From positions 1 to 64,000 of the forward strand of contig VGXU01000004.1 of NCBI GenBank assembly GCA_016873215.1: a stretch of 64,000 bases of DNA. The letters run 5' to 3'. The stretch comes from Planctomycetota bacterium. Its GTDB lineage: Bacteria; Planctomycetota; Phycisphaerae; Sedimentisphaerales; Anaerohalosphaeraceae. Below, piece by piece: positions 1 to 64,000 of the stretch (positions within the stretch are counted from its first letter, which is position 1; each line of letters starts with the position of its first letter). The position numbers and the translations under genes were made by a program. The notes below the pieces were generated by a model. That model was not told the origin of the DNA. It worked only from the letters and a program-made list of their open reading frames with translations, and ran no database searches.

Positions 1-120
1 AGCCGCCACCAAAGCGACCATGCCGGGAGGGACCTGTGCCATGGATAAGGGCGGCTGCTCGATGGGATAATTGACGCAACGAACCGAAGCAGGAACGCTT
101 CCGTAAGCCTGTCGTGTCAA
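1..120 (-). CDS. Possible partial coding frame at left edge, perhaps formylglycine-generating-enzyme-like
   Basis: A minus-strand frame is open from an in-frame stop near 148 to the left edge. Possible starts are TTG at 120 or ATG at 42. The last visible residues (VPPGMVAL) resemble the VPxGMVxV opening of formylglycine-generating enzyme (SUMF1-like) domains, which would fit a site just downstream of a sulfatase on the same strand. Only about 40 residues are visible, no catalytic residue is in view, and the start is unclear. It could equally be an unrelated protein or a decayed gene. Confidence 0.3.
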   Translation of the reverse strand, partial: MTRQAYGSVPASVRCVNYPIEQPPLSMAQVPPGMVALVAA

Positions 121-179
121 TATAAAAACAGCCCCACTGTCGCTAGTTTATCTATATTGCAGGCCGAATCAGGCGCCGA

Positions 180-1637
180 TTAAGAAGGGGTCGCATTGTG
201 AAAAGCGTGCAATTCTTTGCTGAGCTGTTTCACAAGAGATGCATGCTTTGCCAGGTTGGCGATGTTGCGGTTCTCAGCCGAATCGCCCTGATGGTCGTAC
301 AATTCCCGGGCGGCAACCTCGCCGGTCTTTAGGTTTTGCCATTCGGTATACCTGAAGCGATCCGTCCGCATTGAATCGCCCATGAAATCGCCTTTCGGGT
401 ATTGGCTCAATGCGGCCGTTTTCACATTTTTCTTTGGGTCATTCAAAAGCACAACCGTGCTAATGCCCTGCAGGTGCGAGGGTTTTTCAAGCCCGCACAA
501 ATCGCAGAGCGTCGGGTAGATATCCACAAACTCGGTCAGGGCAAAAGTCCTTTGCCCGGCGGCCTTCATCTGCGGGTTGCGAACAATCAGGGTCGAACGG
601 GTGTCGATCTCGAAATTGGTATGCTTACACCACATCGCGTGTTCGCCCAGTTTCCAGCCGTGATCACCCCAGAGCATGACAACCGTGTTGTCGCGCAATC
701 TCAGTGCATCCAGCCGGTCAAGGACGCGACCAATCTGGGCATCCACATAGGAAACACAGGCGTAATAGGCGTGAATCAATTTTTTTGCCAGGTCATCCGG
801 CATAGGACCGTTTGCAGGCATACCATGATACCCGCGAAGTTCACCCCATTGGTTTAAGGCCTGCTGTGGGGCCCCTTCAGGGTAAAAGGGATTGTCCGCC
901 AGTTTGATATCCTCTTCCTTGTAGAGATCCCAGTATTTTTGAGGCGCGTTGAACGGCAGATGAGGCCTGAGAAATCCGACAGCCAGGAAGAAAGGTTGGT
1001 CCTTAAGGCGGTTTAGTTCCTCGATCGCGCGATCGGCGATGATGCCATCCGGGTAATCGGAATCGGACACATCGGGATGCTCATAGGCCGGACCCATCCC
1101 CCGGCGACCTGCATTGGGGAACTGTTTATCATACGCGGCGGCAATCTTTATCGATTCGCTATCGAGATAATGACGGCCCACCCATTTGCCTTCGGGATGA
1201 AAGGCCGGTTTGCTGAAACCGATTGTCTCATCCTCGGGATGGTGATAAATCTTGCCCAATGAAAGCGTTTCATAACCGTTGTGCATGAAATGCGTATTGA
1301 GCGCCAGCGCGCCGGGTACGTGTGAATACAGCGGCTTGCAGTTGTAGATCTGTCCTTTGTCGGGGCGATAGCCGCTCATCAGGCTGGCGCGAGACGCCAT
1401 GCAGATAGCCTGCTGACAATATGCACGCTCAAAAAGCATCCCGGAAGCGGCCAGCCGATCGATGTTGGGCGAATGAATCTGTGTATGTCCATAGCAGCCA
1501 AGCTGTGGACGTAAATCATCGACGGCTATAAAGAGAACGTTCTTTCGTGCGGTTTTTCCAAAACAACTATCCTGCAGCATTATGCTGGCAGCTGCGGCAG
1601 TCCCCATCAGTTTCAAGAATTCTCTGCGCGTACTCAT
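180..1637 (-). CDS. Tat-exported sulfatase, iduronate-2-sulfatase-like
   Basis: A 485-aa sulfatase of the alkaline phosphatase superfamily, expected to remove sulfate esters from a polysaccharide or glycosaminoglycan outside the cytoplasm. The N-terminus carries a twin-arginine motif (TRREFLK, residues 3-9) followed by an Ala-rich stretch, so export by Tat is likely. The metal-binding start of the fold is visible (AVDDLRPQLGCYG, about 38-50). The maturation motif is C79-M-A-S-R83, the CxAxR variant in which Cys becomes formylglycine. Further metal and substrate residues are seen in GDHGWKLGEH (about 325-334). The ATG is preceded by AGAGGAA. The length and the late GDHGW..GEH block fit iduronate-2-sulfatase-like planctomycete sulfatases; the true substrate cannot be read from sequence. 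Confidence 0.93.
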   Translation of the reverse strand: MSTRREFLKLMGTAAAASIMLQDSCFGKTARKNVLFIAVDDLRPQLGCYGHTQIHSPNIDRLAASGMLFERAYCQQAICMASRASLMSGYRPDKGQIYNCKPLYSHVPGALALNTHFMHNGYETLSLGKIYHHPEDETIGFSKPAFHPEGKWVGRHYLDSESIKIAAAYDKQFPNAGRRGMGPAYEHPDVSDSDYPDGIIADRAIEELNRLKDQPFFLAVGFLRPHLPFNAPQKYWDLYKEEDIKLADNPFYPEGAPQQALNQWGELRGYHGMPANGPMPDDLAKKLIHAYYACVSYVDAQIGRVLDRLDALRLRDNTVVMLWGDHGWKLGEHAMWCKHTNFEIDTRSTLIVRNPQMKAAGQRTFALTEFVDIYPTLCDLCGLEKPSHLQGISTVVLLNDPKKNVKTAALSQYPKGDFMGDSMRTDRFRYTEWQNLKTGEVAARELYDHQGDSAENRNIANLAKHASLVKQLSKELHAFHNATPS

Positions 1638-2226
1638 GTATACTGGGTTCCTCTAAGATAATTAAAGGGGTCGGGTACATTATTTACCATATTCCTCTCT
1701 CTTTATATCTTCCGCCACGCATGGATAACGAAACGGGATAACGAGACACTCTTTTTGCCCGTTCCCGCTTCATTTCCCTCGTCGCGTCGTTTCATTTATC
1801 ATTATACATTTATCAATAATCATTCCCCGTGTTGTGTTTTCTTCCTTTCGTCTCATATTATACAATCCTCCTCTTGAATTGAAAACAGAAAATTCAAAAT
1901 GAAAAATTAAAACGCCCGCATTTTACGATCTACAATTTCTCAATTATAAATTCTGAATTCTTAATTCGCAATACGTTTTATCTGGATAAAACATGTTGCG
2001 ATAGCACTATCCTGCTGTCTTATAAAATTCCATAAATTTTCAACTCCATTCCACATAAAGACTTACAGCTTTCCCGTCCCCGAAAAATCACGAATTTTCG
2101 ACACAGATGTGCAAGTCCAGCCCATATAGGAGACGCTTATTTTGCGCCCCAGAAAGGAGTATGACGTGTCATAGTACTGTGTAAGATCTGCCCGGCCGCA
2201 GGCCGCCTGCCCCGCCGTCTCGTCCT

Positions 2227-2244
2227 GTCGTAGTTTTAACGAAG
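2227..2244 (+). repeat. 18-nt dispersed repeat, copy 1
   Basis: The sequence gtcgtagttttaacgaag occurs here and again, identically, at 63323-63340. Here it is followed about 10 bases later by a partial echo (ttctaacgaagg). Confidence 0.6.
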
Positions 2245-2558
2245 ACGGAAGTTCTAACGAAGGCGGGTCCTTAATTTTGCCTTTTTACTTTTACCTTTTG
2301 CCTTTGCAAGGCATCTCGCGGATGCCGCGCGCACCCACTGCAAACAGGGGTCAAAAAACTGCTCCTAAAAACCCAATATAAAGCCAAATATGAAAAAACC
2401 AATGACTGCAAAATCCGTTAAACTCATCATCGCAAATTACTTGCAACCCGCGAACTCTCGCAGCAAAACTCCGCATCTTGTTCGTCATTCCGAACTCCTT
2501 GCGGGTGAGGAATCCGCTTATTTCAGCCGTCGGCCCTGCCGACTCCTTAATTTTGATT

Positions 2559-2580
2559 TTTGCACTTTGATTTTTGATAT
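2559..2580 (+). repeat. AT-rich dispersed repeat, copy 1
   Basis: The 17-nt core tttgcactttgattttt followed by NATAT is shared with 27779-27800 (21 of 22 positions). It lies beside one of the AAAATTAAGGA junctions and belongs to the same intergenic repeat material. Confidence 0.5.
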
Positions 2581-2742
2581 CCAAAAAATGGTTCACCATC
2601 ATTTTTTGGAAGAGCAAACCCAATTCAAAAATTGATAACTTATTACAAAGAAAGGACTAATCTAAAAATCGCCCCCAAAAAGCAAACCCAAACAAACCCA
2701 TTAAGCCAATTGTGGATAACTTTTTTCAAACCACAAATTTTT

Positions 2743-2771
2743 TTGAAATTTCGTTCATAAACCGATACACT
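2743..2771 (+). promoter_or_regulatory. Sigma-70-like promoter for the aminotransferase
   Basis: TTGAAA (2743-2748) and TACACT (2766-2771) are separated by 17 bases, and the start codon follows 59 bases later. AGAGG at 2821-2825 serves as ribosome binding site. Confidence 0.5.
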
Positions 2772-2830
2772 ATGGGCCTGTATGGTTTGTTTTGTGAAAA
2801 AAATAACGATGAAATTTATCAGAGGTCAAT

Positions 2831-4057
2831 ATGACGGATTTTGTGATTGAACCGGCACAGCGAGTAAAACGATTGCCGCCGTATTTGTTCGGCAGGATCA
2901 ATGCGCTGAAGCATCAGAAACGCCAGCAGGATATCGATATTATCGACCTGGGGATGGGCAACCCGATGGATGGCGCCCCGCAGCAAGTGGTTGATAAGCT
3001 TTGTGAGGCTGCCAAAGATCCCCGCAACCATCGCTACAGTGCTTCCAAGGGCGTTTTTAATCTCCGGCGGGAAATGGCCTTAAAATACGCCCGCAAATGG
3101 AATGTCCAGTTGGACCCGGAAACCGAGGTACTGGCCACCATCGGTTCCAAAGAGGGCATCAGCCACATGTGTCTGGCAATGCTCGGGCCGGGAGATACGG
3201 CCATTGTGGCCGACCCGGCGTTTCCCATTCATATTTATGGTGTTGTCTTGGCCGGGGGAAATGTCATTTCCGTGCCGCTGGGCAACGACCAGAAGTTTCT
3301 GGATACCATAGCGATGGTTTGTGAAAGCCTGTTTCCAAAGCCGAAATTGCTGATTTTGAACTATCCGCATAATCCGACGTCAATGACGGTGGAAGAGGGA
3401 TTTTTTGAGACAGTGGTGGATTTGGCGAAACGGTTCGGTTTTGCGGTTATTCAGGACTTTGCGTATGGGGAAACCTGTTTTGATGGCTATAAAGCACCAA
3501 GTTTCTTGTCAGCCAAAGGAGCCAAGGACATTGGCGTAGAATTTACGACGTTGAGCAAACCCTACAGTATGGCCGGATTTCGAATCGGCTTTTGTGCCGG
3601 CAATAAAACGATGCTGGATGCCTTGGCGACCATCAAAGGCTATTACGACTACGGCATTTTCCAGGCCATCCAGATTGCCGGCATTATCGCGATGCGGGAA
3701 TGTGAAGATTTTATCGCCCAGCAGAATGCCAAGTATCAGTTCCGCCGGGATGTGGTGTGTGACGGCCTGCGCAGGCTTGGCTGGGAAGTGAATGTTCCCA
3801 AGGCGTCGATGTTTGTGTGGACGAAGTTTTCAAAGGAGCATTCCAAAGGCAAAGGCAGCATAGATTTCGCGATGGATTTGCTGGAGTATGCGAATGTGGC
3901 CATTGCGCCGGGCAGGGCATTTGGCGAGAACGGCGAGTATTGTATGCGCATCGCGCTGGTCGAAAATGAACATCGAATCCGTCAGGCAATTCGTAATATC
4001 GGACGTTTTATGCAGGGCAAATCAGTCGCCGGTGCCAAGTCGACAGATATGCAGTAA
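2831..4057 (+). CDS. PLP-dependent class I/II aminotransferase, AlaC-like
   Basis: A 408-aa fold-type I aminotransferase, cytoplasmic. Visible blocks are the substrate-binding GMGNPMDG (about 41-48), LNYPHNPT (about 176-183), DFAYGE (about 211-216) and the PLP-lysine block SKPYSMAGFRIGF (about 239-251), where Lys forms the Schiff base. The SK-x5-GFRIGF form matches the AlaC/YfdZ alanine-synthesising aminotransferases and the related LL-diaminopimelate aminotransferases, so alanine or glutamate-family amino transfer is the best guess. The ATG is preceded by AGAGG at 5 bases. The 3' end of this gene, together with what follows, has been tandemly duplicated (see 3956-5222). Confidence 0.9.
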   Translation: MTDFVIEPAQRVKRLPPYLFGRINALKHQKRQQDIDIIDLGMGNPMDGAPQQVVDKLCEAAKDPRNHRYSASKGVFNLRREMALKYARKWNVQLDPETEVLATIGSKEGISHMCLAMLGPGDTAIVADPAFPIHIYGVVLAGGNVISVPLGNDQKFLDTIAMVCESLFPKPKLLILNYPHNPTSMTVEEGFFETVVDLAKRFGFAVIQDFAYGETCFDGYKAPSFLSAKGAKDIGVEFTTLSKPYSMAGFRIGFCAGNKTMLDALATIKGYYDYGIFQAIQIAGIIAMRECEDFIAQQNAKYQFRRDVVCDGLRRLGWEVNVPKASMFVWTKFSKEHSKGKGSIDFAMDLLEYANVAIAPGRAFGENGEYCMRIALVENEHRIRQAIRNIGRFMQGKSVAGAKSTDMQ

Positions 4058-4563
4058 GCCCATTATTTGTAACGCGTTATGAAAATATATGATGTTCAAT
4101 TTTTGGGTTTTCGATAGCGTTCTGACGGTTTGGGTCCAATAAAATTACAGTTTTTTAAAAAATCTGCTTGACATTCCGCAGTCGGTTTGTTAAAAGCTAT
4201 AATACTGGAGTAGGCGGAAAGTACTTTTTGAAGTAATATTTGAAAGAGTGCTTTTCGCTGTTTTTTTGCGCCAAGCAATTCAAATCAGGGGAAGAAGGAA
4301 AGTTTTTTCTGGATGACGAGGAACACAAACTGTACCAGTGCGATAGCAGTCTATGTGGGACTGTAGCGTGTGCGGCGTGTGTAATGCGCGTGAGGTATTG
4401 TGTTTCTGCGTGTACGGGAGTTTTTCCGTAAAAGTCATGACTGTTTTGTCTGTGCGGACAAAGCGGCGTCAAAAGAAAGGACTTGATGATGAGAAGAATT
4501 ATCTGCTTATTCGCTATAGTGCTTTATTGGTTGAGCATGCAGGCAATAGCTTATTTTCACTAA
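3956..4563 (+). repeat. Diverged tandem duplication, unit A
   Basis: This unit runs from the last codons of the aminotransferase through a promoter and leader to the signal peptide of a PEP-CTERM-type gene. It aligns in order with 4582-5222. Anchors are GTCGAAAATGAA and ATATCGGACGTTTTATGC in the gene end, ggagtaggcgg (4207 against 4845), the segment ending acacaaactgt, gtgtttctgcgtgtacggg (4400 against 5059), and ATGATG followed by a hydrophobic leader. The offset drifts from 626 to 662 bases through small indels, so the duplication is old. Confidence 0.8.
4486..4563 (+). pseudogene. Truncated copy of PEP-CTERM protein: signal peptide only
   Basis: An ATG-started 25-codon frame encodes only a signal peptide (MMRRIICLFAIVLYWLSMQA, then five residues) and ends in TAA. 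It aligns with the first 25 residues of the intact gene at 5148, and its leader is also shared. It is best read as the 5' stump of a duplicated gene whose body was lost when the tandem duplication formed. AGAAAGG lies upstream, so it may still be translated into a short hydrophobic peptide. Confidence 0.65.
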
Positions 4564-4581
4564 CGGTGGTTACATGTTATT

Positions 4582-4680
4582 CTTGTCGAAAATGAATATT
4601 GAGTCTGCCGGACGATTCGTCATATCGGACGTTTTATGCGGGATAAACCGGCCGATAGAGCCAAGACCCAAGGCCTCAAT
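4582..4680 (+). pseudogene. Remnant of the aminotransferase 3' end
   Basis: Translated in frame this reads LVENEY, stop, VCRTIRHIGRFMRDK, matching LVENEHRIRQAIRNIGRFMQGK at the C-terminus of the aminotransferase at 2831. It has an in-frame stop, no start and no upstream body. It marks the left end of the second duplication unit. Confidence 0.75.
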
Positions 4681-4793
4681 AATTCTTTGTTTTGTAATGT
4701 TTTATGTGTTTTCGGGGTAAGCGTTTTTTGTCGCAGAAACAAGATGGATAAATCAGGGAAAATATAAAAGTTAAGATTTTTTTGAAAATCCAC

Positions 4794-4822
4794 TTGACTT
4801 TTTAATTGGTATATGGTTTAAT
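4794..4822 (+). promoter_or_regulatory. Promoter of the PEP-CTERM gene at 5148
   Basis: TTGACT (4794-4799), a 17-base spacer and TTTAAT (4817-4822). The homologous position in unit A reads TTGACA (4168-4173), 17 bases, TAAAAG. Both are preceded by a run of T and A. Transcription from here would give a leader of about 320 nt. Confidence 0.5.
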
Positions 4823-4829
4823 GAACTTA

Positions 4830-5147
4830 TCAAATGGATTTGGGGGAGTAGGCGGAAGAGCAAGTATCTTTGAGATAATGTGTCGAGGATAGAGTGTTTT
4901 TTTGCCGAATTTTTTCTGCGCTAAAGCAAATCAAACTGGGGAAGCTGGACAGAGTTCTTTTTCTGGAGACGAGGACACAAACTGTGTGAATACGTCTGTA
5001 ATCCTTGTTGGATTACCACGTGTGTGATGTGTGTGTGAGTGTCAGTTTGTATCGTGTTGTGTTTCTGCGTGTACGGGAAAAGGCTTTTCCGTAATTCTGT
5101 CATCGCTCTGTCCATTTGGATAGAGCCAGTGCTAATGAGAGGGTTAT
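4830..5147 (+). promoter_or_regulatory. Long 5' leader with two hairpins conserved between duplicate copies
   Basis: Between promoter and start codon lie about 320 untranslated bases. Near the 3' end are two hairpins. The first is acgggaaaag/cttttccgt (5072-5091). The second is GCTCTGTCC-attt-GGATAGAGC (5105-5126), just ahead of the GAGAGGG ribosome binding site. Unit A has a hairpin at each equivalent place (acggga-gttt-ttccgt near 4413-4428, and tttgtc-tgtgcg-gacaaa at 4445-4462) despite sequence divergence. This suggests a structured regulatory leader. No known riboswitch class is recognised. Confidence 0.45.
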
Positions 5148-5768
5148 ATGATGAAAAAGATGGTGTATCTATACATGGGATTGCTCTGCTTACTGAGCAT
5201 CCCGGCAATGGCCTCGCTCAATCTTGCGCCTGTGCCAAATCATCTTATGAACCCGGCGCCTTTCGTTCCGCCGTTAGTCAATGAAGACTTTATTGTGGTG
5301 TACGGCAGCGGGCTTGGTACTGCGAAAGCCAAAGTCACCAGTACAGTCTATAAAGCTGACGCCGGCGGGTATATCTACACGTATCAGATTTCGAATGCGG
5401 CGGTAAAATTTACGTGGTTTTCCGCAGCCCTCAACTCGGTAGCTATTACCGATTTGGGCGTTGATGTTTCCGGGACCGAGATGCAACCGGTGGCTTGGGT
5501 TCCGGTAGATGATTCTTCCGCCGCAACAAGCGTCGAGGCAATTTTCTCACCCGGCCTGACGGCCGCCAACAATTCCGCAATTCTTTGGTTCACCTGTGCT
5601 AAGGCTCCCGATCCGACTTATGGCGAAGGCGCATTAGCCAAGCTGTCTATTGTCGGCGGGGTGTACGCGGTAGGCAATATCTTGGTTCCGATACCGGAGC
5701 CAATAACAATGATTTTGCTGGGTAGCGGGTGGTTACTATTGCGAATCTGCAAGCACAAAAAAGCATAA
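5148..5768 (+). CDS. PEP-CTERM sorting-domain exported protein
   Basis: A 206-aa exported protein with an N-terminal signal peptide (about residues 1-22, ending AMA) and a C-terminal PEP-CTERM tag: PIPEP near residue 181, a hydrophobic helix, then the basic end RICKHKKA. Such tags are cleaved and sorted by an exosortase and usually occur in extracellular or surface proteins. The middle looks beta-rich and matches no family I can name. Two start codons are adjacent (ATGATG at 5148); GAGAGGG lies upstream. The leader and signal peptide are duplicated at 4486. No exosortase gene lies in the window. Confidence 0.85.
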   Translation: MMKKMVYLYMGLLCLLSIPAMASLNLAPVPNHLMNPAPFVPPLVNEDFIVVYGSGLGTAKAKVTSTVYKADAGGYIYTYQISNAAVKFTWFSAALNSVAITDLGVDVSGTEMQPVAWVPVDDSSAATSVEAIFSPGLTAANNSAILWFTCAKAPDPTYGEGALAKLSIVGGVYAVGNILVPIPEPITMILLGSGWLLLRICKHKKA

Positions 5769-6026
5769 TTTTCACGACGTTACAGTAAGAAAACAGAACT
5801 TTTCTCTCACGCTGCGGATTGAGTGGGATGCAGTCGCAAGGAGTGCATCCATCTTAAGCTGACGGGGCGTTTTCTGTCCTGCCGCGGCGAGATGAAAAGT
5901 GCGTTTGACACGCAAAATGGGGAAGGTCGAAGATTGGGGAAGGTCGAGGGTTGTTTTTCAACCGTGTTCCTACAGGAGTGAACAGGTATAGCTGTCTGAT
6001 ACTATCTCCAAAAAGGGGATGAAAAG

Positions 6027-6587
6027 ATGAAGCGCTGTAGAAATAAGAATCACCCGAGAAAAGTTTCCTCTATCCTCATATTGCTTCTTGGCATTGCTGC
6101 GATGCTGGCTGGAATGACATTGCCGGCTATCGCGGCAGAGGCGAAGGCAGCGGATTCCGGATTTGCCCTGCTGCTTCAGTCCAGTCCCGTTGACGGCGGA
6201 AACGTTATGCCGGGCGATGGCGTGCACATAATACAAATCGGTGGCTCTGTTCCGTTGGTTGCCGTGCCGAAGCGAGGATATCGTTTTCTTTACTGGCTTG
6301 GCGACGTAGGGCAAACCGACAGAACACGCACATCTGTAAGAATGGACAGCCCCAAGCTGGTTATCGCAGTTTTTGAACGCGAACAATTCGAAGACCTTCT
6401 CCCTGCCGGAATTCCGCAGGGCGCTTCCTATGGCGGAGTTTATGCATCTTCCGAACCGGGCAGCGGCGGAAGTGTTAACCCTCCTCCTCCTCCTCCTCCT
6501 CCTCCCCCGCCTCCTCCGGTTCCTGAACCTGTCTCTTTTCTATTGCTGGGACTCGGCCTGTTTGCGGTGAGTCGCATGCGAAAGTAA
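6027..6587 (+). CDS. PEP-CTERM protein with InlB-like repeat and polyproline stalk
   Basis: A 186-aa exported protein. It starts with a basic n-region and a signal peptide (about 12-37, ending AIAA). One repeat resembling the Listeria InlB B-repeat/bacterial-repeat fold follows (VPKRGYRFLYWLGD to LVIAVFE, about 85-117). A Gly/Ser-rich linker leads to a run of 13 prolines and then VPEP with the C-terminal hydrophobic anchor and basic end SRMRK. The proline run is encoded by tandem CCT codons (6480-6507), so its length may change by slippage. It probably works as a rigid stalk holding the domain off the surface. AAAAGGGG precedes the ATG. It lies 258 bases after another PEP-CTERM gene. Confidence 0.82.
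   Translation: MKRCRNKNHPRKVSSILILLLGIAAMLAGMTLPAIAAEAKAADSGFALLLQSSPVDGGNVMPGDGVHIIQIGGSVPLVAVPKRGYRFLYWLGDVGQTDRTRTSVRMDSPKLVIAVFEREQFEDLLPAGIPQGASYGGVYASSEPGSGGSVNPPPPPPPPPPPPPVPEPVSFLLLGLGLFAVSRMRK
6480..6507 (+). repeat. Trinucleotide CCT repeat inside the polyproline stretch
   Basis: About nine tandem CCT/CTC units encode most of the Pro run of the PEP-CTERM protein at 6027. Codons switch to CCC, CCG and CCT afterwards. In-frame slippage would lengthen or shorten the stalk without a frameshift. Confidence 0.7.
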
Positions 6588-6665
6588 GATCAATCGCAAT
6601 TATTAAAACTAAGAGTGTCCTTGTGACTTTTGTATGCATTGGCACTGGAGGAGAGGTTTTTTGAG

Positions 6666-6710
6666 TATGGCCGAGGGAATGACTCCCTCGGCCGTATTCT
6701 TATTTTATGA
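6666..6710 (+). terminator. Rho-independent terminator
   Basis: A perfect 10-bp stem ggccgaggga/tccctcggcc (6669-6678 and 6684-6693) with loop atgac, extended by weaker pairs, is followed by ttcttatttt. It would end transcription of the PEP-CTERM gene at 6027. Confidence 0.75.
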
Positions 6711-6788
6711 GAACCCAGTGAACCGCGGGGTGATATTCCTCTGTTGCCTGTCAATCCGTGGACAGAGGAACAGAAAAGGGAAGTTCAG

Positions 6789-7106
6789 TCATTTTTGTCT
6801 GCGAAAGACGGCCACTACATTTTCCACTTCCACGACGAACAGGCGATTGTCGCCTTCAAAGTCCACCGGAATTGCGCCTTTGGGATTGAATAATACCTTG
6901 TCGTATTGCTTGAGGGGGTATTCGCTGGACATTTCGACTTCCGCGGAGACGGCCACGATACGGCCGGTGATGGTGGGGATTTCGATATTGTCCGGCAGTT
7001 GAATGCCGCCTTTGGTCTGCTTTTTGTCCTCATCCTTGCGAATCAGGACGCGTTTGCCGATAGGCTCGACAATTTCAAATGTTTCTTTGGATTCTGCGTC
7101 GGTCAT
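6789..7106 (-). CDS. GroES-like co-chaperonin (Cpn10 family), solitary
   Basis: A 105-aa Cpn10-fold protein. The family pattern is clear: EPIGKRVLIRKDE at the start, the mobile-loop block TKGGIQLPD, GRIVAVS, then DKVLFNPKGAIPVDFEG and an ending VVAVF. It is slightly longer than typical GroES (about 95-97 aa) because of its N-terminus. I chose ATG at 7106 (MTDAESKETF) over an upstream TTG, because family similarity starts just after it. There is no GroEL gene beside it; its neighbours are a PEP-CTERM gene and topA. It may be an accessory co-chaperonin for a chaperonin encoded elsewhere. Confidence 0.82.
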   Translation of the reverse strand: MTDAESKETFEIVEPIGKRVLIRKDEDKKQTKGGIQLPDNIEIPTITGRIVAVSAEVEMSSEYPLKQYDKVLFNPKGAIPVDFEGDNRLFVVEVENVVAVFRRQK

Positions 7107-7139
7107 ATAGGTAAAATCAAATAGCAAAAATCAAATAGC

Positions 7140-7172
7140 AAAATTAAGGATTCCGCCGGAGGCGGATGCCAC
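7140..7172 (+). repeat. AAAATTAAGGA-GC-rich repeat junction
   Basis: AAAATTAAGGA at 7140-7150 is followed by ttccgccggaggcgga, a small hairpin, and is preceded by two caaatagcaaaaat units. The same junction occurs inverted at 2268-2278 and 2544-2554, each time with GC-rich sequence on the far side. Confidence 0.45.
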
Positions 7173-7195
7173 ATTATATTATAAACAAATACCCT

Positions 7196-7228
7196 AAAAA
7201 AAACGGCGTGTGCAGCAAAGCTGCACAC
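7196..7228 (-). terminator. Rho-independent terminator of topA
   Basis: On the minus strand, a perfect 9-bp stem gtgtgcagc/gctgcacac with a 3-base loop (7208-7228) is followed by GCCG and eight T (7196-7203). It lies 12 bases after the topA stop. The upstream word ttgtagggtg is shared with the hairpin at 49681. Confidence 0.85.
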
Positions 7229-7239
7229 CCTACAACTCG

Positions 7240-9639
7240 TTATGCGGGTTGTTCGGTTTTGGACGATTTTTTTCGCGGCACCCGGCGGGGTTTTTCCGGA
7301 TCGCCCAGAATTTCTTTAACCTGAGCCTCGTCTTTCGGCGGCCACTGGCCTTTGGCCTGTAAATCCTTAAGCATTTCGAGTTTTTCTATCTTGACGATGG
7401 TCCGGCATCGCGGGAATTTATTACATCCCATAAACGGCCCGCGTTTGCTCTGGCGTATGACTAATTCACCCTGGCCGCACTTATGACAAATGATGCCGGT
7501 CGGCTGCGGGGGGGCCTTGGGCGGCATTGCCTTGCCTTCCTTGTCCAGACGCATAATGGTCTTACACTCCGGGTAAGCCGAACAGCCCAGAAACGCCCCA
7601 AAACGTCCGCGTTTCTGCATCATCGGTTTGCCGCAGTTGGGACACTTGAGTTCGGAGGGTTTTTCCTCGATCATCTTGCCTTCATTATCGCAGGGGCAGG
7701 CGAATTTGCAGTCCGGATATTTGGAACAGCTCAGGAACCGGCCGTTCTTGCCGAAGCGATAAACCATGGGTGCTTTACACTTCGGACACGTGTATTCGCT
7801 GGGTTGGGTTTCGGCCTTGGCGTGTACCATTTCCGTTTGTGCGTTTTCAAGACTTTTGGAGAACGGCTCGTAAAATTCTTTCAATACCTTGACCCAGTCG
7901 AGATGCTGGTCTTCAATTTTGTCGAGTTGCTCTTCCATGTGGCGGGTGAAAGCCACGTCCATCACCTGCGGGAAAAATTCGTCGAGCTTGTCGGTGACAA
8001 TTTCGCCGACCTGCGTGGCAAAGAATTTTTTATCCCTCTTTTCGACATATTCGCGGTCCTGAATCGTCGAGATGATGGAGGCGTAGGTGCTGGGCCGTCC
8101 GATGCCTTCTTTTTCGAGCGCCTTGACCAGCGAAGCCTCGGTATAACGGGCCGGGGGCTTGGTGAAGTGCTGCTGGGCGTCGATCCAGACCGCGGATACT
8201 GTTTGTCCGACTTGCATTTCGGGCAGCGTTGGCTCTTCAGTCGAAGTGGGCCACAGTTTGGTGAACCCGTCGAAGACCTGTACCCGGCCGGAGGCGCGAT
8301 ACATACACGGGCCGAGGGCGGTTTGCGCGATGATTTCCGCGCGGGTGGTATCCCACTGCGCCGCAGTCATCTGGCAGGCCAGAAAGCGCCGCCAGATTAA
8401 ATCGTACAATTTATATTGTTCGTCATTCAGGAAGGACCGAATGTCCTCCGGCGTCAAATCCGGGTCGGTGGGCCGAATCGCTTCGTGCGCCTGCTGGGCG
8501 GATTTAGACGAGGTAAAAAAGTTCGGTTTTTCGGGCAGATAATTTTTGCCGAATCGATGCTCGATAAAATGTCTGGCGGATTGAAGGGCCTCGCCGGATA
8601 AATGCGTACTATCGGTACGCATATACGTAATCAATCCCAATGCGCCCATCGAACCCAGGTCGATACCTTCATAAAGCTGCTGGGCGAACATCATTGTTCT
8701 GGCGGCGGAGAATCCAAGCCGGTTGGCCGCGGCCTGCTGCATCGTAGAGGTGATGAACGGCGCGCCGGGCCGGGACTGCACCCGGTTGGTCGTCAGATTG
8801 GAAACCGTAAAAGCGGTACATTCCTGTAACGCTTTCAAAACCGTACTTGCCTGCGTTTCGTTTTCCGCATGAAACGGCTGACCATTGACGCTGTGCAGTT
8901 CGGCCTTGAACGCATTGTGTTTTGACAGCCAGGCGATTTGTTTGGCGACGGTGGGGCCTTTGTCTTCCTCGTCCGCGTTTTGGCCGACGAAGGTTTTCCA
9001 TTGTTCGGTCAATTCCGGCGACGGTTTTGTCGTAAAAACCGCAGGGATAAGCCAGTATTCTTTTTTGTCGAAAGAGCGAATTTCCCGCTCCCGCAGGACA
9101 ATCAGCTTGACGGCGACCGACTGCACCCGGCCGGCGCTTAAGCCCCGTGCGACTTTTTTCCATAGCAGAGGGCTGATTTGATAGCCTACGATGCGGTCGA
9201 GAATGCGTCTGGCCTGTTGGGCCAGGACGCGATGCATATCGATTTTGCCCGGATTGGAAAAGGCCTTTTGGATGTCGTTTTTGGTAATGGCGTTGAAGAC
9301 TACGCGGAACGTATCATCGTCTTTGAGATTCAGCGCCTCGGCCAGATGCCAGGCGATGGCTTCGCCTTCGCGGTCCAAGTCCGTCGCCAGATAGACGGTT
9401 TTACATTTTTTGGCGACGGCTTTCAGGTCCGCGACGGTTTTTTTTCGTCCCGGCGTGATTTCATACGTCGGCTCGAAATTATTTTCGATATCGACGTTGA
9501 TTCCCTTGGGAGGAAGGTCGCGGATGTGTCCCATGGAGGCCTTGACCTCAAAGTCCGGGCCGAGATACTTGTTAATCGTCTTGGCCTTGGCGGGCGATTC
9601 GACGACGACCAGCGATTTTCCTTTTACCGTTTTTGCCAT
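7240..9639 (-). CDS. topA: DNA topoisomerase I (type IA)
   Basis: A 799-aa type IA topoisomerase that relaxes negative supercoils by a single-strand break. In order: Toprim domain (LVVVESPAKAKTINKYLG from about residue 9; DLDREGEAIAWH acidic block), the helical body, the active-site block LITYMRTDSTHLS with the nucleophilic Tyr, and GIGRPSTYASII. The C-terminus has three four-cysteine zinc fingers (CPKCKAP, CPNCGKP and CHKCGQG, each ending in a Cys pair), then a basic tail. I chose ATG 9639 (MAKTVKGKSLVVVES); the longer frame adds 21 unrelated residues. It lies downstream of rdgB with a 128-base gap and ends at a strong terminator. Confidence 0.97.
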   Translation of the reverse strand: MAKTVKGKSLVVVESPAKAKTINKYLGPDFEVKASMGHIRDLPPKGINVDIENNFEPTYEITPGRKKTVADLKAVAKKCKTVYLATDLDREGEAIAWHLAEALNLKDDDTFRVVFNAITKNDIQKAFSNPGKIDMHRVLAQQARRILDRIVGYQISPLLWKKVARGLSAGRVQSVAVKLIVLREREIRSFDKKEYWLIPAVFTTKPSPELTEQWKTFVGQNADEEDKGPTVAKQIAWLSKHNAFKAELHSVNGQPFHAENETQASTVLKALQECTAFTVSNLTTNRVQSRPGAPFITSTMQQAAANRLGFSAARTMMFAQQLYEGIDLGSMGALGLITYMRTDSTHLSGEALQSARHFIEHRFGKNYLPEKPNFFTSSKSAQQAHEAIRPTDPDLTPEDIRSFLNDEQYKLYDLIWRRFLACQMTAAQWDTTRAEIIAQTALGPCMYRASGRVQVFDGFTKLWPTSTEEPTLPEMQVGQTVSAVWIDAQQHFTKPPARYTEASLVKALEKEGIGRPSTYASIISTIQDREYVEKRDKKFFATQVGEIVTDKLDEFFPQVMDVAFTRHMEEQLDKIEDQHLDWVKVLKEFYEPFSKSLENAQTEMVHAKAETQPSEYTCPKCKAPMVYRFGKNGRFLSCSKYPDCKFACPCDNEGKMIEEKPSELKCPNCGKPMMQKRGRFGAFLGCSAYPECKTIMRLDKEGKAMPPKAPPQPTGIICHKCGQGELVIRQSKRGPFMGCNKFPRCRTIVKIEKLEMLKDLQAKGQWPPKDEAQVKEILGDPEKPRRVPRKKSSKTEQPA

Positions 9640-9767
9640 AAGCGAGACATACAATATAAAATAATAATGGTTTAATTGTCGCTCTGTCTTACCTTTTTTC
9701 AAAAGAACAACCGAACCATACAGACCCCGGCGGGGGCTGTCAAGAAAATTTACCGCCGGAGTGCGGA

Positions 9768-10400
9768 CTAAGAGGATTGCAGCAGCTTTTTCAGCAGGGG
9801 TTTAAGCTGCTGGACGGCCTGGCCGCGATGACTGATGGAATTTTTATGTTCGCTATTTAATTGAGCGGTGGTTTTGCCCAGCGAAGGGACATAAAAAAGC
9901 GGATCGTAGCCGAAACCGTTGTCGCCCAGCGGCGTATCGATGATTTGACCTTCGATTTTGCCTTCGGTTTGAATCAGGATTTCCTGCGGGTTTGCCAGAC
10001 ACATACAGCAGACAAACCGGGCGGCTCGCTGTTGTTGCGGAATATTTTTCAGAAGCGACAGCACCTTCCGATTATTTTTCAAATCCTGTTCGTGGCGGGA
10101 GAGTTTTTCGTTTTCCTCAGCGGCAAAACGGGCGCTGAATACGCCGGGAAGTCCGTTGAGGGTGTCGATGACCAGGCCGGAGTCATCGGCGATAGTCCAC
10201 AGGCCAGTTTGTTTGGCATACCCTAATGCTTTTTTAGCGGCGTTTTCGGCAAAGGTGGCGCCGTCTTCTTCGACTTCCTGAGCGTTGGGAAAATCCCGCA
10301 GACTGAGCCATTCAATTTGCCCGGCCAATTCAGCCAGCATTTGCGAAAGCTCCTTTGTTTTGCCCGGATTGGTCGTCGCAACGAGAATTTTGTGCTTCAT
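9768..10400 (-). CDS. rdgB: dITP/XTP pyrophosphatase (RdgB/HAM1 family)
   Basis: A 210-aa non-canonical purine NTP pyrophosphatase that clears dITP, ITP and XTP from the nucleotide pool. Family blocks are VATTNPGKTKEL at the N-terminus (substrate loop), ADDSGLVIDTLNGLPGVFSA (metal and base binding) and GFGYDPLFYVP. The ATG at 10400 (MKHKILVATTNPG) is chosen; the open frame upstream is the argF 3' end in another frame. The gap to argF is only 5 bases, so it is co-transcribed with the arginine genes. Confidence 0.94.
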   Translation of the reverse strand: MKHKILVATTNPGKTKELSQMLAELAGQIEWLSLRDFPNAQEVEEDGATFAENAAKKALGYAKQTGLWTIADDSGLVIDTLNGLPGVFSARFAAEENEKLSRHEQDLKNNRKVLSLLKNIPQQQRAARFVCCMCLANPQEILIQTEGKIEGQIIDTPLGDNGFGYDPLFYVPSLGKTTAQLNSEHKNSISHRGQAVQQLKPLLKKLLQSS

Positions 10401-10405
10401 AACAA

Positions 10406-11323
10406 TTATTTGCCGCCTATCAGTTTTTTGAGCAGGGCGCGCTGGAAGTGCAGACGATTTTCGGCCTCGTCGAAGATGACCGATTGTTTTGACTCGCACA
10501 CCTCATCGGTGATTTCGTAACCCCGATAGGCCGGGAGGCAGTGCATCACTTTGGCGGTCTTCGGGGCAAGAGCCAGCAATTCACCGTTGACCTGATAACC
10601 CTGAAAATCTTTAATGCGTTTTTCTTTTTCGGCTTCCTGTCCCATGCTGACCCAGGTATCGGTGTAGATGATATCGGCGCCTTTGACGGCCTGTTTGGGG
10701 TCTCGAATCTGCTCGGCGCTGCCGGGGTGAATGGCGTTGGCCGCGGCGATTGTCTCGGCGTCCAGTTCGTATCCCCGCGGCGAGGCGACAACACATTTCA
10801 TTCCTAATTTTGCGCAGGCGAAGGCCAGCGACCGTGCGACGTTATTGCCGTCGCCGATGTATGCCAGCTTGAGGCCGTTGATTTTGCCGAAACATTCGAT
10901 TGCCGTTTGCATATCGGCCATCGCCTGACACGGGTGCGACAAATCGGACAGGGCGTTAATCACCGGCACGGAGGCCCAGTGAGCCAGTTCGTTAAGTGTT
11001 TCGTGTGCATAAGTCCGGGCCACAATCCCGTGCACATAGCGCGAAAAAACGCGGGCCATATCCTTGGCCGGTTCCCGCTGGCCGATGATGCCGATGTCGT
11101 CGGGCTTAAGATAAACGGTAATTCCGCCCAGGTCGTGCATTGCCACCTGAAAGCTGACGCGCGTCCGCAGGCTGGCCTTTTCAAACAGCAATGCCAGCGT
11201 TTTGCCCGTCAGGCACAGGTCGCGTTTGTCGTTCTTGTACAATTTTTTAAGGCCGGCGCTCAGCTCCAGCAGTTCCAGCAGTTCCTGGGTGGTACAATCC
11301 CGAATGGTCAGAAAGTTTTTCAT
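10406..11323 (-). CDS. argF: Ornithine carbamoyltransferase
   Basis: A 305-aa transcarbamylase that converts ornithine and carbamoyl phosphate to citrulline. The carbamoyl-phosphate block is FEKASLRTRVSF (SLRTR in place of the common STRTR, an accepted variant), followed by HPCQAMAD, and the ornithine loop HCLPAYRGYEI. Length is typical. The ATG at 11323 (MKNFLTIRD) starts 1 base after the argD stop codon, so the genes are translationally coupled; rdgB follows after 5 bases. Order on the minus strand is argB-argD-argF-rdgB-topA. Confidence 0.96.
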   Translation of the reverse strand: MKNFLTIRDCTTQELLELLELSAGLKKLYKNDKRDLCLTGKTLALLFEKASLRTRVSFQVAMHDLGGITVYLKPDDIGIIGQREPAKDMARVFSRYVHGIVARTYAHETLNELAHWASVPVINALSDLSHPCQAMADMQTAIECFGKINGLKLAYIGDGNNVARSLAFACAKLGMKCVVASPRGYELDAETIAAANAIHPGSAEQIRDPKQAVKGADIIYTDTWVSMGQEAEKEKRIKDFQGYQVNGELLALAPKTAKVMHCLPAYRGYEITDEVCESKQSVIFDEAENRLHFQRALLKKLIGGK

Positions 11324-11324
11324 A

Positions 11325-12506
11325 TTACGCCTCGCTTTCGAGTACGTCCCGCAAAATTCCAATCGCCTGGTCGATTTGTTCTTTGGTTATCGTCATCGAC
11401 GGCATAAACCGCAGAATGTTGCCCTGCGTGCAGTTAATCCGCAGGCCTTTTTCGAGACATTTGCTGACAATATCGGCTCCGGGCGAAGTTAATTCGATGC
11501 CGATCATCAGGCCTTTGCCCCGCAGGCCGTGAATAACGGAAAATTTCTGTTTGAGTTGGGTCAGTTTTTCCACGGCATACTGGCCCATCCGGTTGGCGTT
11601 ATCGATGAGCTTTTCCTGCTCGATGGCTTCGATGGTCGCAATGCCCGCGGCGCAGGCCAGCGGGTTTCCGCCGAAGGTGGAAGCATGTGTTCCGGGCGTC
11701 AGCGTGGCTGCGATTTCCGGCCGGGCCATCATTGCGCCGATAGCGACGCCGCCGCCGAGGGTCTTGGCCATTGTGATGATGTCCGGCACGATGTCGTAAT
11801 GCTGATAGCCGAACCACCGTCCCGTCCGTCCCATTCCGGTCTGTACCTCGTCGAGAATCATCATCGCGCCGTGTTCGTCGCAGAGGTCCCGGATGGTCTG
11901 CATATATTCCGGCGTTGCTTCGTTGACGCCGCCTTCACCCTGAATCGGCTCGATGAGTACGCCGCAGACTTCGTCGGTGAAGACTTTGGTCAGCGCGTCG
12001 ATGTCGTTAAACGGCACGTATTCAAACCCCGCCATCAGGGGCATAAAGCCCTCGTGGTACTTGGGTTGTCCCGTGGCGGTCACCGCGCCGAAGGTCCGTC
12101 CGTGAAAACTGTGCTGGGCGGTGATATATTTATATTTTTCTTTCGGCGTATGGCGTCGGGCCAGTTTCATCGCCGCTTCATTGGCTTCGGCGCCGCTGTT
12201 GCAGAAAAAGCATTTGCCGCCGAAGGCCCGCTCCGAAAGCAGTTGAGCCAGTTTACCCTGCTGAAGGGTGTAGAATGTATTGTCGATATGCAGCAATTCA
12301 CCGGCCTGCTTGCGAATGGCCTCAACGACTTTCGGATGGCAATGGCCGATGCCGCTGACGGCCCAGCCCGGAAAGAAATCGAGAATCTTGTTGCCATCGA
12401 GATCATAGAGATAGTTTCCTTCGCCCCGGGTGATGACCCGCGGCAGCCGACCGTAGTTGCCGATGACGTATTGATTAAATTGTGCAATCACTTCCTGTGT
12501 GTTCAT
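11325..12506 (-). CDS. argD: Acetylornithine aminotransferase
   Basis: A 393-aa class III PLP aminotransferase acting on N-acetylglutamate semialdehyde in arginine synthesis, possibly also on succinyl-diaminopimelate. Visible blocks are NSGAEANEAAMKLAR (PLP phosphate), MILDEVQTGMGRTG (PLP ring Asp) and TMAKTLGGGVAIGA (Schiff-base Lys). ATG 12506 (MNTQEVIAQF) is chosen, with AGGAA about 10 bases upstream; the longer frame runs back through a non-coding hairpin. It lies between argB and argF. Confidence 0.95.
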   Translation of the reverse strand: MNTQEVIAQFNQYVIGNYGRLPRVITRGEGNYLYDLDGNKILDFFPGWAVSGIGHCHPKVVEAIRKQAGELLHIDNTFYTLQQGKLAQLLSERAFGGKCFFCNSGAEANEAAMKLARRHTPKEKYKYITAQHSFHGRTFGAVTATGQPKYHEGFMPLMAGFEYVPFNDIDALTKVFTDEVCGVLIEPIQGEGGVNEATPEYMQTIRDLCDEHGAMMILDEVQTGMGRTGRWFGYQHYDIVPDIITMAKTLGGGVAIGAMMARPEIAATLTPGTHASTFGGNPLACAAGIATIEAIEQEKLIDNANRMGQYAVEKLTQLKQKFSVIHGLRGKGLMIGIELTSPGADIVSKCLEKGLRINCTQGNILRFMPSMTITKEQIDQAIGILRDVLESEA

Positions 12507-12563
12507 TATTATTTTTTCCTGTTTTTCATTCAAATCAAAAGTTAAAAAGATTTTTGAGCAGCT

Positions 12564-12583
12564 ATCCCGACGAATGTCGGGAT
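12564..12583. repeat. Inverted repeat between argB and argD
   Basis: A perfect palindrome, atcccgac-gaat-gtcgggat, lies in the 108-base gap between argB and argD. It has no T tract, so it is more likely an RNA-processing or stabilising hairpin, or a dispersed repeat, than a terminator. Confidence 0.5.
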
Positions 12584-12614
12584 TCAATATTTTTGCTTTT
12601 TTATATTTAATTTT

Positions 12615-13493
12615 TTATTTTACTATCTGTGTTCCGACGCCTTTGTCGGTGTAGATTTCCAGCAGCAGCGAATGTTCAATCCGACCATCGATGATGTGAG
12701 CCTTTCGCACGCCGCCTTCCAGCGCCACCAGACACGATTCCACCTTGGGCAGCATGCCTTTGGTGATGACATCATCTTTAATCATCCGGTTGATTTCCGT
12801 TTCGCTGATACTCGAAATCCGGCTTTGCGGGTCGTTGATATCCTTCAAGATGCCGTGGGTATCTGAAAGCACGACTAATTTTTCCGCCGTCACCGCCGCG
12901 GCCACTCTGCCGGCGACCGTATCGGCGTTGCAGTTGAGTTTCGTGCCGCCGGTTTTGGCCCGCGCAATCGGCGAGATAACCGGAATGACGCTGCTCTGAC
13001 ACAGTGCCCTGAGGATTTCGCCGTTGACTTCCGTGACTTCGCCGACCAGACCGAGGTCGATTTTTCGTCCGTCGCCGTTGGACAGACGCAGCGGTTCGGC
13101 GAAGACGACGCAACTGCTCAACGAATGCATACCCATCGCCCGGCAGCCGGATTCATTCAGTATCCGGCACATCGTTGCGTTCATCTTCTGCACCAGCACA
13201 TGCTCGGCGATGGCCAGCGTGCGTTCGTCGGTATAGCGCCTGCCGTGAACCCAGACGGGTTCCAGTCCCGATTCGTTCATCGCCTGCGTGATGGCTTTAC
13301 CGCCGCCATGAACGAGTATCGGGCACATTCCCACCGTGGCCATAAACGCTACATCAATCAGCAGTTTTTTCTGGAGTTCCATATCGTCCAGGATACTGCC
13401 GCCGAGTTTGACGACCACAATTTTCCCCTTGAAGCCGCGGATATATTCCATCGCTTCAATCAGGGCGCCGGCCTTTACAATAGCTTGTTCCAT
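12615..13493 (-). CDS. argB: Acetylglutamate kinase
   Basis: A 292-aa amino acid kinase that phosphorylates N-acetylglutamate. Family blocks are VVVKLGGSILDD (phosphate loop Lys and Gly), ILVHGGGKAI, GRRYTDERTL, and the late NCNADTVAGRVAAA and TKGMLPKV. An N-terminal helix (AIVKAGALIEAMEYIRGF) precedes the core. In arginine-inhibited hexameric kinases such a helix interlaces dimers, so feedback inhibition by arginine is plausible. ATG 13493 (MEQAIVKAG) is chosen. A tRNA-Thr gene lies 52 bases upstream on the same strand. Confidence 0.95.
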   Translation of the reverse strand: MEQAIVKAGALIEAMEYIRGFKGKIVVVKLGGSILDDMELQKKLLIDVAFMATVGMCPILVHGGGKAITQAMNESGLEPVWVHGRRYTDERTLAIAEHVLVQKMNATMCRILNESGCRAMGMHSLSSCVVFAEPLRLSNGDGRKIDLGLVGEVTEVNGEILRALCQSSVIPVISPIARAKTGGTKLNCNADTVAGRVAAAVTAEKLVVLSDTHGILKDINDPQSRISSISETEINRMIKDDVITKGMLPKVESCLVALEGGVRKAHIIDGRIEHSLLLEIYTDKGVGTQIVK

Positions 13494-13545
13494 AGTCTGA
13501 CTTTCACAATTCCAATCCAATGCGATATCCTGCAAAATAAAAAAA

Positions 13546-13617
13546 AGCCAACGGCGGGATTTGAACCCGCAACCCCTGGTTTACAAAACCAGAGCTCTAC
13601 CATTGAGCTACATTGGC
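13546..13617 (-). tRNA. tRNA-Thr (anticodon UGU)
   Basis: The minus strand folds as a 72-nt tRNA. The acceptor stem is GCCAATG/CGTTGGC with discriminator T. A D-arm (AGCTCAATGGTAGAGCT), the anticodon stem-loop CTGGT-TTTGTAA-ACCAG giving anticodon TGT (Thr, reads ACA), and a T-arm with GGTTCAAATCC complete it. CCA is not encoded. It lies just upstream of argB. Confidence 0.96.
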
Positions 13618-13855
13618 GTTACTATCTTACTTATATCGGCCGATTTATATCATCATTCGTCCACGTGTCGGCTCCCGGAACCCATATCACGCGAGAAAAT
13701 CCCGACCGGAAAACGCCGATTCTACAAATTCATCTTCACGGATTCAAGAAAATTCACACCAAAGGGTTTTGGAATGCCTAATTCAGCTATCAACAAGATA
13801 TTGTTGATTTAAAATAAAAAGAATAGAGTGGATTTTTGACAACACGGAAGCCGTA
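13618..13855. other. Short gene-free stretch
   Basis: Between tRNA-Thr and the TetR gene I see no gene, repeat or clear terminator. On the minus strand TAAGAT lies close to the tRNA start and could be its promoter -10, but no good -35 box is placed. Confidence 0.5.
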
Positions 13856-14428
13856 TTAACCATGGTTCAAAATAAGCTGCAATTGCTGGTCAATAATGGC
13901 AGGACAGGAGAAGGCTGATCCGAGATTTTTTTCCAGCCAGATGCTTCCGAACAAGACACTCAGCAGAATGTCGGCGGAGAGTTTTGCCTGCTCCGGGTTC
14001 AGGCCGCACTGGGCCAGCCAGCTTTCATACAATCCCTCATACCATCGCCAGAAATTCATCAGCCGTTCCTGCAATTCCGGCCCCAGTTGCTGTATCTGTA
14101 CCGACAGCCGGGTAATCAGCCGACAATTGACCCACCGACCGGATTGATTTTTTTCCATCACTATCGTCAACCATTGTTTTAACTGTTCGGCGGGGGGGCG
14201 ATGCCGGTCCACGGTTTCGAGCAATTCCTGATACTCTACGATAACGCTTTCCAGAACGTGCTGACAGAGGTGTTCTTTACTGCGGAAATAATGATAAAAC
14301 GCCCCTTTGGTGATTCCTGTAGCGTCGAGAATATCGTCCAGCGACGTCGCTGTAAAACCATGATTGCTGAACAGGCTTCGAGCGGAAAGCAGGATGCGTG
14401 ATTTAGTCTCTGTGGGGCTTCTGGACAT
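13856..14428 (-). CDS. TetR/AcrR family transcriptional regulator
   Basis: A 190-aa one-component repressor. The N-terminal helix-turn-helix is typical (ILLSARSLFSNHGFTATSLD, then ITKGAFYHYFRSKEHL, about residues 12-52). The C-terminal helical part would bind an unknown ligand. It lies 16 bases after the stop of the Ser/Thr kinase gene, on the same strand, so it is probably in the radical SAM-kinase-TetR transcript and may regulate it. ATG 14428 is used. Confidence 0.9.
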   Translation of the reverse strand: MSRSPTETKSRILLSARSLFSNHGFTATSLDDILDATGITKGAFYHYFRSKEHLCQHVLESVIVEYQELLETVDRHRPPAEQLKQWLTIVMEKNQSGRWVNCRLITRLSVQIQQLGPELQERLMNFWRWYEGLYESWLAQCGLNPEQAKLSADILLSVLFGSIWLEKNLGSAFSCPAIIDQQLQLILNHG

Positions 14429-14444
14429 TCCATGCCCTTTTTTT

Positions 14445-15695
14445 TTATCCGGAGGATTTGGACATCAGCAGAAAAACCACTGTCAGCGCCAATAATGCCG
14501 CCAAGGCTCCGAGGATAATCAAATACATTCGATATTTTGTGATGAGTTCTTCGCTGATTTTGGGTGTCCGGCTTCCCGGCATTTCGATGACGTCGCCGTG
14601 TTCCAGTTCTCCGAGGGCCTCGATATTAAATCGCTGACGGGCAATCAGAGGAGGCTTGCCGTCCCGAACGGCCTGCAAGTCCGCCAGCATCTCGTCCATC
14701 GTTTTATAGCGGTCGTTCCGATTCTTGGCCATCATCACTTCGATGACTTCGGAAATGCCGGCCGACAGCGCTGTGTTAATGTGGTCCGGCGGAATCAGCG
14801 GCTCGTGAAGGTGTTTTTTCATCACATCCGAAGGCGACGTGGCCTCAAAGGGCACCCGGCCGGTGACCATGTGGTACAGTGTACCGCCGAGGGAATAGAT
14901 GTCGGCCCGGCCGTCAATGTCGATGTCGCCGCGGATTTGTTCCGGGGCGATATAATAAGGCGTGCCGAAAGTTTTGCCCTGTTCGTGTTTGGCGGCCTTG
15001 ATATCCGAAGCTTCCCGCGCCAGCCCCATATCGGCCAGTTTGACCACGCCGGCCTTGTTAATCATGATGTTTTTGGGCTTGACGTCGCGGTGAATCAGTC
15101 CCTGGCTATGAGCATGGGCCAGGGCTTTGGCGACCTGGATAATAATATCCAGGGCGTCTTTTTCCGAAAAGACCTTTCCTTTGGACAGGTCGTCGTAGAG
15201 GGTTTTTCCCTCGACATATTCCATTACGAAATAATACAGGCCGCCGACTTCACCTACGTCGATGGCCTGGACGATATTGTTATGGTTGAGTCTGGCGGCC
15301 AATCGGCCTTCTTTGTAAAACCGCTCCACGTAATCCGATTTCTGCACGAATTTTTTGGGTAGTACCTTGATGGCTACGATACGGTCGAGGGAAAGTTGTT
15401 TGGCCTTATAAACCACGGCCATTGCGCCGGAGCCTAACTTACCGAGTACTTTGTACCCCGGAATCTGATTGGTGCTGTCGCGGCTGTCCCGAATAGCGGC
15501 TTTCAGCCGCTCGGCCTGGGTCCGGGTCAAAAACTGTTTTTCCAAAAGCAGTTGTTCGAGGGTAGCCGGTTGCGTCGAAGCCCGTCTTTTCTGTTCGTCC
15601 TCGCATTGTTGCACCTCGTCCTCGGCGCAAAGTTTCTGCTCAATGACCATTCGGCCAAACAGCGTGTCGGCGCTGGTTTGTTCATTGCCGGCCAA
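14445..15695 (-). CDS. Membrane-anchored Ser/Thr protein kinase with N-terminal GspE-like domain
   Basis: A 416-aa Hanks-type kinase. Residues about 10-73 carry two motifs of the LxxxLLExxxLxxxQ kind (FGRMVIEQKLCAEDEVQQC and LEQLLLEKQFLTRTQAERLK) that resemble the N-terminal domain of GspE/PilB ATPases. The kinase domain follows: LGSGAMAVVYKAKQ (ATP loop), AIKVLPK (Lys), HRDVKPKN (catalytic loop), DMGLA in place of DFG, and FGTPYYIAPEQ (activation end). A single transmembrane helix near 390-411 leaves only a few residues beyond it. The start is TTG at 15695, decided by GGGAGG 5 bases upstream. It lies 41 bases after the radical SAM gene and 16 before tetR. Confidence 0.92.
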   Translation of the reverse strand: MAGNEQTSADTLFGRMVIEQKLCAEDEVQQCEDEQKRRASTQPATLEQLLLEKQFLTRTQAERLKAAIRDSRDSTNQIPGYKVLGKLGSGAMAVVYKAKQLSLDRIVAIKVLPKKFVQKSDYVERFYKEGRLAARLNHNNIVQAIDVGEVGGLYYFVMEYVEGKTLYDDLSKGKVFSEKDALDIIIQVAKALAHAHSQGLIHRDVKPKNIMINKAGVVKLADMGLAREASDIKAAKHEQGKTFGTPYYIAPEQIRGDIDIDGRADIYSLGGTLYHMVTGRVPFEATSPSDVMKKHLHEPLIPPDHINTALSAGISEVIEVMMAKNRNDRYKTMDEMLADLQAVRDGKPPLIARQRFNIEALGELEHGDVIEMPGSRTPKISEELITKYRMYLIILGALAALLALTVVFLLMSKSSG

Positions 15696-15736
15696 GATTA
15701 CCTCCCAGGTATCCTATAATTCCAATATAATTCCAA

Positions 15737-16753
15737 TTATTCCGAATAACATTCCTCTGGAGAGATTATCGGCCAAAAGAGCTTCTTGTCAAAGAAAAAT
15801 CGTCGTAAGTCCGTGCAAAAATGACATTTTGAGGCGTATTGCCCCGGAGAAACATAGCCCGCGGCCTGGGCTTGCCGGAGGAATCCCAAGGGGCCGTCTT
15901 CAACCAGAGTCCGCCAGAAAGGCATCCGGGCGGGGTCAAATTGAGCCCACATCTTGTCCAGCGGTGTTTCTTGAACGTTTCCAACCACAATGCCGCTGCA
16001 CTGCCCGCTGAAGACATTTCCGGCAGGGTCGATATGGACACCTTTGGCCCCCAGAATCTCGGATTTGCAGTTTCGCCCTGAAAATGACTCTGCGGGCCGA
16101 CCGGCCATTAGCCCGGCCAGTCGAAACGCGGCCCGGCCGGTGAAGCGGCAGGCATCCTGCTTAAGGGCCTGATGATAAACTTTGTTTTTTTCCCGGGTTT
16201 CAAGGCCCCGGATTTTCACAGGGGTCTGTAAATATCGCTGCCAGCGAACCAGAACGCGGTTGGAACCGAGGACCTGCTCGGCGATTTCCTTGAGTCGCAA
16301 TACTGTATCAGGACCGATAAATTCCGCGTGAAACACGTCCCAACTGATTTTCAGCTTCTCCAGTCCGTTGGCGTCCAGAAACCTCAGACGGTCTCGGATT
16401 TCCACGGCGTCCGTTGCCCAGGAGGCGTTGGTTTCAATATATTTCAGCCCCTTCAAGCCCTGTCGGTGAGCTTGTTCGACGATTTGGGCCAGGCGGTCAA
16501 AATACAAAAACGGCTCTCCGCCGGTCAGATGGATTTTCGCCCCGTCCCCGGCCAGACGAACCAGTCCTTCCCATGCTCCCAGTGCGGTATCCACGGTCAT
16601 CAGGCCGGTTTTGTTTGGGCCGCAGCAGTAATAACAGAAAGCGCAGGCAGCACTGCACCGCCAGGTAAGCATCAGTCCCGCATCGCGCCACAATTTCAGC
16701 ATGGGCTGGCCGCGGGTACCCCGGCGATTATAGGCATTATCTAAAAGATTCAT
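15737..16753 (-). CDS. Radical SAM protein with SPASM-like C-terminus
   Basis: A 338-aa radical SAM enzyme. The cluster motif is C33-x3-C37-x2-C40 within TWRCSAACAFCYYCC, followed by HLTGGEPFLYF. The C-terminal half has a SPASM/Twitch-like pattern: a Cys in NCKSEILG, GVHIDPAGNVFSGQC, GNVQETPLDKMW, and later KCHFC. Such proteins bind auxiliary iron-sulfur clusters and often modify peptides or proteins. The substrate is unknown. It heads a minus-strand run with the kinase and tetR, and is divergent from a 48-aa protein gene 330 bases away, which could be coincidental. Confidence 0.85.
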   Translation of the reverse strand: MNLLDNAYNRRGTRGQPMLKLWRDAGLMLTWRCSAACAFCYYCCGPNKTGLMTVDTALGAWEGLVRLAGDGAKIHLTGGEPFLYFDRLAQIVEQAHRQGLKGLKYIETNASWATDAVEIRDRLRFLDANGLEKLKISWDVFHAEFIGPDTVLRLKEIAEQVLGSNRVLVRWQRYLQTPVKIRGLETREKNKVYHQALKQDACRFTGRAAFRLAGLMAGRPAESFSGRNCKSEILGAKGVHIDPAGNVFSGQCSGIVVGNVQETPLDKMWAQFDPARMPFWRTLVEDGPLGFLRQAQAAGYVSPGQYASKCHFCTDLRRFFFDKKLFWPIISPEECYSE

Positions 16754-17082
16754 TAAAAACTCTCGATTTAATTCTCTCCATAGTACAAAACCCAGGGACT
16801 AAAGCGATTACAAATAGCAGTATAAAAAATTTTTTAAAAATTTCTATTTTTTCCTGCCTTTAAGTTGCCACTTCCATAAGGTTTTTATTGGACGTGTCAT
16901 CCCGACAGTCAAAACCTTAACTACAGCTTGCGGCCGAGGCGGTACGAAGGCGGGCATATAGTTGTTGGGTTGCCCGGAGCCGGCCTGACAGTGTCGCAGG
17001 GGATAATTGAAGAAATTTTGACGGGCTTCCGATAAATTTATTGGAAACATGGACGTGAAACCCAGTGGGTAAGGAGTACAGA
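16754..17082. other. Divergent intergenic region, radical SAM gene / 48-aa gene
   Basis: No gene is supported in these 329 bases. The left part is AT-rich and should hold the radical SAM promoter. The right part (about 16900-17060) is GC-rich with several short self-complementary words and could be a leader of the 48-aa gene. I do not recognise an RNA family. Confidence 0.5.
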
Positions 17083-17229
17083 ATGAGTAAACGGGAAATT
17101 ATAGATTGCATTATAGAGATTAATCGTACGGCCAGGCCGGAATTTCTGGCCAAATTTTCGACCGAAGACCTGGACCAGTACCTTGACCACCTGCTGGAAG
17201 TTGACGTGGAAGAATACGCTCTCTGCTAA
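17083..17229 (+). CDS. Small conserved-looking 48-aa acidic protein
   Basis: An ATG-started frame of 48 codons with a strong ribosome binding site (AAGGAG, 7 bases upstream) and a terminator 31 bases downstream. The product is acidic and predicted helical: MSKREIIDCIIEINRTARPE, then FLAKFSTEDLDQYLDHLLEV and an acidic end finishing YALC. From memory, similar short proteins (ELIDxIIxxNRxAxPEFLxxF) occur in planctomycetes with no assigned role. It is isolated: convergent with the CvpA-like gene and divergent from the radical SAM gene. A peptide substrate for that enzyme is an alternative idea without direct support. Confidence 0.75.
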   Translation: MSKREIIDCIIEINRTARPEFLAKFSTEDLDQYLDHLLEVDVEEYALC

Positions 17230-17260
17230 CGGGACGGACAAAAAAAGGGGGAACAAAAAA

Positions 17261-17302
17261 GGCATTTACCTTTTTGACCGGCGGGCCGACGAGGTAAATG
17301 CC
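17261..17302. terminator. Bidirectional terminator between convergent genes
   Basis: Perfect 10-bp arms ggcatttacc (17261-17270) and ggtaaatgcc (17293-17302) are flanked by an A run on the left and a T-rich stretch on the right. It can end both the 48-aa gene (plus) and the CvpA-like gene (minus). Confidence 0.75.
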
Positions 17303-17327
17303 TTCTGTATTTTGAACGGAGGCAAAA

Positions 17328-18437
17328 TCAGGGGGCGACGGGGGGCTGACCGGCCCGATTTTCCTGCGGAGCTCCTTCAGGATTATTGAGAATCGCCTCT
17401 ATTTCTTCCGTGGATTGAACGGGTGGCGGAAGGTCAGTCAGAGCATTTTGTTTGAACTCCAAAAGCACGGCCTGCTCATTCGTTGGGATATCCTTAAAAA
17501 CAAAATCCACCCAGACGGCTCCCTTGCGGAAATCCGCATTAGAATACGACATCTTGTCCGACAGATTTTTCTGCTGCAGCTTGCCTTTTTCAAGGATACC
17601 GATAGGCCAAACAGCTTTACCATGGCCTCGCAGGTTGTCGGCCTTTTCCCGCGGTTTGGTAATCACGCGAACCTGCGACATCGTAAAAGTAATTCCCTTT
17701 TCGTCTCTTGCCCCGCCGTCAGGGATTTCCTTGGTGGAGATATTGGCGCGGATGACCGTTACGGAGCCAATATCTTTGATCTCCATTGTTCGAACAGGTT
17801 TTTGCTGATTTCCTTTCGGTACCGAGAGGGCTTTTTTGGAACAGATGGTCCATACGCCATCGGTGACGCCATATCGATTCAAATGATTGCGATTAACAAA
17901 ATCAGCACACAAGACGCCGAAGCTGTTGTGGGAACTCAGAGAACCCCGGCTGAACAGCGTGAACAAATTGCTGACTAATCCATCGGGATTGAGAATAGGG
18001 CGATTGGGGTTGTTTAGAGAAATGGGTGCACCCGGAGGAAACCGGTTATAAGCCCATTTTCCTCCCACGGGCAGCATTCCCATCGCCACCAGCAAATGAC
18101 CGGCAAGTATCAGGCCGGTGATGGTGCCCAGGACCAGATTGACTGTGATTTTTGTGGTATTGCCAAAGTCAATATTGGCGCCAACCAGCAAATCCGCCAA
18201 AGCCCGCACGGCCGCAAAGCCCAGCACAAAAGCCAGGACAAAACATCCCGCCGGCGCCCAAGCCCCGTAACCGCGGGAGATGAACAACTCGGACAGCATT
18301 TCATAATAAGTGAAGGCGATGATGGACCCGAAAATGGACGCCATGAATGTTGAAAAAGCCGTCATTGCCGAGCACTTCAGATAAAAATGTGCTATGGTCA
18401 AAATGATGACAATCAGAATAATTGCAATGGTTATCAC
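17328..18437 (-). CDS. CvpA-like membrane protein with soluble C-terminal domain
   Basis: A 369-aa protein. Four hydrophobic segments (about 2-20, 25-45, 60-85 and 100-120) are arranged as in CvpA/colicin V production-family membrane proteins. A non-membrane region of about 240 residues follows and ends in a Pro-rich tail. The soluble part (KDIGSVTVIRANIS, KGAVWVDFVFKD) looks beta-rich and unassigned. The start is GTG at 18437 with AGGAG 7 bases upstream. It is the last gene of a minus-strand set after PilT and the GspE-like pseudo-ATPase, with a 14-base gap to the latter, which suggests a joint membrane function. Confidence 0.75.
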   Translation of the reverse strand: MITIAIILIVIILTIAHFYLKCSAMTAFSTFMASIFGSIIAFTYYEMLSELFISRGYGAWAPAGCFVLAFVLGFAAVRALADLLVGANIDFGNTTKITVNLVLGTITGLILAGHLLVAMGMLPVGGKWAYNRFPPGAPISLNNPNRPILNPDGLVSNLFTLFSRGSLSSHNSFGVLCADFVNRNHLNRYGVTDGVWTICSKKALSVPKGNQQKPVRTMEIKDIGSVTVIRANISTKEIPDGGARDEKGITFTMSQVRVITKPREKADNLRGHGKAVWPIGILEKGKLQQKNLSDKMSYSNADFRKGAVWVDFVFKDIPTNEQAVLLEFKQNALTDLPPPVQSTEEIEAILNNPEGAPQENRAGQPPVAP

Positions 18438-18451
18438 GGTACGACTCCTGT

Positions 18452-20098
18452 TTATCCGGTTTTGGCTGAAAAATTGCGTATCACTTCATTGATCGAAGTA
18501 ATTCCCTGCGTGACCTTTTTAATGGACTGTTCCTGCATATACAGCATCCCGGCCTTGCGAAACGCCGAGGCGATTTCCTGCGTGGTATTGGCGGTTCGAA
18601 TCACCTGCCGCAGGTCGTCGGTGATGCGAATCGTCTCAAACAGTCCGGTTCTTCCGTAAAACCCTGTCCCCTGGCATTTCTGGCAGACAATCGGCTTTCC
18701 ATGTTTGTCATATTCAATTTCACCGGGTCGGTAAAACATATCCACTTGGTCCGACGGGATATTAAATTTCTGGAACAGGGCCTGATTAGGTTTGTAGGCC
18801 TGACGGCAATCATAGCAGAGCTTTCGTGCCAGTCTTTGGTTGATGACGGCTTCGAGCGTTTCGGCCAGGAGGGTTTTGTCTCGAACAAATTGCAGCATCT
18901 TTTCGACGGTTTCCGCGACACTGTTGGCCTGCATGACGGCATAGATGATTTTGCCGTCCTTGATGGCGGAGCAGCAGAGTTTGGCGGATTGTTCGTCTTC
19001 GCAATCGGACACGCCGACAATATCCGGCCCGCGGCGCAGCAGCGACTGGAGCCGACGGGCGTATGTGGTCGTGCCGGTATCACTGAGAGAGTATTCATTC
19101 TGGGTGATATTGGCCAAATCCACCGATTTTTTTCTTTCGAGCGTGTTGATGTTGTTCATAAAGGGGTCGTGATTTGCCAACAGGGTGTAAAGAGTGGTGG
19201 TGATGCCGCTGTGTGTGGGGCCGGAAATCAGAACCAGTCCTGCCTTGATGTCCCGCAGAGAGCGAATCGATTCGAACTGATTGTCATTAAAGCCGAGATC
19301 TTCCAGTTTTCGGCTGCAGTATTCTTCGGCCTTGAACATCTTGATTTGTTCGCCCGCCGTGGAACCGGCCGTTTGTACCTCCCAGGTGACTTTCTTTTTC
19401 CAGTCCTTGTCCCGAAGGACCGTGAATTCACCCTTTTGCGGTTTCCGTTTTTCCTCCGCTTCCAGGTCAGCCAATTGTTTGACGTACCGGACGAGACGTT
19501 CGACTTCTTCTTTGCTTCGTTCATTCTGTCGGCTGCTGACGCCGTCGATTTCATAAATGACCGAGTAAGTGTCTTTTTGAGGGATTAGGGCGATCTGGCT
19601 GACTCGCCGCCAGATCGCGTCGTCAATCAGTTCGCAGACCAGCGTAAACCCCTCCGCATCGGGGCTTTTGGCCTCAGGCAGGGGGACATCATTTTTATTG
19701 GCGGTGACAAAGGACAACCCCCGGCTGACTTTCTGAAGTTTTTTTGCGGGATTGACAAACAGGCCCTTTATATGGTCGGCGGTCAGCACTTTTTCAAATT
19801 CCGCCACCTGGGCGTTACGATGCAGGACATAGGCCATTGCTACCGAACCGACCAGAATGACGTAGATAAAAAATCCAATCCAGAAGACCGGGACAAGCAG
19901 CCAGACCCACAACGCCGCCGCTCCCGTGACCGCGACGGTGCCCGTCCAGACGCGTTTGTTGGTTCGGACGGCCTGACTGTCCATATAAACCCAGTTGACC
20001 AAAGGCATCCAGGTCAAAAACAGCCCCAGTACCATCAGCAGTTTGTACAGAGCGACATATCCGCTGTACTCTACTATCGCCAATAAACTCATTGACAT
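18452..20098 (-). CDS. Membrane-anchored, catalytically degenerate GspE/PilB-like protein
   Basis: A 548-aa relative of type II secretion/type IV pilus assembly ATPases with three N-terminal transmembrane segments (about 14-33, 53-70, 72-92), which normal GspE/PilB lacks. The C-terminal part aligns throughout, but each catalytic motif is lost. Walker A reads GPTHSGITTT (Ile299 in place of Lys). The Asp box TIEDP is TLERK. Walker B DPDIIMIGEIRD is GPDIVGVSDCED. The His box TLHTND is VMQANS. The zinc-binding cysteines are kept (LCYDC about 428-431, CQKC about 472-475). I chose ATG 20098. It follows pilT by 29 bases. It probably has a structural or regulatory role at a pilus or secretion platform. 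Confidence 0.88.
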   Translation of the reverse strand: MSMSLLAIVEYSGYVALYKLLMVLGLFLTWMPLVNWVYMDSQAVRTNKRVWTGTVAVTGAAALWVWLLVPVFWIGFFIYVILVGSVAMAYVLHRNAQVAEFEKVLTADHIKGLFVNPAKKLQKVSRGLSFVTANKNDVPLPEAKSPDAEGFTLVCELIDDAIWRRVSQIALIPQKDTYSVIYEIDGVSSRQNERSKEEVERLVRYVKQLADLEAEEKRKPQKGEFTVLRDKDWKKKVTWEVQTAGSTAGEQIKMFKAEEYCSRKLEDLGFNDNQFESIRSLRDIKAGLVLISGPTHSGITTTLYTLLANHDPFMNNINTLERKKSVDLANITQNEYSLSDTGTTTYARRLQSLLRRGPDIVGVSDCEDEQSAKLCCSAIKDGKIIYAVMQANSVAETVEKMLQFVRDKTLLAETLEAVINQRLARKLCYDCRQAYKPNQALFQKFNIPSDQVDMFYRPGEIEYDKHGKPIVCQKCQGTGFYGRTGLFETIRITDDLRQVIRTANTTQEIASAFRKAGMLYMQEQSIKKVTQGITSINEVIRNFSAKTG

Positions 20099-20127
20099 AT
20101 CTGTTTCCCGTGTAAAATAATTGCGTT

Positions 20128-21264
20128 TTAGAGAATTCCGCCGGACGAAGTGCGAATGCCCTTCATCGCCATTTTCAGTTCTTCGACATTCGGTGCGTGT
20201 TCCATTGCGACCTTCAGGGTCACATATTCTTCCTCCACCAGGATACGCAGGCTTTCGGTAAAGTCCTGCATTCCTTCGCCGGAGCCGGCGCGAATCGCGG
20301 AGGAGATGTCCGCTTCCCGCTGCTCGCTGATCAATTTTCGAATAATCGGGGTGCAAATCATCACTTCCACCGCCGGCACGCGCGGCGTATCCGAGCGAAT
20401 CCCCGGTAAAAGCTGCTGGCTGATAATAGCTCGAATAGTCAGGGCAAATGTAGCCCGAGTCAGTTCACGTTCTTCCGGGGGAAACAAATCAAGGATACGC
20501 TGGATGGTTTGAGAGGCGTTGTTGGCGTGCAGTGTCCCGAAAACCAGATGTCCGGTTTCGGCGGCCCGCATCGCCGCGGTGAGCGTTTCGCGGTCGCGCA
20601 TTTCGCCGACCAGCACGACATCGGGGTCCTGCCGCATCATACTGCGAAGTGCATCCTCGTAGTTCGGAACGTCGATACCGATTTCCCGCTGGGAAACCAT
20701 GGATTTCTGGTCCACGTGCAAAAACTCCAGCGGGTCTTCAATAGTAATAATATGACACGCCCGCGTACGATTGATATAGTCAATCATAGAGGCGATGGTG
20801 GTGCTTTTTCCGCAGCCGGTGGGGCCTACAACCAGAACCATACCGTCGTGAGTGGTGTCGGCGATTTTTTCAACGACCGGCGGCAGATGGAGTTTTTCAA
20901 ACGGCGGAATTTTACTGCTGATTCGCCGGGCAGAGACGCTTACAAAATTCCGCTGCCGGAATGCGTTGATTCGAAAGCGGTCGGCTATCCCGACCTGATA
21001 GGCGAAATCCAGGGCGCCGCGCTCGAAAAAAAACTGCTTTTGCTTGGGACTCATGATTTCAAAAATCAGGTCCTCGATTTTCTGCTCCGTCATAATTTCG
21101 CCGGTGGTTTTTTTCAGCCTGCTGCTGATTCGCATAATCGGAGGCATCCCCATCTTCAGATGCAGGTCGCTGGCCTCGTTCTTGATGGCGGTCTTGAAGT
21201 ACTTATCTATCTCCGGCGTCTTATCGGTATGGACTTGACTGTCTATCGGTTGACCTGTGGTCAT
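20128..21264 (-). CDS. pilT: PilT-family retraction ATPase (first copy)
   Basis: A 378-aa hexameric ATPase of the twitching-motility type. Walker A GPTGCGKSTT, Asp box TIEDPLE, Walker B RQDPDVVLVGEMRD and His box GHLVFGTLHANN are all intact. The PilT-specific AIRNLIRE-like block (PIIRKLISE) and GMQDF near the C-terminus are present. ATG 21264 has AGGAGA upstream. It heads a minus-strand set with the degenerate GspE-like protein and the CvpA-like protein. A second pilT lies in the pil operon at 46923; the two are clearly different paralogues. Confidence 0.93.
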   Translation of the reverse strand: MTTGQPIDSQVHTDKTPEIDKYFKTAIKNEASDLHLKMGMPPIMRISSRLKKTTGEIMTEQKIEDLIFEIMSPKQKQFFFERGALDFAYQVGIADRFRINAFRQRNFVSVSARRISSKIPPFEKLHLPPVVEKIADTTHDGMVLVVGPTGCGKSTTIASMIDYINRTRACHIITIEDPLEFLHVDQKSMVSQREIGIDVPNYEDALRSMMRQDPDVVLVGEMRDRETLTAAMRAAETGHLVFGTLHANNASQTIQRILDLFPPEERELTRATFALTIRAIISQQLLPGIRSDTPRVPAVEVMICTPIIRKLISEQREADISSAIRAGSGEGMQDFTESLRILVEEEYVTLKVAMEHAPNVEELKMAMKGIRTSSGGIL

Positions 21265-21353
21265 GAATATCTCCTGTGTCGCCAGCGGTTTTCTCTATGA
21301 AAACCTGAAAAAACGCCCCCATAAACGGGGATTCGCACTCTTGATACCTATAT

Positions 21354-21381
21354 ATAGTATAATCGGAGGATTATAATACAA
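21354..21381 (-). promoter_or_regulatory. Possible promoter of the pilT set
   Basis: On the minus strand TTGTAT (21376-21381), a 16-base spacer and TACTAT (21354-21359). It lies between mgtE and pilT. Just downstream, at 21308-21330, is a short ccccgtttatgggg hairpin followed by T residues, which would act as a weak terminator of mgtE or an attenuator. Confidence 0.35.
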
Positions 21382-21424
21382 AAACTTGTTTTCGTCAACC
21401 TCCTTGTCTTGCGGTCTCGCATTA

Positions 21425-22903
21425 TTATCGGGCGGTCAAAATGGTCAGCAGCATATAGATAATCACGCTGACGGAGTCATTGGCGGTAGTAACCAGCGGT
21501 CCGGCGCTGATGGCCGGGTCCCATCCGATTCGACGAAACACAAATGGCAGCAGCATACCCAGTGTCGTCGAAACCATAATCGCTGAAAACATCGCTATCC
21601 CCAGGGCCGCGGCAATGCGAAGATGTTGGCCGGGGCGTATTTTTTGAAGAGGGGAAATGGCTTTGGATGGTAAATCAGACGCCGGGACAGCGGTTGTTTG
21701 AACTGTTGCGTTTTTTCCCCTCCAGCCAGCCTCCATCACACGCGGCAAAACACCGCAAATAAGCCCGCCGACCGTTCCGCAGCACAAGGCCACCAATACA
21801 GCCACTCGGACCTCTCGCCAGAAGACCTGTCCTATTCGCAGGGCCGCCATGTCTCCGGTGGCAAGGCCGCAGACAACGACGGCTGAGGTTTGTAGCCCGG
21901 CATTGCCGCTGATAGCCGCTATCATGGGGGCGAATAAAAACGCCGTGATGAAAATTGCAAGCTGGTCCCACTGGGCGAATAAGTTGCGAAAAAACAGACC
22001 CGCCAGGGCGGTAATTGCCGTTCCCAGAAGACATGGCAAAAGCCAGGTCATCCGTACCCTCGCCGTGTGAAGGGCTGAAAAATTTTCCAGTTCCTCTGCG
22101 TCCGTGCCGGCCATGGCATAAATATCTTCAATAGCCTCTTCTTCGGCTGCCTCAATGACGCGGTCGGCGGTGATGCCTCCGACCAGTCGGTGTTCCGCAT
22201 CCACCACGGGGGCGACCAGGAGGTTATTTTTCTTGAATAAATTGCGAATTTCTTCCTGGTGGGTATCGGCCATGACATAGAGGGCGTTCGAGTCCACAAT
22301 TTTTCCCAGCGGCGTCTGCGGTGAACCAATCAAGAGATGGCGTATGCCTACGGTTCCGAGAAATCGCCGCTGCTTGTCCACCACAAAAATACAGTAAAAC
22401 TCCTCTTCCCCTTTGGCCTGACGAATCAAATCAATGGTCTGCTGGATGGTTAAATTTTCCTCCACCGCCAGAATCATCGGCTGCATAATGCCGCCGGCGG
22501 AGTCTTCCTCGTATTTCATCAGCCCCTGAATCTGGCGTGCGTCTTCGTCGTCGAGATTGGCCAGGATTTCCTGACTTTCCTGTTCGTCCATTTCCGCCAG
22601 GACATCCGCCGCCTCGTCTAAGGATAATTCCGAGACTAAGTTGGCGATTTCCTTGTTTTCCAGGACTTCGTCGAACAACTCGGCACGGGTGGCCTCATCG
22701 ACTTTTTCCAGCACTTCCGCGGCCAGTTCCTTGTCGAGAACGTCAAATACCCGGCGTTTTTGGGTGTTATCCAGCAGTTCCACGACTTCGGCGACATAAC
22801 TGCCCCTCTGAAGAGACAAAAACGCCCCCAGCGCACGGAGGTTCTTTTCCTCCAGCATCTCGACCGTCTGTTTGTAGATTTCAAGTTTTTCTTCTTCTAT
22901 CAT
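21425..22903 (-). CDS. mgtE: Magnesium transporter MgtE
   Basis: A 492-aa magnesium channel. In order: acidic MgtE_N superhelix (about 1-130), a CBS-domain pair (about 135-260) that senses intracellular magnesium, a plug helix, then five transmembrane helices (about 285-490). The pore blocks FAPMIAAISGNAGLQTSA and SGPLVTTANDSVSV are visible, the latter with the magnesium-binding Asp. A loop of about 40 polar residues between late helices (around RGKNATVQTTAVPASD) is longer than usual. ATG 22903 (MIEEEKLEIY) is used; the longer frame reads through the promoter. No M-box riboswitch is seen. Confidence 0.95.
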   Translation of the reverse strand: MIEEEKLEIYKQTVEMLEEKNLRALGAFLSLQRGSYVAEVVELLDNTQKRRVFDVLDKELAAEVLEKVDEATRAELFDEVLENKEIANLVSELSLDEAADVLAEMDEQESQEILANLDDEDARQIQGLMKYEEDSAGGIMQPMILAVEENLTIQQTIDLIRQAKGEEEFYCIFVVDKQRRFLGTVGIRHLLIGSPQTPLGKIVDSNALYVMADTHQEEIRNLFKKNNLLVAPVVDAEHRLVGGITADRVIEAAEEEAIEDIYAMAGTDAEELENFSALHTARVRMTWLLPCLLGTAITALAGLFFRNLFAQWDQLAIFITAFLFAPMIAAISGNAGLQTSAVVVCGLATGDMAALRIGQVFWREVRVAVLVALCCGTVGGLICGVLPRVMEAGWRGKNATVQTTAVPASDLPSKAISPLQKIRPGQHLRIAAALGIAMFSAIMVSTTLGMLLPFVFRRIGWDPAISAGPLVTTANDSVSVIIYMLLTILTAR

Positions 22904-22967
22904 AGAAAAAACTCTTCTGAAACCGGAGAAAACACACAGGTTAAAGTCCAAAAGGCCGGTTTTCTGC

Positions 22968-22996
22968 TTTACCATTAACCCTGCCGCAGGTAAAAT
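22968..22996 (+). promoter_or_regulatory. Promoter of the secreted-protein gene at 23044
   Basis: TTTACC (22968-22973), 17 bases, TAAAAT (22991-22996). Its -10 box overlaps the -10 box of the divergent mgtE promoter. Confidence 0.45.
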
Positions 22997-23023
22997 ACTA
23001 CCCGTAGAGAAAAAATCCGGCAA
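22995..23023 (-). promoter_or_regulatory. mgtE: Promoter of mgtE
   Basis: On the minus strand TTGCCG (23018-23023), 17 bases, TAGTAT (22995-23000). It is back to back with the plus-strand promoter at 22968-22996, so polymerase binding at one should exclude the other. Confidence 0.45.
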
Positions 23024-23043
23024 TCATAAAGTGAGGATTATTT

Positions 23044-23682
23044 ATGAAACATCTGATAATTGTTTTTGTGTTTGCCGTCACAGTGACGGCGCAGAGTCCG
23101 GCGGCCCCCAAGCCCGCGGCGGTCCAAAGGGCGGGGCAATGGACGCTTGATGTCCGTTATAGTCAACCGCTGCAAATCAGTGTTCGCCTGCCGGGTCAGC
23201 AGGGCCCTGTGCGTTTCTGGTACACGATTCTGACACTGACAAATAATGCAGCGGAAGAGGAAGTTCCTCTGGTGCTGCAATGCCAATTGGTGACGGATAC
23301 ATTTAAGACTCTGCCGGCCGGCAAAAACGTCCGCCGGGAAGTGTTTGAGAAAATCAAACTGAAACATCAGGGACAATACCCATTTCTTGAATCTATGGAT
23401 TTTAAGGATACCCGGCTGCGCAAAGGCGCCGACAATGCGCGTGATATCGTCATTATCTGGCCGGACTTTGATCCTGCGGCCAGGCGCGTGAATCTGTTTA
23501 TCGCCGGTCTTTCCAATGAAGCGACGGTGGTGGATCACCCCGCCCAAAAAGACGCCGACGGGAAACCGACCAAAGTCTATCTGCAAAAAACCCTGCAATT
23601 GATTTATGGCAACCCGACCGACCCGGCATTGCAAAGCCAGGCGAGCCTGGTTCCCATTAAACAAGATTGGGTCATGCGGTAG
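23044..23682 (+). CDS. Secreted protein of unknown function
   Basis: A 212-aa protein with an N-terminal signal peptide (about 1-18). No family is recognised. The mature part looks beta-rich and starts with GQWTLDVRYSQPLQISVRLP, followed by WYTILTLTNNAAEEEVPL, a pattern of a beta-sandwich that discusses its own side chains on alternating residues. No catalytic motif or lipobox is evident. GAGGA precedes the ATG. It is divergent from mgtE, with overlapping promoters. It is probably periplasmic. Confidence 0.75.
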   Translation: MKHLIIVFVFAVTVTAQSPAAPKPAAVQRAGQWTLDVRYSQPLQISVRLPGQQGPVRFWYTILTLTNNAAEEEVPLVLQCQLVTDTFKTLPAGKNVRREVFEKIKLKHQGQYPFLESMDFKDTRLRKGADNARDIVIIWPDFDPAARRVNLFIAGLSNEATVVDHPAQKDADGKPTKVYLQKTLQLIYGNPTDPALQSQASLVPIKQDWVMR

Positions 23683-24207
23683 AAAAAACAGGGCGGGGTC
23701 ACATTATGGTCAAAAGAACAAGGCAACACCCCGGCGGGCGTCTGTCCCTGTGAAAAACATCTCCTTCGAATGCCGTTGCGGGTAAACAATATCTTCCTTT
23801 GGCGGGGCTTTTGATTTTTTTTGCCTCAACCTCATCGGCCTGGAGTGGGGATGCAGCGGGTATGTCCCGTGGCAGCCGGACTCCATGGAAGGATTCGGTA
23901 TTTTCAGTCAGACGCCGGACAAAGAAGTGGTGTCGGCGGCCATCACAGGCCCGCGACAAAACCATCGGGGCGCCGGCAGAGGCCGCATTTCGCGGCGAAG
24001 TTTTTGCAGGCAAAACCGACTATAAACAAGCGACGGTATTTCTTCCCCTCTATTTAAAACCCAGCCGGTGTATTCTGGGGCTTGCCGGATGGCCGTATAA
24101 TAAGCACGACTTTCTTAGTCCGAGCATTTACATTTATCACAAGAAAATTTCGCCCTCGAATTAGGCGGAATAGAACTTGGAATTTGTGATTTAAAGTTAA
24201 GATTTTT
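23683..24207. other. Gene-poor stretch, possibly a decayed gene
   Basis: Several overlapping open frames exist on both strands (for example 23799-24164 plus and 23699-24013 minus), but none has a convincing start, ribosome binding site and family resemblance. One plus frame around 23815-23960 and another around 23980-24164 read fairly naturally in sequence, which would fit a gene broken by a frameshift. I cannot assign it. Confidence 0.35.
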
Positions 24208-24981
24208 TTACAGGTGATGGAAACGTACCGCCGCCCTGTACATTCCATTGATTCGGCTGCCGTCAACCATCTGCGGGGCGTAGGTTTCATTTCTGGGTTG
24301 AAGCCGGACTTTTCCTTCGGGCTCAAAAAATACTCGTTTAAACGTGCTTTCATGAGGTTGACTGAATCGCACGAAACAGTCATCACCGTTCTGCACATCA
24401 GCGGCGGGGGAAAACACTACAATATCTCCCTGCATAAATTTCGGGGTCATTGAATCGCCGACGACCCGCACGGCAAAGGCGTTGGGGTCGTGCAGGTCCG
24501 GGCATCGCACGTAATCATCCGCGATGCCCACCGGATAACCCATATCATCAAAATCCGCCGGATAGCCCGCCGAGACGCGGTTAATCACCGGCACTAACTG
24601 TCCGGCCTTGATAGTCTGCTGCTGTTCGGTGGACAGGTCGAATTCTTTTAAAAGATTTCCGACTTCCGCGGAATCCAGAGGATGCTCACTCATGCGTTTG
24701 AATAATTGTTTGTATTTGCGATTTTGGGCGTCAATGGTCTCAAAATCCCGGCGGATGTCGCTGGGCATCCGTTCCATGTGCGCCAAATACAGCAGTTGGC
24801 CGGACGCAAAACGCAGATACTGCTCCAGCTTTCTCAGGAGCGTATCGCTCGGAGGGTTTTTGACCCTTCCGGTCTCGACCGTGGATAAATAAGGCTTGGA
24901 AAAGCCGGTATAAGCCGCAACCTCATCCAAAGTCAGACCCAGCGTCTCACGTTTTTCTCGTATAATTTGACCTAATGACAT
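24208..24981 (-). CDS. XRE-family repressor with S24 (LexA/CI-type) autopeptidase domain
   Basis: A 257-aa regulator. Residues about 5-60 form a helix-turn-helix (LGLTLDEVAAYTGFSKPYLS). The C-terminal half is a LexA/CI-type peptidase: a cleavage-like SAG at about 137-139 (VINRVSAGYPADF), the Ser block VRVVGDSMTPKFMQGDIVV and the Lys in STFKRVF. Proteins of this build are usually repressors that cut themselves when RecA filaments form, or at least keep the fold. ATG 24981 is used. The gene stands alone on the minus strand with no phage genes nearby, so the regulon is unknown; the divergent lipoprotein at 25247 is one candidate. Confidence 0.88.
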   Translation of the reverse strand: MSLGQIIREKRETLGLTLDEVAAYTGFSKPYLSTVETGRVKNPPSDTLLRKLEQYLRFASGQLLYLAHMERMPSDIRRDFETIDAQNRKYKQLFKRMSEHPLDSAEVGNLLKEFDLSTEQQQTIKAGQLVPVINRVSAGYPADFDDMGYPVGIADDYVRCPDLHDPNAFAVRVVGDSMTPKFMQGDIVVFSPAADVQNGDDCFVRFSQPHESTFKRVFFEPEGKVRLQPRNETYAPQMVDGSRINGMYRAAVRFHHL

Positions 24982-25190
24982 AACGATATTATAAATTAAC
25001 CGGAAAACGAATGCAAATGTTTATTTGGTAAGTTTCAAACAAAACAAGGGAGATTGTATAGAGGGACAAAAAAGGGACTTCGGTTTGGACAGGTAATCGG
25101 TACACCCCACATCCACACATAGTTTTCTGTCCTCTTTGAGGGCATTGGCGTTTTTGCAGCCGAAAAGGTTTTTTTCAGAAAGTGAAGCTC

Positions 25191-25219
25191 TTGCCCGATG
25201 GAGGAATTCATATTATAAT
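25191..25219 (+). promoter_or_regulatory. Promoter of the lipoprotein gene at 25247
   Basis: TTGCCC (25191-25196), 17 bases, a perfect TATAAT (25214-25219). TAAGGAG follows just ahead of the ATG at 25247. Confidence 0.6.
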
Positions 25220-25246
25220 GCCGATTCATTCATTAAGGAGCCGGAT

Positions 25247-25897
25247 ATGAAAAAAAACGTGTTATGGCTGATTGTTGTGGTTTGTGCGGCGGGATGTTAT
25301 CGCTCGGAGTACACTGTCAAAAACCAGTCAAGCTGGGATTTTGAGAATGCCAAACTGGAGACTCTGCCGCCGGGCTGGCTGGCGGCACAAACCGCCGGTA
25401 AAACTCCCCTGGCGACGTGGCAGATTGCCGGCGACAGTTGGGGTAAAACTATCGCCGTCGTCGGGTCCCCCAACACCGGCGATACCCATAATCTGCTTTT
25501 GGCCAGTTCCTCCCGGCTCGCCAACCTCAGATTTTCCGCCAAGCTTCGCGCCGCCGGCGGCAAAGAGAGTCAGGGCGGCGGGATTGTCTGGAGGGCCTTG
25601 AATCCGCAAAATTATTATCTGGCCTGCTGGGAACCGCTGGACGGCAAACTCCGTTTGGGATTTGTCGAGGCGGGTAAATTCGTACTTCTTCGGTCCATTC
25701 ACGTTGAGGGAGACGCGACAAGCTGGCATACAATCGAGGTCGAGCACTTCCGCGACAGTCTCAAAGTCTTTATGGACGGTGTATTCCTGATTGAGCAGCG
25801 GGAGAATACGCTGATGTATCCCGGAATGATTGGCTTGATGACACAAGCCGACGCCTGCACAATGTTTGACGATATGAAAGTGGAAGAACTTCGCTAA
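25247..25897 (+). CDS. Lipoprotein with concanavalin-like (DUF1080-type) fold
   Basis: A 216-aa predicted lipoprotein: hydrophobic leader and Cys17 in VCAAGC. The mature region resembles the laminin-G/concanavalin-like jelly rolls common in planctomycetes (3-keto-disaccharide hydrolase, DUF1080 type): GGGIVWRALNPQNYYLACW, then WHTIEVEHFRDSLKVFMDG, and the late GMIGLMTQADACTMFDDM. It may bind or cleave a sugar, but the exact role is not visible. ATG 25247 is chosen over an upstream in-frame ATG, because TAAGGAG and a TATAAT promoter lie directly ahead of it. It converges with pcm, 9 bases away. Confidence 0.78.
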   Translation: MKKNVLWLIVVVCAAGCYRSEYTVKNQSSWDFENAKLETLPPGWLAAQTAGKTPLATWQIAGDSWGKTIAVVGSPNTGDTHNLLLASSSRLANLRFSAKLRAAGGKESQGGGIVWRALNPQNYYLACWEPLDGKLRLGFVEAGKFVLLRSIHVEGDATSWHTIEVEHFRDSLKVFMDGVFLIEQRENTLMYPGMIGLMTQADACTMFDDMKVEELR

Positions 25898-25906
25898 AGC
25901 GTCGAT

Positions 25907-26575
25907 TCAATCGGGCTTGAAGCCGTACTGACCGACTAATTTGACAAAACGACAGCCGCAGACCTCGGTCTGTATGAGGCGGTCGTTTTCTTTTTTATAG
26001 ACCGTCAGCGTCTGATAGAATTGTTCTCCGACCGGCGCGACTAATAGGCCGTTGTTTTTGAGCTGGTTGAGCAGCGGCTGCGGCGGTTCAAAAACCGCGG
26101 CGGTGATTAAAACCCGGTCGAATTGCATTTTTACATCGGGCCAGCCGCAACTGCCGTCGCCGATGAAATGCTCCACGTTATCAATTCCCAGCGATGCCAG
26201 GGCTGTCTGTGCCCCGGCGGATAAGGCGTCAAACCGTTCGATGGTATAAACTTTTTTGCACAGTCCGGCCAATACCGCCGTCTGGTAGCCGCAGCCCGTG
26301 CCGATTTCCAATACCGTTTCCCCGCCGGTCAGTTTCAGACATTGCGTCATCAGCGCGACAATGTACGGCTGGCTGATTGTTTGCCCCATCCCGATCGGCA
26401 GGGGGTTGTCTTCGTAAGCGTTGTTTTGGTATTGAAGGGGGATAAAGACCTCGCGCGGAATCCCGGCCATCGCCTCCAGTACACGCGGGTCGGTGATGTC
26501 CCGGCCTTTGAGGTCGCGGTCCAGCATCTCCTGGCGCTGCACGGCATATCGCTCTTTCGGGTCGTAACTTACCAT
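25907..26575 (-). CDS. pcm: Protein-L-isoaspartate O-methyltransferase
   Basis: A 222-aa SAM-dependent repair methyltransferase that marks isoaspartyl residues of damaged proteins. Visible are the family-specific PREVFIP, GQTISQPYIVALM (substrate and SAM contacts) and the SAM motif VLEIGTGCGYQTAVLA. Length is typical. The ATG at 26575 is used. It is convergent with the lipoprotein gene and divergent from the aldo/keto reductase. Confidence 0.95.
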   Translation of the reverse strand: MVSYDPKERYAVQRQEMLDRDLKGRDITDPRVLEAMAGIPREVFIPLQYQNNAYEDNPLPIGMGQTISQPYIVALMTQCLKLTGGETVLEIGTGCGYQTAVLAGLCKKVYTIERFDALSAGAQTALASLGIDNVEHFIGDGSCGWPDVKMQFDRVLITAAVFEPPQPLLNQLKNNGLLVAPVGEQFYQTLTVYKKENDRLIQTEVCGCRFVKLVGQYGFKPD

Positions 26576-26714
26576 GGCCGACTATTGTAAAGGATAGCGC
26601 CAAAAAGAGAAAGTCCTATCCTCTTTCATTTCAAGAGTTGGGATTGAGAAATGCCGGCGGGTGTGGTACACTATCAGGGTAAACGAAATATGGATTATAA
26701 CAGGAGTCTAAACG

Positions 26715-27671
26715 ATGCGGAAGCGAAAACTCGGCGAAAGCGGCCTCGAACTGGCCGTCGTAGGGCTGGGGACGTGGGCTATCGGCGGGCCGTGGCAGTA
26801 CGGCTGGGGGCCGCAGGAAGATAAAGACTCCATCGAAACTATCCTGCACGCGGTGGAACTGGGCATCAACTGGATTGATACCGCCCCGATTTACGGCTGC
26901 GGCCATTCCGAAGAAGTCATCGGGCAGGCGTTAAAACAATTACGCCAAAAACCCATCGTTGCCACCAAATGCGGCCTGCTGTGGAACAAGAAGCGCGAAA
27001 AAATCAATAACCTCACCCGCGACAGCATCTTTCGCGAATGCAACGAAAGCCTCGACCGTCTCGGCATTGACCGCATCGACCTGTACCAAATGCACTGGCC
27101 GATTCCGGACGAGCAGATTGAACAGGCGTGGGACGCGATGGCCCGCTGCGTCGAAGCCGGCAAAGTGAGGTTTCTCGGCGCCTGCAATGTCTCGGTGGAA
27201 CAAATCCAGCGTCTGCAAAAAGTCTGGCCCGTCACCGCCGTTCAGCCGCCGTACAGTATGCTCGACCGCGCCGTCGAAAACCAACTGCTGGATTACTGCG
27301 GCCAAAATCATATCGGCGTCGTCTGCTACAGCCCGATGCAGAAAGGACTTCTCACCGGCAAATTTACCGTTGAGTATTTGAAAACGATGTCGCCCGATGA
27401 CCACCGCCTGTTGTGCGACAAAGATTTTCAAAGCCCGCGATTCGAAAAAAATATCGCGATAGTGAACGAACTTAAAAAAATCGTCGCCGAACACGGCAAG
27501 ACCGTCGCTCAATTGGCCGTTGCATGGGTTTTGCGCAGGCCGGAAGTGACCGCCGCTATTGTCGGCGCACGAAAACCAAAACAAATCGAACAAACCGCCC
27601 CGGCCGGGGATTGGGTGTTTGATGAGAAAATAGTGAAACAAATAGATGCGATAATACGACAGTATAAATGA
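26715..27671 (+). CDS. Aldo/keto reductase
   Basis: A 318-aa TIM-barrel NADP(H)-dependent oxidoreductase. The catalytic tetrad is visible: Asp in WIDTAPIYG, Tyr in the same block, Lys in PIVATKCG and His in LYQMHWPIP. The C-terminal block AIVGARKPKQIEQ binds the cofactor phosphate. It resembles the YajO/Tas-like class that acts on sugars or small aldehydes; the substrate is not evident. AGGAG lies 8 bases ahead of ATG 26715. It is transcribed alone, divergent from pcm. Confidence 0.92.
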   Translation: MRKRKLGESGLELAVVGLGTWAIGGPWQYGWGPQEDKDSIETILHAVELGINWIDTAPIYGCGHSEEVIGQALKQLRQKPIVATKCGLLWNKKREKINNLTRDSIFRECNESLDRLGIDRIDLYQMHWPIPDEQIEQAWDAMARCVEAGKVRFLGACNVSVEQIQRLQKVWPVTAVQPPYSMLDRAVENQLLDYCGQNHIGVVCYSPMQKGLLTGKFTVEYLKTMSPDDHRLLCDKDFQSPRFEKNIAIVNELKKIVAEHGKTVAQLAVAWVLRRPEVTAAIVGARKPKQIEQTAPAGDWVFDEKIVKQIDAIIRQYK

Positions 27672-27689
27672 AAAACTTACTGAGATTGT

Positions 27690-27800
27690 AAAAATCAAAA
27701 ATTAAAATGCAAAATGGCAATTCAAAGATTAAAATTATTGACTAAGTCATTTTTGGATTTTGATATGTCATTTTGATATTTGCACTTTGATTTTTAATAT
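27690..27800 (+). repeat. AT-rich intergenic repeat tract
   Basis: A tract of words such as caaaaattaaaatgcaaaat and tttgatatgtcattttgat, ending in tttgcactttgattttt followed by aatat (27779-27800), matching 2559-2580. It fills the gap between the aldo/keto reductase and purB. Related A/T-rich words occur at 1880-1975, 7115-7140 and 30131-30165. Confidence 0.5.
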
Positions 27801-27818
27801 AAGAAAAGGGAAAATAAT

Positions 27819-29252
27819 ATGATTCAACGTACCGATATTTACACAAGCCCACTGGTTGAAAGAAACGCATCCAAAGAAATGGCCGAGTTATTCGGCGCCG
27901 ATACCAAGTTTCGCATGTGGCGGCAAATCTGGCTTGAACTGGCCAAAGCCGAAAAGAAACTCGGCCTGAAAATCACGCAGACGCAGATTAAGCAGATGGC
28001 CGGCCATCTCGACGACATCGACTATAAAAAGGCTGCCGAGTTTGAAAAGAAATTCCGCCACGACGTGATGGCCCACGTCCACACCTTCGGCCTTGCCGCG
28101 CCCAAGGCGGCGCCGATTATTCACCTCGGCGCGACAAGCTGCGACATCGGTGACAATGCGGATTTGATTATTCTGCGCGACGGCCTGCGCATTATTGCCG
28201 GCAAGGTCGCCTGCCTCATCGACCGCCTCGGCAGATTTGCCAAACAATACAAATCGCTGCCGACGCTGGGCTTCACGCATTTTCAGCCGGCGCAATTAAC
28301 CACCGTCGGCAAGCGTGCGACGCTGTGGGCGTATGAGTTTGTGATGGAACTGGCCGAAATCGACCGGCGGATTGAGACGATGCCGTTTCGCGGCATCAAA
28401 GGTACGACCGGCACGCAGGCCACGTTCCTGACGCTGTTCAACGGCAATCACAGCAAAGTCAAAAAGCTTGACCAGATGGTCGCAAAGGCTTTTGGTTTCA
28501 AAGAATCCTGCATCGTCACCGGTCAGACCTATCCGCGCAAGCTCGATACGCTGATTGTCAATACGCTGGCCGGGGTGGCGCAGTCGGCGCATAAGATGTG
28601 CAACGACATCCGTCTGCTGGCCAACCTCAAGGAAATTGAAGAGCCGTTCGAAAAATCGCAAATCGGCTCTTCCGCCATGGCCTACAAACGCAATCCGATG
28701 CGCTGCGAACGCGTCACGGGCCTTGCGAGACTGGTATTGAGTCTCGCTACCAGCCCCGCGATGACGGCCTGTGAACAGTGGCTCGAACGCACGCTTGACG
28801 ATTCGTCCAACCGCCGGGTGTCGCTGACGGAGGCGTTTTTGGCGACTGACGGCATTCTCGAAATTCTCATCAACGTCGCTTCCGGTCTCGTCGTCTATCC
28901 AAAGGTAATCGCCTCGCACGTTATGGCAGAACTGCCGTTTATGGCGACCGAAGAAATTTTAATGGCGGGTGTCAAAGCCGGCGGCCATCGCCAGCAACTC
29001 CATGAACGAATTCGCGTCCATTCTCACGCCGCCGCCGCACAGGTCAAAACTTTAGGCAAGGAAAATGATTTAATTGCACGTCTGCAATCCGACCCGGCCT
29101 TTGCCAAAGTTAACTTAAAGGCCGCCTTGGACCCGAAACGCTATCTCGGCAGGGCACCGCAGCAGACCGACGAATTCATCGCCGCCGCTGTCGCCCCCAT
29201 CCGCAGAAAATACAAAAACCAATTGAATAAAAAAGTTGAATTGAAAGTATGA
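27819..29252 (+). CDS. purB: Adenylosuccinate lyase, eukaryote-like type
   Basis: A 477-aa fumarase/aspartase superfamily lyase that acts twice in purine synthesis (SAICAR to AICAR and adenylosuccinate to AMP). It resembles the animal/ADSL-type enzyme more than the 430-aa B. subtilis type: TLGFTHFQPAQLTTVGKR, the block KGTTGTQATFLTLFNGNH, SQIGSSAMAYKRNPMRCE (signature loop; Ala where Pro is usual), ERTLDDSSNRR and ELPFMATEEILM. The ATG has AAGGGA upstream. Its stop overlaps the start of a TPR lipoprotein gene (ATGA), so the two are translationally coupled. Confidence 0.96.
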   Translation: MIQRTDIYTSPLVERNASKEMAELFGADTKFRMWRQIWLELAKAEKKLGLKITQTQIKQMAGHLDDIDYKKAAEFEKKFRHDVMAHVHTFGLAAPKAAPIIHLGATSCDIGDNADLIILRDGLRIIAGKVACLIDRLGRFAKQYKSLPTLGFTHFQPAQLTTVGKRATLWAYEFVMELAEIDRRIETMPFRGIKGTTGTQATFLTLFNGNHSKVKKLDQMVAKAFGFKESCIVTGQTYPRKLDTLIVNTLAGVAQSAHKMCNDIRLLANLKEIEEPFEKSQIGSSAMAYKRNPMRCERVTGLARLVLSLATSPAMTACEQWLERTLDDSSNRRVSLTEAFLATDGILEILINVASGLVVYPKVIASHVMAELPFMATEEILMAGVKAGGHRQQLHERIRVHSHAAAAQVKTLGKENDLIARLQSDPAFAKVNLKAALDPKRYLGRAPQQTDEFIAAAVAPIRRKYKNQLNKKVELKV

Positions 29253-30130
29253 GATATTTTTATTTCAGGGTCTTTTCTGTAATAACCTTACTTTTCATCT
29301 CGGGCTGTGCCAAAGATGAAAATGAAAGCTTTCGCAAGGCATGGGATAAAGCGGTAGAAGCTACTGATAGTGGACGCTACGAAATTGCCGAAAAACTTTG
29401 GAAGGATATCGCACAGAAATACCCTGATAAATATATGGCTTTTTATAACTGGGGAGCGGCACTTCTATGTTGGGGTAATTGTGGTGGTTCTGAGGCCATA
29501 ATCCATTATCAACAAGCATGCGTTCAACTTGAAAAGGCGGCGAACCTTAATCCGAAATCGGATATGGTTTTTTACAATTGGGGCAATGCCTGTGCTAAAA
29601 TAGCTGGATTAAATCCAAAAGATGCAACTGAGTATTATCGTCAAGCTTGTGAAAAGTATCGAAAATCAACAGAAATTAATCCCGATAAAGAACAAGCATT
29701 TTATAATTGGGGTACGATATTGTCTAATTGGGCTCAGTTGGGAGGTCCGGATGCCAGAAATAAGTATTTAGAAGCCTACGACAAATTTCAAAAAGCTACA
29801 TCCATTAAGCCTGATAAATATGAAGCATTTAACAATTGGGGGTGTGCTTTAGTATATCAATCGAAAATAGAAAACAACAACAAAGAGCTGATATTGAGGC
29901 AAGCAGAAACAATGCTCTTGAAATCAGAGGCAATTAAAAAAGGGCATAGCGCCTATGGTTTAGCTTGTGTGCAGGCATTATTGGGCGATGAAGAAAAATG
30001 CAAGCAATGGCTCAAGGTTGGTGAAGAAGCAAAAACTCTGCCGTCACGGGAACATGTGATAAAAGATGAAGACTTTGCCAGTATGCAGGATAAAGACTGG
30101 TTCAAGGCGATTCGCTGGAAAGGTGAATAA
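29249..30130 (+). CDS. TPR-repeat lipoprotein
   Basis: A 293-aa predicted lipoprotein: hydrophobic leader with LFISGC, Cys20 lipidated. The mature protein is built from four to five tetratricopeptide-like repeats, each containing an AFYNWG word (residues near 70, 107, 150, 192) spaced about 40 apart. This implies a helical scaffold for protein binding. The gene is visibly more AT-rich than purB, with which it overlaps by 4 bases. That suggests a later insertion into, or attachment to, the purB transcript. No partner can be named. Confidence 0.85.
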   Translation: MRYFYFRVFSVITLLFISGCAKDENESFRKAWDKAVEATDSGRYEIAEKLWKDIAQKYPDKYMAFYNWGAALLCWGNCGGSEAIIHYQQACVQLEKAANLNPKSDMVFYNWGNACAKIAGLNPKDATEYYRQACEKYRKSTEINPDKEQAFYNWGTILSNWAQLGGPDARNKYLEAYDKFQKATSIKPDKYEAFNNWGCALVYQSKIENNNKELILRQAETMLLKSEAIKKGHSAYGLACVQALLGDEEKCKQWLKVGEEAKTLPSREHVIKDEDFASMQDKDWFKAIRWKGE

Positions 30131-30186
30131 AATTTACAATTTACAATTTTCGATTGTCCATTTACAATCTGGCGACTCATAAGGTG

Positions 30187-30251
30187 TCATTTCGGCTCTG
30201 GGCCGGAATCCAGAGCGTTTAAGCTGGATTCTGGCTTTCGCCAGAATGACA
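30187..30251. repeat. Nested inverted-repeat (REP-like) element
   Basis: Outer arms gtcatttcggctctgggccg and the complementary ctggattctggctttcgccagaatgac pair imperfectly over about 27 bases, and each arm is itself a small hairpin. The words GTCATTYCGG and GGAATCC also occur near 2484-2515. This is a typical intergenic dispersed element. It is followed by ggtggcagccacc near 30262, a further small palindrome. Confidence 0.6.
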
Positions 30252-30333
30252 AATAAGCCGGGTGGCAGCCACCAAACATAGTGAGGTGGATGGTTTTAAG
30301 CGGTAGTAATATCTCAGAGAAACGGAGAAAACA

Positions 30334-30858
30334 GTGGACAAGACACAACTAACAAAACGGGTCAAGGAAACCTCCTATCTGGAGGGCGATTTTGTGCTGC
30401 GCAGCGGCAAACGCAGCAAGTATTATATGGATAAATACCTCTTCGAGACCCAGCCGGATATTCTCAAAGCTCTGGGCAAGGAATTCTGCAAATATCTCAC
30501 GCCGGACGTCACGCTGATTGCCGGAGCGGAACTGGGCGGCGTGGCGCTGGCCGCGGCCACCGCGATGGAGTCCGGCAAGCCGTGGATTATCGTCCGCAAC
30601 AGCAAAAAAGACTACGGCACCAGCAAGCTCGTCGAAGGGGTGCTCAAAAAAGGCGACGTCGTGCTGCTCGTTGAAGATATCGCCACCACCGGCGGTCAGG
30701 TCATGGAAGCCGCCAAAGTCATCACGGATGCCGGCGCGACCGTCAAAAAAATCGTCGCCGTCATCGACCGCAAGCAGGGCGCCCGCGAAAACATCGAAAA
30801 AGCCGGCTACGCCTTCGACAGCATCTTGACCAAAGAAGACCTCGGCATTAAAGACTGA
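30334..30858 (+). CDS. pyrE: Orotate phosphoribosyltransferase
   Basis: A 174-aa type I phosphoribosyltransferase making OMP from orotate and PRPP. The PRPP loop [12 protein letters not shown] (about 110-121), the Lys-rich flexible loop [10 protein letters not shown] (about 89-98) and [12 protein letters not shown] at the N-terminus fit PyrE. It is shorter than the E. coli enzyme (213 aa) but similar to the short archaeal and planctomycete types. The start is GTG at 30334 with GGAG 8 bases ahead. thrC follows after 49 bases. Confidence 0.93.
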
Positions 30859-30907
30859 TTCACCGATAGCCGATAGGGTTGATAAATACAGCCTATATAG
30901 GAAAATA

Positions 30908-32254
30908 ATGAGTAAAATCGCCGCATACCAGAAATGTATCAACCCCGCCTGCGGGGCGACGTTTGATTGTATGCAGACGTTGTTCGAGTGTCCCCAATGC
31001 GGCGACCTGCTTGACATCTGCTACGAATGGGACAAAACCGAAGTCCCCGCGAAATTATCCGATTTCGCCAAACGCTGGCCCAACCGCCTCAATCGTCTTG
31101 ACTTCTCCGGCGTATGGCGGTTCCGTGAACTGCTCAATTTTTGCCCCGATGAAAAGAAAATCTCTGTCGGCGAAGGCCAGACCATTCTGCAGCAGGCCTG
31201 CGGACTGGCCGCGGAATTGGGAATGAATCCGCATAATTTATTCCTGCAATACGAAGGCATGAACCCCTCGGGCTCGTTCAAAGACAACGGCATGACTGCG
31301 GCCTTCTCACACGCCGCGATGGTCAAGGCCGTCTCCAGCGCCTGTGCCTCGACCGGCAACACCTCTGCCGCGATGGCCCTCTACGCCAAAGCCTGCGGAC
31401 TCAAGGCCACCGTCTTCATTGGCGCCGGCAAAATCGCCTACGGCAAACTCAGTCAGGCGATGGACTACGGCGCCTACACCATCCAGATTCAGGGCGACTT
31501 CGACGACTGTATGCGGCAGGTGCAGGACGTCTGCCGCAAGATGAATATCTATCTTGTCAATTCGCTTAATCCGTTCCGCCTCGAAGGCCAGAAGACCATT
31601 ATGTACCGCATCCTCGAAGGCCTCAACTGGCAAATCCCCGACTGGATTATCGCCCCCGGCGGCAATCTCGGCAACTCCAGCTCCTTTGGCAAGGCCTTTT
31701 GGGAACTCAAAGCCCTCGGGCTTATCGATCGCGTGCCGCGCCTGGCCATCATCAATGCCGCCGGTGCAAATACCCTGACTGAATTAGTCAACGACCACAA
31801 ACTCCGCTGGAACAACAGCCATATCGACAATGCCAAAATAAACGCCTATTACGGCAAGCTCGACGCGGCGGGCTACAAGCCCCATACCATCGCCTCGGCC
31901 ATCGAAATTTCACGTCCCGTGAATCTGAAAAAATGCCTCCGCGCGTTGGATGTCTGCAATGGCATCGTCCGTTCCGTCACCGACGCGGAAATTCTTGACG
32001 CCAAGGCGCAGATTGGAAAATTCGGCCTCGGCTGCGAGCCGGCCTCGGCGGCAACCATCGCCGGCCTGAAATATCTGCTGGCCGACGGCACGATTGGAAA
32101 AGATGAACGTATCGCCTGTGTTCTGACGGGTCACGTCCTTAAAGACCCGGACGCCACGGTCAATTACCACAGTAAAAAGCAGGGGCCGTTTGCCAACGCG
32201 CCGGTTCAGGCGCCCAATGATTTGGATAAAATCATTGCTCTGATGAAGGCCTGA
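30908..32254 (+). CDS. thrC: Threonine synthase
   Basis: A 448-aa fold-type II PLP enzyme converting O-phosphohomoserine to threonine. An N-terminal zinc-ribbon-like segment (CINPACG, CPQCG; about 10-37) precedes the catalytic part. Visible blocks are SVGEGQT (phosphate), [13 protein letters not shown] with the PLP Lys, [13 protein letters not shown] and [10 protein letters not shown]. The TGNTSAA block is characteristic for threonine synthase. GGA lies ahead of ATG 30908. A strong terminator follows 30 bases after the stop. Confidence 0.95.
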
Positions 32255-32284
32255 CGATTTCTTGGCGAATAGGTCGCAAAATAT

Positions 32285-32319
32285 AAAACCCGGCCGGACA
32301 AAAACCGACCGGGTTTTTT
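32285..32319. terminator. Terminator after thrC, probably bidirectional
   Basis: aaaacccgg-cc-gg and ccg-a-ccgggtttttt form a stem of about 11 bp with one bulge. T6 follows on the plus strand, and A4 on the left gives a weaker T tract on the minus strand for the glycosyltransferase gene. Confidence 0.8.
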
Positions 32320-32365
32320 GCTTTCGTTTGATATACCGCGACATAATCACGGATTTTCCGCTTTT

Positions 32366-33478
32366 TTATTCCTGGCCGGGAGGTTGAGTTTTCAGAGCGG
32401 TCGTATAAGTCTCGATATAGCCGTCAACCATTTGGCTGACGCTGTAATGAGTTTGCAGATGCTGTCGCGCGTTTTGGGCCAGCGTCCGGGCCAGTTCATG
32501 TTTGGACAAAAGCTGTTTCAGGCAGGCGTAAATGCTCATCTCTTCCATCGCGTCAAACAGCAGGGCGGTTTTTTCATTCTGCATCAGGCCCGTGGTGCTG
32601 TCGGCGCAGCCGGCCACGGCCAATCCAACGCTCATCGCTTCCATCAGGGCCAGGTTGCAGCGGCGCCGGTCTTTGAGGTGAATGAATATGTCCATCCCCC
32701 GAAAAATCGGTCGGACAGGATGCAGCGGCGGCACCAGTGCGACGACGTAGGTCAGTCCCAGATTGTTGATTTGTTTGCGAATGGCCCGTTCGGCGGGTCC
32801 TTGACCCATAAGGGCCAGCGAAAATTCAAACCCCTCGGCCAGCAGATGCCGGACAGCGTCCAACAGAGGTTCGTATTCGTGCGCGTTTTTCAGGTCTTCA
32901 CACACGACAATACTGGTTGTTTGATTCAGGTTGTCAAAGCAACACTGACTTTCTTCCACAAATGTCCCCAGCGGAACACAAATGGTTCGTGGTTTAAATT
33001 TCCCTGCCGCGGACAGTATGCTTTGATAAATCGGTTCGGAAGACGCCGCCAGAATTGCCGATTTCGAAATCGAAAACAAATGTCTTTTGCGCGGCGGTTC
33101 GAAGAAAGTCACCACCGCCGGAATTTCCAGCTTTTCCGAAAGAAACGACAGCAGCTTCATATCCCCCGGCCAGAATCCGTGGATCAGAGTAGGTTTATTG
33201 TGTAACAGTTTTTCAAAAAGAAGCTGCCGGTTTTTCGACGCGAACAAGCGAATCTTGATTTCCGGATGTTCGATAAAATCCACCGAAGGGTACAATATGG
33301 TTTCGATAGCGGGGCCGGGGGGGCCGACCAGAATAGCGCCGTAAGCAGAACCGGTCAGACCCACCAGTATTTTGCGGATACAACTGGAATAATAAAAAAG
33401 GGTCCATTCGTCGGCCAGAATCGCAGGCCGAATGGCGGGTTTTTCCTCGCTGGAGCCGTTGCCGTTTTCGTGCATCAT
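32366..33478 (-). CDS. Glycosyltransferase, GT4-like
   Basis: A 370-aa GT-B-type glycosyltransferase, probably transferring a sugar from a nucleotide donor to a surface glycan. The C-terminal donor half shows LALMGQGPAERAIRKQI, the acidic-glycine region RRRCNLALMEAMSVGLAV (EX7E-like block) and HLQTHYSVSQMVDGY near the end. The N-terminal half (LVGPPGPAIETILYPS) looks like the acceptor domain. Acceptor and linkage cannot be read. Two ATGs lie next to each other at 33478. The gene follows panB by 24 bases on the minus strand. Confidence 0.85.
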   Translation of the reverse strand: MMHENGNGSSEEKPAIRPAILADEWTLFYYSSCIRKILVGLTGSAYGAILVGPPGPAIETILYPSVDFIEHPEIKIRLFASKNRQLLFEKLLHNKPTLIHGFWPGDMKLLSFLSEKLEIPAVVTFFEPPRKRHLFSISKSAILAASSEPIYQSILSAAGKFKPRTICVPLGTFVEESQCCFDNLNQTTSIVVCEDLKNAHEYEPLLDAVRHLLAEGFEFSLALMGQGPAERAIRKQINNLGLTYVVALVPPLHPVRPIFRGMDIFIHLKDRRRCNLALMEAMSVGLAVAGCADSTTGLMQNEKTALLFDAMEEMSIYACLKQLLSKHELARTLAQNARQHLQTHYSVSQMVDGYIETYTTALKTQPPGQE

Positions 33479-33502
33479 GGGCTGTTTCGGAATCCGTGCC
33501 GG

Positions 33503-34360
33503 TTATTGTCCGCCGGACTGAGCGGACATTTTCTTCAGCAATGCTTTTTGTTCCGACTTAATGTGATAGCTGTGCGGGTCGTCGGGGAATCGTCCGGCAC
33601 GCACCTGCTCGGCATATTTTTTTACCGCCGAAAGAATAACCCCGGCCAGTTGGGCGTATGCTTTGGCAAACTTTGGCGGCTGCAAACTTAATCCAAGAAT
33701 GTCATTGATAATCAGAATTTGCCCGTCGCAGTCCGGACCGGAGCCGCAACTGATGACGGGAACGGCCAGCCGCCGCGTGATGATCGCCGCCGTTTCCCGG
33801 GCCGTGCCTTCCAGCAGTACCATCGACGCACCGGCTCGAACGGCGTCTTCGGCCAGCGTAATCAGTTCATACGCCTGCTCGGCCGTTGCGCCTTCGGCCC
33901 TGAGCCGGACTTGTTTGGCCACACTTTGCGGACGAATCCCCAGATGCGCCATCACCGGAATATCTGCATCGCTGACAGCCTTTACAATATCCAAATGCGA
34001 ACGCTTGATTTCTATCTTGACGATTTGTGCCCCGGCCTGCTGGATAAACCGCCCGGCGTTTCGAACCGCATCGGCAATACTGGTCTGGTAAGACAAAAAC
34101 GGCATATCCGCCGCAAGACAAACCCCCGGCGCGGCCCGCCGGACTGCCTCCGTAATCGTAACCATAAAATCCATTGTCGCAGGCAATGTCGAATCGTGCC
34201 CGAGGACCACCTGTGCCGCCGAATCGCCCACCAGAATCATTTCCACGCCCGCCTCGGCCGCCAGTCGGGCGGTCGTGTAGTCATAACAGCTTACCGCGGC
34301 GAATCTGCGCCCTTTGTCCTTGATTTGCTGGATATCCGTGATTGTAATTCGTTCGTTCAT
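33503..34360 (-). CDS. panB: 3-methyl-2-oxobutanoate hydroxymethyltransferase
   Basis: A 285-aa TIM-barrel enzyme that adds a hydroxymethyl group from methylene-THF to ketoisovalerate, the first step of pantothenate synthesis. Family blocks are AVSCYDYTTARLA, LVGDSAAQVVLGHDSTLP (metal and substrate), ADMPFLSY, VKIE, HLGIRPQS and CGSGPDCDGQILI. No other pan gene is nearby. ATG 34360 is used. It appears co-transcribed with the glycosyltransferase gene downstream. Confidence 0.95.
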   Translation of the reverse strand: MNERITITDIQQIKDKGRRFAAVSCYDYTTARLAAEAGVEMILVGDSAAQVVLGHDSTLPATMDFMVTITEAVRRAAPGVCLAADMPFLSYQTSIADAVRNAGRFIQQAGAQIVKIEIKRSHLDIVKAVSDADIPVMAHLGIRPQSVAKQVRLRAEGATAEQAYELITLAEDAVRAGASMVLLEGTARETAAIITRRLAVPVISCGSGPDCDGQILIINDILGLSLQPPKFAKAYAQLAGVILSAVKKYAEQVRAGRFPDDPHSYHIKSEQKALLKKMSAQSGGQ

Positions 34361-34689
34361 AAGGTCTTTTCCGTAAAGATATTATACTATGCCATCACGA
34401 CCCGGATTTGCAAGCAAAAAAAGACGGAGACAATGGGAATCAGGTCTTGCGGATGGGGGACACAACTGGGAGAACGGCCGCAAGGTCGGTATCTGCAAAA
34501 AATACCATGGAGGATCAGGAATATTTACGGATTGATAAAAATTGAATTTTAGGTATGCTGGCAGATTCTATCGAGAATGAAACAGATATATTCGGCCGTT
34601 TATAGATATCATGTACTGAACGGTTCCGACGGTCGGCTCAGTGTTGTGCAAAGAGGAATATTTTGGCTTCATTAAATTGAGGAGAATAT
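34361..34689. other. Divergent intergenic region panB / lipid cluster
   Basis: No gene is seen. A candidate promoter for the plus-strand genes is at 34532-34559: TTGATA, 16 bases, TATGCT. A short ccgacggtcgg palindrome lies near 34627-34637. GAGGAG precedes the gene at 34690. Confidence 0.5.
34532..34559 (+). promoter_or_regulatory. Possible promoter of the gene at 34690
   Basis: TTGATA (34532-34537), a 16-base spacer and TATGCT (34554-34559), in an otherwise AT-rich divergent region. Confidence 0.35.
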
Positions 34690-35139
34690 ATGATATCCGG
34701 CCCAACGCAGAAAAAAAATCTCATATCTCTTTTTGAATCGCAAAAACTGGGGGTCTTGGCGACTCAGCATAAAAAGACGCCCCATACCAGTTTAGTGGCG
34801 TTTGCCTGTTCGGAAGACATGCATCATATTGTGTTTGCCACCCCAAAGGCAACACGGAAATACGCCAATCTTTTATCAAATTCCTGTGCCTCTTTTTTTG
34901 TTGACAATCGATCCAATAAAACGTCCGATTTTAAAAAAGCGGTTGGTGTGACCGTGTCAGGTTCAGTCCGGCCGATTCACAAGAATAAAAACAGCAAATT
35001 GATGAAAGCCTATTTGGACAAACATCCGAACCTGCAACCATTTTTAGTCTCCCGGGCCTGTGCCTTGATGTGTCTTGATATCAACACAATTTATGTGGTG
35101 GAACAGTTCCAAAACGTTACAGAGATTCATCTGACATAA
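34690..35139 (+). CDS. Pyridoxamine 5'-phosphate oxidase-like flavin split-barrel protein
   Basis: A 149-aa protein of the FMN-binding split-barrel superfamily (PNPOx/YhbP-like). Evidence is the length and the run LGVLATQHKKTPHTSLVAFA, then IVFATPKATRKYANLLSNS and VSGSVRPI, the usual order of core strands with the phosphate-contacting RKYANL block. Such proteins bind FMN, F420 or heme; substrate unknown. A strong GAGGAG lies 7 bases ahead of the ATG. It is the first gene of the plus-strand run that leads into the lipid-modifying cluster. Confidence 0.8.
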   Translation: MISGPTQKKNLISLFESQKLGVLATQHKKTPHTSLVAFACSEDMHHIVFATPKATRKYANLLSNSCASFFVDNRSNKTSDFKKAVGVTVSGSVRPIHKNKNSKLMKAYLDKHPNLQPFLVSRACALMCLDINTIYVVEQFQNVTEIHLT

Positions 35140-35196
35140 CGAACCCGGGTTTGGAGAATATCTCAAATGACAGATGCCAGCTTATGAAAGAACGCA

Positions 35197-35781
35197 ATGG
35201 AATCAGATAAAATGATATGTAAGCCATGGATTGGCGGGTTAGCAAAGAATGTCTGGAATATAATCTCGATCGAGATTGGCTGGATGATTTGCATCCTGGG
35301 TGCGGCATCGGGCCATCATTGGCTTGGCCTGGCGTCCGTGCCGATTCTTGTGCTGATTCATATTACAGCGATTGAAAGGCATAAAATACGCACCGTTTTC
35401 ATAACCGCGTTAATGACTCTGATCATCGGTTTTTTTGCGGATACGCTTTTAATCATCCTGGGAACAATGGAGCCGAAACGCTGGCTCATGCCAGCGCCTT
35501 TGACAACATTATGGGATCTTATGATTTGGGTCAATTTTTCTCTGGCACTGGACACATCGCTTCGTTTTTTGCAGAAAAGACCCCTGGCCGCGGCGATCCT
35601 GGGGGCGCTCTTTGCGCCGGGAACTTATTATGCCGGCGATCGTTTAGGGGCATTGCGTTTTTCCGAACCGGTCTTTGGCGGCCTGCTGTGGATCGGGATC
35701 GTGTGGTTTTTTGTGATGCCGTGCCTGGCTCTTATGGCAAGGTACTTTTATCATCCCCCAAAGACCAATTCTGTGTCATAG
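35197..35781 (+). CDS. DUF2878-family membrane protein
   Basis: A 194-aa inner-membrane protein with about five to six hydrophobic segments (about 22-40, 43-58, 66-86, 98-118, 130-147, 158-182). The arrangement and words such as FFADTLLIILGTMEPKRW and GALFAPGTYYAGDRLGAL fit DUF2878. In proteobacteria DUF2878 genes often sit beside cyclopropane synthase, DUF1365 and DUF1295 genes, as here. Function unknown; a lipid or oxidative-stress link comes from neighbourhood only. The ATG at 35197 has no strong ribosome binding site. Confidence 0.75.
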   Translation: MESDKMICKPWIGGLAKNVWNIISIEIGWMICILGAASGHHWLGLASVPILVLIHITAIERHKIRTVFITALMTLIIGFFADTLLIILGTMEPKRWLMPAPLTTLWDLMIWVNFSLALDTSLRFLQKRPLAAAILGALFAPGTYYAGDRLGALRFSEPVFGGLLWIGIVWFFVMPCLALMARYFYHPPKTNSVS

Positions 35782-35826
35782 TAAAATCTCTTTACGTGGT
35801 TGAAATAAAAATATGAATCCGATAAA

Positions 35827-35884
35827 TCAAGCTGATTTTGTCCTTGTAATTCAGCTTGAACGGCGATGATTCGTGTACTATAAT
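35827..35884 (+). promoter_or_regulatory. Promoter with overlapping inverted repeat, lipid-modification operon
   Basis: TTGAAC (35856-35861), a 17-base spacer and a perfect TATAAT (35879-35884). A perfect inverted repeat tcaagctga (35827-35835) / tcagcttga (35851-35859), 15 bases apart, overlaps the -35 box with its right arm. This is the geometry of a repressor or activator site. It drives the flavin oxidoreductase, DUF1365-CFA and DUF1295 genes. Confidence 0.55.
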
Positions 35885-35933
35885 CAACAATAAATTTGGC
35901 GTTTAAACTCCAAGTTAAACTGTGAATCAAATT

Positions 35934-37202
35934 ATGTCGAGCACCACTCTAAATATTGGCATAATAGGGGGCGGAATATCCGGCATAACTGCCGCCTGGC
36001 TGCTTTCCCGTCGCCATAGGGTGACCCTGATTGAAAAAGAACCCCAGCTTGGCGGCCATACCCACACTCATATTCTTGGCAGCGGGCCGGATGCGGGAAC
36101 GCCAATTGATATGGGATTTATCGTTCTAAATGACCGGAACTATCCGACACTTTTAACCTTGTTTAGCCAATGGGGTGTTCGCATACAGAATTCCGATATG
36201 TCGTTTGGGTTTGAAGACAAAGACTCTGGATTTTATTATTCGAGCGACGTTCCCCGCGGATTATTCGCTCGTTGGCAAAATCTGATTTCTCCTTGTTTCT
36301 GGCGGCTGTTTTGGGATGTCTTTCGTTTTAATCGTATCGCGGCCAGAGAGTTAAAAACGGGGTTAGGCCATCTGACTTTGGGGCAGTTTCTGCAGCAATA
36401 CGGGTTCTCCAGGGCGTATATTGACTTCCATATTGTCCCGGTCAGCGCTGCGGTCTGGTCAACGCCCAGCGAAAACATTCTTGATTTTCCAGCCGAGTCT
36501 ATCCTCCGCTTTTATAACCATCATGGCCTGCTGACACTTGCCCACCGACCTCAGTGGAAAACCGTTGCAGGCGGGAGCGTTTCGTACATTCAAGCTTTCG
36601 AAAAACAGTTTCAAGGCGCAGTCAAAAAAGCCAGTCCTGTTCGGCATGTCAAACGAATGACCGATAAGGTCAAAGTGATATTCGAAGATCGCACGGAGAT
36701 GGATTTTGACCGTGTTGTGCTTGCGACCCATGCCGATATCAGCCGTCAGATTCTGGCCCATCCGCAACCCGATGAAAGTCGAATATTGAGCAAATGGTCC
36801 TATATTCGAAACCAGGTTACTCTGCATACCGATAAACAAGTCATGCCGCCTCGCCGAAGCGCCTGGGCAAGCTGGAGCTATCTGCAGATTGGCGCTAAGC
36901 AGCGAAATCCGGCGATGACAATGTCTTACTATATGAATCGGCTGCAGCGGCTCAAGACGAGAGACGATTATTTTGTGACTTTAAACGGCGACACCTGGAT
37001 CGAGCCAGGTCGGCGGATTGAGTCCGTCCTATTCGATCACCCCTGCTACACCTTTGACTCGCTCAGCACACATCCGGAATTGGATGCAATCAACGGCAAA
37101 GACCGTATCTTTTACTGCGGGGCATACTGCGGCTACGGATTCCATGAGGATGGAGCGCGTTCAGGACTTGCTGTAGCCCAGAAGTTCGGGATTGGATTAT
37201 GA
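35934..37202 (+). CDS. NAD(P)/FAD-dependent amine-oxidase-like oxidoreductase
   Basis: A 422-aa flavoprotein. The N-terminal Rossmann block is IGIIGGGISGITAAWLLSRR, followed by the acidic end of strand 2 (LIEKEP) and GGHTHT. It belongs to the flavin amine oxidase/phytoene-desaturase-like proteins that stand beside DUF1365 and CFA-like genes. In some alphaproteobacteria relatives act in unsaturated or furan fatty acid formation. I use ATG 35934; a GTG at 35922 is the alternative, and neither has a clear ribosome binding site. The stop overlaps the next start by ATGA. Confidence 0.88.
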   Translation: MSSTTLNIGIIGGGISGITAAWLLSRRHRVTLIEKEPQLGGHTHTHILGSGPDAGTPIDMGFIVLNDRNYPTLLTLFSQWGVRIQNSDMSFGFEDKDSGFYYSSDVPRGLFARWQNLISPCFWRLFWDVFRFNRIAARELKTGLGHLTLGQFLQQYGFSRAYIDFHIVPVSAAVWSTPSENILDFPAESILRFYNHHGLLTLAHRPQWKTVAGGSVSYIQAFEKQFQGAVKKASPVRHVKRMTDKVKVIFEDRTEMDFDRVVLATHADISRQILAHPQPDESRILSKWSYIRNQVTLHTDKQVMPPRRSAWASWSYLQIGAKQRNPAMTMSYYMNRLQRLKTRDDYFVTLNGDTWIEPGRRIESVLFDHPCYTFDSLSTHPELDAINGKDRIFYCGAYCGYGFHEDGARSGLAVAQKFGIGL

Positions 37203-39238
37203 ATTCACAGATTTTCACCGGAGTTGTCTCGCATGGCCGCCGCTGGCCGCAAAAACACCACTTTTCCTACCCGGTCTATTTTTATCGATTCGACCTCAGT
37301 GAACTGCCCGAATTGGACCGAACGCTGCCGGGATTCGGCTATAATCGCTTTTCGGTCGTTCGCATGGACGACCGGGATTACCTGTGGCGCGGTAATCAGC
37401 CGCTCAAAGACAAGATTACTGCGGTACTTGAAAAAATAGGTTATGAGGAATCTGTCTGTCGTGTAGAGCTGATCAGCTTTGCTAAATATTTCAATATTAT
37501 CTTTCGACCGGTAAGCTTTTTCATCTGTTATAACGCATCCAACCGCTGCCGACTGGTTCTGGCCGAGGTGCACAATACTTTTTCGGAAACTCATTTGTAT
37601 GTACTCAAAGACCCGGAAGTGCAGCCCGAAACGCTGTGTTTTGAAATACCCAAAGCGTTTCACGTCTCGCCATTTTTTGATCTGAACGGAAAGTACAATA
37701 TCCGTTTCAAGGATGACGGACAAACACTGGATATTACTATCGAATTGACCCGGTCAGAATGCGGCGATGAGCCTGTCTTTTTTGCCCGATTGACAGGACA
37801 GGGAAGCCCGCTTACACCCCAGTCGCTCCGCCGGACGTTGTTAAAATACCCCTTCAATGCGATGCTGAATATGCCGCGAATCATACGACAGGCGATTGCG
37901 CTGTATGTTCAAAAAAAGCTGCCTGTCTTTTCCAAGCCTGTTCCCCAGAGCCGCTACACCATGAGAAAACAATGTCCCTCCTGGGTTGCCCGTCAGGGTA
38001 TGGCCGGCCTCTTTTCCTTTTTTAAGACACAATCTGCCGGAGCGATTACGGTAACGCTTCCTGAAGGTCAGTGCCATCTCTTTGGGTCTTCCGGTTCGGG
38101 GCTGTCGGCGGATTTGCAAATCAAAGACTACCGCTTCTTCAGTTTACTTGCCATGGCCGATGAAATCGGATTGGGGATAGCATACGAAAAAGGGTATTGG
38201 GCATCGGATGACCTGGCCGGATTTATGAATTTTATGCTTCGTGCAACGCTATCGCATCCGGTTCAAATGCCGTGGTATTCCGCGTTTGTAAAAACATTTT
38301 ATCTGGCTCGTCACCGGCGCAACAAAAATACGGTTCATCAGGCGCAAAAAAACATCTCCCGGCATTACGACCTGAGCAATGCGATGTATGAGTTGTTTTT
38401 AGACGAAACGCTGACGTACTCGTCGGCTGTCTTTAAGCATGAAAACGAAGCTCTGGCTGATGCGCAACTGCGCAAAATAGACCAAATATTGGCAAAGGCC
38501 CGCCTTTGCCAACATCACCATGTGCTTGAAATCGGCGGCGGATGGGGTACCTTGGCAATGCGTGCAGCGACGCTCTACGGCTGCCGTGTCACCTCTATTA
38601 CGCTTTCAAAAGAGCAGCAGCAATTAGCCCGACAGCGGATCGCTCGGGCCGGATTGTCTGACCGAGTTGAGGTGCTGCTTTGCGACTATCGCAATATTAC
38701 CGGACAGTACGACCGCATCATTTCCGTAGAAATGCTTGAAGCCGTTGGAAAGGCCTACTACCCTGATTTTTTCCGCAGTTGCGACCGGTTGCTCAAACCG
38801 AACGGAATACTGGTCATTCAGACGATTACCATTCCCGACCAGCGGTATGAGGCCTATTCTAAAACGACCGACTGGATGCGTCTGTTTGTCTTTCCGGGCG
38901 GCCTGCTTCCATCGCTGACCGCTCTGATAGAAGTTCTGACCGGCCACACATCATTTGTTATTAAACATGTTGAAAGCATCGGACCACACTACGCATTGAC
39001 CCTGGCGCAATGGAAAGAACGCTTTCTTGCCAATCGGGAGAAAATCATCGAACTGGGCTTTTCCCAATCCTTTATACGACGCTGGGAGTATTATTTTTTA
39101 TACTGTCAGGCCGGATTTGCTCAGCATTATATCGATGATCTTCAGATCGTCTTGACACGTCCTGGAAATCAGGATTGCATCGACGCCTTTGACCAGGAAA
39201 TCGGTCGCAGAAAACCGCAGGCGGATTCCATACAATGA
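37199..39238 (+). CDS. DUF1365 / cyclopropane-fatty-acid synthase fusion
   Basis: A 679-aa fusion of two proteins usually encoded separately. Residues about 1-245 are DUF1365 (GVVSHGRRWPQKHHFSYPVY at the start, KAFHVSPFFDLNGKY near 155-170). From about 265 the protein is a CFA/mycolic-acid-synthase-type methyltransferase: HYDLSNAMYELFLD (about 389), TYSSAVF, the SAM motif VLEIGGGWGTLAM (about 441) and VEMLEAVG. It should add a methylene or methyl carbon from SAM to the double bond of a phospholipid acyl chain, at the membrane. It overlaps both neighbours by ATGA, so the three products are made in step. Confidence 0.92.
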   Translation: MNSQIFTGVVSHGRRWPQKHHFSYPVYFYRFDLSELPELDRTLPGFGYNRFSVVRMDDRDYLWRGNQPLKDKITAVLEKIGYEESVCRVELISFAKYFNIIFRPVSFFICYNASNRCRLVLAEVHNTFSETHLYVLKDPEVQPETLCFEIPKAFHVSPFFDLNGKYNIRFKDDGQTLDITIELTRSECGDEPVFFARLTGQGSPLTPQSLRRTLLKYPFNAMLNMPRIIRQAIALYVQKKLPVFSKPVPQSRYTMRKQCPSWVARQGMAGLFSFFKTQSAGAITVTLPEGQCHLFGSSGSGLSADLQIKDYRFFSLLAMADEIGLGIAYEKGYWASDDLAGFMNFMLRATLSHPVQMPWYSAFVKTFYLARHRRNKNTVHQAQKNISRHYDLSNAMYELFLDETLTYSSAVFKHENEALADAQLRKIDQILAKARLCQHHHVLEIGGGWGTLAMRAATLYGCRVTSITLSKEQQQLARQRIARAGLSDRVEVLLCDYRNITGQYDRIISVEMLEAVGKAYYPDFFRSCDRLLKPNGILVIQTITIPDQRYEAYSKTTDWMRLFVFPGGLLPSLTALIEVLTGHTSFVIKHVESIGPHYALTLAQWKERFLANREKIIELGFSQSFIRRWEYYFLYCQAGFAQHYIDDLQIVLTRPGNQDCIDAFDQEIGRRKPQADSIQ

Positions 39239-40008
39239 TTATATCGGGGATAGTGCTGAATCTGCTTATCGGCGCCGGGACGCTGACCGGATTGTGGTTT
39301 ATCTATCTATGGAAACGAAATCCGGCGGTGGTGGATTTGGGATGGGCAATCGGTTTGACCCTTATGGGGCTTGTGCATAATCTGAGCGGCGGGCCGCTCT
39401 CTGCCGGCAAGGGGTTGACCGCTTTGCTGATTTTGCTTTGGGGACTTCGACTTGGCGGATACTTGTTTTGGACTCGGCTTCGGCTCGGTAAAAAGGACGC
39501 CCGATACGAGTCGCTTCGCCGCCGGTCGAACATTCCTGCGTCCCTGCATTTTCTGATCCATTATCTTATTCAGGCTTGTTTTCAGGCCGTCGTAGGATTT
39601 GTGTTTATCTTTACAGCCCAAAATGTGGCGTTTGATTCCATTTGGGCAAAAGCCGGATTTCTGCTGTGGTGCGTTGGCTGCGGAGGCTCTATCGCGACGG
39701 ACGCTCAATTGCATCGGTTTCGAACCCGGTCGGATAATCGGGGGCAAGTCTGTCAAGCCGGCCTTTGGAATTACTCCCGCCATCCGAATTATTTTTTTGA
39801 GATACTCCTGTGGTTTGGATTTGCACTTATCGGCTTATCAGCGCGACTGGGATGGCTTGGCTTAATCTCGCCGATAACGCTGCTGCTGACGATGACGTTT
39901 ATCACCGGTCCTGTTTCAGAGCGGGAATCGCTCAAATCCAAACCGGATGTTTATCGTCGCTACCAAAAGACCACATCCATGATTGTTCCATGGTTCAAAA
40001 AAAGCTAA
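39235..40008 (+). CDS. DUF1295 (steroid 5-alpha-reductase-like) membrane protein
   Basis: A 257-aa inner-membrane protein with about six to seven transmembrane segments. The C-terminal block GLWNYSRHPNYFFEILLW with the later RYQKTTSMIVPWF marks the DUF1295/isoprenylcysteine methyltransferase-like/5-alpha-reductase superfamily. It lies in the lipid-modification operon and overlaps the CFA fusion by ATGA. A reductase role on lipid acyl chains is plausible but unproven. It is convergent with the DUF2177 gene, 1 base apart. Confidence 0.87.
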   Translation: MIISGIVLNLLIGAGTLTGLWFIYLWKRNPAVVDLGWAIGLTLMGLVHNLSGGPLSAGKGLTALLILLWGLRLGGYLFWTRLRLGKKDARYESLRRRSNIPASLHFLIHYLIQACFQAVVGFVFIFTAQNVAFDSIWAKAGFLLWCVGCGGSIATDAQLHRFRTRSDNRGQVCQAGLWNYSRHPNYFFEILLWFGFALIGLSARLGWLGLISPITLLLTMTFITGPVSERESLKSKPDVYRRYQKTTSMIVPWFKKS

Positions 40009-40009
40009 A

Positions 40010-40423
40010 TCATCCGGGCTGTATCCGACTCATAATAAGATAAGTCACTGTCGCCGTCGATGCGGATAAAAAAGCACCCCAAATCATATCGACAATCGAC
40101 AGCATCAAAGGCCAGTCACGAAGCGTGGCCAAATTAGTCAAGTCGTAGGTAGCGTACGCGATAAAACCAAACAGTGCTGCCATCGTAATGGTATAAACCA
40201 GGGACCGCTTTTCCATGCCGGGGAGCAGGGCAAAAATCAGTATCCCGAAAAGAAACAGAAAATAGAAGAGAAGTGCCGCAGTCCAGTTGATATTCGGTGT
40301 CAGCAGCGGTTCCAGAGCTTTACGATAAAAGCCTTTGGCAATGATGCCAAGCCAAATCATATCGACAATGAAGAAAACCGGGACACTTACGGCATAGGTC
40401 AAAAGAATTCTCGACATTCGCAT
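40010..40423 (-). CDS. DUF2177-family membrane protein
   Basis: A 137-aa protein with four hydrophobic segments and the DUF2177 words VDMIWLGIIAKGFYRKAL, AALFGFIAYATYDLTNLATL and DMIWGAFLSAS. In proteobacteria DUF2177 genes belong to ChrR/sigma-E singlet-oxygen clusters together with CFA-like and DUF1365 genes, which matches this position. AAAGGAG abuts an earlier in-frame ATG (40432) and is 9 bases from ATG 40423, so the latter is the better start. It ends 1 base from DUF1295 on the other strand. Confidence 0.82.
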   Translation of the reverse strand: MRMSRILLTYAVSVPVFFIVDMIWLGIIAKGFYRKALEPLLTPNINWTAALLFYFLFLFGILIFALLPGMEKRSLVYTITMAALFGFIAYATYDLTNLATLRDWPLMLSIVDMIWGAFLSASTATVTYLIMSRIQPG

Positions 40424-40663
40424 CAATCGCATCTCCTTTCGGCAATAATACACAATTTTCATTCATTTAAGGGTTTATGAAAAATTTCATTTGTTCGAGA
40501 CCCGTATTCATTCACCCTTCTGAAAAGGAATCAGAGAATTATACCCATGACACGCGCTGATGGCAAAGGGGAAAATCTGGGCGGAATCAAAAGAGGGTCA
40601 GGGTTCGGCTTTTCATTTTATGGTTCCTATTTACCTCAAGCAAGATGCTTGGGCTGCTTTAAT

Positions 40664-41617
40664 TTACTGACAGCCTAATCCGAGTTTGAGCCGTTCGAGA
40701 TTGCCCCGCATAATCTCCAGGTAAGTTGCGCCTTTTTCAATCTCTTCGCGGGAGACGTTGTGTGCCCCGTGCAGAAGCAGGAGTTTGGCGCCGGTGCTTT
40801 CGGCGATGATTTTGGCCACCCGCGGTTCCAGCAGTTCTTCATGAAAAATATATGAATTGCCCCATGGTTTCATCTTTTCAATCATCTCGGCGATTTTTCG
40901 CGGCGTCGGTTCCGCATCCGGCGCAAATCCCGCATAAGGCGACAGATATTGCAGACCGTACCGCCGGGCAAAATAACCGAACGCAAAATGCCCCCCATAA
41001 AGAATCGTCTTATTTTTGCATGGGCCGAGTGTTTGCCGGATTTCCGCATCCAGCGCCGCCAGTTTTTCATTGTAGGATTTCGCGTTGGCAAGATAAAATT
41101 CTTTGTTAGTGGGGTCTTTTTGCGTAAATCCCTCGGCAATGGTAAGGACTATCTGCTGCGCCAGAACCGGGTCAACCCAGATATGCGGGTCCATGCCTCC
41201 ATGATGGTGATGTTCGTTTTCGTGTTCATCATGCCCCTCCTCCTCGTGTCCCTCTTCGCCGGTAAGCTGAATCCCTTTACTGGCGTCGATCACAACAAGC
41301 TTTTTGTTAATAACACCCGCCAGAACATCGCCGACCCACGGTTCCATAAAGGGGCCGGTATAAATGAATATGTCGCCCTTGCTGATTTTGATGATATCTC
41401 CCGGCTTTGGCTCAAAGGAATGTGCCTCCACCCCTGGCGGCAAAAGCAAGCTGACATCCGCTTTGTTCCCGCCCACCTGACGCGAAAAATCGTAGAGCGG
41501 AAACAGCGTGGTGATAACCTGTAATTTGCCGCTGTCGGCGGCGGGACTGTGTTGTTTGCAGCCCCAAAGTCCGCATACGGTCAATAAGATAAACCCAATA
41601 CTCAGTATTGTTTTCAT
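40664..41617 (-). CDS. Zinc/manganese ABC transporter substrate-binding lipoprotein (ZnuA-like)
   Basis: A 317-aa cluster A-I substrate-binding protein. The leader ends in GLWGC with Cys20 as lipid anchor. Metal ligands are His in PPGVEAHSFEPKP, His in DPHIWVDP and GGHFAFGYFARRYGL, and Glu/Asp late. A His/Glu-rich loop of about 25 residues (about 121-142) precedes DPHIW and is typical of zinc proteins. No permease or ATPase gene is next to it, so it must pair with a transporter encoded elsewhere. AAGGA lies ahead of ATG 41617. Confidence 0.9.
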   Translation of the reverse strand: MKTILSIGFILLTVCGLWGCKQHSPAADSGKLQVITTLFPLYDFSRQVGGNKADVSLLLPPGVEAHSFEPKPGDIIKISKGDIFIYTGPFMEPWVGDVLAGVINKKLVVIDASKGIQLTGEEGHEEEGHDEHENEHHHHGGMDPHIWVDPVLAQQIVLTIAEGFTQKDPTNKEFYLANAKSYNEKLAALDAEIRQTLGPCKNKTILYGGHFAFGYFARRYGLQYLSPYAGFAPDAEPTPRKIAEMIEKMKPWGNSYIFHEELLEPRVAKIIAESTGAKLLLLHGAHNVSREEIEKGATYLEIMRGNLERLKLGLGCQ

Positions 41618-42068
41618 TTTTCATCCTTAGATTTACGCTAATGGGTTTTCTTTTCCAGTTTACAGATTATCCGTAAACAGTCAATTTCTTAAATTTTTTG
41701 AAATCTCCGCATTTTTTTATCGGACATAAAAATTTCATACCGGCGCAAGACAATGTATCCCACTCGGGTTTTACAGTCGTCGTCGCTCCGGGTAAGTGTT
41801 TTCCGGGATAGACGAAGGACAAATCATGCCGTCGCAGACGGGTTTTTTATTTATTTATTATCGGACATCTCCGCCATTGTTCGCAAAATTCACGTAATTT
41901 CGTCACGCGGGGGCCTTATTTTTTAGATTTTATATGTCCCGGTCTGCATTTGAGTTAAAAGCCGGACCGCCGGTGTTGGTTATGCGGCCTGGTTTTTCTG
42001 ACGACCTAAGAAACGGAACATAATGTCCCCGGATGCCCCTGACAGGGGCAAAGACAAAACGAATTTTT
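41618..42068. other. Divergent intergenic region, metal lipoprotein / pil operon
   Basis: No gene is seen in these 451 bases. Contents: an inverted repeat gtttac-N9-gtaaac at 41658-41678, 41 bases ahead of the metal lipoprotein and a candidate metalloregulator site; an 11-nt direct repeat ttatcggacat at 41717-41727 and 41858-41868; a small terminator-like hairpin ccgtc-gca-gacgg followed by T6 at 41829-41848; and a 7-bp hairpin tgcccct-gac-aggggca at 42034-42050 just ahead of pilM. Confidence 0.5.
41658..41678. promoter_or_regulatory. Candidate operator upstream of ZnuA-like gene
   Basis: An inverted repeat gtttac (41658-41663) / gtaaac (41673-41678) with a 9-base AT-rich centre, close to the start of the metal-binding lipoprotein. 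The 21-bp dyad is the right size for a Fur/Zur-family site but does not match a consensus I know. Confidence 0.3.
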
Positions 42069-43055
42069 ATGTTGAACTGGTTTGGAAAATATGTTTGTCC
42101 GATCGGAGTCGATCTCGGAAATGGTTTCTTGCGGATGGCTCAGATCGGATTCAACGGCAGCGGGCCGTATCTGCACGCCGCCGGCATTGTCGCGCGCCCG
42201 CAGGGTGTCGAGCCGCAAAGTCCTGCCTGGCAGCGATGGGCAATTGATGCCATTAAAGATTTGCTGCACAAGGGCGATTTCAAAGGCAAAAATGTCATTA
42301 CCGCTCTGGCATCGGAAGATTTATTCATCGAACAAATGAAAGTGCCGCACAATACCGCGGCCAAACTCGACGAGACCGTTTTGCCCCGCATACAAAAAAA
42401 ACTTCCTTTTGCTGTCGAGGAAGGAATGATTCACTGTATTCCCGTTGAAATCGATTCAAATAAGACGACAGAGACGGATGTCATCGTCATTGCCGCCGAG
42501 CGATGCAAGATTGACCGCCATCTGGCCATTTATGAAAATGCTGGACTGGATGTTACCGAAATGAGCATCTGGCCGACGGCTCTAATCAATAGTTACCACC
42601 AGTTTTTCTGCCGGCGAAAAACAGACCAGAGTCGCGTGGCGATTCTCCTTGACGTCGGCAGCCACTCCTGCAATGTAGTTATTGGATGCGGCGGCGAACT
42701 GCTGTTTGCACGCCTCATTCCGACCGGCTACGTCCATTTGAGTCAGGACCAGACCATTCAGCGGCTGATGGCCGAGATCGATTCCTGCTGCCGCTATTTC
42801 GAATCCCTTGCCGGAAAGCGTCCAATTGAACAAATTCTGCTTCTTGTTGGCAAAAATGTCAATAAGGACCTCTGTGATAAAATCGTCGAACTTGCCTGCA
42901 AAATGCAGATACCCGCTCAAATTGGAGATGTTCTCTCGGCTATCCAGGCTCGGCGGGAGGTAACGGGAATGGTGGAGCGGCGAAACAGCAATATCGATTG
43001 GGCCATGGCGTTCGGATTGAGTCTCGAAGGGATGAAAAAAAATGAACATAAATAA
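42069..43055 (+). CDS. pilM: Type IV pilus assembly protein PilM
   Basis: A 328-aa actin-like protein that binds the cytoplasmic tail of PilN on the inner membrane. Actin-fold nucleotide motifs are IGVDLGNGFLRMAQ at the N-terminus, VAILLDVGSHSCNVVI (phosphate 2) and ILLLVGKNVN (adenosine region). ATG 42069 (MLNWFGKYV) is chosen, because the longer frame begins inside a hairpin. First gene of the plus-strand order pilM-N-O-P-B-T-C; pilN follows after 20 bases. Confidence 0.88.
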   Translation: MLNWFGKYVCPIGVDLGNGFLRMAQIGFNGSGPYLHAAGIVARPQGVEPQSPAWQRWAIDAIKDLLHKGDFKGKNVITALASEDLFIEQMKVPHNTAAKLDETVLPRIQKKLPFAVEEGMIHCIPVEIDSNKTTETDVIVIAAERCKIDRHLAIYENAGLDVTEMSIWPTALINSYHQFFCRRKTDQSRVAILLDVGSHSCNVVIGCGGELLFARLIPTGYVHLSQDQTIQRLMAEIDSCCRYFESLAGKRPIEQILLLVGKNVNKDLCDKIVELACKMQIPAQIGDVLSAIQARREVTGMVERRNSNIDWAMAFGLSLEGMKKNEHK

Positions 43056-43075
43056 TCGAAAAAAAGGCGGAATTT

Positions 43076-43798
43076 ATGACAACGATTAATTTCGTTCCTG
43101 ATGATTACATCCAGCAGCGGAAGTCCAGCCGGGCCAATGTGTTGTCTCTGGTTTTGCTGGCGTTTTTGCTCGGAGGAATCGCCGTCACCTTCTCGGTGAT
43201 TAAAATGCGTCAGGCCGTCGTGCGGTCTGAGATGGAACAACTGAACAGCCGGATGGTGCAGGCTCGCGAACAAATCAATCGGCTTGAACAGGTCAAATCG
43301 AAAGGCAGGGTCATGATGAAGAATATGAAAATGACCGCTGACCTTCTGGAGCCGGTTCCACGCAGTGTTGTTCTTGCCTGCCTGACCAATACGATGCCCT
43401 CCGGCGTTTCTCTTCTGGAGATTCAGCTTCAGGAAAAAGAAGTCAAAGTGGCTTTTCCAGCGGTCTCGTCGGTTCAGTCTGTTAAAACGGACACAAAACC
43501 TACACAGTACCAGGCTGCTGCGGCAAAAGATAAAGCCCCCGTCGAATTCAGAACGGTGATTCAGACCCTGCTGGAAATCGAAGGGATTGCACACAGCGAT
43601 ATCGAAGTGGCTTCCTATATTGCCAATCTCAGTGAATCTGTTTTGCTGGATAACGTGCAGTTGGTACAGTCAAAAGAGCAGAACATTGGGGGTGTTCCAT
43701 TCCGTCAGTTTCGACTCCGAACACAGCTTAAACAGAACCTGACGCTTACGAAAGAGGATATCAATAGCATTCGTAAAAAACGGGAACAAACCGGCTAA
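43076..43798 (+). CDS. pilN: Type IV pilus assembly protein PilN-like
   Basis: A 240-aa bitopic membrane protein. It starts with the short cytoplasmic segment TTINFVPDDYIQQRK, a match to the conserved PilN tail INLLPxx that docks into PilM. A transmembrane helix (about 22-40) and a coiled coil (about 42-75) follow, then a periplasmic alpha/beta domain. GGCGGA precedes the ATG. Position between pilM and pilO supports the call. Confidence 0.85.
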   Translation: MTTINFVPDDYIQQRKSSRANVLSLVLLAFLLGGIAVTFSVIKMRQAVVRSEMEQLNSRMVQAREQINRLEQVKSKGRVMMKNMKMTADLLEPVPRSVVLACLTNTMPSGVSLLEIQLQEKEVKVAFPAVSSVQSVKTDTKPTQYQAAAAKDKAPVEFRTVIQTLLEIEGIAHSDIEVASYIANLSESVLLDNVQLVQSKEQNIGGVPFRQFRLRTQLKQNLTLTKEDINSIRKKREQTG

Positions 43799-43828
43799 CG
43801 GTTGTCCGGGAAAGGAAATACGACGAAT

Positions 43829-44365
43829 ATGAACAGTGGAATTCGACATTTTGTTTTCTTCGTTTTAATGATTGGGTTGGCGTATGCTTCCTGGGCGTAT
43901 ATGATTCGCCCTGCCGACGCGGTGCTGGCACAGCAGCGAGCGGCGCTGGAAGAAAAACAGGCCAAACTGGCCGAACTGGACAGTGCCGGCAGTACCGCCA
44001 TGAGTCTCGATGAGCAGATTAAACAGGTGGAGCAGGCCATCCGGAAATTTGAAAGCAAACTGCCTCCCACAAGCCAGATTCACATGGTTCTGGAAAACGT
44101 CACGCTCCTTGCGCAAAAGCACGGGCTGACCCCGAAAACCATCAGTACGCTGAAAACATCTGAAAACAGCGGCTATATCGAACAGCCTCTGAAAATGGAA
44201 TTGCAGGGCGATTTTAACTCCTATTACGCTTTTTTACTTGAACTGGAACGCATGGATCGTATTACCAAAATTCGTGAATTGATGCTCAAGAAAAAAGACA
44301 AATTTGAGGGGCAGGCCGAAGCAACTTTTGTAATGAGTATTTTCTTTATGGATCCAAAGATCTAA
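43829..44365 (+). CDS. pilO: Type IV pilus assembly protein PilO-like
   Basis: A 178-aa bitopic protein with one transmembrane helix (about 6-24), a coiled coil (about 32-75, AQQRAALEEKQAKLAELD) and a periplasmic ferredoxin-like domain (LKMELQGDFNSYYAFLLELE fits PilO). It pairs with PilN to hold the alignment complex. ATG 43829 (MNSGIRHF) is chosen over an upstream TTG, because AAAGGA precedes it and the membrane helix starts just after. Confidence 0.83.
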   Translation: MNSGIRHFVFFVLMIGLAYASWAYMIRPADAVLAQQRAALEEKQAKLAELDSAGSTAMSLDEQIKQVEQAIRKFESKLPPTSQIHMVLENVTLLAQKHGLTPKTISTLKTSENSGYIEQPLKMELQGDFNSYYAFLLELERMDRITKIRELMLKKKDKFEGQAEATFVMSIFFMDPKI

Positions 44366-44386
44366 AAAAGAGAGGAAACTGATATT

Positions 44387-45037
44387 ATGCTTTCGTTCCA
44401 GAAAGAAGAACAAAATGGTCCCGCCGTCAGGGGGACACAAACGCCTGAGGCCCGGCAGGAATCGTCTGCCGCACACAGCGAGGATTATCTGACGGTCGCC
44501 GGCCATAAGAAAAAGCTCAAACAAAGCACCATCATTCTAATCGCGGTGTTTGTCGTCGGAGCGTTTGGCGTCTGGATGATGATTCGAAAAGCCGTCCCTT
44601 CCGCTGCCGCTGCTGCTGCGCAGAAAAAAGATGAAGTGACTGAAATCGAAACAGCCGTCGCTCAGCTCAATGGGATGCAAAGCGAAGTCAGCAGCCAAAT
44701 GAAAAATGTGACTGCGAGACTGAATCATTTGTCCGAAGTGGGACAAATTGCCGTGGAAGATTTGCGGAAAAATCCTTTTGCGCGAGTAAGGCTTGCCGAC
44801 CAGACAAACGCCGATGATCCAATGCAGAAACAATTCGCCGAAGAACAAACGCGGAGAAATGCCGCCGGCCTGCAATTGTGGAGCATTACGGCTTCGCCCG
44901 TCGGCGCATGCTGTATGATTAACGATAAGCTCCTCCATCTGGGGGATAAAATAGAAGGTTTTTCCGTAAGGGAAATCAGAACCGCTTCGGTCATCGTGGA
45001 ACAGAACGGAATAAAGGTGGAGTTAAAATTGGAATAA
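44387..45037 (+). CDS. Pilus assembly PilP-like bitopic protein
   Basis: A 216-aa protein: a polar cytoplasmic N-terminus of about 42 residues, a transmembrane helix (about 46-64), a coiled-coil-like stretch and a small C-terminal beta domain (SVREIRTASVIVEQNGIKVELKLE). It takes the operon position of PilP, but it is a membrane protein rather than a lipoprotein, so it is better seen as a PilP/GspC-type beta-domain protein. GAGGAA precedes the ATG. Its stop codon overlaps the pilB start by 1 base. Confidence 0.72.
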   Translation: MLSFQKEEQNGPAVRGTQTPEARQESSAAHSEDYLTVAGHKKKLKQSTIILIAVFVVGAFGVWMMIRKAVPSAAAAAAQKKDEVTEIETAVAQLNGMQSEVSSQMKNVTARLNHLSEVGQIAVEDLRKNPFARVRLADQTNADDPMQKQFAEEQTRRNAAGLQLWSITASPVGACCMINDKLLHLGDKIEGFSVREIRTASVIVEQNGIKVELKLE

Positions 45038-46881
45038 TGCGGCGATTATTTGGAAAAAAACAGAGGCAGGAAGAGGTCCTCATCTCCTTGGATGAACAGA
45101 TGGGGCTTAGCGATCTGGCGCCGGGGCTGCGAAATCTCTATGCCCCCGAAGCGCAGACTAAAACCCGCATGCGGGATTTGGCGGATATCCTCCTCGAACA
45201 ACAAGTGCTTTCTACTCAGCAGATTGAAACCCTGCGGGCCGAACAGCAGCGCGGCGCTGTCGATATCGAAAAATACCTGCAGAAACTGGGTATTTCTATG
45301 GCGGACGTCCTTGCGGCAAAGGCCCGGCTGTATGGTTTTGAATTCCGCCGAATCACACCCGAAGAAGTCGAAAAAGAAGCCTTCGAAAAACTTGAACTTT
45401 ACTATATTCGCAGCAACCTGATGTTGCCCATCGCCATTAAAGGCGGGGTTTTGATTGTGGGAACCACGGATCCGTCCAATGTGTTCGGCATTGACGATGT
45501 CAAACGGCACGTTGAAATGCCGGTCGATGTGGTCGTCTGCTGTGAGGAGGACATCGTCGCCGTCTGCGACAAATTTGACGAAAGCAAACAAATCAATTAC
45601 GACGTCGATGAAATCATGGGTGATATGGGCGAGATTGAACTGGTCGAAAATGCCGACCAGGTCAACATCGAAGACCTCGAAAAAAGCGCCGGTGAGTCCC
45701 CCGTCATTAAATTTGTCAATTATATGCTCAGCAACGCTCTCCATGAAAGCGCCAGCGATATTCATATTGAACCCAAGGAAAAATATACCCAGATTCGTTA
45801 TCGTGTCGATGGCATACTTTTTGATTCGATGCAGGCGCCGGCCAGAATGCATCCGGCTATTGTCTCACGCCTGAAAATTATGGCCAAGCTTGATATCGCC
45901 GAACGCCGTGTCCCGCAGGATGGCAAAATCGCCGTCATTATGGGCGGGCGAGGCATCGACCTGCGCGTTTCCATTCTGCCCTGCAGCCACGGCGAAAAAG
46001 TCGTCATCCGCCTGCTCGACAGTAAAAGCATTCTGCTGGGTCTGGACCAGAGCGGTATGGAGGCGCGGATTCTCGAAGCATTTCTGCAGCAGGTTAAGAT
46101 GCCGCACGGCATTCTGCTTGTCACCGGACCGACCGGCTCCGGTAAAAGTACCACGCTATACTCGGCCCTGGCGCAGATGGAAAGCAGAACGACCAATATC
46201 TCCACCGTCGAAGACCCTGTCGAATACAACCTCGATTACTGTAACCAGGTTCATGTCAATGAAAAAACAGGTCTCACCTTTGCCGCGGCCCTGCGGAGTC
46301 TGCTGCGGCAGGACCCGGATATTATAATGATCGGCGAAATCCGTGACAACGAAACCGCACGCATCGCCGTCCAGGCGGCCCTGACAGGCCACCTCGTGCT
46401 TTCGACACTGCACACCAACGATGCGCCCAGCAGTATCTCAAGACTCGTCAATATCGGCGTCGAGCCGTATCTAATTGCCGCTTCGCTCAACGCCGTTATC
46501 GCCCAGCGGCTTATCCGCAAAATCTGTACCCATTGCAAGGAACCCTGTCCCGCACCGGACAACCTGCGAAAACATCTGGATAAGGCCGGAATTGACCCTT
46601 CTCAGGTCTTTCACGGAAAAGGCTGCGACCAGTGCAGAAACAGCGGCTACGCCGGCAGAGCCGGTATATTTGAATTGCTTGTCGTGGATGAAAAATTCCG
46701 CGAAATGATTAATACCGATACGTCCGTCTCAAATATGCGCAAGGCATTTATGGCCAGCGGCTGGCCCGGCCTTTTTGAAGACGGTTTGGCCAAGGTCAAG
46801 AAGGGAATAACTACCATTGAAGAAGTTCTTCGCGTTACCGAAGTCTCCGGCGGTCTCGGCGATGATATTCTCAAAAGCTAA
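45037..46881 (+). CDS. pilB: Type IV pilus extension ATPase PilB
   Basis: A 614-aa GspE/PilB ATPase that powers pilin polymerisation. The N-terminal domain (about 45-180) has the LxxxLLExxxLxxxQ pattern (ADILLEQQVLSTQQIETLR). The catalytic domain is intact: Walker A GPTGSGKSTTLY, Asp box TVEDPVEY, Walker B RQDPDIIMIGEIRD, His box GHLVLSTLHTND. A four-Cys zinc site is formed by ICTHC and CDQC late in the protein. It starts on the last base of the preceding stop codon and is followed after 41 bases by pilT. Confidence 0.95.
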   Translation: MRRLFGKKQRQEEVLISLDEQMGLSDLAPGLRNLYAPEAQTKTRMRDLADILLEQQVLSTQQIETLRAEQQRGAVDIEKYLQKLGISMADVLAAKARLYGFEFRRITPEEVEKEAFEKLELYYIRSNLMLPIAIKGGVLIVGTTDPSNVFGIDDVKRHVEMPVDVVVCCEEDIVAVCDKFDESKQINYDVDEIMGDMGEIELVENADQVNIEDLEKSAGESPVIKFVNYMLSNALHESASDIHIEPKEKYTQIRYRVDGILFDSMQAPARMHPAIVSRLKIMAKLDIAERRVPQDGKIAVIMGGRGIDLRVSILPCSHGEKVVIRLLDSKSILLGLDQSGMEARILEAFLQQVKMPHGILLVTGPTGSGKSTTLYSALAQMESRTTNISTVEDPVEYNLDYCNQVHVNEKTGLTFAAALRSLLRQDPDIIMIGEIRDNETARIAVQAALTGHLVLSTLHTNDAPSSISRLVNIGVEPYLIAASLNAVIAQRLIRKICTHCKEPCPAPDNLRKHLDKAGIDPSQVFHGKGCDQCRNSGYAGRAGIFELLVVDEKFREMINTDTSVSNMRKAFMASGWPGLFEDGLAKVKKGITTIEEVLRVTEVSGGLGDDILKS

Positions 46882-46922
46882 CCTCAGATAGATAAAATGA
46901 TGCTATCAGGAAGGAAACAGTC

Positions 46923-48029
46923 ATGTTTGACATAAAACAGATTTTGATGGAGGCTGTTCAGAAGGGTGCGTCCGATGTGCATATCAATACCGAAATGCCC
47001 CCGATTATGCGTATCAATACTGAATTGGTTGCGATGGAACTGCCTGAAGTGGACCCCGAATCCGCCCGGCAAATAGTGTTGCAGATGGTCAGCGAAGAAA
47101 AATACAAAGTCTTCGAGAAAAATCGCGACCTCGATTTTTCCACAATGATTGAAGACGGCAGCCGTTTTCGCGTCAACGCCCACTGGCAGAGAGATAACAT
47201 CGCGATTTCCTTTCGTGCGATTTCCAGCCGTATTCCCGACATTGACGAACTGCACCTGCCGCCCATCGTCAAGGAATTAACGGACCTGCCGCGCGGCCTC
47301 GTCCTGGTCACTGGACACACCGGCTCGGGGAAGAGTACCTCCCTGGCGGCGATGATTAACATCATCAACCGCAAATACCATCGTCGTATTATCACCCTTG
47401 AGGATCCTGTGGAATATATGATCAAAAACAAGTCCTGTATGGTCGAGCAGCGTGAAATCGGCTCGGATTGCACCTCCTTCGCCTCAGGCCTCAGGCATGT
47501 CCTCCGGCAGGACCCCGACGTGATTCTCGTCGGTGAAATGCGAGACCTCGAAACCACCAGTTCAACTATCACTGCCGCGGAAACCGGACATCTGGTCTTA
47601 AGCACGCTGCACACCATCAACGCCTCTCAGACCGTGGAGCGTATCATTGATGTTTATCCCGCCGCTCAGCAGAATCAGATTCGGGCGATGCTTTCCAACA
47701 CCCTCCAGGCCGTTGTTTCACAGACTCTTTTCAAGAGAGTCGATCAGCCCGGAATGGTGCCCTGCGTGGAAATCCTGCTCTGCACGTCCGCCGTACGCAA
47801 CTGCATTCGGGAAAACCGGATTTACGAGATTCCCAATATTATTGAGACATCCCGCAGGGTCGGCATGCAGACCATGGACTTCAGTATCCAGCAAATGTAC
47901 ACCGCTGGCTACATCGACCGCAGTGAAGCCATCCTGCGCGCCAGCAATCCCGGCAAGATGGAACGTCTTTTAGCTCCCGCCCCAGGTCAGAAACAGCCGT
48001 CCGAAATGGTCAGCGCCGCAACAGAATAA
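46923..48029 (+). CDS. pilT: PilT-family retraction ATPase (second copy)
   Basis: A 368-aa pilus retraction ATPase with intact motifs: Walker A GHTGSGKST, Asp box TLEDPVEYM, Walker B RQDPDVILVGEMRD, His box GHLVLSTLHTIN. The C-terminal SAVRNCIRENRIYEI corresponds to the AIRNLIRE motif. AGGAAA precedes the ATG. It sits between pilB and pilC, the usual place for the motility motor. It is a paralogue of the copy at 20128. Confidence 0.94.
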   Translation: MFDIKQILMEAVQKGASDVHINTEMPPIMRINTELVAMELPEVDPESARQIVLQMVSEEKYKVFEKNRDLDFSTMIEDGSRFRVNAHWQRDNIAISFRAISSRIPDIDELHLPPIVKELTDLPRGLVLVTGHTGSGKSTSLAAMINIINRKYHRRIITLEDPVEYMIKNKSCMVEQREIGSDCTSFASGLRHVLRQDPDVILVGEMRDLETTSSTITAAETGHLVLSTLHTINASQTVERIIDVYPAAQQNQIRAMLSNTLQAVVSQTLFKRVDQPGMVPCVEILLCTSAVRNCIRENRIYEIPNIIETSRRVGMQTMDFSIQQMYTAGYIDRSEAILRASNPGKMERLLAPAPGQKQPSEMVSAATE

Positions 48030-48062
48030 GAAGCCGCAACAGAATAAGAAAAGGGAAAAATT

Positions 48063-49208
48063 ATGGCTCTGTTTACGTCACAGTCAACAGCGAAAAGTGC
48101 CCCTGCGGCGGCCCATTCCGGCCGCCAACCGCAGTGGCAGGGTGTCAATATTTCTTTCGATTTCGGACCGAGTAAAAAAGACATCCTCAACTTTACCAAT
48201 CAGTTGGCCGTTATGGTGCGTGCCGGAATCAGTCTTCAGGATGCGCTGGAATCCATCGGAAACCAGATTCCAAAACAAAAATTCCGTGCCGTCGTTCTCG
48301 ACCTCAAAAGTCAGATTGAAGGCGGCGAATGTTTTTCACGGGCGCTGGCACGTTATCCCGATATCTTCGGCAATCTCTACGTAAATATGATTGCTGCCGC
48401 CGAAATCTCAGGCTCAATGAGCGCCATGCTGCAGCAGCTCGTCGCGTATCTCGACCAGGAATCCGAAACACGCAGTCAAATCATCGGGGCAATGGTCTAT
48501 CCTGCCATTATCGCCACCATGGCGGTATCCTGCGTCACGTTCCTGCTGATATTTGTACTGCCGCGTTTTCTGCTCGTTTTCGCCGGTAAGGAAGACCTCC
48601 TGCCGGCCCCAACAAAACTGATTATGGCCCTCAGCGGAGGGTTGCGCCATTACTGGTTTATTATTTTTCCTGCTATTGCCGCCGTCATTCTGGGGTTCTG
48701 GTATCTCACGCACAGAACCGACGCCGGAAAATTCTGGTGGGACAAAATTAAGCTGCGCATCCCATTGCTGGGGACACTGTGCCGCAGTTTATACATTACG
48801 CGCAGTATGCACACGATGGGTGTCCTGACCAACGCCGGCGTGCCGATTCTCGATACCATTTCCATCACGGCGCTTATTTCCGGAAACATTCTTTATGAAA
48901 GAATGTGGAGGGGCGTTCACGAAGCCGTCCGGCAGGGTAAAAAAATCGCCGTCAGTCTGGCCGAATACGATCTCATGCCCTCCAATGTCGTACAGATGAT
49001 TCAGTCCGGCGAAGAATCGGGGTCCCTCGGCGAAGTTCTCAAGGATATTGCCGAGTTCTACGCCCGCCAGCTCAGGACGGTCATTAAAGCCGCTACCAGT
49101 ATGATTGAACCGCTGATGATTGTTATGATGGGCGTTCTCGTCGGATTTATCGCCATGAGTATCATTTTGCCCATTTTCAAAATGTCCAGCGTCGTCACCA
49201 GCGGCTAA
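48063..49208 (+). CDS. pilC: Type IV pilus inner-membrane platform protein PilC
   Basis: A 381-aa polytopic protein of the T2SSF/PilC family that forms the rotor above the PilB and PilT motors. Two T2SSF helical domains are seen (about 35-160 and 235-360; conserved GGECFSRALARYPDIFGNLYVNMI and MIQSGEESGSLGEVL, quoted in part), with membrane segments near 150-170, 200-215 and 355-375. AAGGGA precedes the ATG. The tail end of the operon (two pseudopilins) follows after 22 bases. Confidence 0.94.
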   Translation: MALFTSQSTAKSAPAAAHSGRQPQWQGVNISFDFGPSKKDILNFTNQLAVMVRAGISLQDALESIGNQIPKQKFRAVVLDLKSQIEGGECFSRALARYPDIFGNLYVNMIAAAEISGSMSAMLQQLVAYLDQESETRSQIIGAMVYPAIIATMAVSCVTFLLIFVLPRFLLVFAGKEDLLPAPTKLIMALSGGLRHYWFIIFPAIAAVILGFWYLTHRTDAGKFWWDKIKLRIPLLGTLCRSLYITRSMHTMGVLTNAGVPILDTISITALISGNILYERMWRGVHEAVRQGKKIAVSLAEYDLMPSNVVQMIQSGEESGSLGEVLKDIAEFYARQLRTVIKAATSMIEPLMIVMMGVLVGFIAMSIILPIFKMSSVVTSG

Positions 49209-49230
49209 TGTATCCCAAGGAGATAGAATT

Positions 49231-49671
49231 ATGAAATCACGATTCGTTAAGGCTAACGCGAAACCACGCGGCTTTACGCTTGTAGAAGTGCTGATGGCGG
49301 CAATGTTGATCGGCCTGGCCATTACGGCCCTGGTCGCTTCCAGCGGAGCGTTCACTCTCTATAATGCCATGGGTGTGGACCTCAGCACCGCCGAGTTTCT
49401 CATCGAGGAAATCCGCGAACTGACCGCGCCGGTTTTGTTTGCCGACCTTGGCCCTTATAATGGACAAACATACTCTCCGCCCAGAGACGCCAATGGAGAC
49501 AATTTGTCGGACTTCAGCGCCTATAGACAGGTCATTACCGTAGGATATGTCAACCCAGCCAACCTGACTCAGACTTCTGTGACTGCAACGGACCTGCGCC
49601 GCGTGACGGTCACTATTACCAAAGCCGGACGAACCATTACTTCCGCAAGCTGGATTCGCGCAAAATATTAG
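49231..49671 (+). CDS. Type IV pilin-like (prepilin) protein, PilV/GspI-type
   Basis: A 146-aa prepilin. A 13-residue basic leader ends in Gly, followed by FTLVEVLMAAMLIGLAITAL: the prepilin peptidase site G/F, Glu at +5 and a hydrophobic N-terminal helix. The C-terminal part is short and beta-rich and fits a minor pseudopilin rather than the major pilin, though the latter cannot be excluded. AGGAG precedes the ATG. It lies directly after pilC. Confidence 0.85.
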   Translation: MKSRFVKANAKPRGFTLVEVLMAAMLIGLAITALVASSGAFTLYNAMGVDLSTAEFLIEEIRELTAPVLFADLGPYNGQTYSPPRDANGDNLSDFSAYRQVITVGYVNPANLTQTSVTATDLRRVTVTITKAGRTITSASWIRAKY

Positions 49672-49680
49672 GTTTTGTAG

Positions 49681-49711
49681 GGTGGGCTTTTAGCCCGCCA
49701 ATTTTCTTTTC
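49681..49711 (+). terminator. Hairpin between two prepilin genes
   Basis: ggtgggc-tttta-gcccgcc (7 bp with one G-T pair) followed by aattttctttt. The upstream word ttgtagggtg also precedes the hairpin at 7208-7228, so this may be a dispersed hairpin acting as a partial terminator. Confidence 0.5.
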
Positions 49712-49726
49712 AAAAAGGTATCGATT

Positions 49727-50257
49727 ATGAGAATAACTCACAAACAAAACGGCTTTACCATCATCGAAATGCTGATGGCGCTGGTAATTTTGGCGATGGT
49801 GATGACGGCGATGGCCGTTGCACTTGACGCTTCCGTCATCAACTTCAAGGCCAACGAAAGCATCTCCAAAACATCCAACGCTGCCCGCGCGGCACTGCTG
49901 CGGATGACGACGGAACTTCGCACCGCCGCCGCCGTGGCAACGATCGGCGTTGGCTCCGGCTTTGACCCCGCGGACCTTTCCAAATGCAGTCTGACGGCCG
50001 TGGACCCCGACGGGTCCACGCGGAATATCGCCTATCGTTTCAGCGCCGCCGACCACATCCTCTATCTGGACTCCGGCGGCAATTCATATCCCCTGTGCAA
50101 AAACGTCGCTGCCGCGACGTTCAATCGGGCTATTGTCCCCGCAAGCAATCCCGTGGCCGTCCGCAACGTGCGAATTGTCCTGACGCTGACCGATGACAAG
50201 GGTGCCAACCCCCGCATCTTCGCCGCCGCCGCCGTCATCCGCAAAAACCTCAATTGA
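49727..50257 (+). CDS. Prepilin-like protein, GspJ/PilW-type minor pseudopilin
   Basis: A 176-aa prepilin with leader MRITHKQNG and cleavage site G/FTIIEMLMALVILAMVMTAM (Glu +5, hydrophobic helix). The soluble part (ALLRMTTELRTAAAV, then ITYRF-like IAYRFSAADHILYLD) fits GspJ/PilW-type minor pseudopilins. A ribosome binding site is weak. It lies after a hairpin that follows the first prepilin gene, and is the last gene of the pil run. No secretin or prepilin peptidase gene follows. Confidence 0.84.
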   Translation: MRITHKQNGFTIIEMLMALVILAMVMTAMAVALDASVINFKANESISKTSNAARAALLRMTTELRTAAAVATIGVGSGFDPADLSKCSLTAVDPDGSTRNIAYRFSAADHILYLDSGGNSYPLCKNVAAATFNRAIVPASNPVAVRNVRIVLTLTDDKGANPRIFAAAAVIRKNLN

Positions 50258-50374
50258 CATTCCTGCAATCGAAAGTTATCCAGTGCCTCCAGTCACGGGA
50301 ATGCTGCGAGATAGTCGAGCGTGCCATTGTAATCCTACATAGCCGCACAGGAACGAAAATGGGAAATGAAGCAG

Positions 50375-50449
50375 GGTGGAAGAGGGGATTCGAACCCCCG
50401 ACCCTTAGAACCACAATCTAATGCTCTAACCAGCTGAGCTACTTCCACC
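50375..50449 (-). tRNA. tRNA-His (anticodon GUG)
   Basis: The minus strand gives a 75-nt tRNA including the extra 5' G (G-1) typical of tRNA-His, which pairs with the C discriminator. Acceptor stem GTGGAAG/CTTCCAC, D-arm AGCTCAGCTGGTTAGAGC, anticodon stem-loop TTAGA-TTGTGGT-TCTAA with anticodon GTG, T-arm GGGGGTTCGAATCCCC. CCA is not encoded. Confidence 0.97.
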
Positions 50450-50860
50450 ATTAAAAGTCAAAAATCCGGGTTCCCGCCTGTGCGGGAACAACAAGATCGC
50501 CAATTAGTTGACTATGACGTAGCCGATTGTAGCCGGGCGGCGGGGAATTGTCAAGGTCGGGAATCGGGGCATAAAACGGGCTCTTAGTTTTAAGTTTCGA
50601 CCTGATTTTTGAGGGATATCAGTAATTTTACCATTAATGGACAAATGTTGTCCCTTGAAACATCAAAGAAATATTCCTATCGAAATGAGAATTATCCATG
50701 AAGATTGAAACGGATAAAGACCGATAAGAATACTTCTGGATGTTAAAAAATGGCTTTTGTGCGATACTTACTACAGAGAAATGTTGATTTAACGGCCGGG
50801 GTATCGCTTTCAATGTCCGGGCGTTATTTGTGGGCATATTAGAGAAAGACGGTATGAATT
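50450..50860. other. Gene-free stretch with a hairpin repeat
   Basis: No gene is supported; short frames on either strand lack ribosome binding sites and family features. A perfect 8-bp hairpin gttcccgc-ctgt-gcgggaac lies at 50470-50489, a form of dispersed palindrome common in bacterial intergenic DNA. The rest is AT-rich and leads to a broken recombinase gene. Confidence 0.55.
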
Positions 50861-51332
50861 ATGAAAGAATCTCTAACGAAAGAGTATCTGTGGCATCTTG
50901 AAAACAGCCGGCATCGGAGTCCCAATACGCTGGAGTCATTATTCGGCAGACGAGAAAACACTGTCTATCTGTAAGCCAGGGCGTAAGACGAGAATCATAT
51001 TTCTTCCCGAGCAGGCGGCGACCATTCTTCAGGATTATTTGTCTGCGCGTCGGCAGAGAACCGAGGGATGTACCCTGGCGATGGAGCGTTTGTTTCTGAA
51101 CCGGGATTGCGGGTCTTTGACGGTGCGCAGCATTCGCAGGAAACTCAAACAATACAGCCGAGACGCGGGGCTTTCATTTATCGTCACGCCGGAAATGCTC
51201 CGTCGAAGCCATGCGGTTAAGATGCTGCGGCAGGGCGTTGGGCTGGAAGAACTGGCCCGGCAGTTGGGGTATTTTTCCGCAACAGCGCTCAAGCAGCAGG
51301 TGGAATTAAACGAAATTCCTACTCCGCCTTAG
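50861..51332 (+). pseudogene. Broken tyrosine recombinase (integrase) gene
   Basis: Two pieces in different frames. The first (50861-50974) starts MKESLTKEYLWHLENSRH and RSPNTLES, the typical SAM-like N-terminal domain of phage-type integrases. It is then out of frame. The second (about 50945-51332) reads EKTLSICKPGRKTRIIFLPE through TPEMLRRSHAVKMLRQGVG to LARQLGYFSATALKQQ, the C-terminal catalytic half. About 100 or more residues between them are missing. In the second piece the HxLR His is Glu and no clear nucleophilic Tyr is left, so it cannot be active. It looks like the scar of an old mobile element. Confidence 0.78.
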
Positions 51333-51383
51333 AAGCTTTTAATAGCTCTGCGCGGTTGCCTTTTTCAGCGATTCAAAACGCCG

Positions 51384-51475
51384 GGCCAGACCGCACTTAA
51401 AGAAGCTGTTTTTGCCTCTACGACCAGCACGCCTACGGCATCTTCGCCGCCGCCCTGAAAAAACTGAACATATGA
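51384..51475 (+). pseudogene. 3' remnant of a macro-domain gene
   Basis: These 92 bases match the last 31 codons of the macro-domain gene at 63634 (minus strand) at about 80-85 percent by eye. Translated with one base restored it reads GQTALKEAVF, then CLYDQHAYGIFAAALKKLNI and a stop, against GQTTLKEVVF and CLYDRHAYDIFAAALKKLNP. A one-base deletion breaks the frame and no upstream body is seen. Confidence 0.8.
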
Positions 51476-51521
51476 TTCTCTTTTTCTTTCTTCTTGTCGG
51501 ATTTTCTGCTATCCTGTCAGT

Positions 51522-52643
51522 ATGAAAACAGAAGTTCTCAAATGGACAAAAGGCAATCAGGAAAGGATTGTCCGCTCAGTCGTGCGGCTCCTTGACAACG
51601 GCGGTCTTGCGGCGATTCCGACCGAGACGGTCTATGGGCTGGCCTGCCGGGCCGAACCGGCGGCGATTCGACGATTGGACAAAATCAAGGCCCGCGCCGA
51701 AGGCAAACGCTACTCGCTGCATATCGCCGGCCCCGACGATATTTCCCGCTACGTCCCCAGCCTTGGCCCCCGTGCCAAAGCCCTCGTGCGAAAAGGACTG
51801 CCGGGACCGATTACGCTGGTCTGCGAATTGTCCGGTCAGGATCTGGAAGACCAGAAAAAAAAGCTGGGTCAGGAAGTCTTTTCTGTTCTGTATGAAAACG
51901 GAACGATTGGCATTCGCTGTCCGGATAATGATGCCGCCAGTCGTATTCTCTCAGAAACCGTCTGGCCGATTGTCGCCCCCAGCGCCAATCCTTCAGGACA
52001 GGAACCGGCGACCACGGTACAAAAAGTTCTCGACTATTTCAATGGACAAATCGAATTGGTCGTGGACGGCGGTGAGGAAGCCTGCCGGCATCAACAAAAC
52101 AGCACCGTGGTAAAAATCTCTGCCGTGGGCATTGACGTACTGCGGGAAGGAGTCCTGAGTAAAGAAGAAATCGGACGGTTATCGACGGTAAGGATCGCTT
52201 TTGTCTGTACCGGCAACACCTGCCGCAGTCCGATGGCTCAGGCCTTTGCGGCAAAATATGTAGCAGATAAAATATCTTGTAAGGTTGACGAAATCGAGGT
52301 TTTGGGTTATATAATAGAATCCTTTGGCATTTCTGCTTATGATGGTTGCCCGGCCAGCCGGGAAGCTGTAACTGTCTTGCGGAATAAAGGGTTATCACTG
52401 GACGACCATCGCAGTCGGTTATTAACCAGACAGGATATCCGGCAAGCTGACTTGATTTTTGTGATGGCACAGCATCATCGGGATGCGATTCTGGCGATGG
52501 ATAAACATGCCGGTAAAAGAGTTTTTTTGCTCGATTCGACAGGCGATGTTTCAGACCCGATTGGGCTGGGAACAGAGGAATACCGGGCCTGTGCCGAACG
52601 AATTGAGCGTGCTGTAGAAGACCGAATGAAGGAAATACTATGA
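51522..52643 (+). CDS. Sua5/TsaC threonylcarbamoyl-AMP synthase fused to YwlE-type phosphatase
   Basis: A 373-aa two-domain protein. Residues about 12-215 are a Sua5/YrdC/YwlC domain (IPTETVYGLACRA, KARAEGKRYSLHI, RCPDNDAAS, PSANPSG) that makes threonylcarbamoyl-AMP for tRNA t6A. From about 223 a low-molecular-weight phosphatase follows: C229-T-G-N-T-C-R235-S loop and general acid in SDP (about 340). Thr233, in the place where tyrosine phosphatases have Ile, is the residue linked to phospho-arginine specificity in YwlE. Bacillus has ywlC-ywlE-ywlF in this order; here the first two are one gene and rpiB (ywlF) overlaps by ATGA. Confidence 0.93.
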   Translation: MKTEVLKWTKGNQERIVRSVVRLLDNGGLAAIPTETVYGLACRAEPAAIRRLDKIKARAEGKRYSLHIAGPDDISRYVPSLGPRAKALVRKGLPGPITLVCELSGQDLEDQKKKLGQEVFSVLYENGTIGIRCPDNDAASRILSETVWPIVAPSANPSGQEPATTVQKVLDYFNGQIELVVDGGEEACRHQQNSTVVKISAVGIDVLREGVLSKEEIGRLSTVRIAFVCTGNTCRSPMAQAFAAKYVADKISCKVDEIEVLGYIIESFGISAYDGCPASREAVTVLRNKGLSLDDHRSRLLTRQDIRQADLIFVMAQHHRDAILAMDKHAGKRVFLLDSTGDVSDPIGLGTEEYRACAERIERAVEDRMKEIL

Positions 52644-53110
52644 AAGTCGCATTGGCTTCGGATCATCGTGGTGTTAAGGCAATGGAGAATATCAAAGCCA
52701 TTTTGTCTCAGTTAGGCCACGAATATATTGATTTCACGGATGGTTCCCCCGACCAGCCGATGGATTACCCAGATGGCGCCTTTGATGCGGCCGGTGCTGT
52801 GGCCAATGGTCTGGCCGACCGCGCGATTCTCGTGTGCGGAACGGGTATCGGGATGTGTATCGCCGCCAATAAAGTCAAGGGTATCCGGGCGGCGCTGTGT
52901 TTTGATGAACTGGCGGCCAAGGTTTCCCGTGAGCATAATGACGCCAATGCGCTTTGTCTTTCGGGCGATTTATTAGGCCCGGCGATGCTGCAAAAAATCG
53001 TTCAGACGTGGCTTTCCACCGAATTTAAAGCCGGTCGTCACATGCGCCGGGTCAAGAAAATCAAGGCGATAGAGGATGGCATTGACCCTCGTCAGATAAC
53101 CAGCCAATGA
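52640..53110 (+). CDS. rpiB: Ribose-5-phosphate isomerase B
   Basis: A 156-aa RpiB/LacAB-type isomerase for ribose-5-phosphate and ribulose-5-phosphate. Substrate blocks are ALASDHRGVKAM at the N-terminus, the active-site loop VCGTGIGMCIAANKVKGIRA with its catalytic Cys, and EHNDANALCLSG. Overlaps the preceding fusion by ATGA; transcription probably ends at a terminator 17 bases after the stop. Confidence 0.95.
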   Translation: MKVALASDHRGVKAMENIKAILSQLGHEYIDFTDGSPDQPMDYPDGAFDAAGAVANGLADRAILVCGTGIGMCIAANKVKGIRAALCFDELAAKVSREHNDANALCLSGDLLGPAMLQKIVQTWLSTEFKAGRHMRRVKKIKAIEDGIDPRQITSQ

Positions 53111-53126
53111 AATCTGTAAATAAACG

Positions 53127-53152
53127 GGCAACCTTTGGGTTGCCTTTTTTTT
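53127..53152 (+). terminator. Rho-independent terminator after rpiB
   Basis: A perfect 7-bp stem ggcaacc-tttg-ggttgcc (53127-53144) followed by eight T. Confidence 0.9.
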
Positions 53153-53174
53153 GGTCTGGGATATTCAAAAAAGA

Positions 53175-53203
53175 TTGACTTGTATGGCGAAATCGTTTAA
53201 ACT
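53175..53203 (+). promoter_or_regulatory. Promoter of purF-purM
   Basis: TTGACT (53175-53180), 17 bases, TAAACT (53198-53203), 38 bases ahead of the purF start. It follows directly after the rpiB terminator. Confidence 0.5.
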
Positions 53204-53241
53204 GAATATGTTATTTTTCACCTTCTCCAATCCGAGGTTTT

Positions 53242-54678
53242 ATGTCTGATAAACGAGAAGAATGCGGGATTTTCGGTATTTTCGGCGATCCTGAAGCGGT
53301 ACAAAAAACCTATTTCGGACTTCACAGCCTTCAGCATCGCGGGCAGGAGTCCGCCGGTATTGCCTCCAGTAACGGCGAGTATATTACCTGTTATACCGGA
53401 ATGGGACAGGTCAACCGGGTATTTCGTTCCGGACGCGGCATCCTCGAACGCCTGGATAATCCCATCGCTATTGGGCATGTCCGTTATTCTACCGCCGGCT
53501 CATCCAACCCGTGTAACGCCCAGCCGATTATGGGCGAATATTCCCGCGGACAGGTCGCGGTGGCTCATAACGGCAATATCATAAATGCCTCGATGCTGCG
53601 GGATGAGTATGAAGCTTATGGCTCCATTTTCAGCGCTTCCAATGATACCGAAATCATCATTCATCTGCTGGCCAAACCCTCGCACGTCTGCAAACCCGAC
53701 CCGCTGGGCCATGTATTGAATCATCTTCAGGGTGCGTATTCGATATTATTCTTATTCGCGGACCGTATCGAAGCAGCCAGAGACCCCTTCGGCATTCGTC
53801 CGCTATGCGTCGGCAAAACCGCCAATGGCGCGTATTGTGTAGCCAGTGAAAGCTGTGCGTTTGAAACCATCGAAGCGGAATATATCCGCGATGTGGAACC
53901 GGGCGAGATTGTCACGCTTGACAAGACCGGCCTGCACAGCCGCTTTTTTGTCACGCCCGGCACGATTACGCCGGCGCACTGCATTTTTGAGCACGTCTAT
54001 TTTGCCAAGCAAAGCAGCGTCATTTTCGGCGAGAATGTCCACGAAGTCCGCAAACGCTGCGGAAGACGTCTGGCCGTCGAGTATCCGGTGGATGCGGATA
54101 TTGTGGTGCCCGTGCCGGATTCCGGAACATCCGCCGCGGTGGGTTATGCCCTTGAAAGCGGTATTCCTTTTGATATGGGATTTGTGCGAAGCCATTATGT
54201 GGGCAGAACTTTCATCAGCCCATCGCAGGATTTGCGAAAGCTGGGCGTCAGACTTAAATTGCAGGTGGTTAAAGAGGCCGTGCGGGGAAAACGGGTTATT
54301 GTGGTTGACGATTCCATCGTCCGCGGTACTACCACCAAAGGCAAAATTAAATCGCTGCGGGATGCGGGAGCCAAAGAAGTCCACATGCGGGTTGGCTGTC
54401 CGCCGGTAAAAAAACCCTGCTTTTACGGCGTGGATTTCCCCACGCGGGAAGAACTGCTGGCCAATCATAGGACGCTGGAGCAAATCAGAGATTATCTCGG
54501 CGTTGACAGCATTGGATATCTTTCGCTGGAAGGCCTGCTGGGCTGTGTATCTTTGCCGGCCGACCATTATTGTACCGCCTGCTGGAGCGGGCAATACCGT
54601 ATCCCCATCACCACCGTGGTCAATAAATTTTCCATGGAACGACATCAAATGCAATTATTTGACGATATCGAACCCTAA
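53242..54678 (+). CDS. purF: Amidophosphoribosyltransferase
   Basis: A 478-aa enzyme of the first committed purine step, making phosphoribosylamine from PRPP and glutamine. The N-terminal nucleophile Cys8 (EECGIFGIFG) would be exposed by removal of a 7-residue propeptide. The glutaminase part has HNGNI and RYSTAGSS, the PRT part has VIVVDDSIVRGTTT. Four cysteines placed as in the B. subtilis enzyme (PAHC near 247, KKPC near 393, HYCTAC near 438-441) indicate the 4Fe-4S type. Its last base is the first base of the purM start codon. Confidence 0.96.
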   Translation: MSDKREECGIFGIFGDPEAVQKTYFGLHSLQHRGQESAGIASSNGEYITCYTGMGQVNRVFRSGRGILERLDNPIAIGHVRYSTAGSSNPCNAQPIMGEYSRGQVAVAHNGNIINASMLRDEYEAYGSIFSASNDTEIIIHLLAKPSHVCKPDPLGHVLNHLQGAYSILFLFADRIEAARDPFGIRPLCVGKTANGAYCVASESCAFETIEAEYIRDVEPGEIVTLDKTGLHSRFFVTPGTITPAHCIFEHVYFAKQSSVIFGENVHEVRKRCGRRLAVEYPVDADIVVPVPDSGTSAAVGYALESGIPFDMGFVRSHYVGRTFISPSQDLRKLGVRLKLQVVKEAVRGKRVIVVDDSIVRGTTTKGKIKSLRDAGAKEVHMRVGCPPVKKPCFYGVDFPTREELLANHRTLEQIRDYLGVDSIGYLSLEGLLGCVSLPADHYCTACWSGQYRIPITTVVNKFSMERHQMQLFDDIEP

Positions 54679-55754
54679 TGACAAACAATCCATCCATCTC
54701 CTACGAACAGGCGGGCGTCAGCATCGACGCAAACGACATCATGGTTGAACGCATCAGCCGCTCGGTATCCGCAACTTATGGGCCGCGCGTCCTCGGGCTG
54801 GAAAATGGTTTTGCCGGGTTGTTCCGTCTCGACTATGATGAGAAACTATTTAAGAAGAATTACAAGAGTCCCGTTCTGGTCGCCTGTACCGACGGCGTGG
54901 GAACCAAAGTTCTGATTGCGCAGGAAATGAATCGCCTTGAGACCATCGGGCAGGACCTCGTGGCAATGAATGTCAACGATATGCTGGTCCAGGGCGCCGA
55001 GCCTCTGTTCTTTCTGGACTACGTGGGCATCAACAAACTTGACCCCGAAGTCATGGCTGCGATTGTGGAAAGCATCGCTAAGGGATGCCGGATGGCTGAT
55101 TGCGCTTTGATTGGCGGCGAGACCGCGGAGATGCCGGATATTTACGATAAAAAAGGTGAATACGACCTGGCCGGGTTTGCCGTCGGCGTCGTCGAACGTC
55201 GCCGCATCATCACGGGAAAGACCGTACAAAAAGGCGATATCGTACTGGGCCTGGCCTCCAGCGGCATTCACAGCAATGGTTATACGCTGGTTCGGCATAT
55301 CCTTTTCAAGCAGCATTCATTTAAAGTGACCGACCGGATTGACGAATTGGATGGAGCCGTATTAGGCGATGTTCTGCTGGAACCGACCAAAATTTATGTC
55401 CGTTCGATTGTCAGTTTATTGTCAGGCTATAAGCGGAAACAAATCGTTCATGGGATGGCTCACATCACCGGCGGCGGCCTGGTGGGCAACATTCCGCGGG
55501 TTTTGCCCGCCGATTGCGACGCCGTCCTGAAAAAAGATTCATGGCCGGTGCCGCCGATTTTCCGTTTTCTGCAGAAACTCGGCCCCGTGGAAGAAGCCGA
55601 AATGTTTCGTGTATTTAATATGGGCATCGGCTATGTACTGATTGTGGCGCCGGATTTCGCCGGGGCCGTAAAAGAAAAGCTGGAAAAAACCGGCCAAACG
55701 GTTTATGATATCGGTGTTATTGCCGCGGGAAAAAAAACTGTCGTTTTGAAATGA
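54678..55754 (+). CDS. purM: Phosphoribosylformylglycinamidine cyclo-ligase
   Basis: A 358-aa AIR synthetase. Blocks are YEQAGVSIDAND at the start, ACTDGVGTKVLIA (ATP and substrate), VNDMLVQGAEPLFFLDY, ALIGGETAEMPDIY and HITGGGLVGNIPRVLP. Translation is coupled to purF by a 1-base overlap. A membrane protein gene follows 6 bases after the stop and could be in the same transcript. Confidence 0.97.
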   Translation: MTNNPSISYEQAGVSIDANDIMVERISRSVSATYGPRVLGLENGFAGLFRLDYDEKLFKKNYKSPVLVACTDGVGTKVLIAQEMNRLETIGQDLVAMNVNDMLVQGAEPLFFLDYVGINKLDPEVMAAIVESIAKGCRMADCALIGGETAEMPDIYDKKGEYDLAGFAVGVVERRRIITGKTVQKGDIVLGLASSGIHSNGYTLVRHILFKQHSFKVTDRIDELDGAVLGDVLLEPTKIYVRSIVSLLSGYKRKQIVHGMAHITGGGLVGNIPRVLPADCDAVLKKDSWPVPPIFRFLQKLGPVEEAEMFRVFNMGIGYVLIVAPDFAGAVKEKLEKTGQTVYDIGVIAAGKKTVVLK

Positions 55755-55760
55755 TCGCTT

Positions 55761-56804
55761 ATGAAGGGCGCCTCTCCATCGCCATCGGGGTTTTCGAAAA
55801 GCGACCTGGTGCGAATGTTGCATCCCGTTGCGGCAGCGGTGATTCTATCCATTCTGGCGGCCTACTTGTATATGCCTCACTGGTTTCAACTGGGCGGGAT
55901 GAAACTGCTGCTCCCTCTTAATTCCATCCTCGCCGCCATGGGCTGTTTCGTTTTAACGCGTCGCTGGGTGAGTTCCTTTGACGCTTCCTTACTGGCGGCG
56001 GTGATCTATGGATTTGGTCCGTTCGGCCTGAGTTTTGTCTCGTATCATCCGCTGGCGGGGCTGAGTTTTGTCGTTGTCCCCTGGCTGCTTTGCCCGGCGG
56101 TATATTATCATACCGGACATTCATCCGGCGCACTGAAAACGCTGGCAACCACTCTGCTCGTATTACTCCCGTTTGCCGCAATTGCCGGATTATTCTGGGC
56201 GGCATCAAATCACTGGGCCGGCCCGTTGTTTTTGATGCCAAAACACAGAACACCCCAATTAACTGACCTGTGGGGGATGATTACGCCGCTGACATTTACC
56301 ACGAATCATTTTGCCGTTGGATTTTATCATGCCCCCTTGGTCTGTATTCTGATGGGGTTGTTTGTTTTCGCAGCCTCCGGCAAGGAAACGCTTTTGGTCC
56401 CCGTTATGGCGGGAATCGTTCTAAGTCTCATCACACCCATTTGCAGCGTAACACCGATTGTGTGGTTAAGTTTCGCGGCCTTGTTTTTCTCGGTTGTCGC
56501 CGGCCTGGGATTGCAATCTCTGGCCTGGGCCGGAAAGGCCGACCGATTCTGGATACTGGCTTGTGTCATCGGTTCCCTGCTGCTGGCCGCGGCCAACTGC
56601 CTGCTCGGTTTTTATTACCCGGGACAAACCGCTTATCGCCACGCCATGCTTTTGTTCCTGGCCTGTACCGCGGCGACAGGGTTTATTTTCCTGCTGGCGC
56701 ATTTTAATCTGCGATTGTCCCTGCTTCGCTGGATAATTTTATTCGGATTGTGCGCCTACGATATTTGGGTGACTGCGCCGGCATTGGTGGACTCTCTCTT
56801 TTAA
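55761..56804 (+). CDS. Polytopic membrane protein of unknown function
   Basis: A 347-aa protein with about nine to ten hydrophobic helices and very little soluble sequence. It has a short, basic and Ser/Pro-rich N-terminus and no motif I recognise. The alternation of helices with short loops (FGPFGLSFVSYHPLAGLSF, then LTDLWGMITPL) is a little like GT-C or oligosaccharide-processing membrane enzymes, but no acidic signature is clear. The ATG is 6 bases after purM, without a strong ribosome binding site; coupling to purM is possible. Confidence 0.7.
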   Translation: MKGASPSPSGFSKSDLVRMLHPVAAAVILSILAAYLYMPHWFQLGGMKLLLPLNSILAAMGCFVLTRRWVSSFDASLLAAVIYGFGPFGLSFVSYHPLAGLSFVVVPWLLCPAVYYHTGHSSGALKTLATTLLVLLPFAAIAGLFWAASNHWAGPLFLMPKHRTPQLTDLWGMITPLTFTTNHFAVGFYHAPLVCILMGLFVFAASGKETLLVPVMAGIVLSLITPICSVTPIVWLSFAALFFSVVAGLGLQSLAWAGKADRFWILACVIGSLLLAAANCLLGFYYPGQTAYRHAMLLFLACTAATGFIFLLAHFNLRLSLLRWIILFGLCAYDIWVTAPALVDSLF

Positions 56805-56834
56805 TCTACTTGACACACCGTGGGTTACCGTGTT

Positions 56835-57557
56835 TTATTTTTTCAATCCCATTTCCGCCATGACCTTCTGTAAATCGTCCCAGACCCGTTTGCGGTTTTC
56901 ATCGCTGTAGTTTCGCAGCAGATACGCCGGGTGATAGGTCGGCATCAGTTGGGCAGGATTGGCGTGTTCGGAAAAAGAATACGTGTGAAATTGCCCGCGG
57001 AGCTGGCCGATGGCCTTATCCGTCTCCAGCAGAATATGGGCTGCGTGGGCGCCGAGAGCGACAATAAACTCCGGCCGGATAATTTCCAACTGCCGTTTCA
57101 GATACGGCATACAATTGTACAGTTCGTCCGGCTTGGGGTCGCGGTTTTCCGGTGGACGGCATTTTAATGTGTTGCAGATAAAAACATCCGGCCTTTTCAA
57201 CCCCATCGCGTGAATCATTTTATCTAAAAGCTGACCCGCTCTTCCGACAAACGGGAGTCCCTGCGCGTCTTCATCGGCTCCCGGAGCCTCGCCGACAAAA
57301 ACCAGCCGAGCCCGCGGGCTGCCGTCGCCGGGCACGGCATTGAGACGAGCGGAACCGATTTGGCACTTGCGGCACTGCCGAACCTCCTCGGCGATTTTTC
57401 CCAAGTCTCCGGCCGGGTTTTGCGATGCCGCGGAAAATACCGCGTTCGGTTCCTGTTCAGATGTCGTCTTTCGCCGACCTTTCACGGAAAAATCGCCGGC
57501 GAAAAACCGCTCCATTTCCGCCAGTTGCCCAATCGCGGTTTTAATCGATTTTTTCAT
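56835..57557 (-). CDS. Uracil-DNA glycosylase, family 4
   Basis: A 240-aa iron-sulfur uracil-DNA glycosylase of the type named for Thermotoga and other thermophiles but widespread. Catalytic blocks are FVGEAPGADEDAQGLPFVGR (water-activating region) and PTYHPAYLLRN (late His loop). Four 4Fe-4S cysteines: C-RKC near 82-85 (QCRKC) and, further on, CNTLKCRPP. The first about 60 residues are a less conserved, Lys-rich extension common in planctomycetes. ATG 57557 used. It ends 24 bases after the membrane protein gene and converges with it. Confidence 0.93.
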   Translation of the reverse strand: MKKSIKTAIGQLAEMERFFAGDFSVKGRRKTTSEQEPNAVFSAASQNPAGDLGKIAEEVRQCRKCQIGSARLNAVPGDGSPRARLVFVGEAPGADEDAQGLPFVGRAGQLLDKMIHAMGLKRPDVFICNTLKCRPPENRDPKPDELYNCMPYLKRQLEIIRPEFIVALGAHAAHILLETDKAIGQLRGQFHTYSFSEHANPAQLMPTYHPAYLLRNYSDENRKRVWDDLQKVMAEMGLKK

Positions 57558-57578
57558 ACCACGACAATCCGTTATTTT

Positions 57579-60167
57579 TTACGCCTTGAAAAAACAGACG
57601 AGTTTTTGAGTCAGTACATCGGCCATCAGCATCAACGCATGGTCCGGCACATCATAGACAAATACCACATCCTTATATTTTTGCGCTTCCGGCAGATGCC
57701 ACAGCAGATTTTCATAATTTTGCAGCCGTTCTTTATGAAAAACAGTGTTCGCCTTTTCACAAAACAGAGCAACATAGAAAATTTTTTCTTCCACGAGGTC
57801 CTGGAAAAAATGACTGCCGTAGGACAGCTCCGGCATCAGGTTTCCGCCGGGATAGGAAATTTCGCACAAAATGGACATCTGGCTGATTTCAGAAAACCGC
57901 ACCGGCACTCCCAGCGAAGGCGTGGACGTTCCCCATCGTCCCGGCCCCATCAGCAGCGTCGTATCGACTTTGCGATTGCAGAACTGGCGGTTGATTTTGC
58001 CGATCAGCCGGGCAATATCGTGTTTCCCCTGTTCGGAAAGCTGCAGGTATGCGGAAGGCTCCACAAAAATAATCCGATCAATGGGTTGCGAAATGCTGCC
58101 GCCCATAAAACTGCCTTCGGTGTGAAACAAAATTCGTTCCGACGCAAGCGTCCCGGGTATTTCTATCCGGGCGCCAAGCCCGCGGGTTTGAAGCGGCCTG
58201 CACTGCAAGAGATTCAATTGCGGCGGAACATCCTCGGAAAAATTCAGCGTAAATTCAATATCGACCGGATAATCGTAAATCCGCTCAAGCGATTCCAGCA
58301 GCCGCCGCATCAAAGGAACAAAATCCGTCTCCGTCAGCAGCCGGTCAAAGGTCATTATCCATAACGGCTGACTTTCCATGCCAAGCTGTTTCATCCGTTT
58401 GGCGGCTTCTTCGTCTTCCGTCGCAAGTAAACGGATGTCCCATTCGGGATTTCTAGCCAGATACTGCCGGATGCCGATGGTTTCCATTTTATTTTCCTGC
58501 ACGTTCAAAACATCCATCGAATGCTGGGAAAACTGACGAATATCGTCCGGATTGGATTGGGGACGCAGCAGCGGCTGGTCCAGCGCCATCAGCCGCGGAT
58601 AATCATCATCCGAACGGTCCACCGCCCGCGTCCCCAGGCCCGCCACCATCCGCAGCATACCCGCCTGAGGATCAAGGCTTTGATTCCACACAAAAGTATT
58701 ATAAGAAACCCCCACGCCGGCCACATCGGGGAAAAAGTACGGTGCGTGATGCGTTCCCGAAACCCGCTGCACCAGAAGAGCCATTTGTTCATCCACCTGG
58801 TCCAGCCCGCGCTGCTTTCGATAAGTCAGTGCGTCCTCGCTCATCGTGCTGGCGTAAATAATCCGCACCGCTTCCTCAAACCGCTCGTAACGGTCTTCCG
58901 GGTCACCCTGATTGACTAAAAACAGGCTTTCATATTTGCCGGCAAAGGCGTTGCCGAAACTGTCTTCCAGCAGACTGCTGGAACGAATGATGATCGGCGA
59001 TTGACCGAAATATTCGATCATCTCCTGAAACTGTTCGCGGATATCCGCGGGAAATTTACCTTTGAGCAATCCCTGCGCCAGCGGTTCAGCTTTGGAAAAA
59101 TATCCCTCCGGTGTTTTCTGTTCCACCCGCAGTTTCCACAGGCCGTTTTGAACAATGTAAGAATGGAAAATATCCGAGCCGATATAAAATGAATCGTGCT
59201 TTTCCAATCGGCCGCGCCAGTCAAAAGATGTATCTTCCTGAAGAATTTTTCGGGCCAGCAGCATCCCGACGGCTTTCCCGCCGATATATCCGGTTCCAAT
59301 CAGACGCGCCTTGATATCCAGCAAATCCCGGAGCGAAAAATGAGCTTCCGCCAGATTCAGCATCCGCTCATCCCGGCCCAGCATCAGCCGGCACAGCTTA
59401 CCCGCCGCCTCTCGGTACTTTTCAGACGTCGGCGGTTCGCTGAGCAATTCCTCGGTACGCAAAAACAAACGGTCCCAATAATCCAGTTTTCGACGGACTC
59501 GCGTGCGGGCCTTGTCGGAGATATACGAAAACAACCGGGCCGCGTCAACACTGTTGGTCACGGGCGTCAATTGCCCGTCCTCGTCCCGATGCGGCAGAAA
59601 CATCGTCGGCGAGTGCCGGTTCCAGACTTTCAGCGGATGGATGTAGAGTGCGCCTTCCAGATAATACACATCCAGCATGAGTTGCGTCGTTCCGCGAATC
59701 CGGGCGATTGTCTGATAGGTATGATAATCCCGTAACAGTGTAAAATAAGCGATTGTATCCAACTCGTATAAATAAGGGCAGGTCACCATAAAAAAGTTTC
59801 CGACCATAAGGTCGGTCGCCCACGAAGTCAGCAAATCCGACAGGCTGTCAAACACATAAAAAGCTCCCTTTCCCTGCTCGGCAATAATATTATGAACCTG
59901 GGTGGAAAACATTTCAAAGCCGGTGTCAGCGTCCAGTTCGATAATGGTCAGGCCGGGCTGAGGTTCTAAAAGCGGTGCATGCTGGGCAAATCGGACATAA
60001 ACCATTTTTCTATGTTCCCCAATCGCCCGCTGCACATAAGGGACCACCAATTGTTTATAGTGTTCAATATCATCCACCTGCCAGACAACATTGTCCCCGT
60101 ACTGAAGACGTGTCAGCATTGCATCCAACTGGTTTAAACCGGTACTTGGATAAGGAAATCTGTCCAT
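57579..60167 (-). CDS. PPDK/PEP-synthase N-domain protein with degenerate RecA-like N-terminus
   Basis: An 862-aa protein. Residues about 1-215 resemble a RecA/KaiC-like fold that opens STGLNQLDAMLTRLQYGDNV, but no Walker A (GxxxxGKT) follows. From about 320 there is a PEP-synthase/PPDK nucleotide-binding (ATP-grasp) domain: SPIIIRSSSLLEDSFGNAFAGKYES, DEQMALLVQRVSG and the late FTLNFSEDVPPQLNLLQCRPLQ. The phospho-His swivel and the PEP-binding barrel of true PPDK are absent. It may transfer phosphate to an unknown small molecule or act as a kinase/phosphatase-like regulator. ATG 60167 (MDRFPYPSTGL) is chosen. It lies 21 bases ahead of the glycosylase gene on the minus strand. Confidence 0.85.
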   Translation of the reverse strand: MDRFPYPSTGLNQLDAMLTRLQYGDNVVWQVDDIEHYKQLVVPYVQRAIGEHRKMVYVRFAQHAPLLEPQPGLTIIELDADTGFEMFSTQVHNIIAEQGKGAFYVFDSLSDLLTSWATDLMVGNFFMVTCPYLYELDTIAYFTLLRDYHTYQTIARIRGTTQLMLDVYYLEGALYIHPLKVWNRHSPTMFLPHRDEDGQLTPVTNSVDAARLFSYISDKARTRVRRKLDYWDRLFLRTEELLSEPPTSEKYREAAGKLCRLMLGRDERMLNLAEAHFSLRDLLDIKARLIGTGYIGGKAVGMLLARKILQEDTSFDWRGRLEKHDSFYIGSDIFHSYIVQNGLWKLRVEQKTPEGYFSKAEPLAQGLLKGKFPADIREQFQEMIEYFGQSPIIIRSSSLLEDSFGNAFAGKYESLFLVNQGDPEDRYERFEEAVRIIYASTMSEDALTYRKQRGLDQVDEQMALLVQRVSGTHHAPYFFPDVAGVGVSYNTFVWNQSLDPQAGMLRMVAGLGTRAVDRSDDDYPRLMALDQPLLRPQSNPDDIRQFSQHSMDVLNVQENKMETIGIRQYLARNPEWDIRLLATEDEEAAKRMKQLGMESQPLWIMTFDRLLTETDFVPLMRRLLESLERIYDYPVDIEFTLNFSEDVPPQLNLLQCRPLQTRGLGARIEIPGTLASERILFHTEGSFMGGSISQPIDRIIFVEPSAYLQLSEQGKHDIARLIGKINRQFCNRKVDTTLLMGPGRWGTSTPSLGVPVRFSEISQMSILCEISYPGGNLMPELSYGSHFFQDLVEEKIFYVALFCEKANTVFHKERLQNYENLLWHLPEAQKYKDVVFVYDVPDHALMLMADVLTQKLVCFFKA

Positions 60168-60240
60168 CTCTCGTCCTAAAAATGATTCCGCAAACTCACT
60201 CTCTCGGCCGAATCCATCGGCTTGGCGTTTTGTCTGTGCA

Positions 60241-60274
60241 TAATAAAGAATCCCCTTGCTGTCTGGCAAGGGGA
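60241..60274 (-). terminator. Terminator of gdhA
   Basis: On the minus strand a perfect 9-bp stem tccccttgc/gcaagggga with a 6-base loop (60251-60274) is followed by ttctttatta. It lies 58 bases after the gdhA stop. Confidence 0.75.
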
Positions 60275-60331
60275 TTCTGGAAATATCTTGCTGTTTGTCT
60301 CAACCGTCAAACACGGTCGATGTACAAATTG

Positions 60332-61830
<1,499 letters not shown>

Positions 61831-62721
61831 ATGGATATCGAAACCGCCAAATTGTTTTGCGACCTTGTGGATCTGAAAAACTTTTCCCGTGCTGCGGAAC
61901 TGCATGGGATTAGTCAGTCTGCGGTCTCCCAGCAAATTGCCCAGATTGAAATGCATCACAAAATTCAGCTTTTTGATCGCAAAAAAAGGCCGGTGGGGCT
62001 AACCGCAGCCGGCCAAGTGTTTTACCGCGCCAGTAAAGATATTCTGGAGCGATATGATCTCCTTACGAGCGAATTGTCGCAATTAAATCAGTCATATTGC
62101 TGTATTCGGCTGGCGGCGATTTTCAGTATCGGGATGCACACCCTTCAGCCGTATGTCAAAAAATTCATGTCCATCTATCCGGATGTGAATTTGTCCATCG
62201 AATACAATGATGCCAAAGATATCTACGACAAGCTGCTGCGCGGGCAGTTGGATATCGGCGTAGTTGCAATGCCGCGAAGAGACCGCAATTTGCAGGTTTA
62301 TGGGTTTGAAAACGAGCCGCTGATGCTGGCGTGTTCGCCGGACCATCCGCTGGCGGCCTCAAACGAAATTGATATTCACCAGTTGCAGGGGGAGAAATTC
62401 ATCGCCTTTGCGAAAGATATTCCCACGCGGGATCTGATCGACTCCATTCTGTCGCGGTATGGAGTTCATGTCCGAACCATGATGGAATTTGACAATATCG
62501 AGACGATTAAACGGGCCGTGGAAATCAATTCCGGCATGAGTATTCTACCCAAATCGTCGATTCGGACGGAGTTGGCCAGCGGTTCCTTAAAGGGAATTTC
62601 CTTCAGCAATGAAAACTTTTACCGCCCCACCGGAATTATTGTGCGAAAGGACAGAACCTTAAGCAAAGCCGCCCGATATCTGATAGAGCTGCTGCGAAAG
62701 GATTTCGAGGCTGACGTATGA
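61831..62721 (+). CDS. LysR-family transcriptional regulator
   Basis: A 296-aa LysR regulator. Winged helix-turn-helix at about 1-60 (LFCDLVDLKNFSRAAELHGI, then SQSAVSQQIAQIE), followed by a linker helix and the periplasmic-binding-type effector domain. The start is ATG 61831. It is divergent from gdhA and overlaps the HAD gene by 4 bases (ATGA). A link to nitrogen or carbon supply through gdhA is inferred from position. The effector is not known. Confidence 0.93.
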   Translation: MDIETAKLFCDLVDLKNFSRAAELHGISQSAVSQQIAQIEMHHKIQLFDRKKRPVGLTAAGQVFYRASKDILERYDLLTSELSQLNQSYCCIRLAAIFSIGMHTLQPYVKKFMSIYPDVNLSIEYNDAKDIYDKLLRGQLDIGVVAMPRRDRNLQVYGFENEPLMLACSPDHPLAASNEIDIHQLQGEKFIAFAKDIPTRDLIDSILSRYGVHVRTMMEFDNIETIKRAVEINSGMSILPKSSIRTELASGSLKGISFSNENFYRPTGIIVRKDRTLSKAARYLIELLRKDFEADV

Positions 62722-63329
62722 CAATTCGGGCGGTGATTTTTGATTTAGACGGCACGCTGACCGAGCCGTTCCTCGACTTCGACCAGATCCGGCAGGAAAT
62801 CGGCCTTCCGGCTGGCGTCGGCGTCCTCGAAGGGATGAATCAACTCTCCGCTGAACAGAAACGCCGGGCTGAAAAAATTCTTATCAAACACGAAGACCAC
62901 GCCGCCCAAAACAGCAAATTAAATCACGGCGCTAAAGAACTTCTCGACAACCTCCAACTGCGAAAACTCCCCATCGGCCTGCTGACGCGAAACCTGCGAA
63001 AAAATGTGGAATTGGTCGCCGCCATTCATGGCCTGCATTTTGACGCCATCATCGACCGCACCGACGGCCCGGCCAAGCCGGACAGTTTCGGCGTATTGCA
63101 GCTATGCCGGCAATTCAACGTCCAGCCTTCTGAAACCCTCGTCGTAGGCGATTTCCGGCACGACCTGCAATGCGCCAAAGACGCCGGCGCGATACCCGTA
63201 TTGATTCGAACGCATTCCAGTGCCGACGATTTCGCCCATCTGGCCGATTTCACCATCGACCGCCTCGAAGAGCTTCTTGCAATCATCGATAGAAAATTAA
63301 AGCCCGGCGGCGGACCTGTTACGTCGTAG
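62718..63329 (+). CDS. HAD-family hydrolase, phosphoglycolate-phosphatase-like
   Basis: A 203-aa HAD phosphatase. Motif I is FDLDGTLTEPF (DxDxT, about 9-13), motif II is LLTRN (Thr), motif III is the Lys in PAKPD, and motif IV is VGDFRHDLQCAKDAGA (about 145-160). A small cap sits between I and II. It is coupled to the LysR gene through a 4-base overlap. The substrate is unknown. The Pro/Gly-rich end runs into the 18-nt dispersed repeat. Confidence 0.9.
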   Translation: MTIRAVIFDLDGTLTEPFLDFDQIRQEIGLPAGVGVLEGMNQLSAEQKRRAEKILIKHEDHAAQNSKLNHGAKELLDNLQLRKLPIGLLTRNLRKNVELVAAIHGLHFDAIIDRTDGPAKPDSFGVLQLCRQFNVQPSETLVVGDFRHDLQCAKDAGAIPVLIRTHSSADDFAHLADFTIDRLEELLAIIDRKLKPGGGPVTS

Positions 63330-63340
63330 TTTTAACGAAG
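63323..63340 (+). repeat. 18-nt dispersed repeat, copy 2
   Basis: Identical to 2227-2244 (gtcgtagttttaacgaag). It lies exactly between the HAD gene end and the broken 3' end of an ankyrin-like gene on the minus strand. Confidence 0.6.
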
Positions 63341-63612
63341 AGGGTTTTTTAATCAATTTTTCTACAATTTCCACATTCGGCTGATAACAGGCAAGGGCTA
63401 AATAGGTGTATCCATACTCATTCCTGGCATTTGGATCTGCCCCTATCAATAGATTTCACAAAGAAACCCCAGAATCCGTTTACGGCATAGAAAAACAACT
63501 TGTTCTCTGTACTCCAAAACACATCCGTGAAGCCGGCAAGATATATAATTCCTGAGCAGCCTATGAGAAAAAATGTAGAAAGTACTATTATCACACAGGT
63601 TCTTTTGGACAT
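63338..63612 (-). pseudogene. Frameshifted and truncated ankyrin-repeat lipoprotein gene
   Basis: The start is normal: ATG 63612 with GGAG 9 bases ahead, then MSKRTCVIIVLSTFFLIGC, a lipoprotein leader with Cys19. The frame stays open to 63418 (ENKLFFYAVNGFWGFFVKS and a short basic end). The other frame, from about 63460 down, reads NLLIGADPNARNEYGYTYLA, then LACYQPNVEIVEKLI, a clear ankyrin repeat, which then runs into the 18-nt repeat at 63340. A one-base frameshift near 63460 and a lost 3' part explain both. It follows the macro-domain gene by 21 bases. Confidence 0.72.
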
Positions 63613-63633
63613 TTTATAACTCTCCAAATCAGA

Positions 63634-64000
63634 TTACGGATTTAGTTTTTTCAGGGCGGCGGCGAAGATGTCATAAGCGTGCCGGTCGTAGAGACAAAAA
63701 ACAACTTCCTTAAGTGTAGTTTGGCCCTTCAGATAGGCAATCGTATTGGACAGCATAATCTCGGCGCAGCGGTCCATCGGATAGCCGAAGATGCCGGTGC
63801 TGATGGCGCAAAATGCAATGCTGGACAGGTTGTTTTCCTCGGCGACACGCAGACAATTTATCGTGGCGTTTTTAAGTTTTTCATCTTCATTGCCTTCGCC
63901 CATCCGCGGGCCGACGGCGTGGATGACGTATTTGCATTTGAGTGAGCCGGCGCCGGTGATGACTGCCTGACCGACGGGAACGGGGGCCTTTTTGAAACTT
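63634..64000 (-). CDS. Macro-domain protein (ADP-ribose binding), 5' end outside window
   Basis: The visible 121 residues are the C-terminal two thirds of a macro domain. The frame is open to the right edge: VPVGQAVITGAGSLKCKYVIHAVGP (quoted in part; usual GxAxxTxGxxL..KYVIHxVGP), then SIAFCAISTGIFGYPMDRCA, the phosphate-loop block, and a final helix. It is of the MacroD/YmdB type that removes ADP-ribose from proteins or O-acetyl-ADP-ribose. An ATG at 63903 lies inside the domain and is not the start. A remnant of a paralogue lies at 51384. Confidence 0.88.
   Translation of the reverse strand, partial: SFKKAPVPVGQAVITGAGSLKCKYVIHAVGPRMGEGNEDEKLKNATINCLRVAEENNLSSIAFCAISTGIFGYPMDRCAEIMLSNTIAYLKGQTTLKEVVFCLYDRHAYDIFAAALKKLNP

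Follow-up and report, generated by a model that had tools for sequence, protein, structure and literature searches.

Tandem duplication upstream of a PEP-CTERM gene in a Planctomycetota bacterium and the predicted folding of its two leaders

How a single PEP-CTERM gene came to be preceded by two related leaders, a short signal-peptide reading frame and a second aminotransferase tail is the question raised by one locus of a Planctomycetota genome (GenBank assembly GCA_016873215.1). In the window (the whole stretch of 64,000 nucleotides that was analysed, from contig VGXU01000004.1), the gene order on the forward strand is an intact class I/II aminotransferase gene (2831-4057; Pfam PF00155, E 2.9e-51), leader 1, a signal-peptide stump, a copy of the aminotransferase tail, leader 2 and an intact PEP-CTERM protein gene (5148-5768, 206 aa). 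Further 3' come a second PEP-CTERM gene (6027-6587; InlB-type repeat), a Cpn10 gene and a gene that we take, from its sequence, to encode a topoisomerase (topA). The initial annotation had read this arrangement as an old tandem duplication by which an exported-protein gene was amplified and partly lost. Frequent duplication and loss have been inferred for PEP-CTERM genes (Haft et al., 2006, PMC1569441); compared with the pattern described there, a single event can be followed here at the level of bases, and the retained piece is a leader and not a protein. The locus may serve as a dated example of the gain and loss of an exported-protein gene, a small, informative case of the birth and loss of such genes in an uncultured bacterium.

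The C-terminal PEP motif, hydrophobic stretch and basic tail of the 5148-5768 product are visible and aligned in 9 sequences (its own and those of 8 relatives), and its scores are 14.9 bits against Pfam PF07589 (18.9 in the genome scan, cut-off 20.7) and 13.8 against TIGR02595 (cut-off 16). The genome encodes the exosortase EpsH (PF09721, E 4.7e-56, contig C12) and has 25 matches to PF07589, 24 of them over the cut-off.

A tandem duplication absent from both congeners

Bases 3956-4550 are collinear with 4582-5212 in the same orientation, with a local alignment score of 331.5 when 3956-4590 was compared against 4582-5230, while 300 first-order shuffles gave a mean of 57.9 and a maximum of 93, and other adjacent 620/640-base pairs within the window scored at most 90. 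A DNA search of the whole genome with 4582-5222 returned strong non-self matches only at 4207-4431 (E 6e-15) and 3956-4039 (E 2.5e-10), the next-best match being weak (E 0.066). The offset between the units is 626 at the aminotransferase tail, 601-626 in a gap-rich spacer and 659-666 towards the signal peptide, in agreement with the drift from 626 to 662 described before. It is very improbable that the similarity arose by chance or by assembly error. The assembly is a draft in 123 contigs whose contamination is estimated at 2.76%, but the alignment score lies far above the shuffle maximum, and, with a quarter to a third of the bases differing between the copies, an assembler could not have doubled the units. 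The reported duplication is confirmed.

The functional 3' end of the aminotransferase gene (3956-4039, forward strand) is 76% identical to 4582-4665, within the orphan tail at 4582-4681. As had been claimed, this second tail carries a stop in the homologous frame, a TGA at 4600-4602, which is its seventh codon. In two congeners (G001 and G002) the order is a single aminotransferase-leader-PEP-CTERM-PEP-CTERM-Cpn10-topA, with one leader and without the tail copy. Comparison with related genomes had been proposed for dating the event. Over the 84-base tail, 11 states are common to the gene and the tail copy and differ from both congeners (3 at first and 8 at third codon positions), and therefore the duplication is younger than the split from G001 and G002. 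Of the later changes that could be polarised, the tail copy took 11 (5, 5 and 1 by codon position) and the gene 2, with 7 others left unpolarised; the tail copy is decaying like a pseudogene, in a neutral-like manner. Leaders 1 and 2 are each other's closest relatives, with a z of 25.9 between them versus 5.0-10.5 to the congeners.

The named relatives in the wider comparison are metagenome-assembled Phycisphaerae or Planctomycetota. The aminotransferase was matched in 42 of 59 genomes at E<=1e-60 and the PEP-CTERM protein in 21 of 59 (own genome counted in both cases), and in 14 of these 21 the PEP-CTERM match lies at most 1.4 kb 3' of the aminotransferase on the same contig and strand. Among 50 loci with a match to the tail, a second aminotransferase tail was found in one, the window's own; this survey used flanks of mostly 1.5 kb, some cut by contig ends, included several loci from the same genome and would miss older, more decayed copies. 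Elsewhere, on contig C111 of genome G032 (L053/L066), two complete homologues of the PEP-CTERM gene stand in tandem, the second without its own leader.

The stump and the junction

The first unit ends in a signal-peptide stump (4486-4563), as the initial annotation had noted: from the first ATG at 4486 there are 25 codons, MMRRIICLFAIVLYWLSMQAIAYFH, and then a TAA at 4561-4563, and its translation had no Pfam or NCBIfam match. The layout could have arisen in more than one way, and the junction between the units (4551-4581, 31 bases) bears on the choice. It scores 9.5 against the 3' flank of the window's own PEP-CTERM gene and 12.5 against that of G001, versus chance-level scores of 6 against the continuing PEP-CTERM coding sequence and 5 against the left flank of the aminotransferase segment. 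The summed score for the own and G001 flanks was reached by 0.05-0.15% of random 31-mers from the window and by 0.05-0.38% of segment shuffles, depending on scoring (joint p 0.0005-0.004), for a match that is only 31 bases long and was spotted post hoc. The corresponding flank of G002 was not significant (p 0.23-0.66).

The likeness of the junction to the PEP-CTERM 3' flank favours a whole-unit duplication with later deletion of the body in copy 1, and we regard it as fairly probable that a leader and gene unit of about 1.2 kb was duplicated after the congener split and then lost its first PEP-CTERM body. The earlier notion of a gene amplified and partly lost is supported to this extent, and it falls short of proof because one partial duplication ending inside the PEP-CTERM gene gives the same layout without any loss. 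Such a single partial tandem duplication, of about 0.63 kb with ends at about aminotransferase codon 376 and PEP-CTERM codon 25, would mean that neither gene was ever fully doubled and that nothing was lost. One event suffices for it, the frame of the stump continues into that of the aminotransferase tail like an in-frame fusion, and almost all of 3956-4563 is accounted for; however, 4551-4581 matches the PEP-CTERM 3' flank and neither the coding continuation nor the left flank of the aminotransferase segment, and we consider this origin rather unlikely.

Still less probable, in our judgement, is that the stump and part of unit 1 came by recombination from another PEP-CTERM locus and not from the neighbour. 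The first ~50 bases of the stump are nearer to a PEP-CTERM gene on contig C91 (54/66 identical, score 53 versus a codon-shuffle maximum of 30) than to the gene at 5148 (43/69), which is itself 53/67 identical to the congener. Signal peptides, however, have few degrees of freedom, leader 1 is closest to leader 2 (the z of 25.9 above) and only marginally like its C91 counterpart (z 3.3), and no match to the junction is seen in the 3' flanks of the C91 PEP-CTERM genes (p 0.57 and 0.29). The likeness to C91 leaves room for a mosaic origin of the stump or for fast drift.

With whole-unit duplication as the preferred reading, the tandem copy would have comprised the last ~30 aminotransferase codons, the promoter, the leader, the PEP-CTERM gene and its 3' flank, and would have arisen in this lineage after the split from the two sampled congeners. 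We infer that an internal deletion of about 0.55 kb then removed the PEP-CTERM body from copy 1 and left leader 1 with the 25-codon stump, while copy 2 would have kept its leader and gene, its useless aminotransferase tail decaying as a pseudogene.

Two leaders with strong predicted folding

The initial annotation had not remarked that, by folding prediction, most of the duplicated interval consists of a structured 5' leader whose folding appears to survive in both copies. Leader 1 (4207-4485) follows a promoter-like site at 4168-4195 (TTGACA, 16 bases, TTAAAA), and leader 2 (4830-5147) follows one at 4794-4822 (TTGACT, 17 bases, TTTAAT), the two sites being read from the sequence and aligned with each other and with the congener promoters. 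Leader 1, folded as 4207-4487 (281 bases, including two start-codon bases), has a predicted energy of -98.4 kcal/mol (z -5.28, 0 of 200 shuffles as stable) and leader 2 one of -101.9 kcal/mol (z -3.19, 0 of 100 shuffles as stable). Eighty other 281-base stretches of the window, taken from both strands, have a mean z of -0.63 and a minimum of -3.63, and the tail-copy region 5' of leader 2 has a z of +1.75. Predicted hairpins lie at 4213-4259 (H1, from the minimum-energy fold), 4346-4364 (H2), 4413-4430 (H3) and 4443-4464 (H4, 5' of the ribosome-binding site) in leader 1, and at 4851-4906 (H1), 4998-5016 (H2), 5072-5093 (H3) and 5105-5126 (H4) in leader 2. The leader probably regulates the PEP-CTERM gene as a 5' RNA element.

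The substitutions between the copies were then placed at random. With all 104 aligned substitutions, 0/300 versions of either leader reached -97.6; with half of them, 4/300 versions of leader 2 and 1/300 of leader 1 did so, and with a quarter of them 18/300 and 3/300, respectively. Random mixing of both leaders gave a mean of -87.5 and single crossovers -97.0. Randomised and mixed leaders fold worse, so the differences between leader 1 and leader 2 look coordinated under the folding model. When hairpins H2 and H4 were compared in the two leaders and the two congeners, 89.1% of cells were paired, with 6 pairs changed on both sides, versus 31-48% for slid partners; the comparison covers only four sequences and takes its structure from leader 1, which favours it. 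The minimum-energy folds of the two leaders have only 19 of ~100 pairs in common at identical columns, or 50 if a shift of up to three columns is allowed.

Among relatives the picture is mixed. The congener leaders fold weakly (z -1.53 and -0.94), and single-sequence folds of the leaders of 14 relatives range from z -5.70 to +0.92, the most structured (G023) being a fixed 620-base stretch not taken from a promoter. For six leaders from genus g2, the consensus fold had a covariation term of +0.73, which does not support a single shared fold in that genus. In the g2 leaders (L048-L058) a 34-base core, GTCTGCGGANGTAAGGACACATNTNACCGTTCGA, is nearly invariant, with five matches, each on a separate contig, in the species-wide collection. 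Rfam covariance models gave no match in 4060-5160 up to E 5 and none at gathering score in the 14 loci. The leader was also considered as a multi-copy element, and this was rejected: its covariance model R1 finds just two copies here and one each in G001 and G002; elsewhere three matches at E 0.02-0.03 were taken as noise, and any match at E<=0.1 occurred in 6 of 59 genomes.

Orphan leader 1 folds more strongly by z than the working leader 2, despite its further sequence drift, and it might have been kept as a working RNA without a protein, either as a doubled structured leader or as a decoy competing for whatever binds leader 2. We hold this only tentatively and think it rather doubtful: the predicted fold argues for retention, but the -10 box of leader 1 is weakened (TTAAAA, the last base changed versus TTAAAT in G002), its GU tract is reduced (GTGTG 2 versus 6) and its similarity to the congeners (z 5.0 and 6.6) is lower than that of leader 2 (10.3 and 10.5). 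An ancestor more stable than either leader could also have led to the present folds by drift alone. Whatever the fate of leader 1, one long non-coding stretch upstream of a PEP-CTERM gene has the look of a structured leader, relatives of which occur in two congeners, and two diverged leader copies in one genome offer a natural test in which folding would be constrained and sequence free.

Upstream control and copying of 5' ends elsewhere in the genome

More than 65% of PEP-CTERM genes are described as forming single-gene operons preceded by over 200 bases of non-coding DNA, and a PrsK/PrsR/sigma-54 cis-element as lying upstream of proteobacterial ones, while many PEP-CTERM genes, proteobacterial or not, have other upstream classes that were left unassigned in 2006 (PMC1569441). 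The present locus resembles that element, as described there, in having a conserved control region within a long upstream stretch, but has a sigma-70-type TTGAC-17-TNNAAT site, in a search for sigma-70-like sites only, and a leader with strong predicted folding. The site is not general, being present in 3 of 24 upstream regions of the genome's PEP-CTERM genes. A simple scan of the forward strand between the units found no intrinsic terminator or consensus promoter, and it also misses both promoters named above.

The locus likewise resembles tandem riboswitches, with two structured leader copies in series 5' of one gene, but differs from them in that the copies are separated by the stump, the pseudogene tail and a second promoter, and in that the leaders have no Rfam match or known ligand-binding core. 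In 5' leaders controlled by CsrA/RsmA, ANGGA is the fuller form of the GGA motif. A CsrA gene is present in 50 of the 59 genomes searched, this one included, and 10 of 16 leaders are enriched in GGA triplets at p<=0.026, but ANGGA is enriched (p<0.05) in just one of the 16; because GGA is enriched and ANGGA is not, the CsrA hairpin hypothesis is reduced to a lead. The GTGTG count was above all 500 shuffles in 9 of 16 leaders. A regulator of the leaders is only suggested by these motif counts, with CsrA as a candidate. In a narrow literature search, confined to PEP-CTERM in connection with CsrA or with untranslated leaders, such leaders were not described; a protein search of genome contigs gave no match, and no match was found to phages.

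Copying of a leader and signal peptide recurs at two other loci of the same genome, on contigs C91 and C6. On C91 (2000-3517), two adjacent PEP-CTERM genes agree at 113/128 bases across the leader's end and the first codons and at 41/49 near the PEP-CTERM tail, and their proteins are at most 33% identical overall (one comparison covers the whole length at 33%, another 22 residues only). On C6 (1-5000, L101), the 5' end of the gene at 1451 is 90-91% identical, along 131-139 bases, to the genes at 2308 and 3175; the protein of this gene matches the 2308 protein over a 24-residue tail only and the 3175 protein not at the threshold used. Neighbouring PEP-CTERM genes thus share almost identical leader and signal-peptide starts and similar tails and have dissimilar bodies, so, judging from these alignments, the 5' end may be a cassette that gives rise to new exported-protein genes.

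Several short repeats were also seen upstream of PEP-CTERM genes. In the window, TGGGGAAGGTCGA occurs twice (5915-5944) in the leader of the second PEP-CTERM gene. The pattern GGGG[AT][AG]G, chosen post hoc, occurs 6 times in the sense and 0 times in the antisense orientation across 27 PEP-CTERM upstream regions, a density of 0.66 per kb upstream of PEP-CTERM genes versus 0.09 in the window. A PEP-CTERM leader on C91 (L109, 1989-2131) has three copies of TGGGG[TC][GT]GAAAGAGTA, spaced 61 and 65 bases, and a fourth copy (C91 2843-2858) stands 5' of the PEP-CTERM gene that follows; at <=2 mismatches the genome contains 8 such sites, and all four at <=1 mismatch are on C91. On contig C1, a 92-base direct repeat, 88% identical, lies upstream of the PEP-CTERM gene at 109041 (L103).

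Follow-up and report, generated by a model that had tools for sequence, protein, structure and literature searches.

PilB and GspE are the assembly ATPases of type IV pili and type II secretion, and CvpA (Colicin_V, PF02674), which has a four-helix membrane domain, is a widespread membrane protein whose function is unclear. In enteric bacteria, CvpA has been tied to bile-salt resistance (PMC6705877), not to a motor. Type IVa pili use a pair of related ATPases, PilT and PilU, the latter being a PilT-dependent retraction ATPase (PMC6762196). The three-gene locus described here likewise pairs an intact PilT with a second partner of the ATPase family, but this partner is of the GspE type, anchored in the membrane, and degenerate in its catalytic residues, and it is followed by a CvpA-like gene. 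No description of the trio or of a dead membrane-bound motor was found in the literature searched, and that on pseudo-ATPases of the GspE/PilB family held nothing on such a system.

In the window (the whole stretch of 64,000 nucleotides that was analysed), the trio consists of three minus-strand genes at 17328-21264 with intergenic gaps of 29 and 14 bases, the operon layout that a previous reading made from the sequence alone had proposed. The features of the locus and its flanks were as follows.

20128..21264, minus strand: pilT, 378 aa, a PilT/PilU-family ATPase with all catalytic motifs intact
18452..20098, minus strand: membrane-anchored pseudo-GspE, 548 aa from the ATG at 20098
17328..18437, minus strand: CvpA-like protein, 369 aa, four helices and a beta-rich C-terminal domain (residues about 151-335)
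21370..21398, minus strand: possible promoter upstream of pilT, TTGACG-17-TATAAT (11/12), from a consensus scan only and weak, with a site count barely above that of shuffles
13856..16753, minus strand: whole block of conserved downstream neighbours, with homologues in relative loci
15737-16753, minus strand: radical SAM protein of this block (Pfam; homologues in 17 relative loci)
14445-15695, minus strand: Ser/Thr kinase of this block (Pfam; homologues in 17 relative loci)
13856-14428, minus strand: TetR-like regulator of this block (homologues in 11 relative loci)

Homologues of the last three genes mostly kept the order and strand seen in the window. No Rfam RNAs were found at the trio locus except a nearby tRNA.

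The middle protein matched PF00437 (T2SSE) at residues 153-541 (E 3.8e-57), so the homology to GspE/PilB recognized earlier was upheld, while its restriction to the C-terminal 300 residues was not, the match including the N2E domain. Scores fell far below the equivalog cut-offs of TIGR02538 (219 of 676 bits) and TIGR02533 (217 of 630 bits). The AlphaFold2 model had the PilB/GspE fold when compared using Foldseek (TMt 0.90, E 1.7e-34; PDB 5oiu, 5tsh, and 4ksr). The N2E-CTE fold and a tetra-cysteine zinc site are thus shared with PilB and GspE; unlike them, the protein has three N-terminal membrane helices, and no N1/MshEN domain was found in it (PF00437 was the sole Pfam family above cut-off), whereas MshEN is present in the PilB of the type IV pilus cluster in the same window. 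The helices, which the sequence-only reading had also placed at the N-terminus, were predicted at residues 17-44, 48-68, and 72-97. All 18 homologues listed from other lineages begin with a sequence resembling a signal peptide ahead of helix 1, which fits an N-out topology; together with the charges, these suggest an N-out protein with three helices and a cytosolic ATPase domain. The membrane segments and motifs of the middle protein are listed below.

19808..20050, minus strand: three predicted transmembrane helices (residues 17-97), kept in 28 orthologues
19193..19222, minus strand: Walker A remnant GPTHSGITTT (residues 293-302), Lys replaced by Ile; Lys absent in 57/58 degenerate proteins
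19130..19144, minus strand: Asp box remnant TLERK (residues 319-323), Asp lost and Glu321 invariant
18995..19030, minus strand: Walker B region GPDIVGVSDCED (residues 357-368), VGE glutamate lost
18920..18937, minus strand: His box remnant VMQANS (residues 388-393); His absent in 58/58 degenerate proteins
18674..18817, minus strand: tetra-cysteine zinc site CxxC...CxxC (Cys428/431 and Cys472/475), invariant in 28 orthologues

All four motifs and the retained zinc cysteines were as first read. The window protein lacks the Walker A Lys, the catalytic Glu after Walker B, and the His-box His, and the Asp-box Asp, the catalytic Glu, and both arginine fingers were lost in nearly all of the 58 degenerate proteins; one orthologue (L014) has Lys in its Walker A. 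The arginine-finger columns were assigned by alignment to R271 and R286 of PilB (PMC5424180), and Arg was kept there in 3/58 and 2/58 degenerate proteins, compared with both in 26/26 intact or canonical rows. These rows comprised 18 intact relatives and 8 canonical paralogues from the same genome, all of which also kept Lys, Glu, and His. The pseudo-GspE therefore most likely neither hydrolyses ATP nor supplies arginine fingers to a neighbour, and a mixed catalytic ring with the pseudo-GspE as a catalytic subunit is unlikely, since both trans arginine fingers are lost. The earlier description of a non-hydrolysing protein held, and only the word "fixed" proved too strong: the degenerate proteins retained the zinc cysteines, the Asp-box Glu that coordinates Mg, and most Gly/Thr residues of the P-loop, so nucleotide may still be bound.

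The GspE-like membrane domain was found in 84 of 392 genomes of the phylum and as one copy per genome in all 41 sampled genomes of the window's class, of which the membrane-anchored degenerate motor is a single-copy core gene. Its orthologues share 50-76% identity, invariant blocks, and intact reading frames, with dN/dS of 0.025-0.165, as under purifying selection. Across the whole class, and in other Planctomycetota as well, orthologues of the trio are arranged in the order seen here, and this recurrence in dozens of genomes indicates that the pattern is not due to chance. Of 29 loci taken from GTDB contigs, 25 had the order pilT, GspE-like gene, CvpA gene, and 3 others end at a contig edge. 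The CvpA gene adjoined the GspE-like gene in all 29 of these and in 37 of 40 larger loci, and pilT did so in 33 of the 40. The predicted co-occurrence of Lys-lacking, membrane-segment GspE-like proteins with pilT and CvpA-like genes was accordingly seen in many orthologous loci, as a lasting linkage across lineages around a conserved pseudoenzyme. Among informative loci, pilT was adjacent in 54 of 55 with a degenerate and 5 of 12 with an intact GspE-like gene (the rows are related and the comparison is not a statistical test); pilT was not adjacent in seven intact-type loci, and in one degenerate locus (L026) none lay within 3.6 kb upstream.

The trio PilT scored 419 bits against a TIGR01420 cut-off of 319, its catalytic motifs were intact in all full-length homologues compared, and it falls in a separate, ancient clade, apart from the genome's two further PilTs. 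The CvpA-like protein of the window had no Pfam match itself; PF02674 was matched in 25 of the 26 members of its alignment (best 2.2e-07), and the distant relatives L068, L083, L084, and L090 exceeded the cut-off of 29.3 bits. Its membership in the CvpA family may thus be assigned by homology to relatives in which it was confirmed. In its model (pLDDT 87, pTM 0.84), the four-helix domain resembles CvpA and, unlike CvpA, is fused to a beta-rich C-terminal domain; Foldseek returned no significant PDB match.

Four families from other Planctomycetota (f31, f38, f99, and f100) share the membrane domain and the gene order with CvpA, with a pilT gene either adjacent or elsewhere in the genome, and differ from the window protein in having all catalytic motifs intact. 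Such intact-motif relatives in another lineage are new. They indicate that the window protein is a pseudoenzyme that evolved from a catalytically active, membrane-anchored ATPase. One origin for all dead forms was not rejected on the middle-protein tree (p-AU 0.36) and was rejected on the tree of the adjacent PilT (p-AU 0.00015), so that catalysis was probably lost twice, provided that the operon was co-inherited. An either-or rule, with dead GspE only beside PilT and active GspE replacing it, was discarded, as genomes without an adjacent pilT have an orthologous PilT elsewhere.

In the mechanism proposed, the three gene products would form one envelope complex. The middle protein would descend from an active membrane-anchored GspE/PilB-type ATPase in which three helices replaced the usual N1/MshEN domain, and in the window's class the pseudoenzyme, with its N2E-CTE architecture and zinc site retained, would be a membrane dock or adaptor for a dedicated hexameric PilT. 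PilT would supply ATP-driven motion, and the CvpA-like protein, with its four-helix membrane part and, in this class, also a predicted periplasmic beta domain, would be the membrane and periplasmic platform or channel partner through which that motion acts. This dead-dock model is the favoured one, held with slightly less than even confidence. Contact among the three proteins, hexamer formation, the direction of force, and the substrate are points that we only infer. More tentatively, the trio could be an envelope machine that works without pilins in Planctomycetota: a PilT hexamer would drive CvpA via a membrane-anchored GspE-like ring, formerly a second motor, that has turned into a dead coupling ring at least twice.

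The trio PilT may do no more than serve ordinary pili, as PilC- and PilM-type genes were present in all trio genomes tested (PilC-type proteins in 36 of 36 GspE-like-positive genomes; PilM in 388 of 392 genomes of the phylum). Being nearly universal, PilM and PilC do not separate the trio from type IV pili by co-occurrence. The trio PilT would then be an additional motor for retraction, with the pseudo-GspE as an added platform, or a brake, at the PilC base, comparable to PilT/PilU, where PilU depends on PilT (PMC6762196). This is somewhat unlikely: no pilin, PilC, PilM, PilN, or PilO genes lie beside the trio in the window, the full pil set noted previously (PilM/N/O/PilB/PilT/PilC at 42033-49205) has its own PilB, PilT, and PilC, the trio PilT clade is separate and ancient, and no functional link between CvpA and PilT was found in the literature searched. 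Also unlikely is a nucleotide sensor that, bound to nucleotide or free of it, would inform regulators, such as the conserved downstream kinase, about energy status or the state of the motor without docking PilT. The retained P-loop Gly/Thr and Asp-box Glu, the Ser/Thr kinase gene that many relatives keep downstream, and the ATPase-dead PilB (K327A) of Myxococcus xanthus, which still signals exopolysaccharide production (PMC5544727), would fit such a role; the trio, however, is much more widely distributed than the kinase neighbourhood, which was seen mainly in the lineage of the window, and neither the Lys nor arginine fingers are left to read phosphate.

That the three genes are functionally unrelated and held together by frozen linkage is improbable. 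CvpA was not detectable in L072 and L102 and pilT has been relocated in several f31 genomes, yet the order is kept across very divergent lineages whose middle proteins are only ~25-30% identical and whose flanking genes change. A redundant GspE gene in neutral decay would agree with four degenerate motifs and the many further GspE/PilB copies in the genome, and intact orthologues, which had been expected to point to it, do exist; the dead form is nevertheless a single copy conserved class-wide with invariant blocks, intact frames, and low dN/dS, which rules decay out for practical purposes.

The dead-dock model would make the trio an undescribed motor complex of the cell envelope. That no sampled genome of the class lacks it implies an important role in the planctomycete envelope. 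The locus offers a natural experiment on pilus-type motors, with a membrane-anchored ATPase active in one lineage and degenerate, probably twice, beside an intact PilT. Whether pilus-type ATPases can act as pure scaffolds may be tested with the trio, and CvpA gains a candidate mechanical partner.

The trio occupies the positions assigned to it in the sequence-only reading, as three minus-strand genes separated by gaps of 29 and 14 bases. The features of the window that bear on it are as follows.

13546-13617, minus strand, tRNA gene (Rfam RF00005)
13856-16753, 3' of the trio, radical SAM protein, Ser/Thr kinase and TetR-like regulator
17328-18437, minus strand, CvpA-like protein (369 aa)
18452-20098, minus strand, GspE-like middle protein (548 aa, ATG at 20098)
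20128-21264, minus strand, pilT (378 aa)
21425-22960, same strand as pilT and upstream of it, MgtE-type divalent cation transporter
42033-49205, type IV pilus core cluster of PilM, PilN, PilO, an unknown protein, PilB (with MshEN), PilT and PilC; after PilC, a protein whose N-methylation motif is weak

The middle protein was matched by PF00437 over residues 153-541 and thus has both GspE/PilB domains, N2E and CTE. Its AlphaFold2 model (pLDDT 82, built from 28 sequences) contains three N-terminal helices (17-44, 48-68 and 72-97) and a soluble part resembling PilB/GspE structures (E 1e-34, TMt 0.90). Two features, the signal-peptide-like N-termini ahead of helix 1 in other-lineage homologues and the basic residues of the first loop and following helix 3, indicate that the N-terminus would lie outside and the ATPase domain in the cytosol. 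A Pfam scan of the window's CvpA-like protein itself gave no match; PF02674 (Colicin_V) was matched by 25 of the 26 members of its alignment, and several distant relatives pass the curated cut-off. Its model (pLDDT 87) combines four helices with a beta-rich C-terminal domain and gave no significant match in a PDB structure comparison. Intact-type lineages mostly have short CvpA proteins (about 185-270 aa) and the class's other families long ones (530-780 aa), which leaves the four-helix part as the shared core. In loci L084-L100, from those other families, the CvpA-like genes have an added C-terminal part of ~400 residues, and among the proteins scanned the sole Pfam match was the Colicin_V domain at the N-terminus.

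When GTDB contigs were scanned with the window GspE-like protein, 29 loci were retrieved, each in a record that bears the label of a planctomycete group. The order pilT, GspE-like, CvpA was found in 25 of them, three others end at a contig edge, and the CvpA gene was present in 29/29. MAG QNBT010 carries the pseudo-GspE and CvpA genes in two copies on two contigs (L026 and L027), and the L026 copy has no pilT within 3.6 kb upstream, the stretch available. Homologues of the flanking genes also occur in relative loci (MgtE-type transporter 11, radical SAM 17, Ser/Thr kinase 17, TetR-like 11), the downstream order being mostly the same. Within the phylum, a membrane-domain-only profile matched 66 of 392 genomes and the broader profile A5 matched 84 of 392, including all 41 genomes of the window's class with exactly one match each (neighbours and motifs inspected in 29 of these 41). 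Among the broader loci L068-L107, pilT was adjacent in 33/40 and CvpA in 37/40. PilT-like matches with in-frame TGA were seen in genomes G227 (L134) and G389 (L137).

The four degenerate motifs quoted in the sequence-only reading, among them GPTHSGITTT (Walker A), TLERK (Asp box) and VMQANS (His box), agree with the sequence. The degenerate set comprised 58 proteins: 34 of the window clade, 18 from the class's other families, and 6 from families f72, f81 and f98. The Walker A lysine is missing in 57/58 and the His-box histidine in 58/58; Glu occupies the catalytic-Glu column in 10/58, with the canonical surrounding motif absent. The Asp-box Asp remains in 6/58 and the Asp-box Glu, which in PilB coordinates magnesium (PMC5424180), in 57/58. 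The arginine-finger columns, located by aligning with segments DLRVS and VV-LR, retain Arg in only 3/58 and 2/58; their 15-residue spacing equals that of R271/R286 of PilB (PMC5424180). In 18 relatives and in 8 canonical paralogues from the window's own genome, the Lys of Walker A, the Glu of the Asp box, the catalytic Glu, the His and the two arginines are retained in every case (26/26). One orthologue (L014:664-2304) has the Lys in Walker A (GTPKSGKTST), with Asp box, Walker B and His box degenerate. Judged by sequence, the first trio gene is a bona fide PilT, and Walker A, Asp box and Walker B are intact in every full-length copy of it compared.

The earlier proposal of a pseudoenzyme is supported. 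The 28 aligned full-length middle proteins share 50-76% identity with the window protein, and many positions are invariant, among them the four zinc cysteines, the P-loop glycines, Thr300 and Glu321; dN/dS of the gene was 0.025-0.165 (six pairs; some dS near saturation), of the same order as for pilT. On a middle-protein tree with motif columns removed, f72, f81 and f98 clustered with the intact f31 lineage, apart from the window's class, a grouping that needs two losses. A single loss was allowed by the AU test for the middle protein (p 0.36) and rejected for the adjacent PilT, an independent marker (p 0.00015). In seven intact-type f31 loci pilT is non-adjacent, and an orthologous PilT lies elsewhere in each genome, in several 11-12 kb off. 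Given these, the ancestor was most likely an active membrane-anchored ATPase with PilT and CvpA.

PilM and PilC homologues were near universal across the genomes tested, so co-occurrence cannot tell the trio from type IV pili. A device separate from the pili is favoured because the trio PilT forms a separate clade in the PilT tree, no other pil genes were found at the locus within the window, and the cluster at 42-49 kb has its own PilB, PilT and PilC. With neither arginine finger left, the middle protein is unlikely to be a catalytic member of a mixed ring. The kept P-loop Gly/Thr and Asp-box Glu make nucleotide sensing a candidate role, and ATPase-dead PilB of Myxococcus, which still signals (PMC5544727), offers a precedent for a signalling role. 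The dead form is conserved and flanked by an intact PilT and by CvpA, a pattern best explained by a putative structural role of the middle protein, which would serve PilT as a membrane dock or coupling ring.
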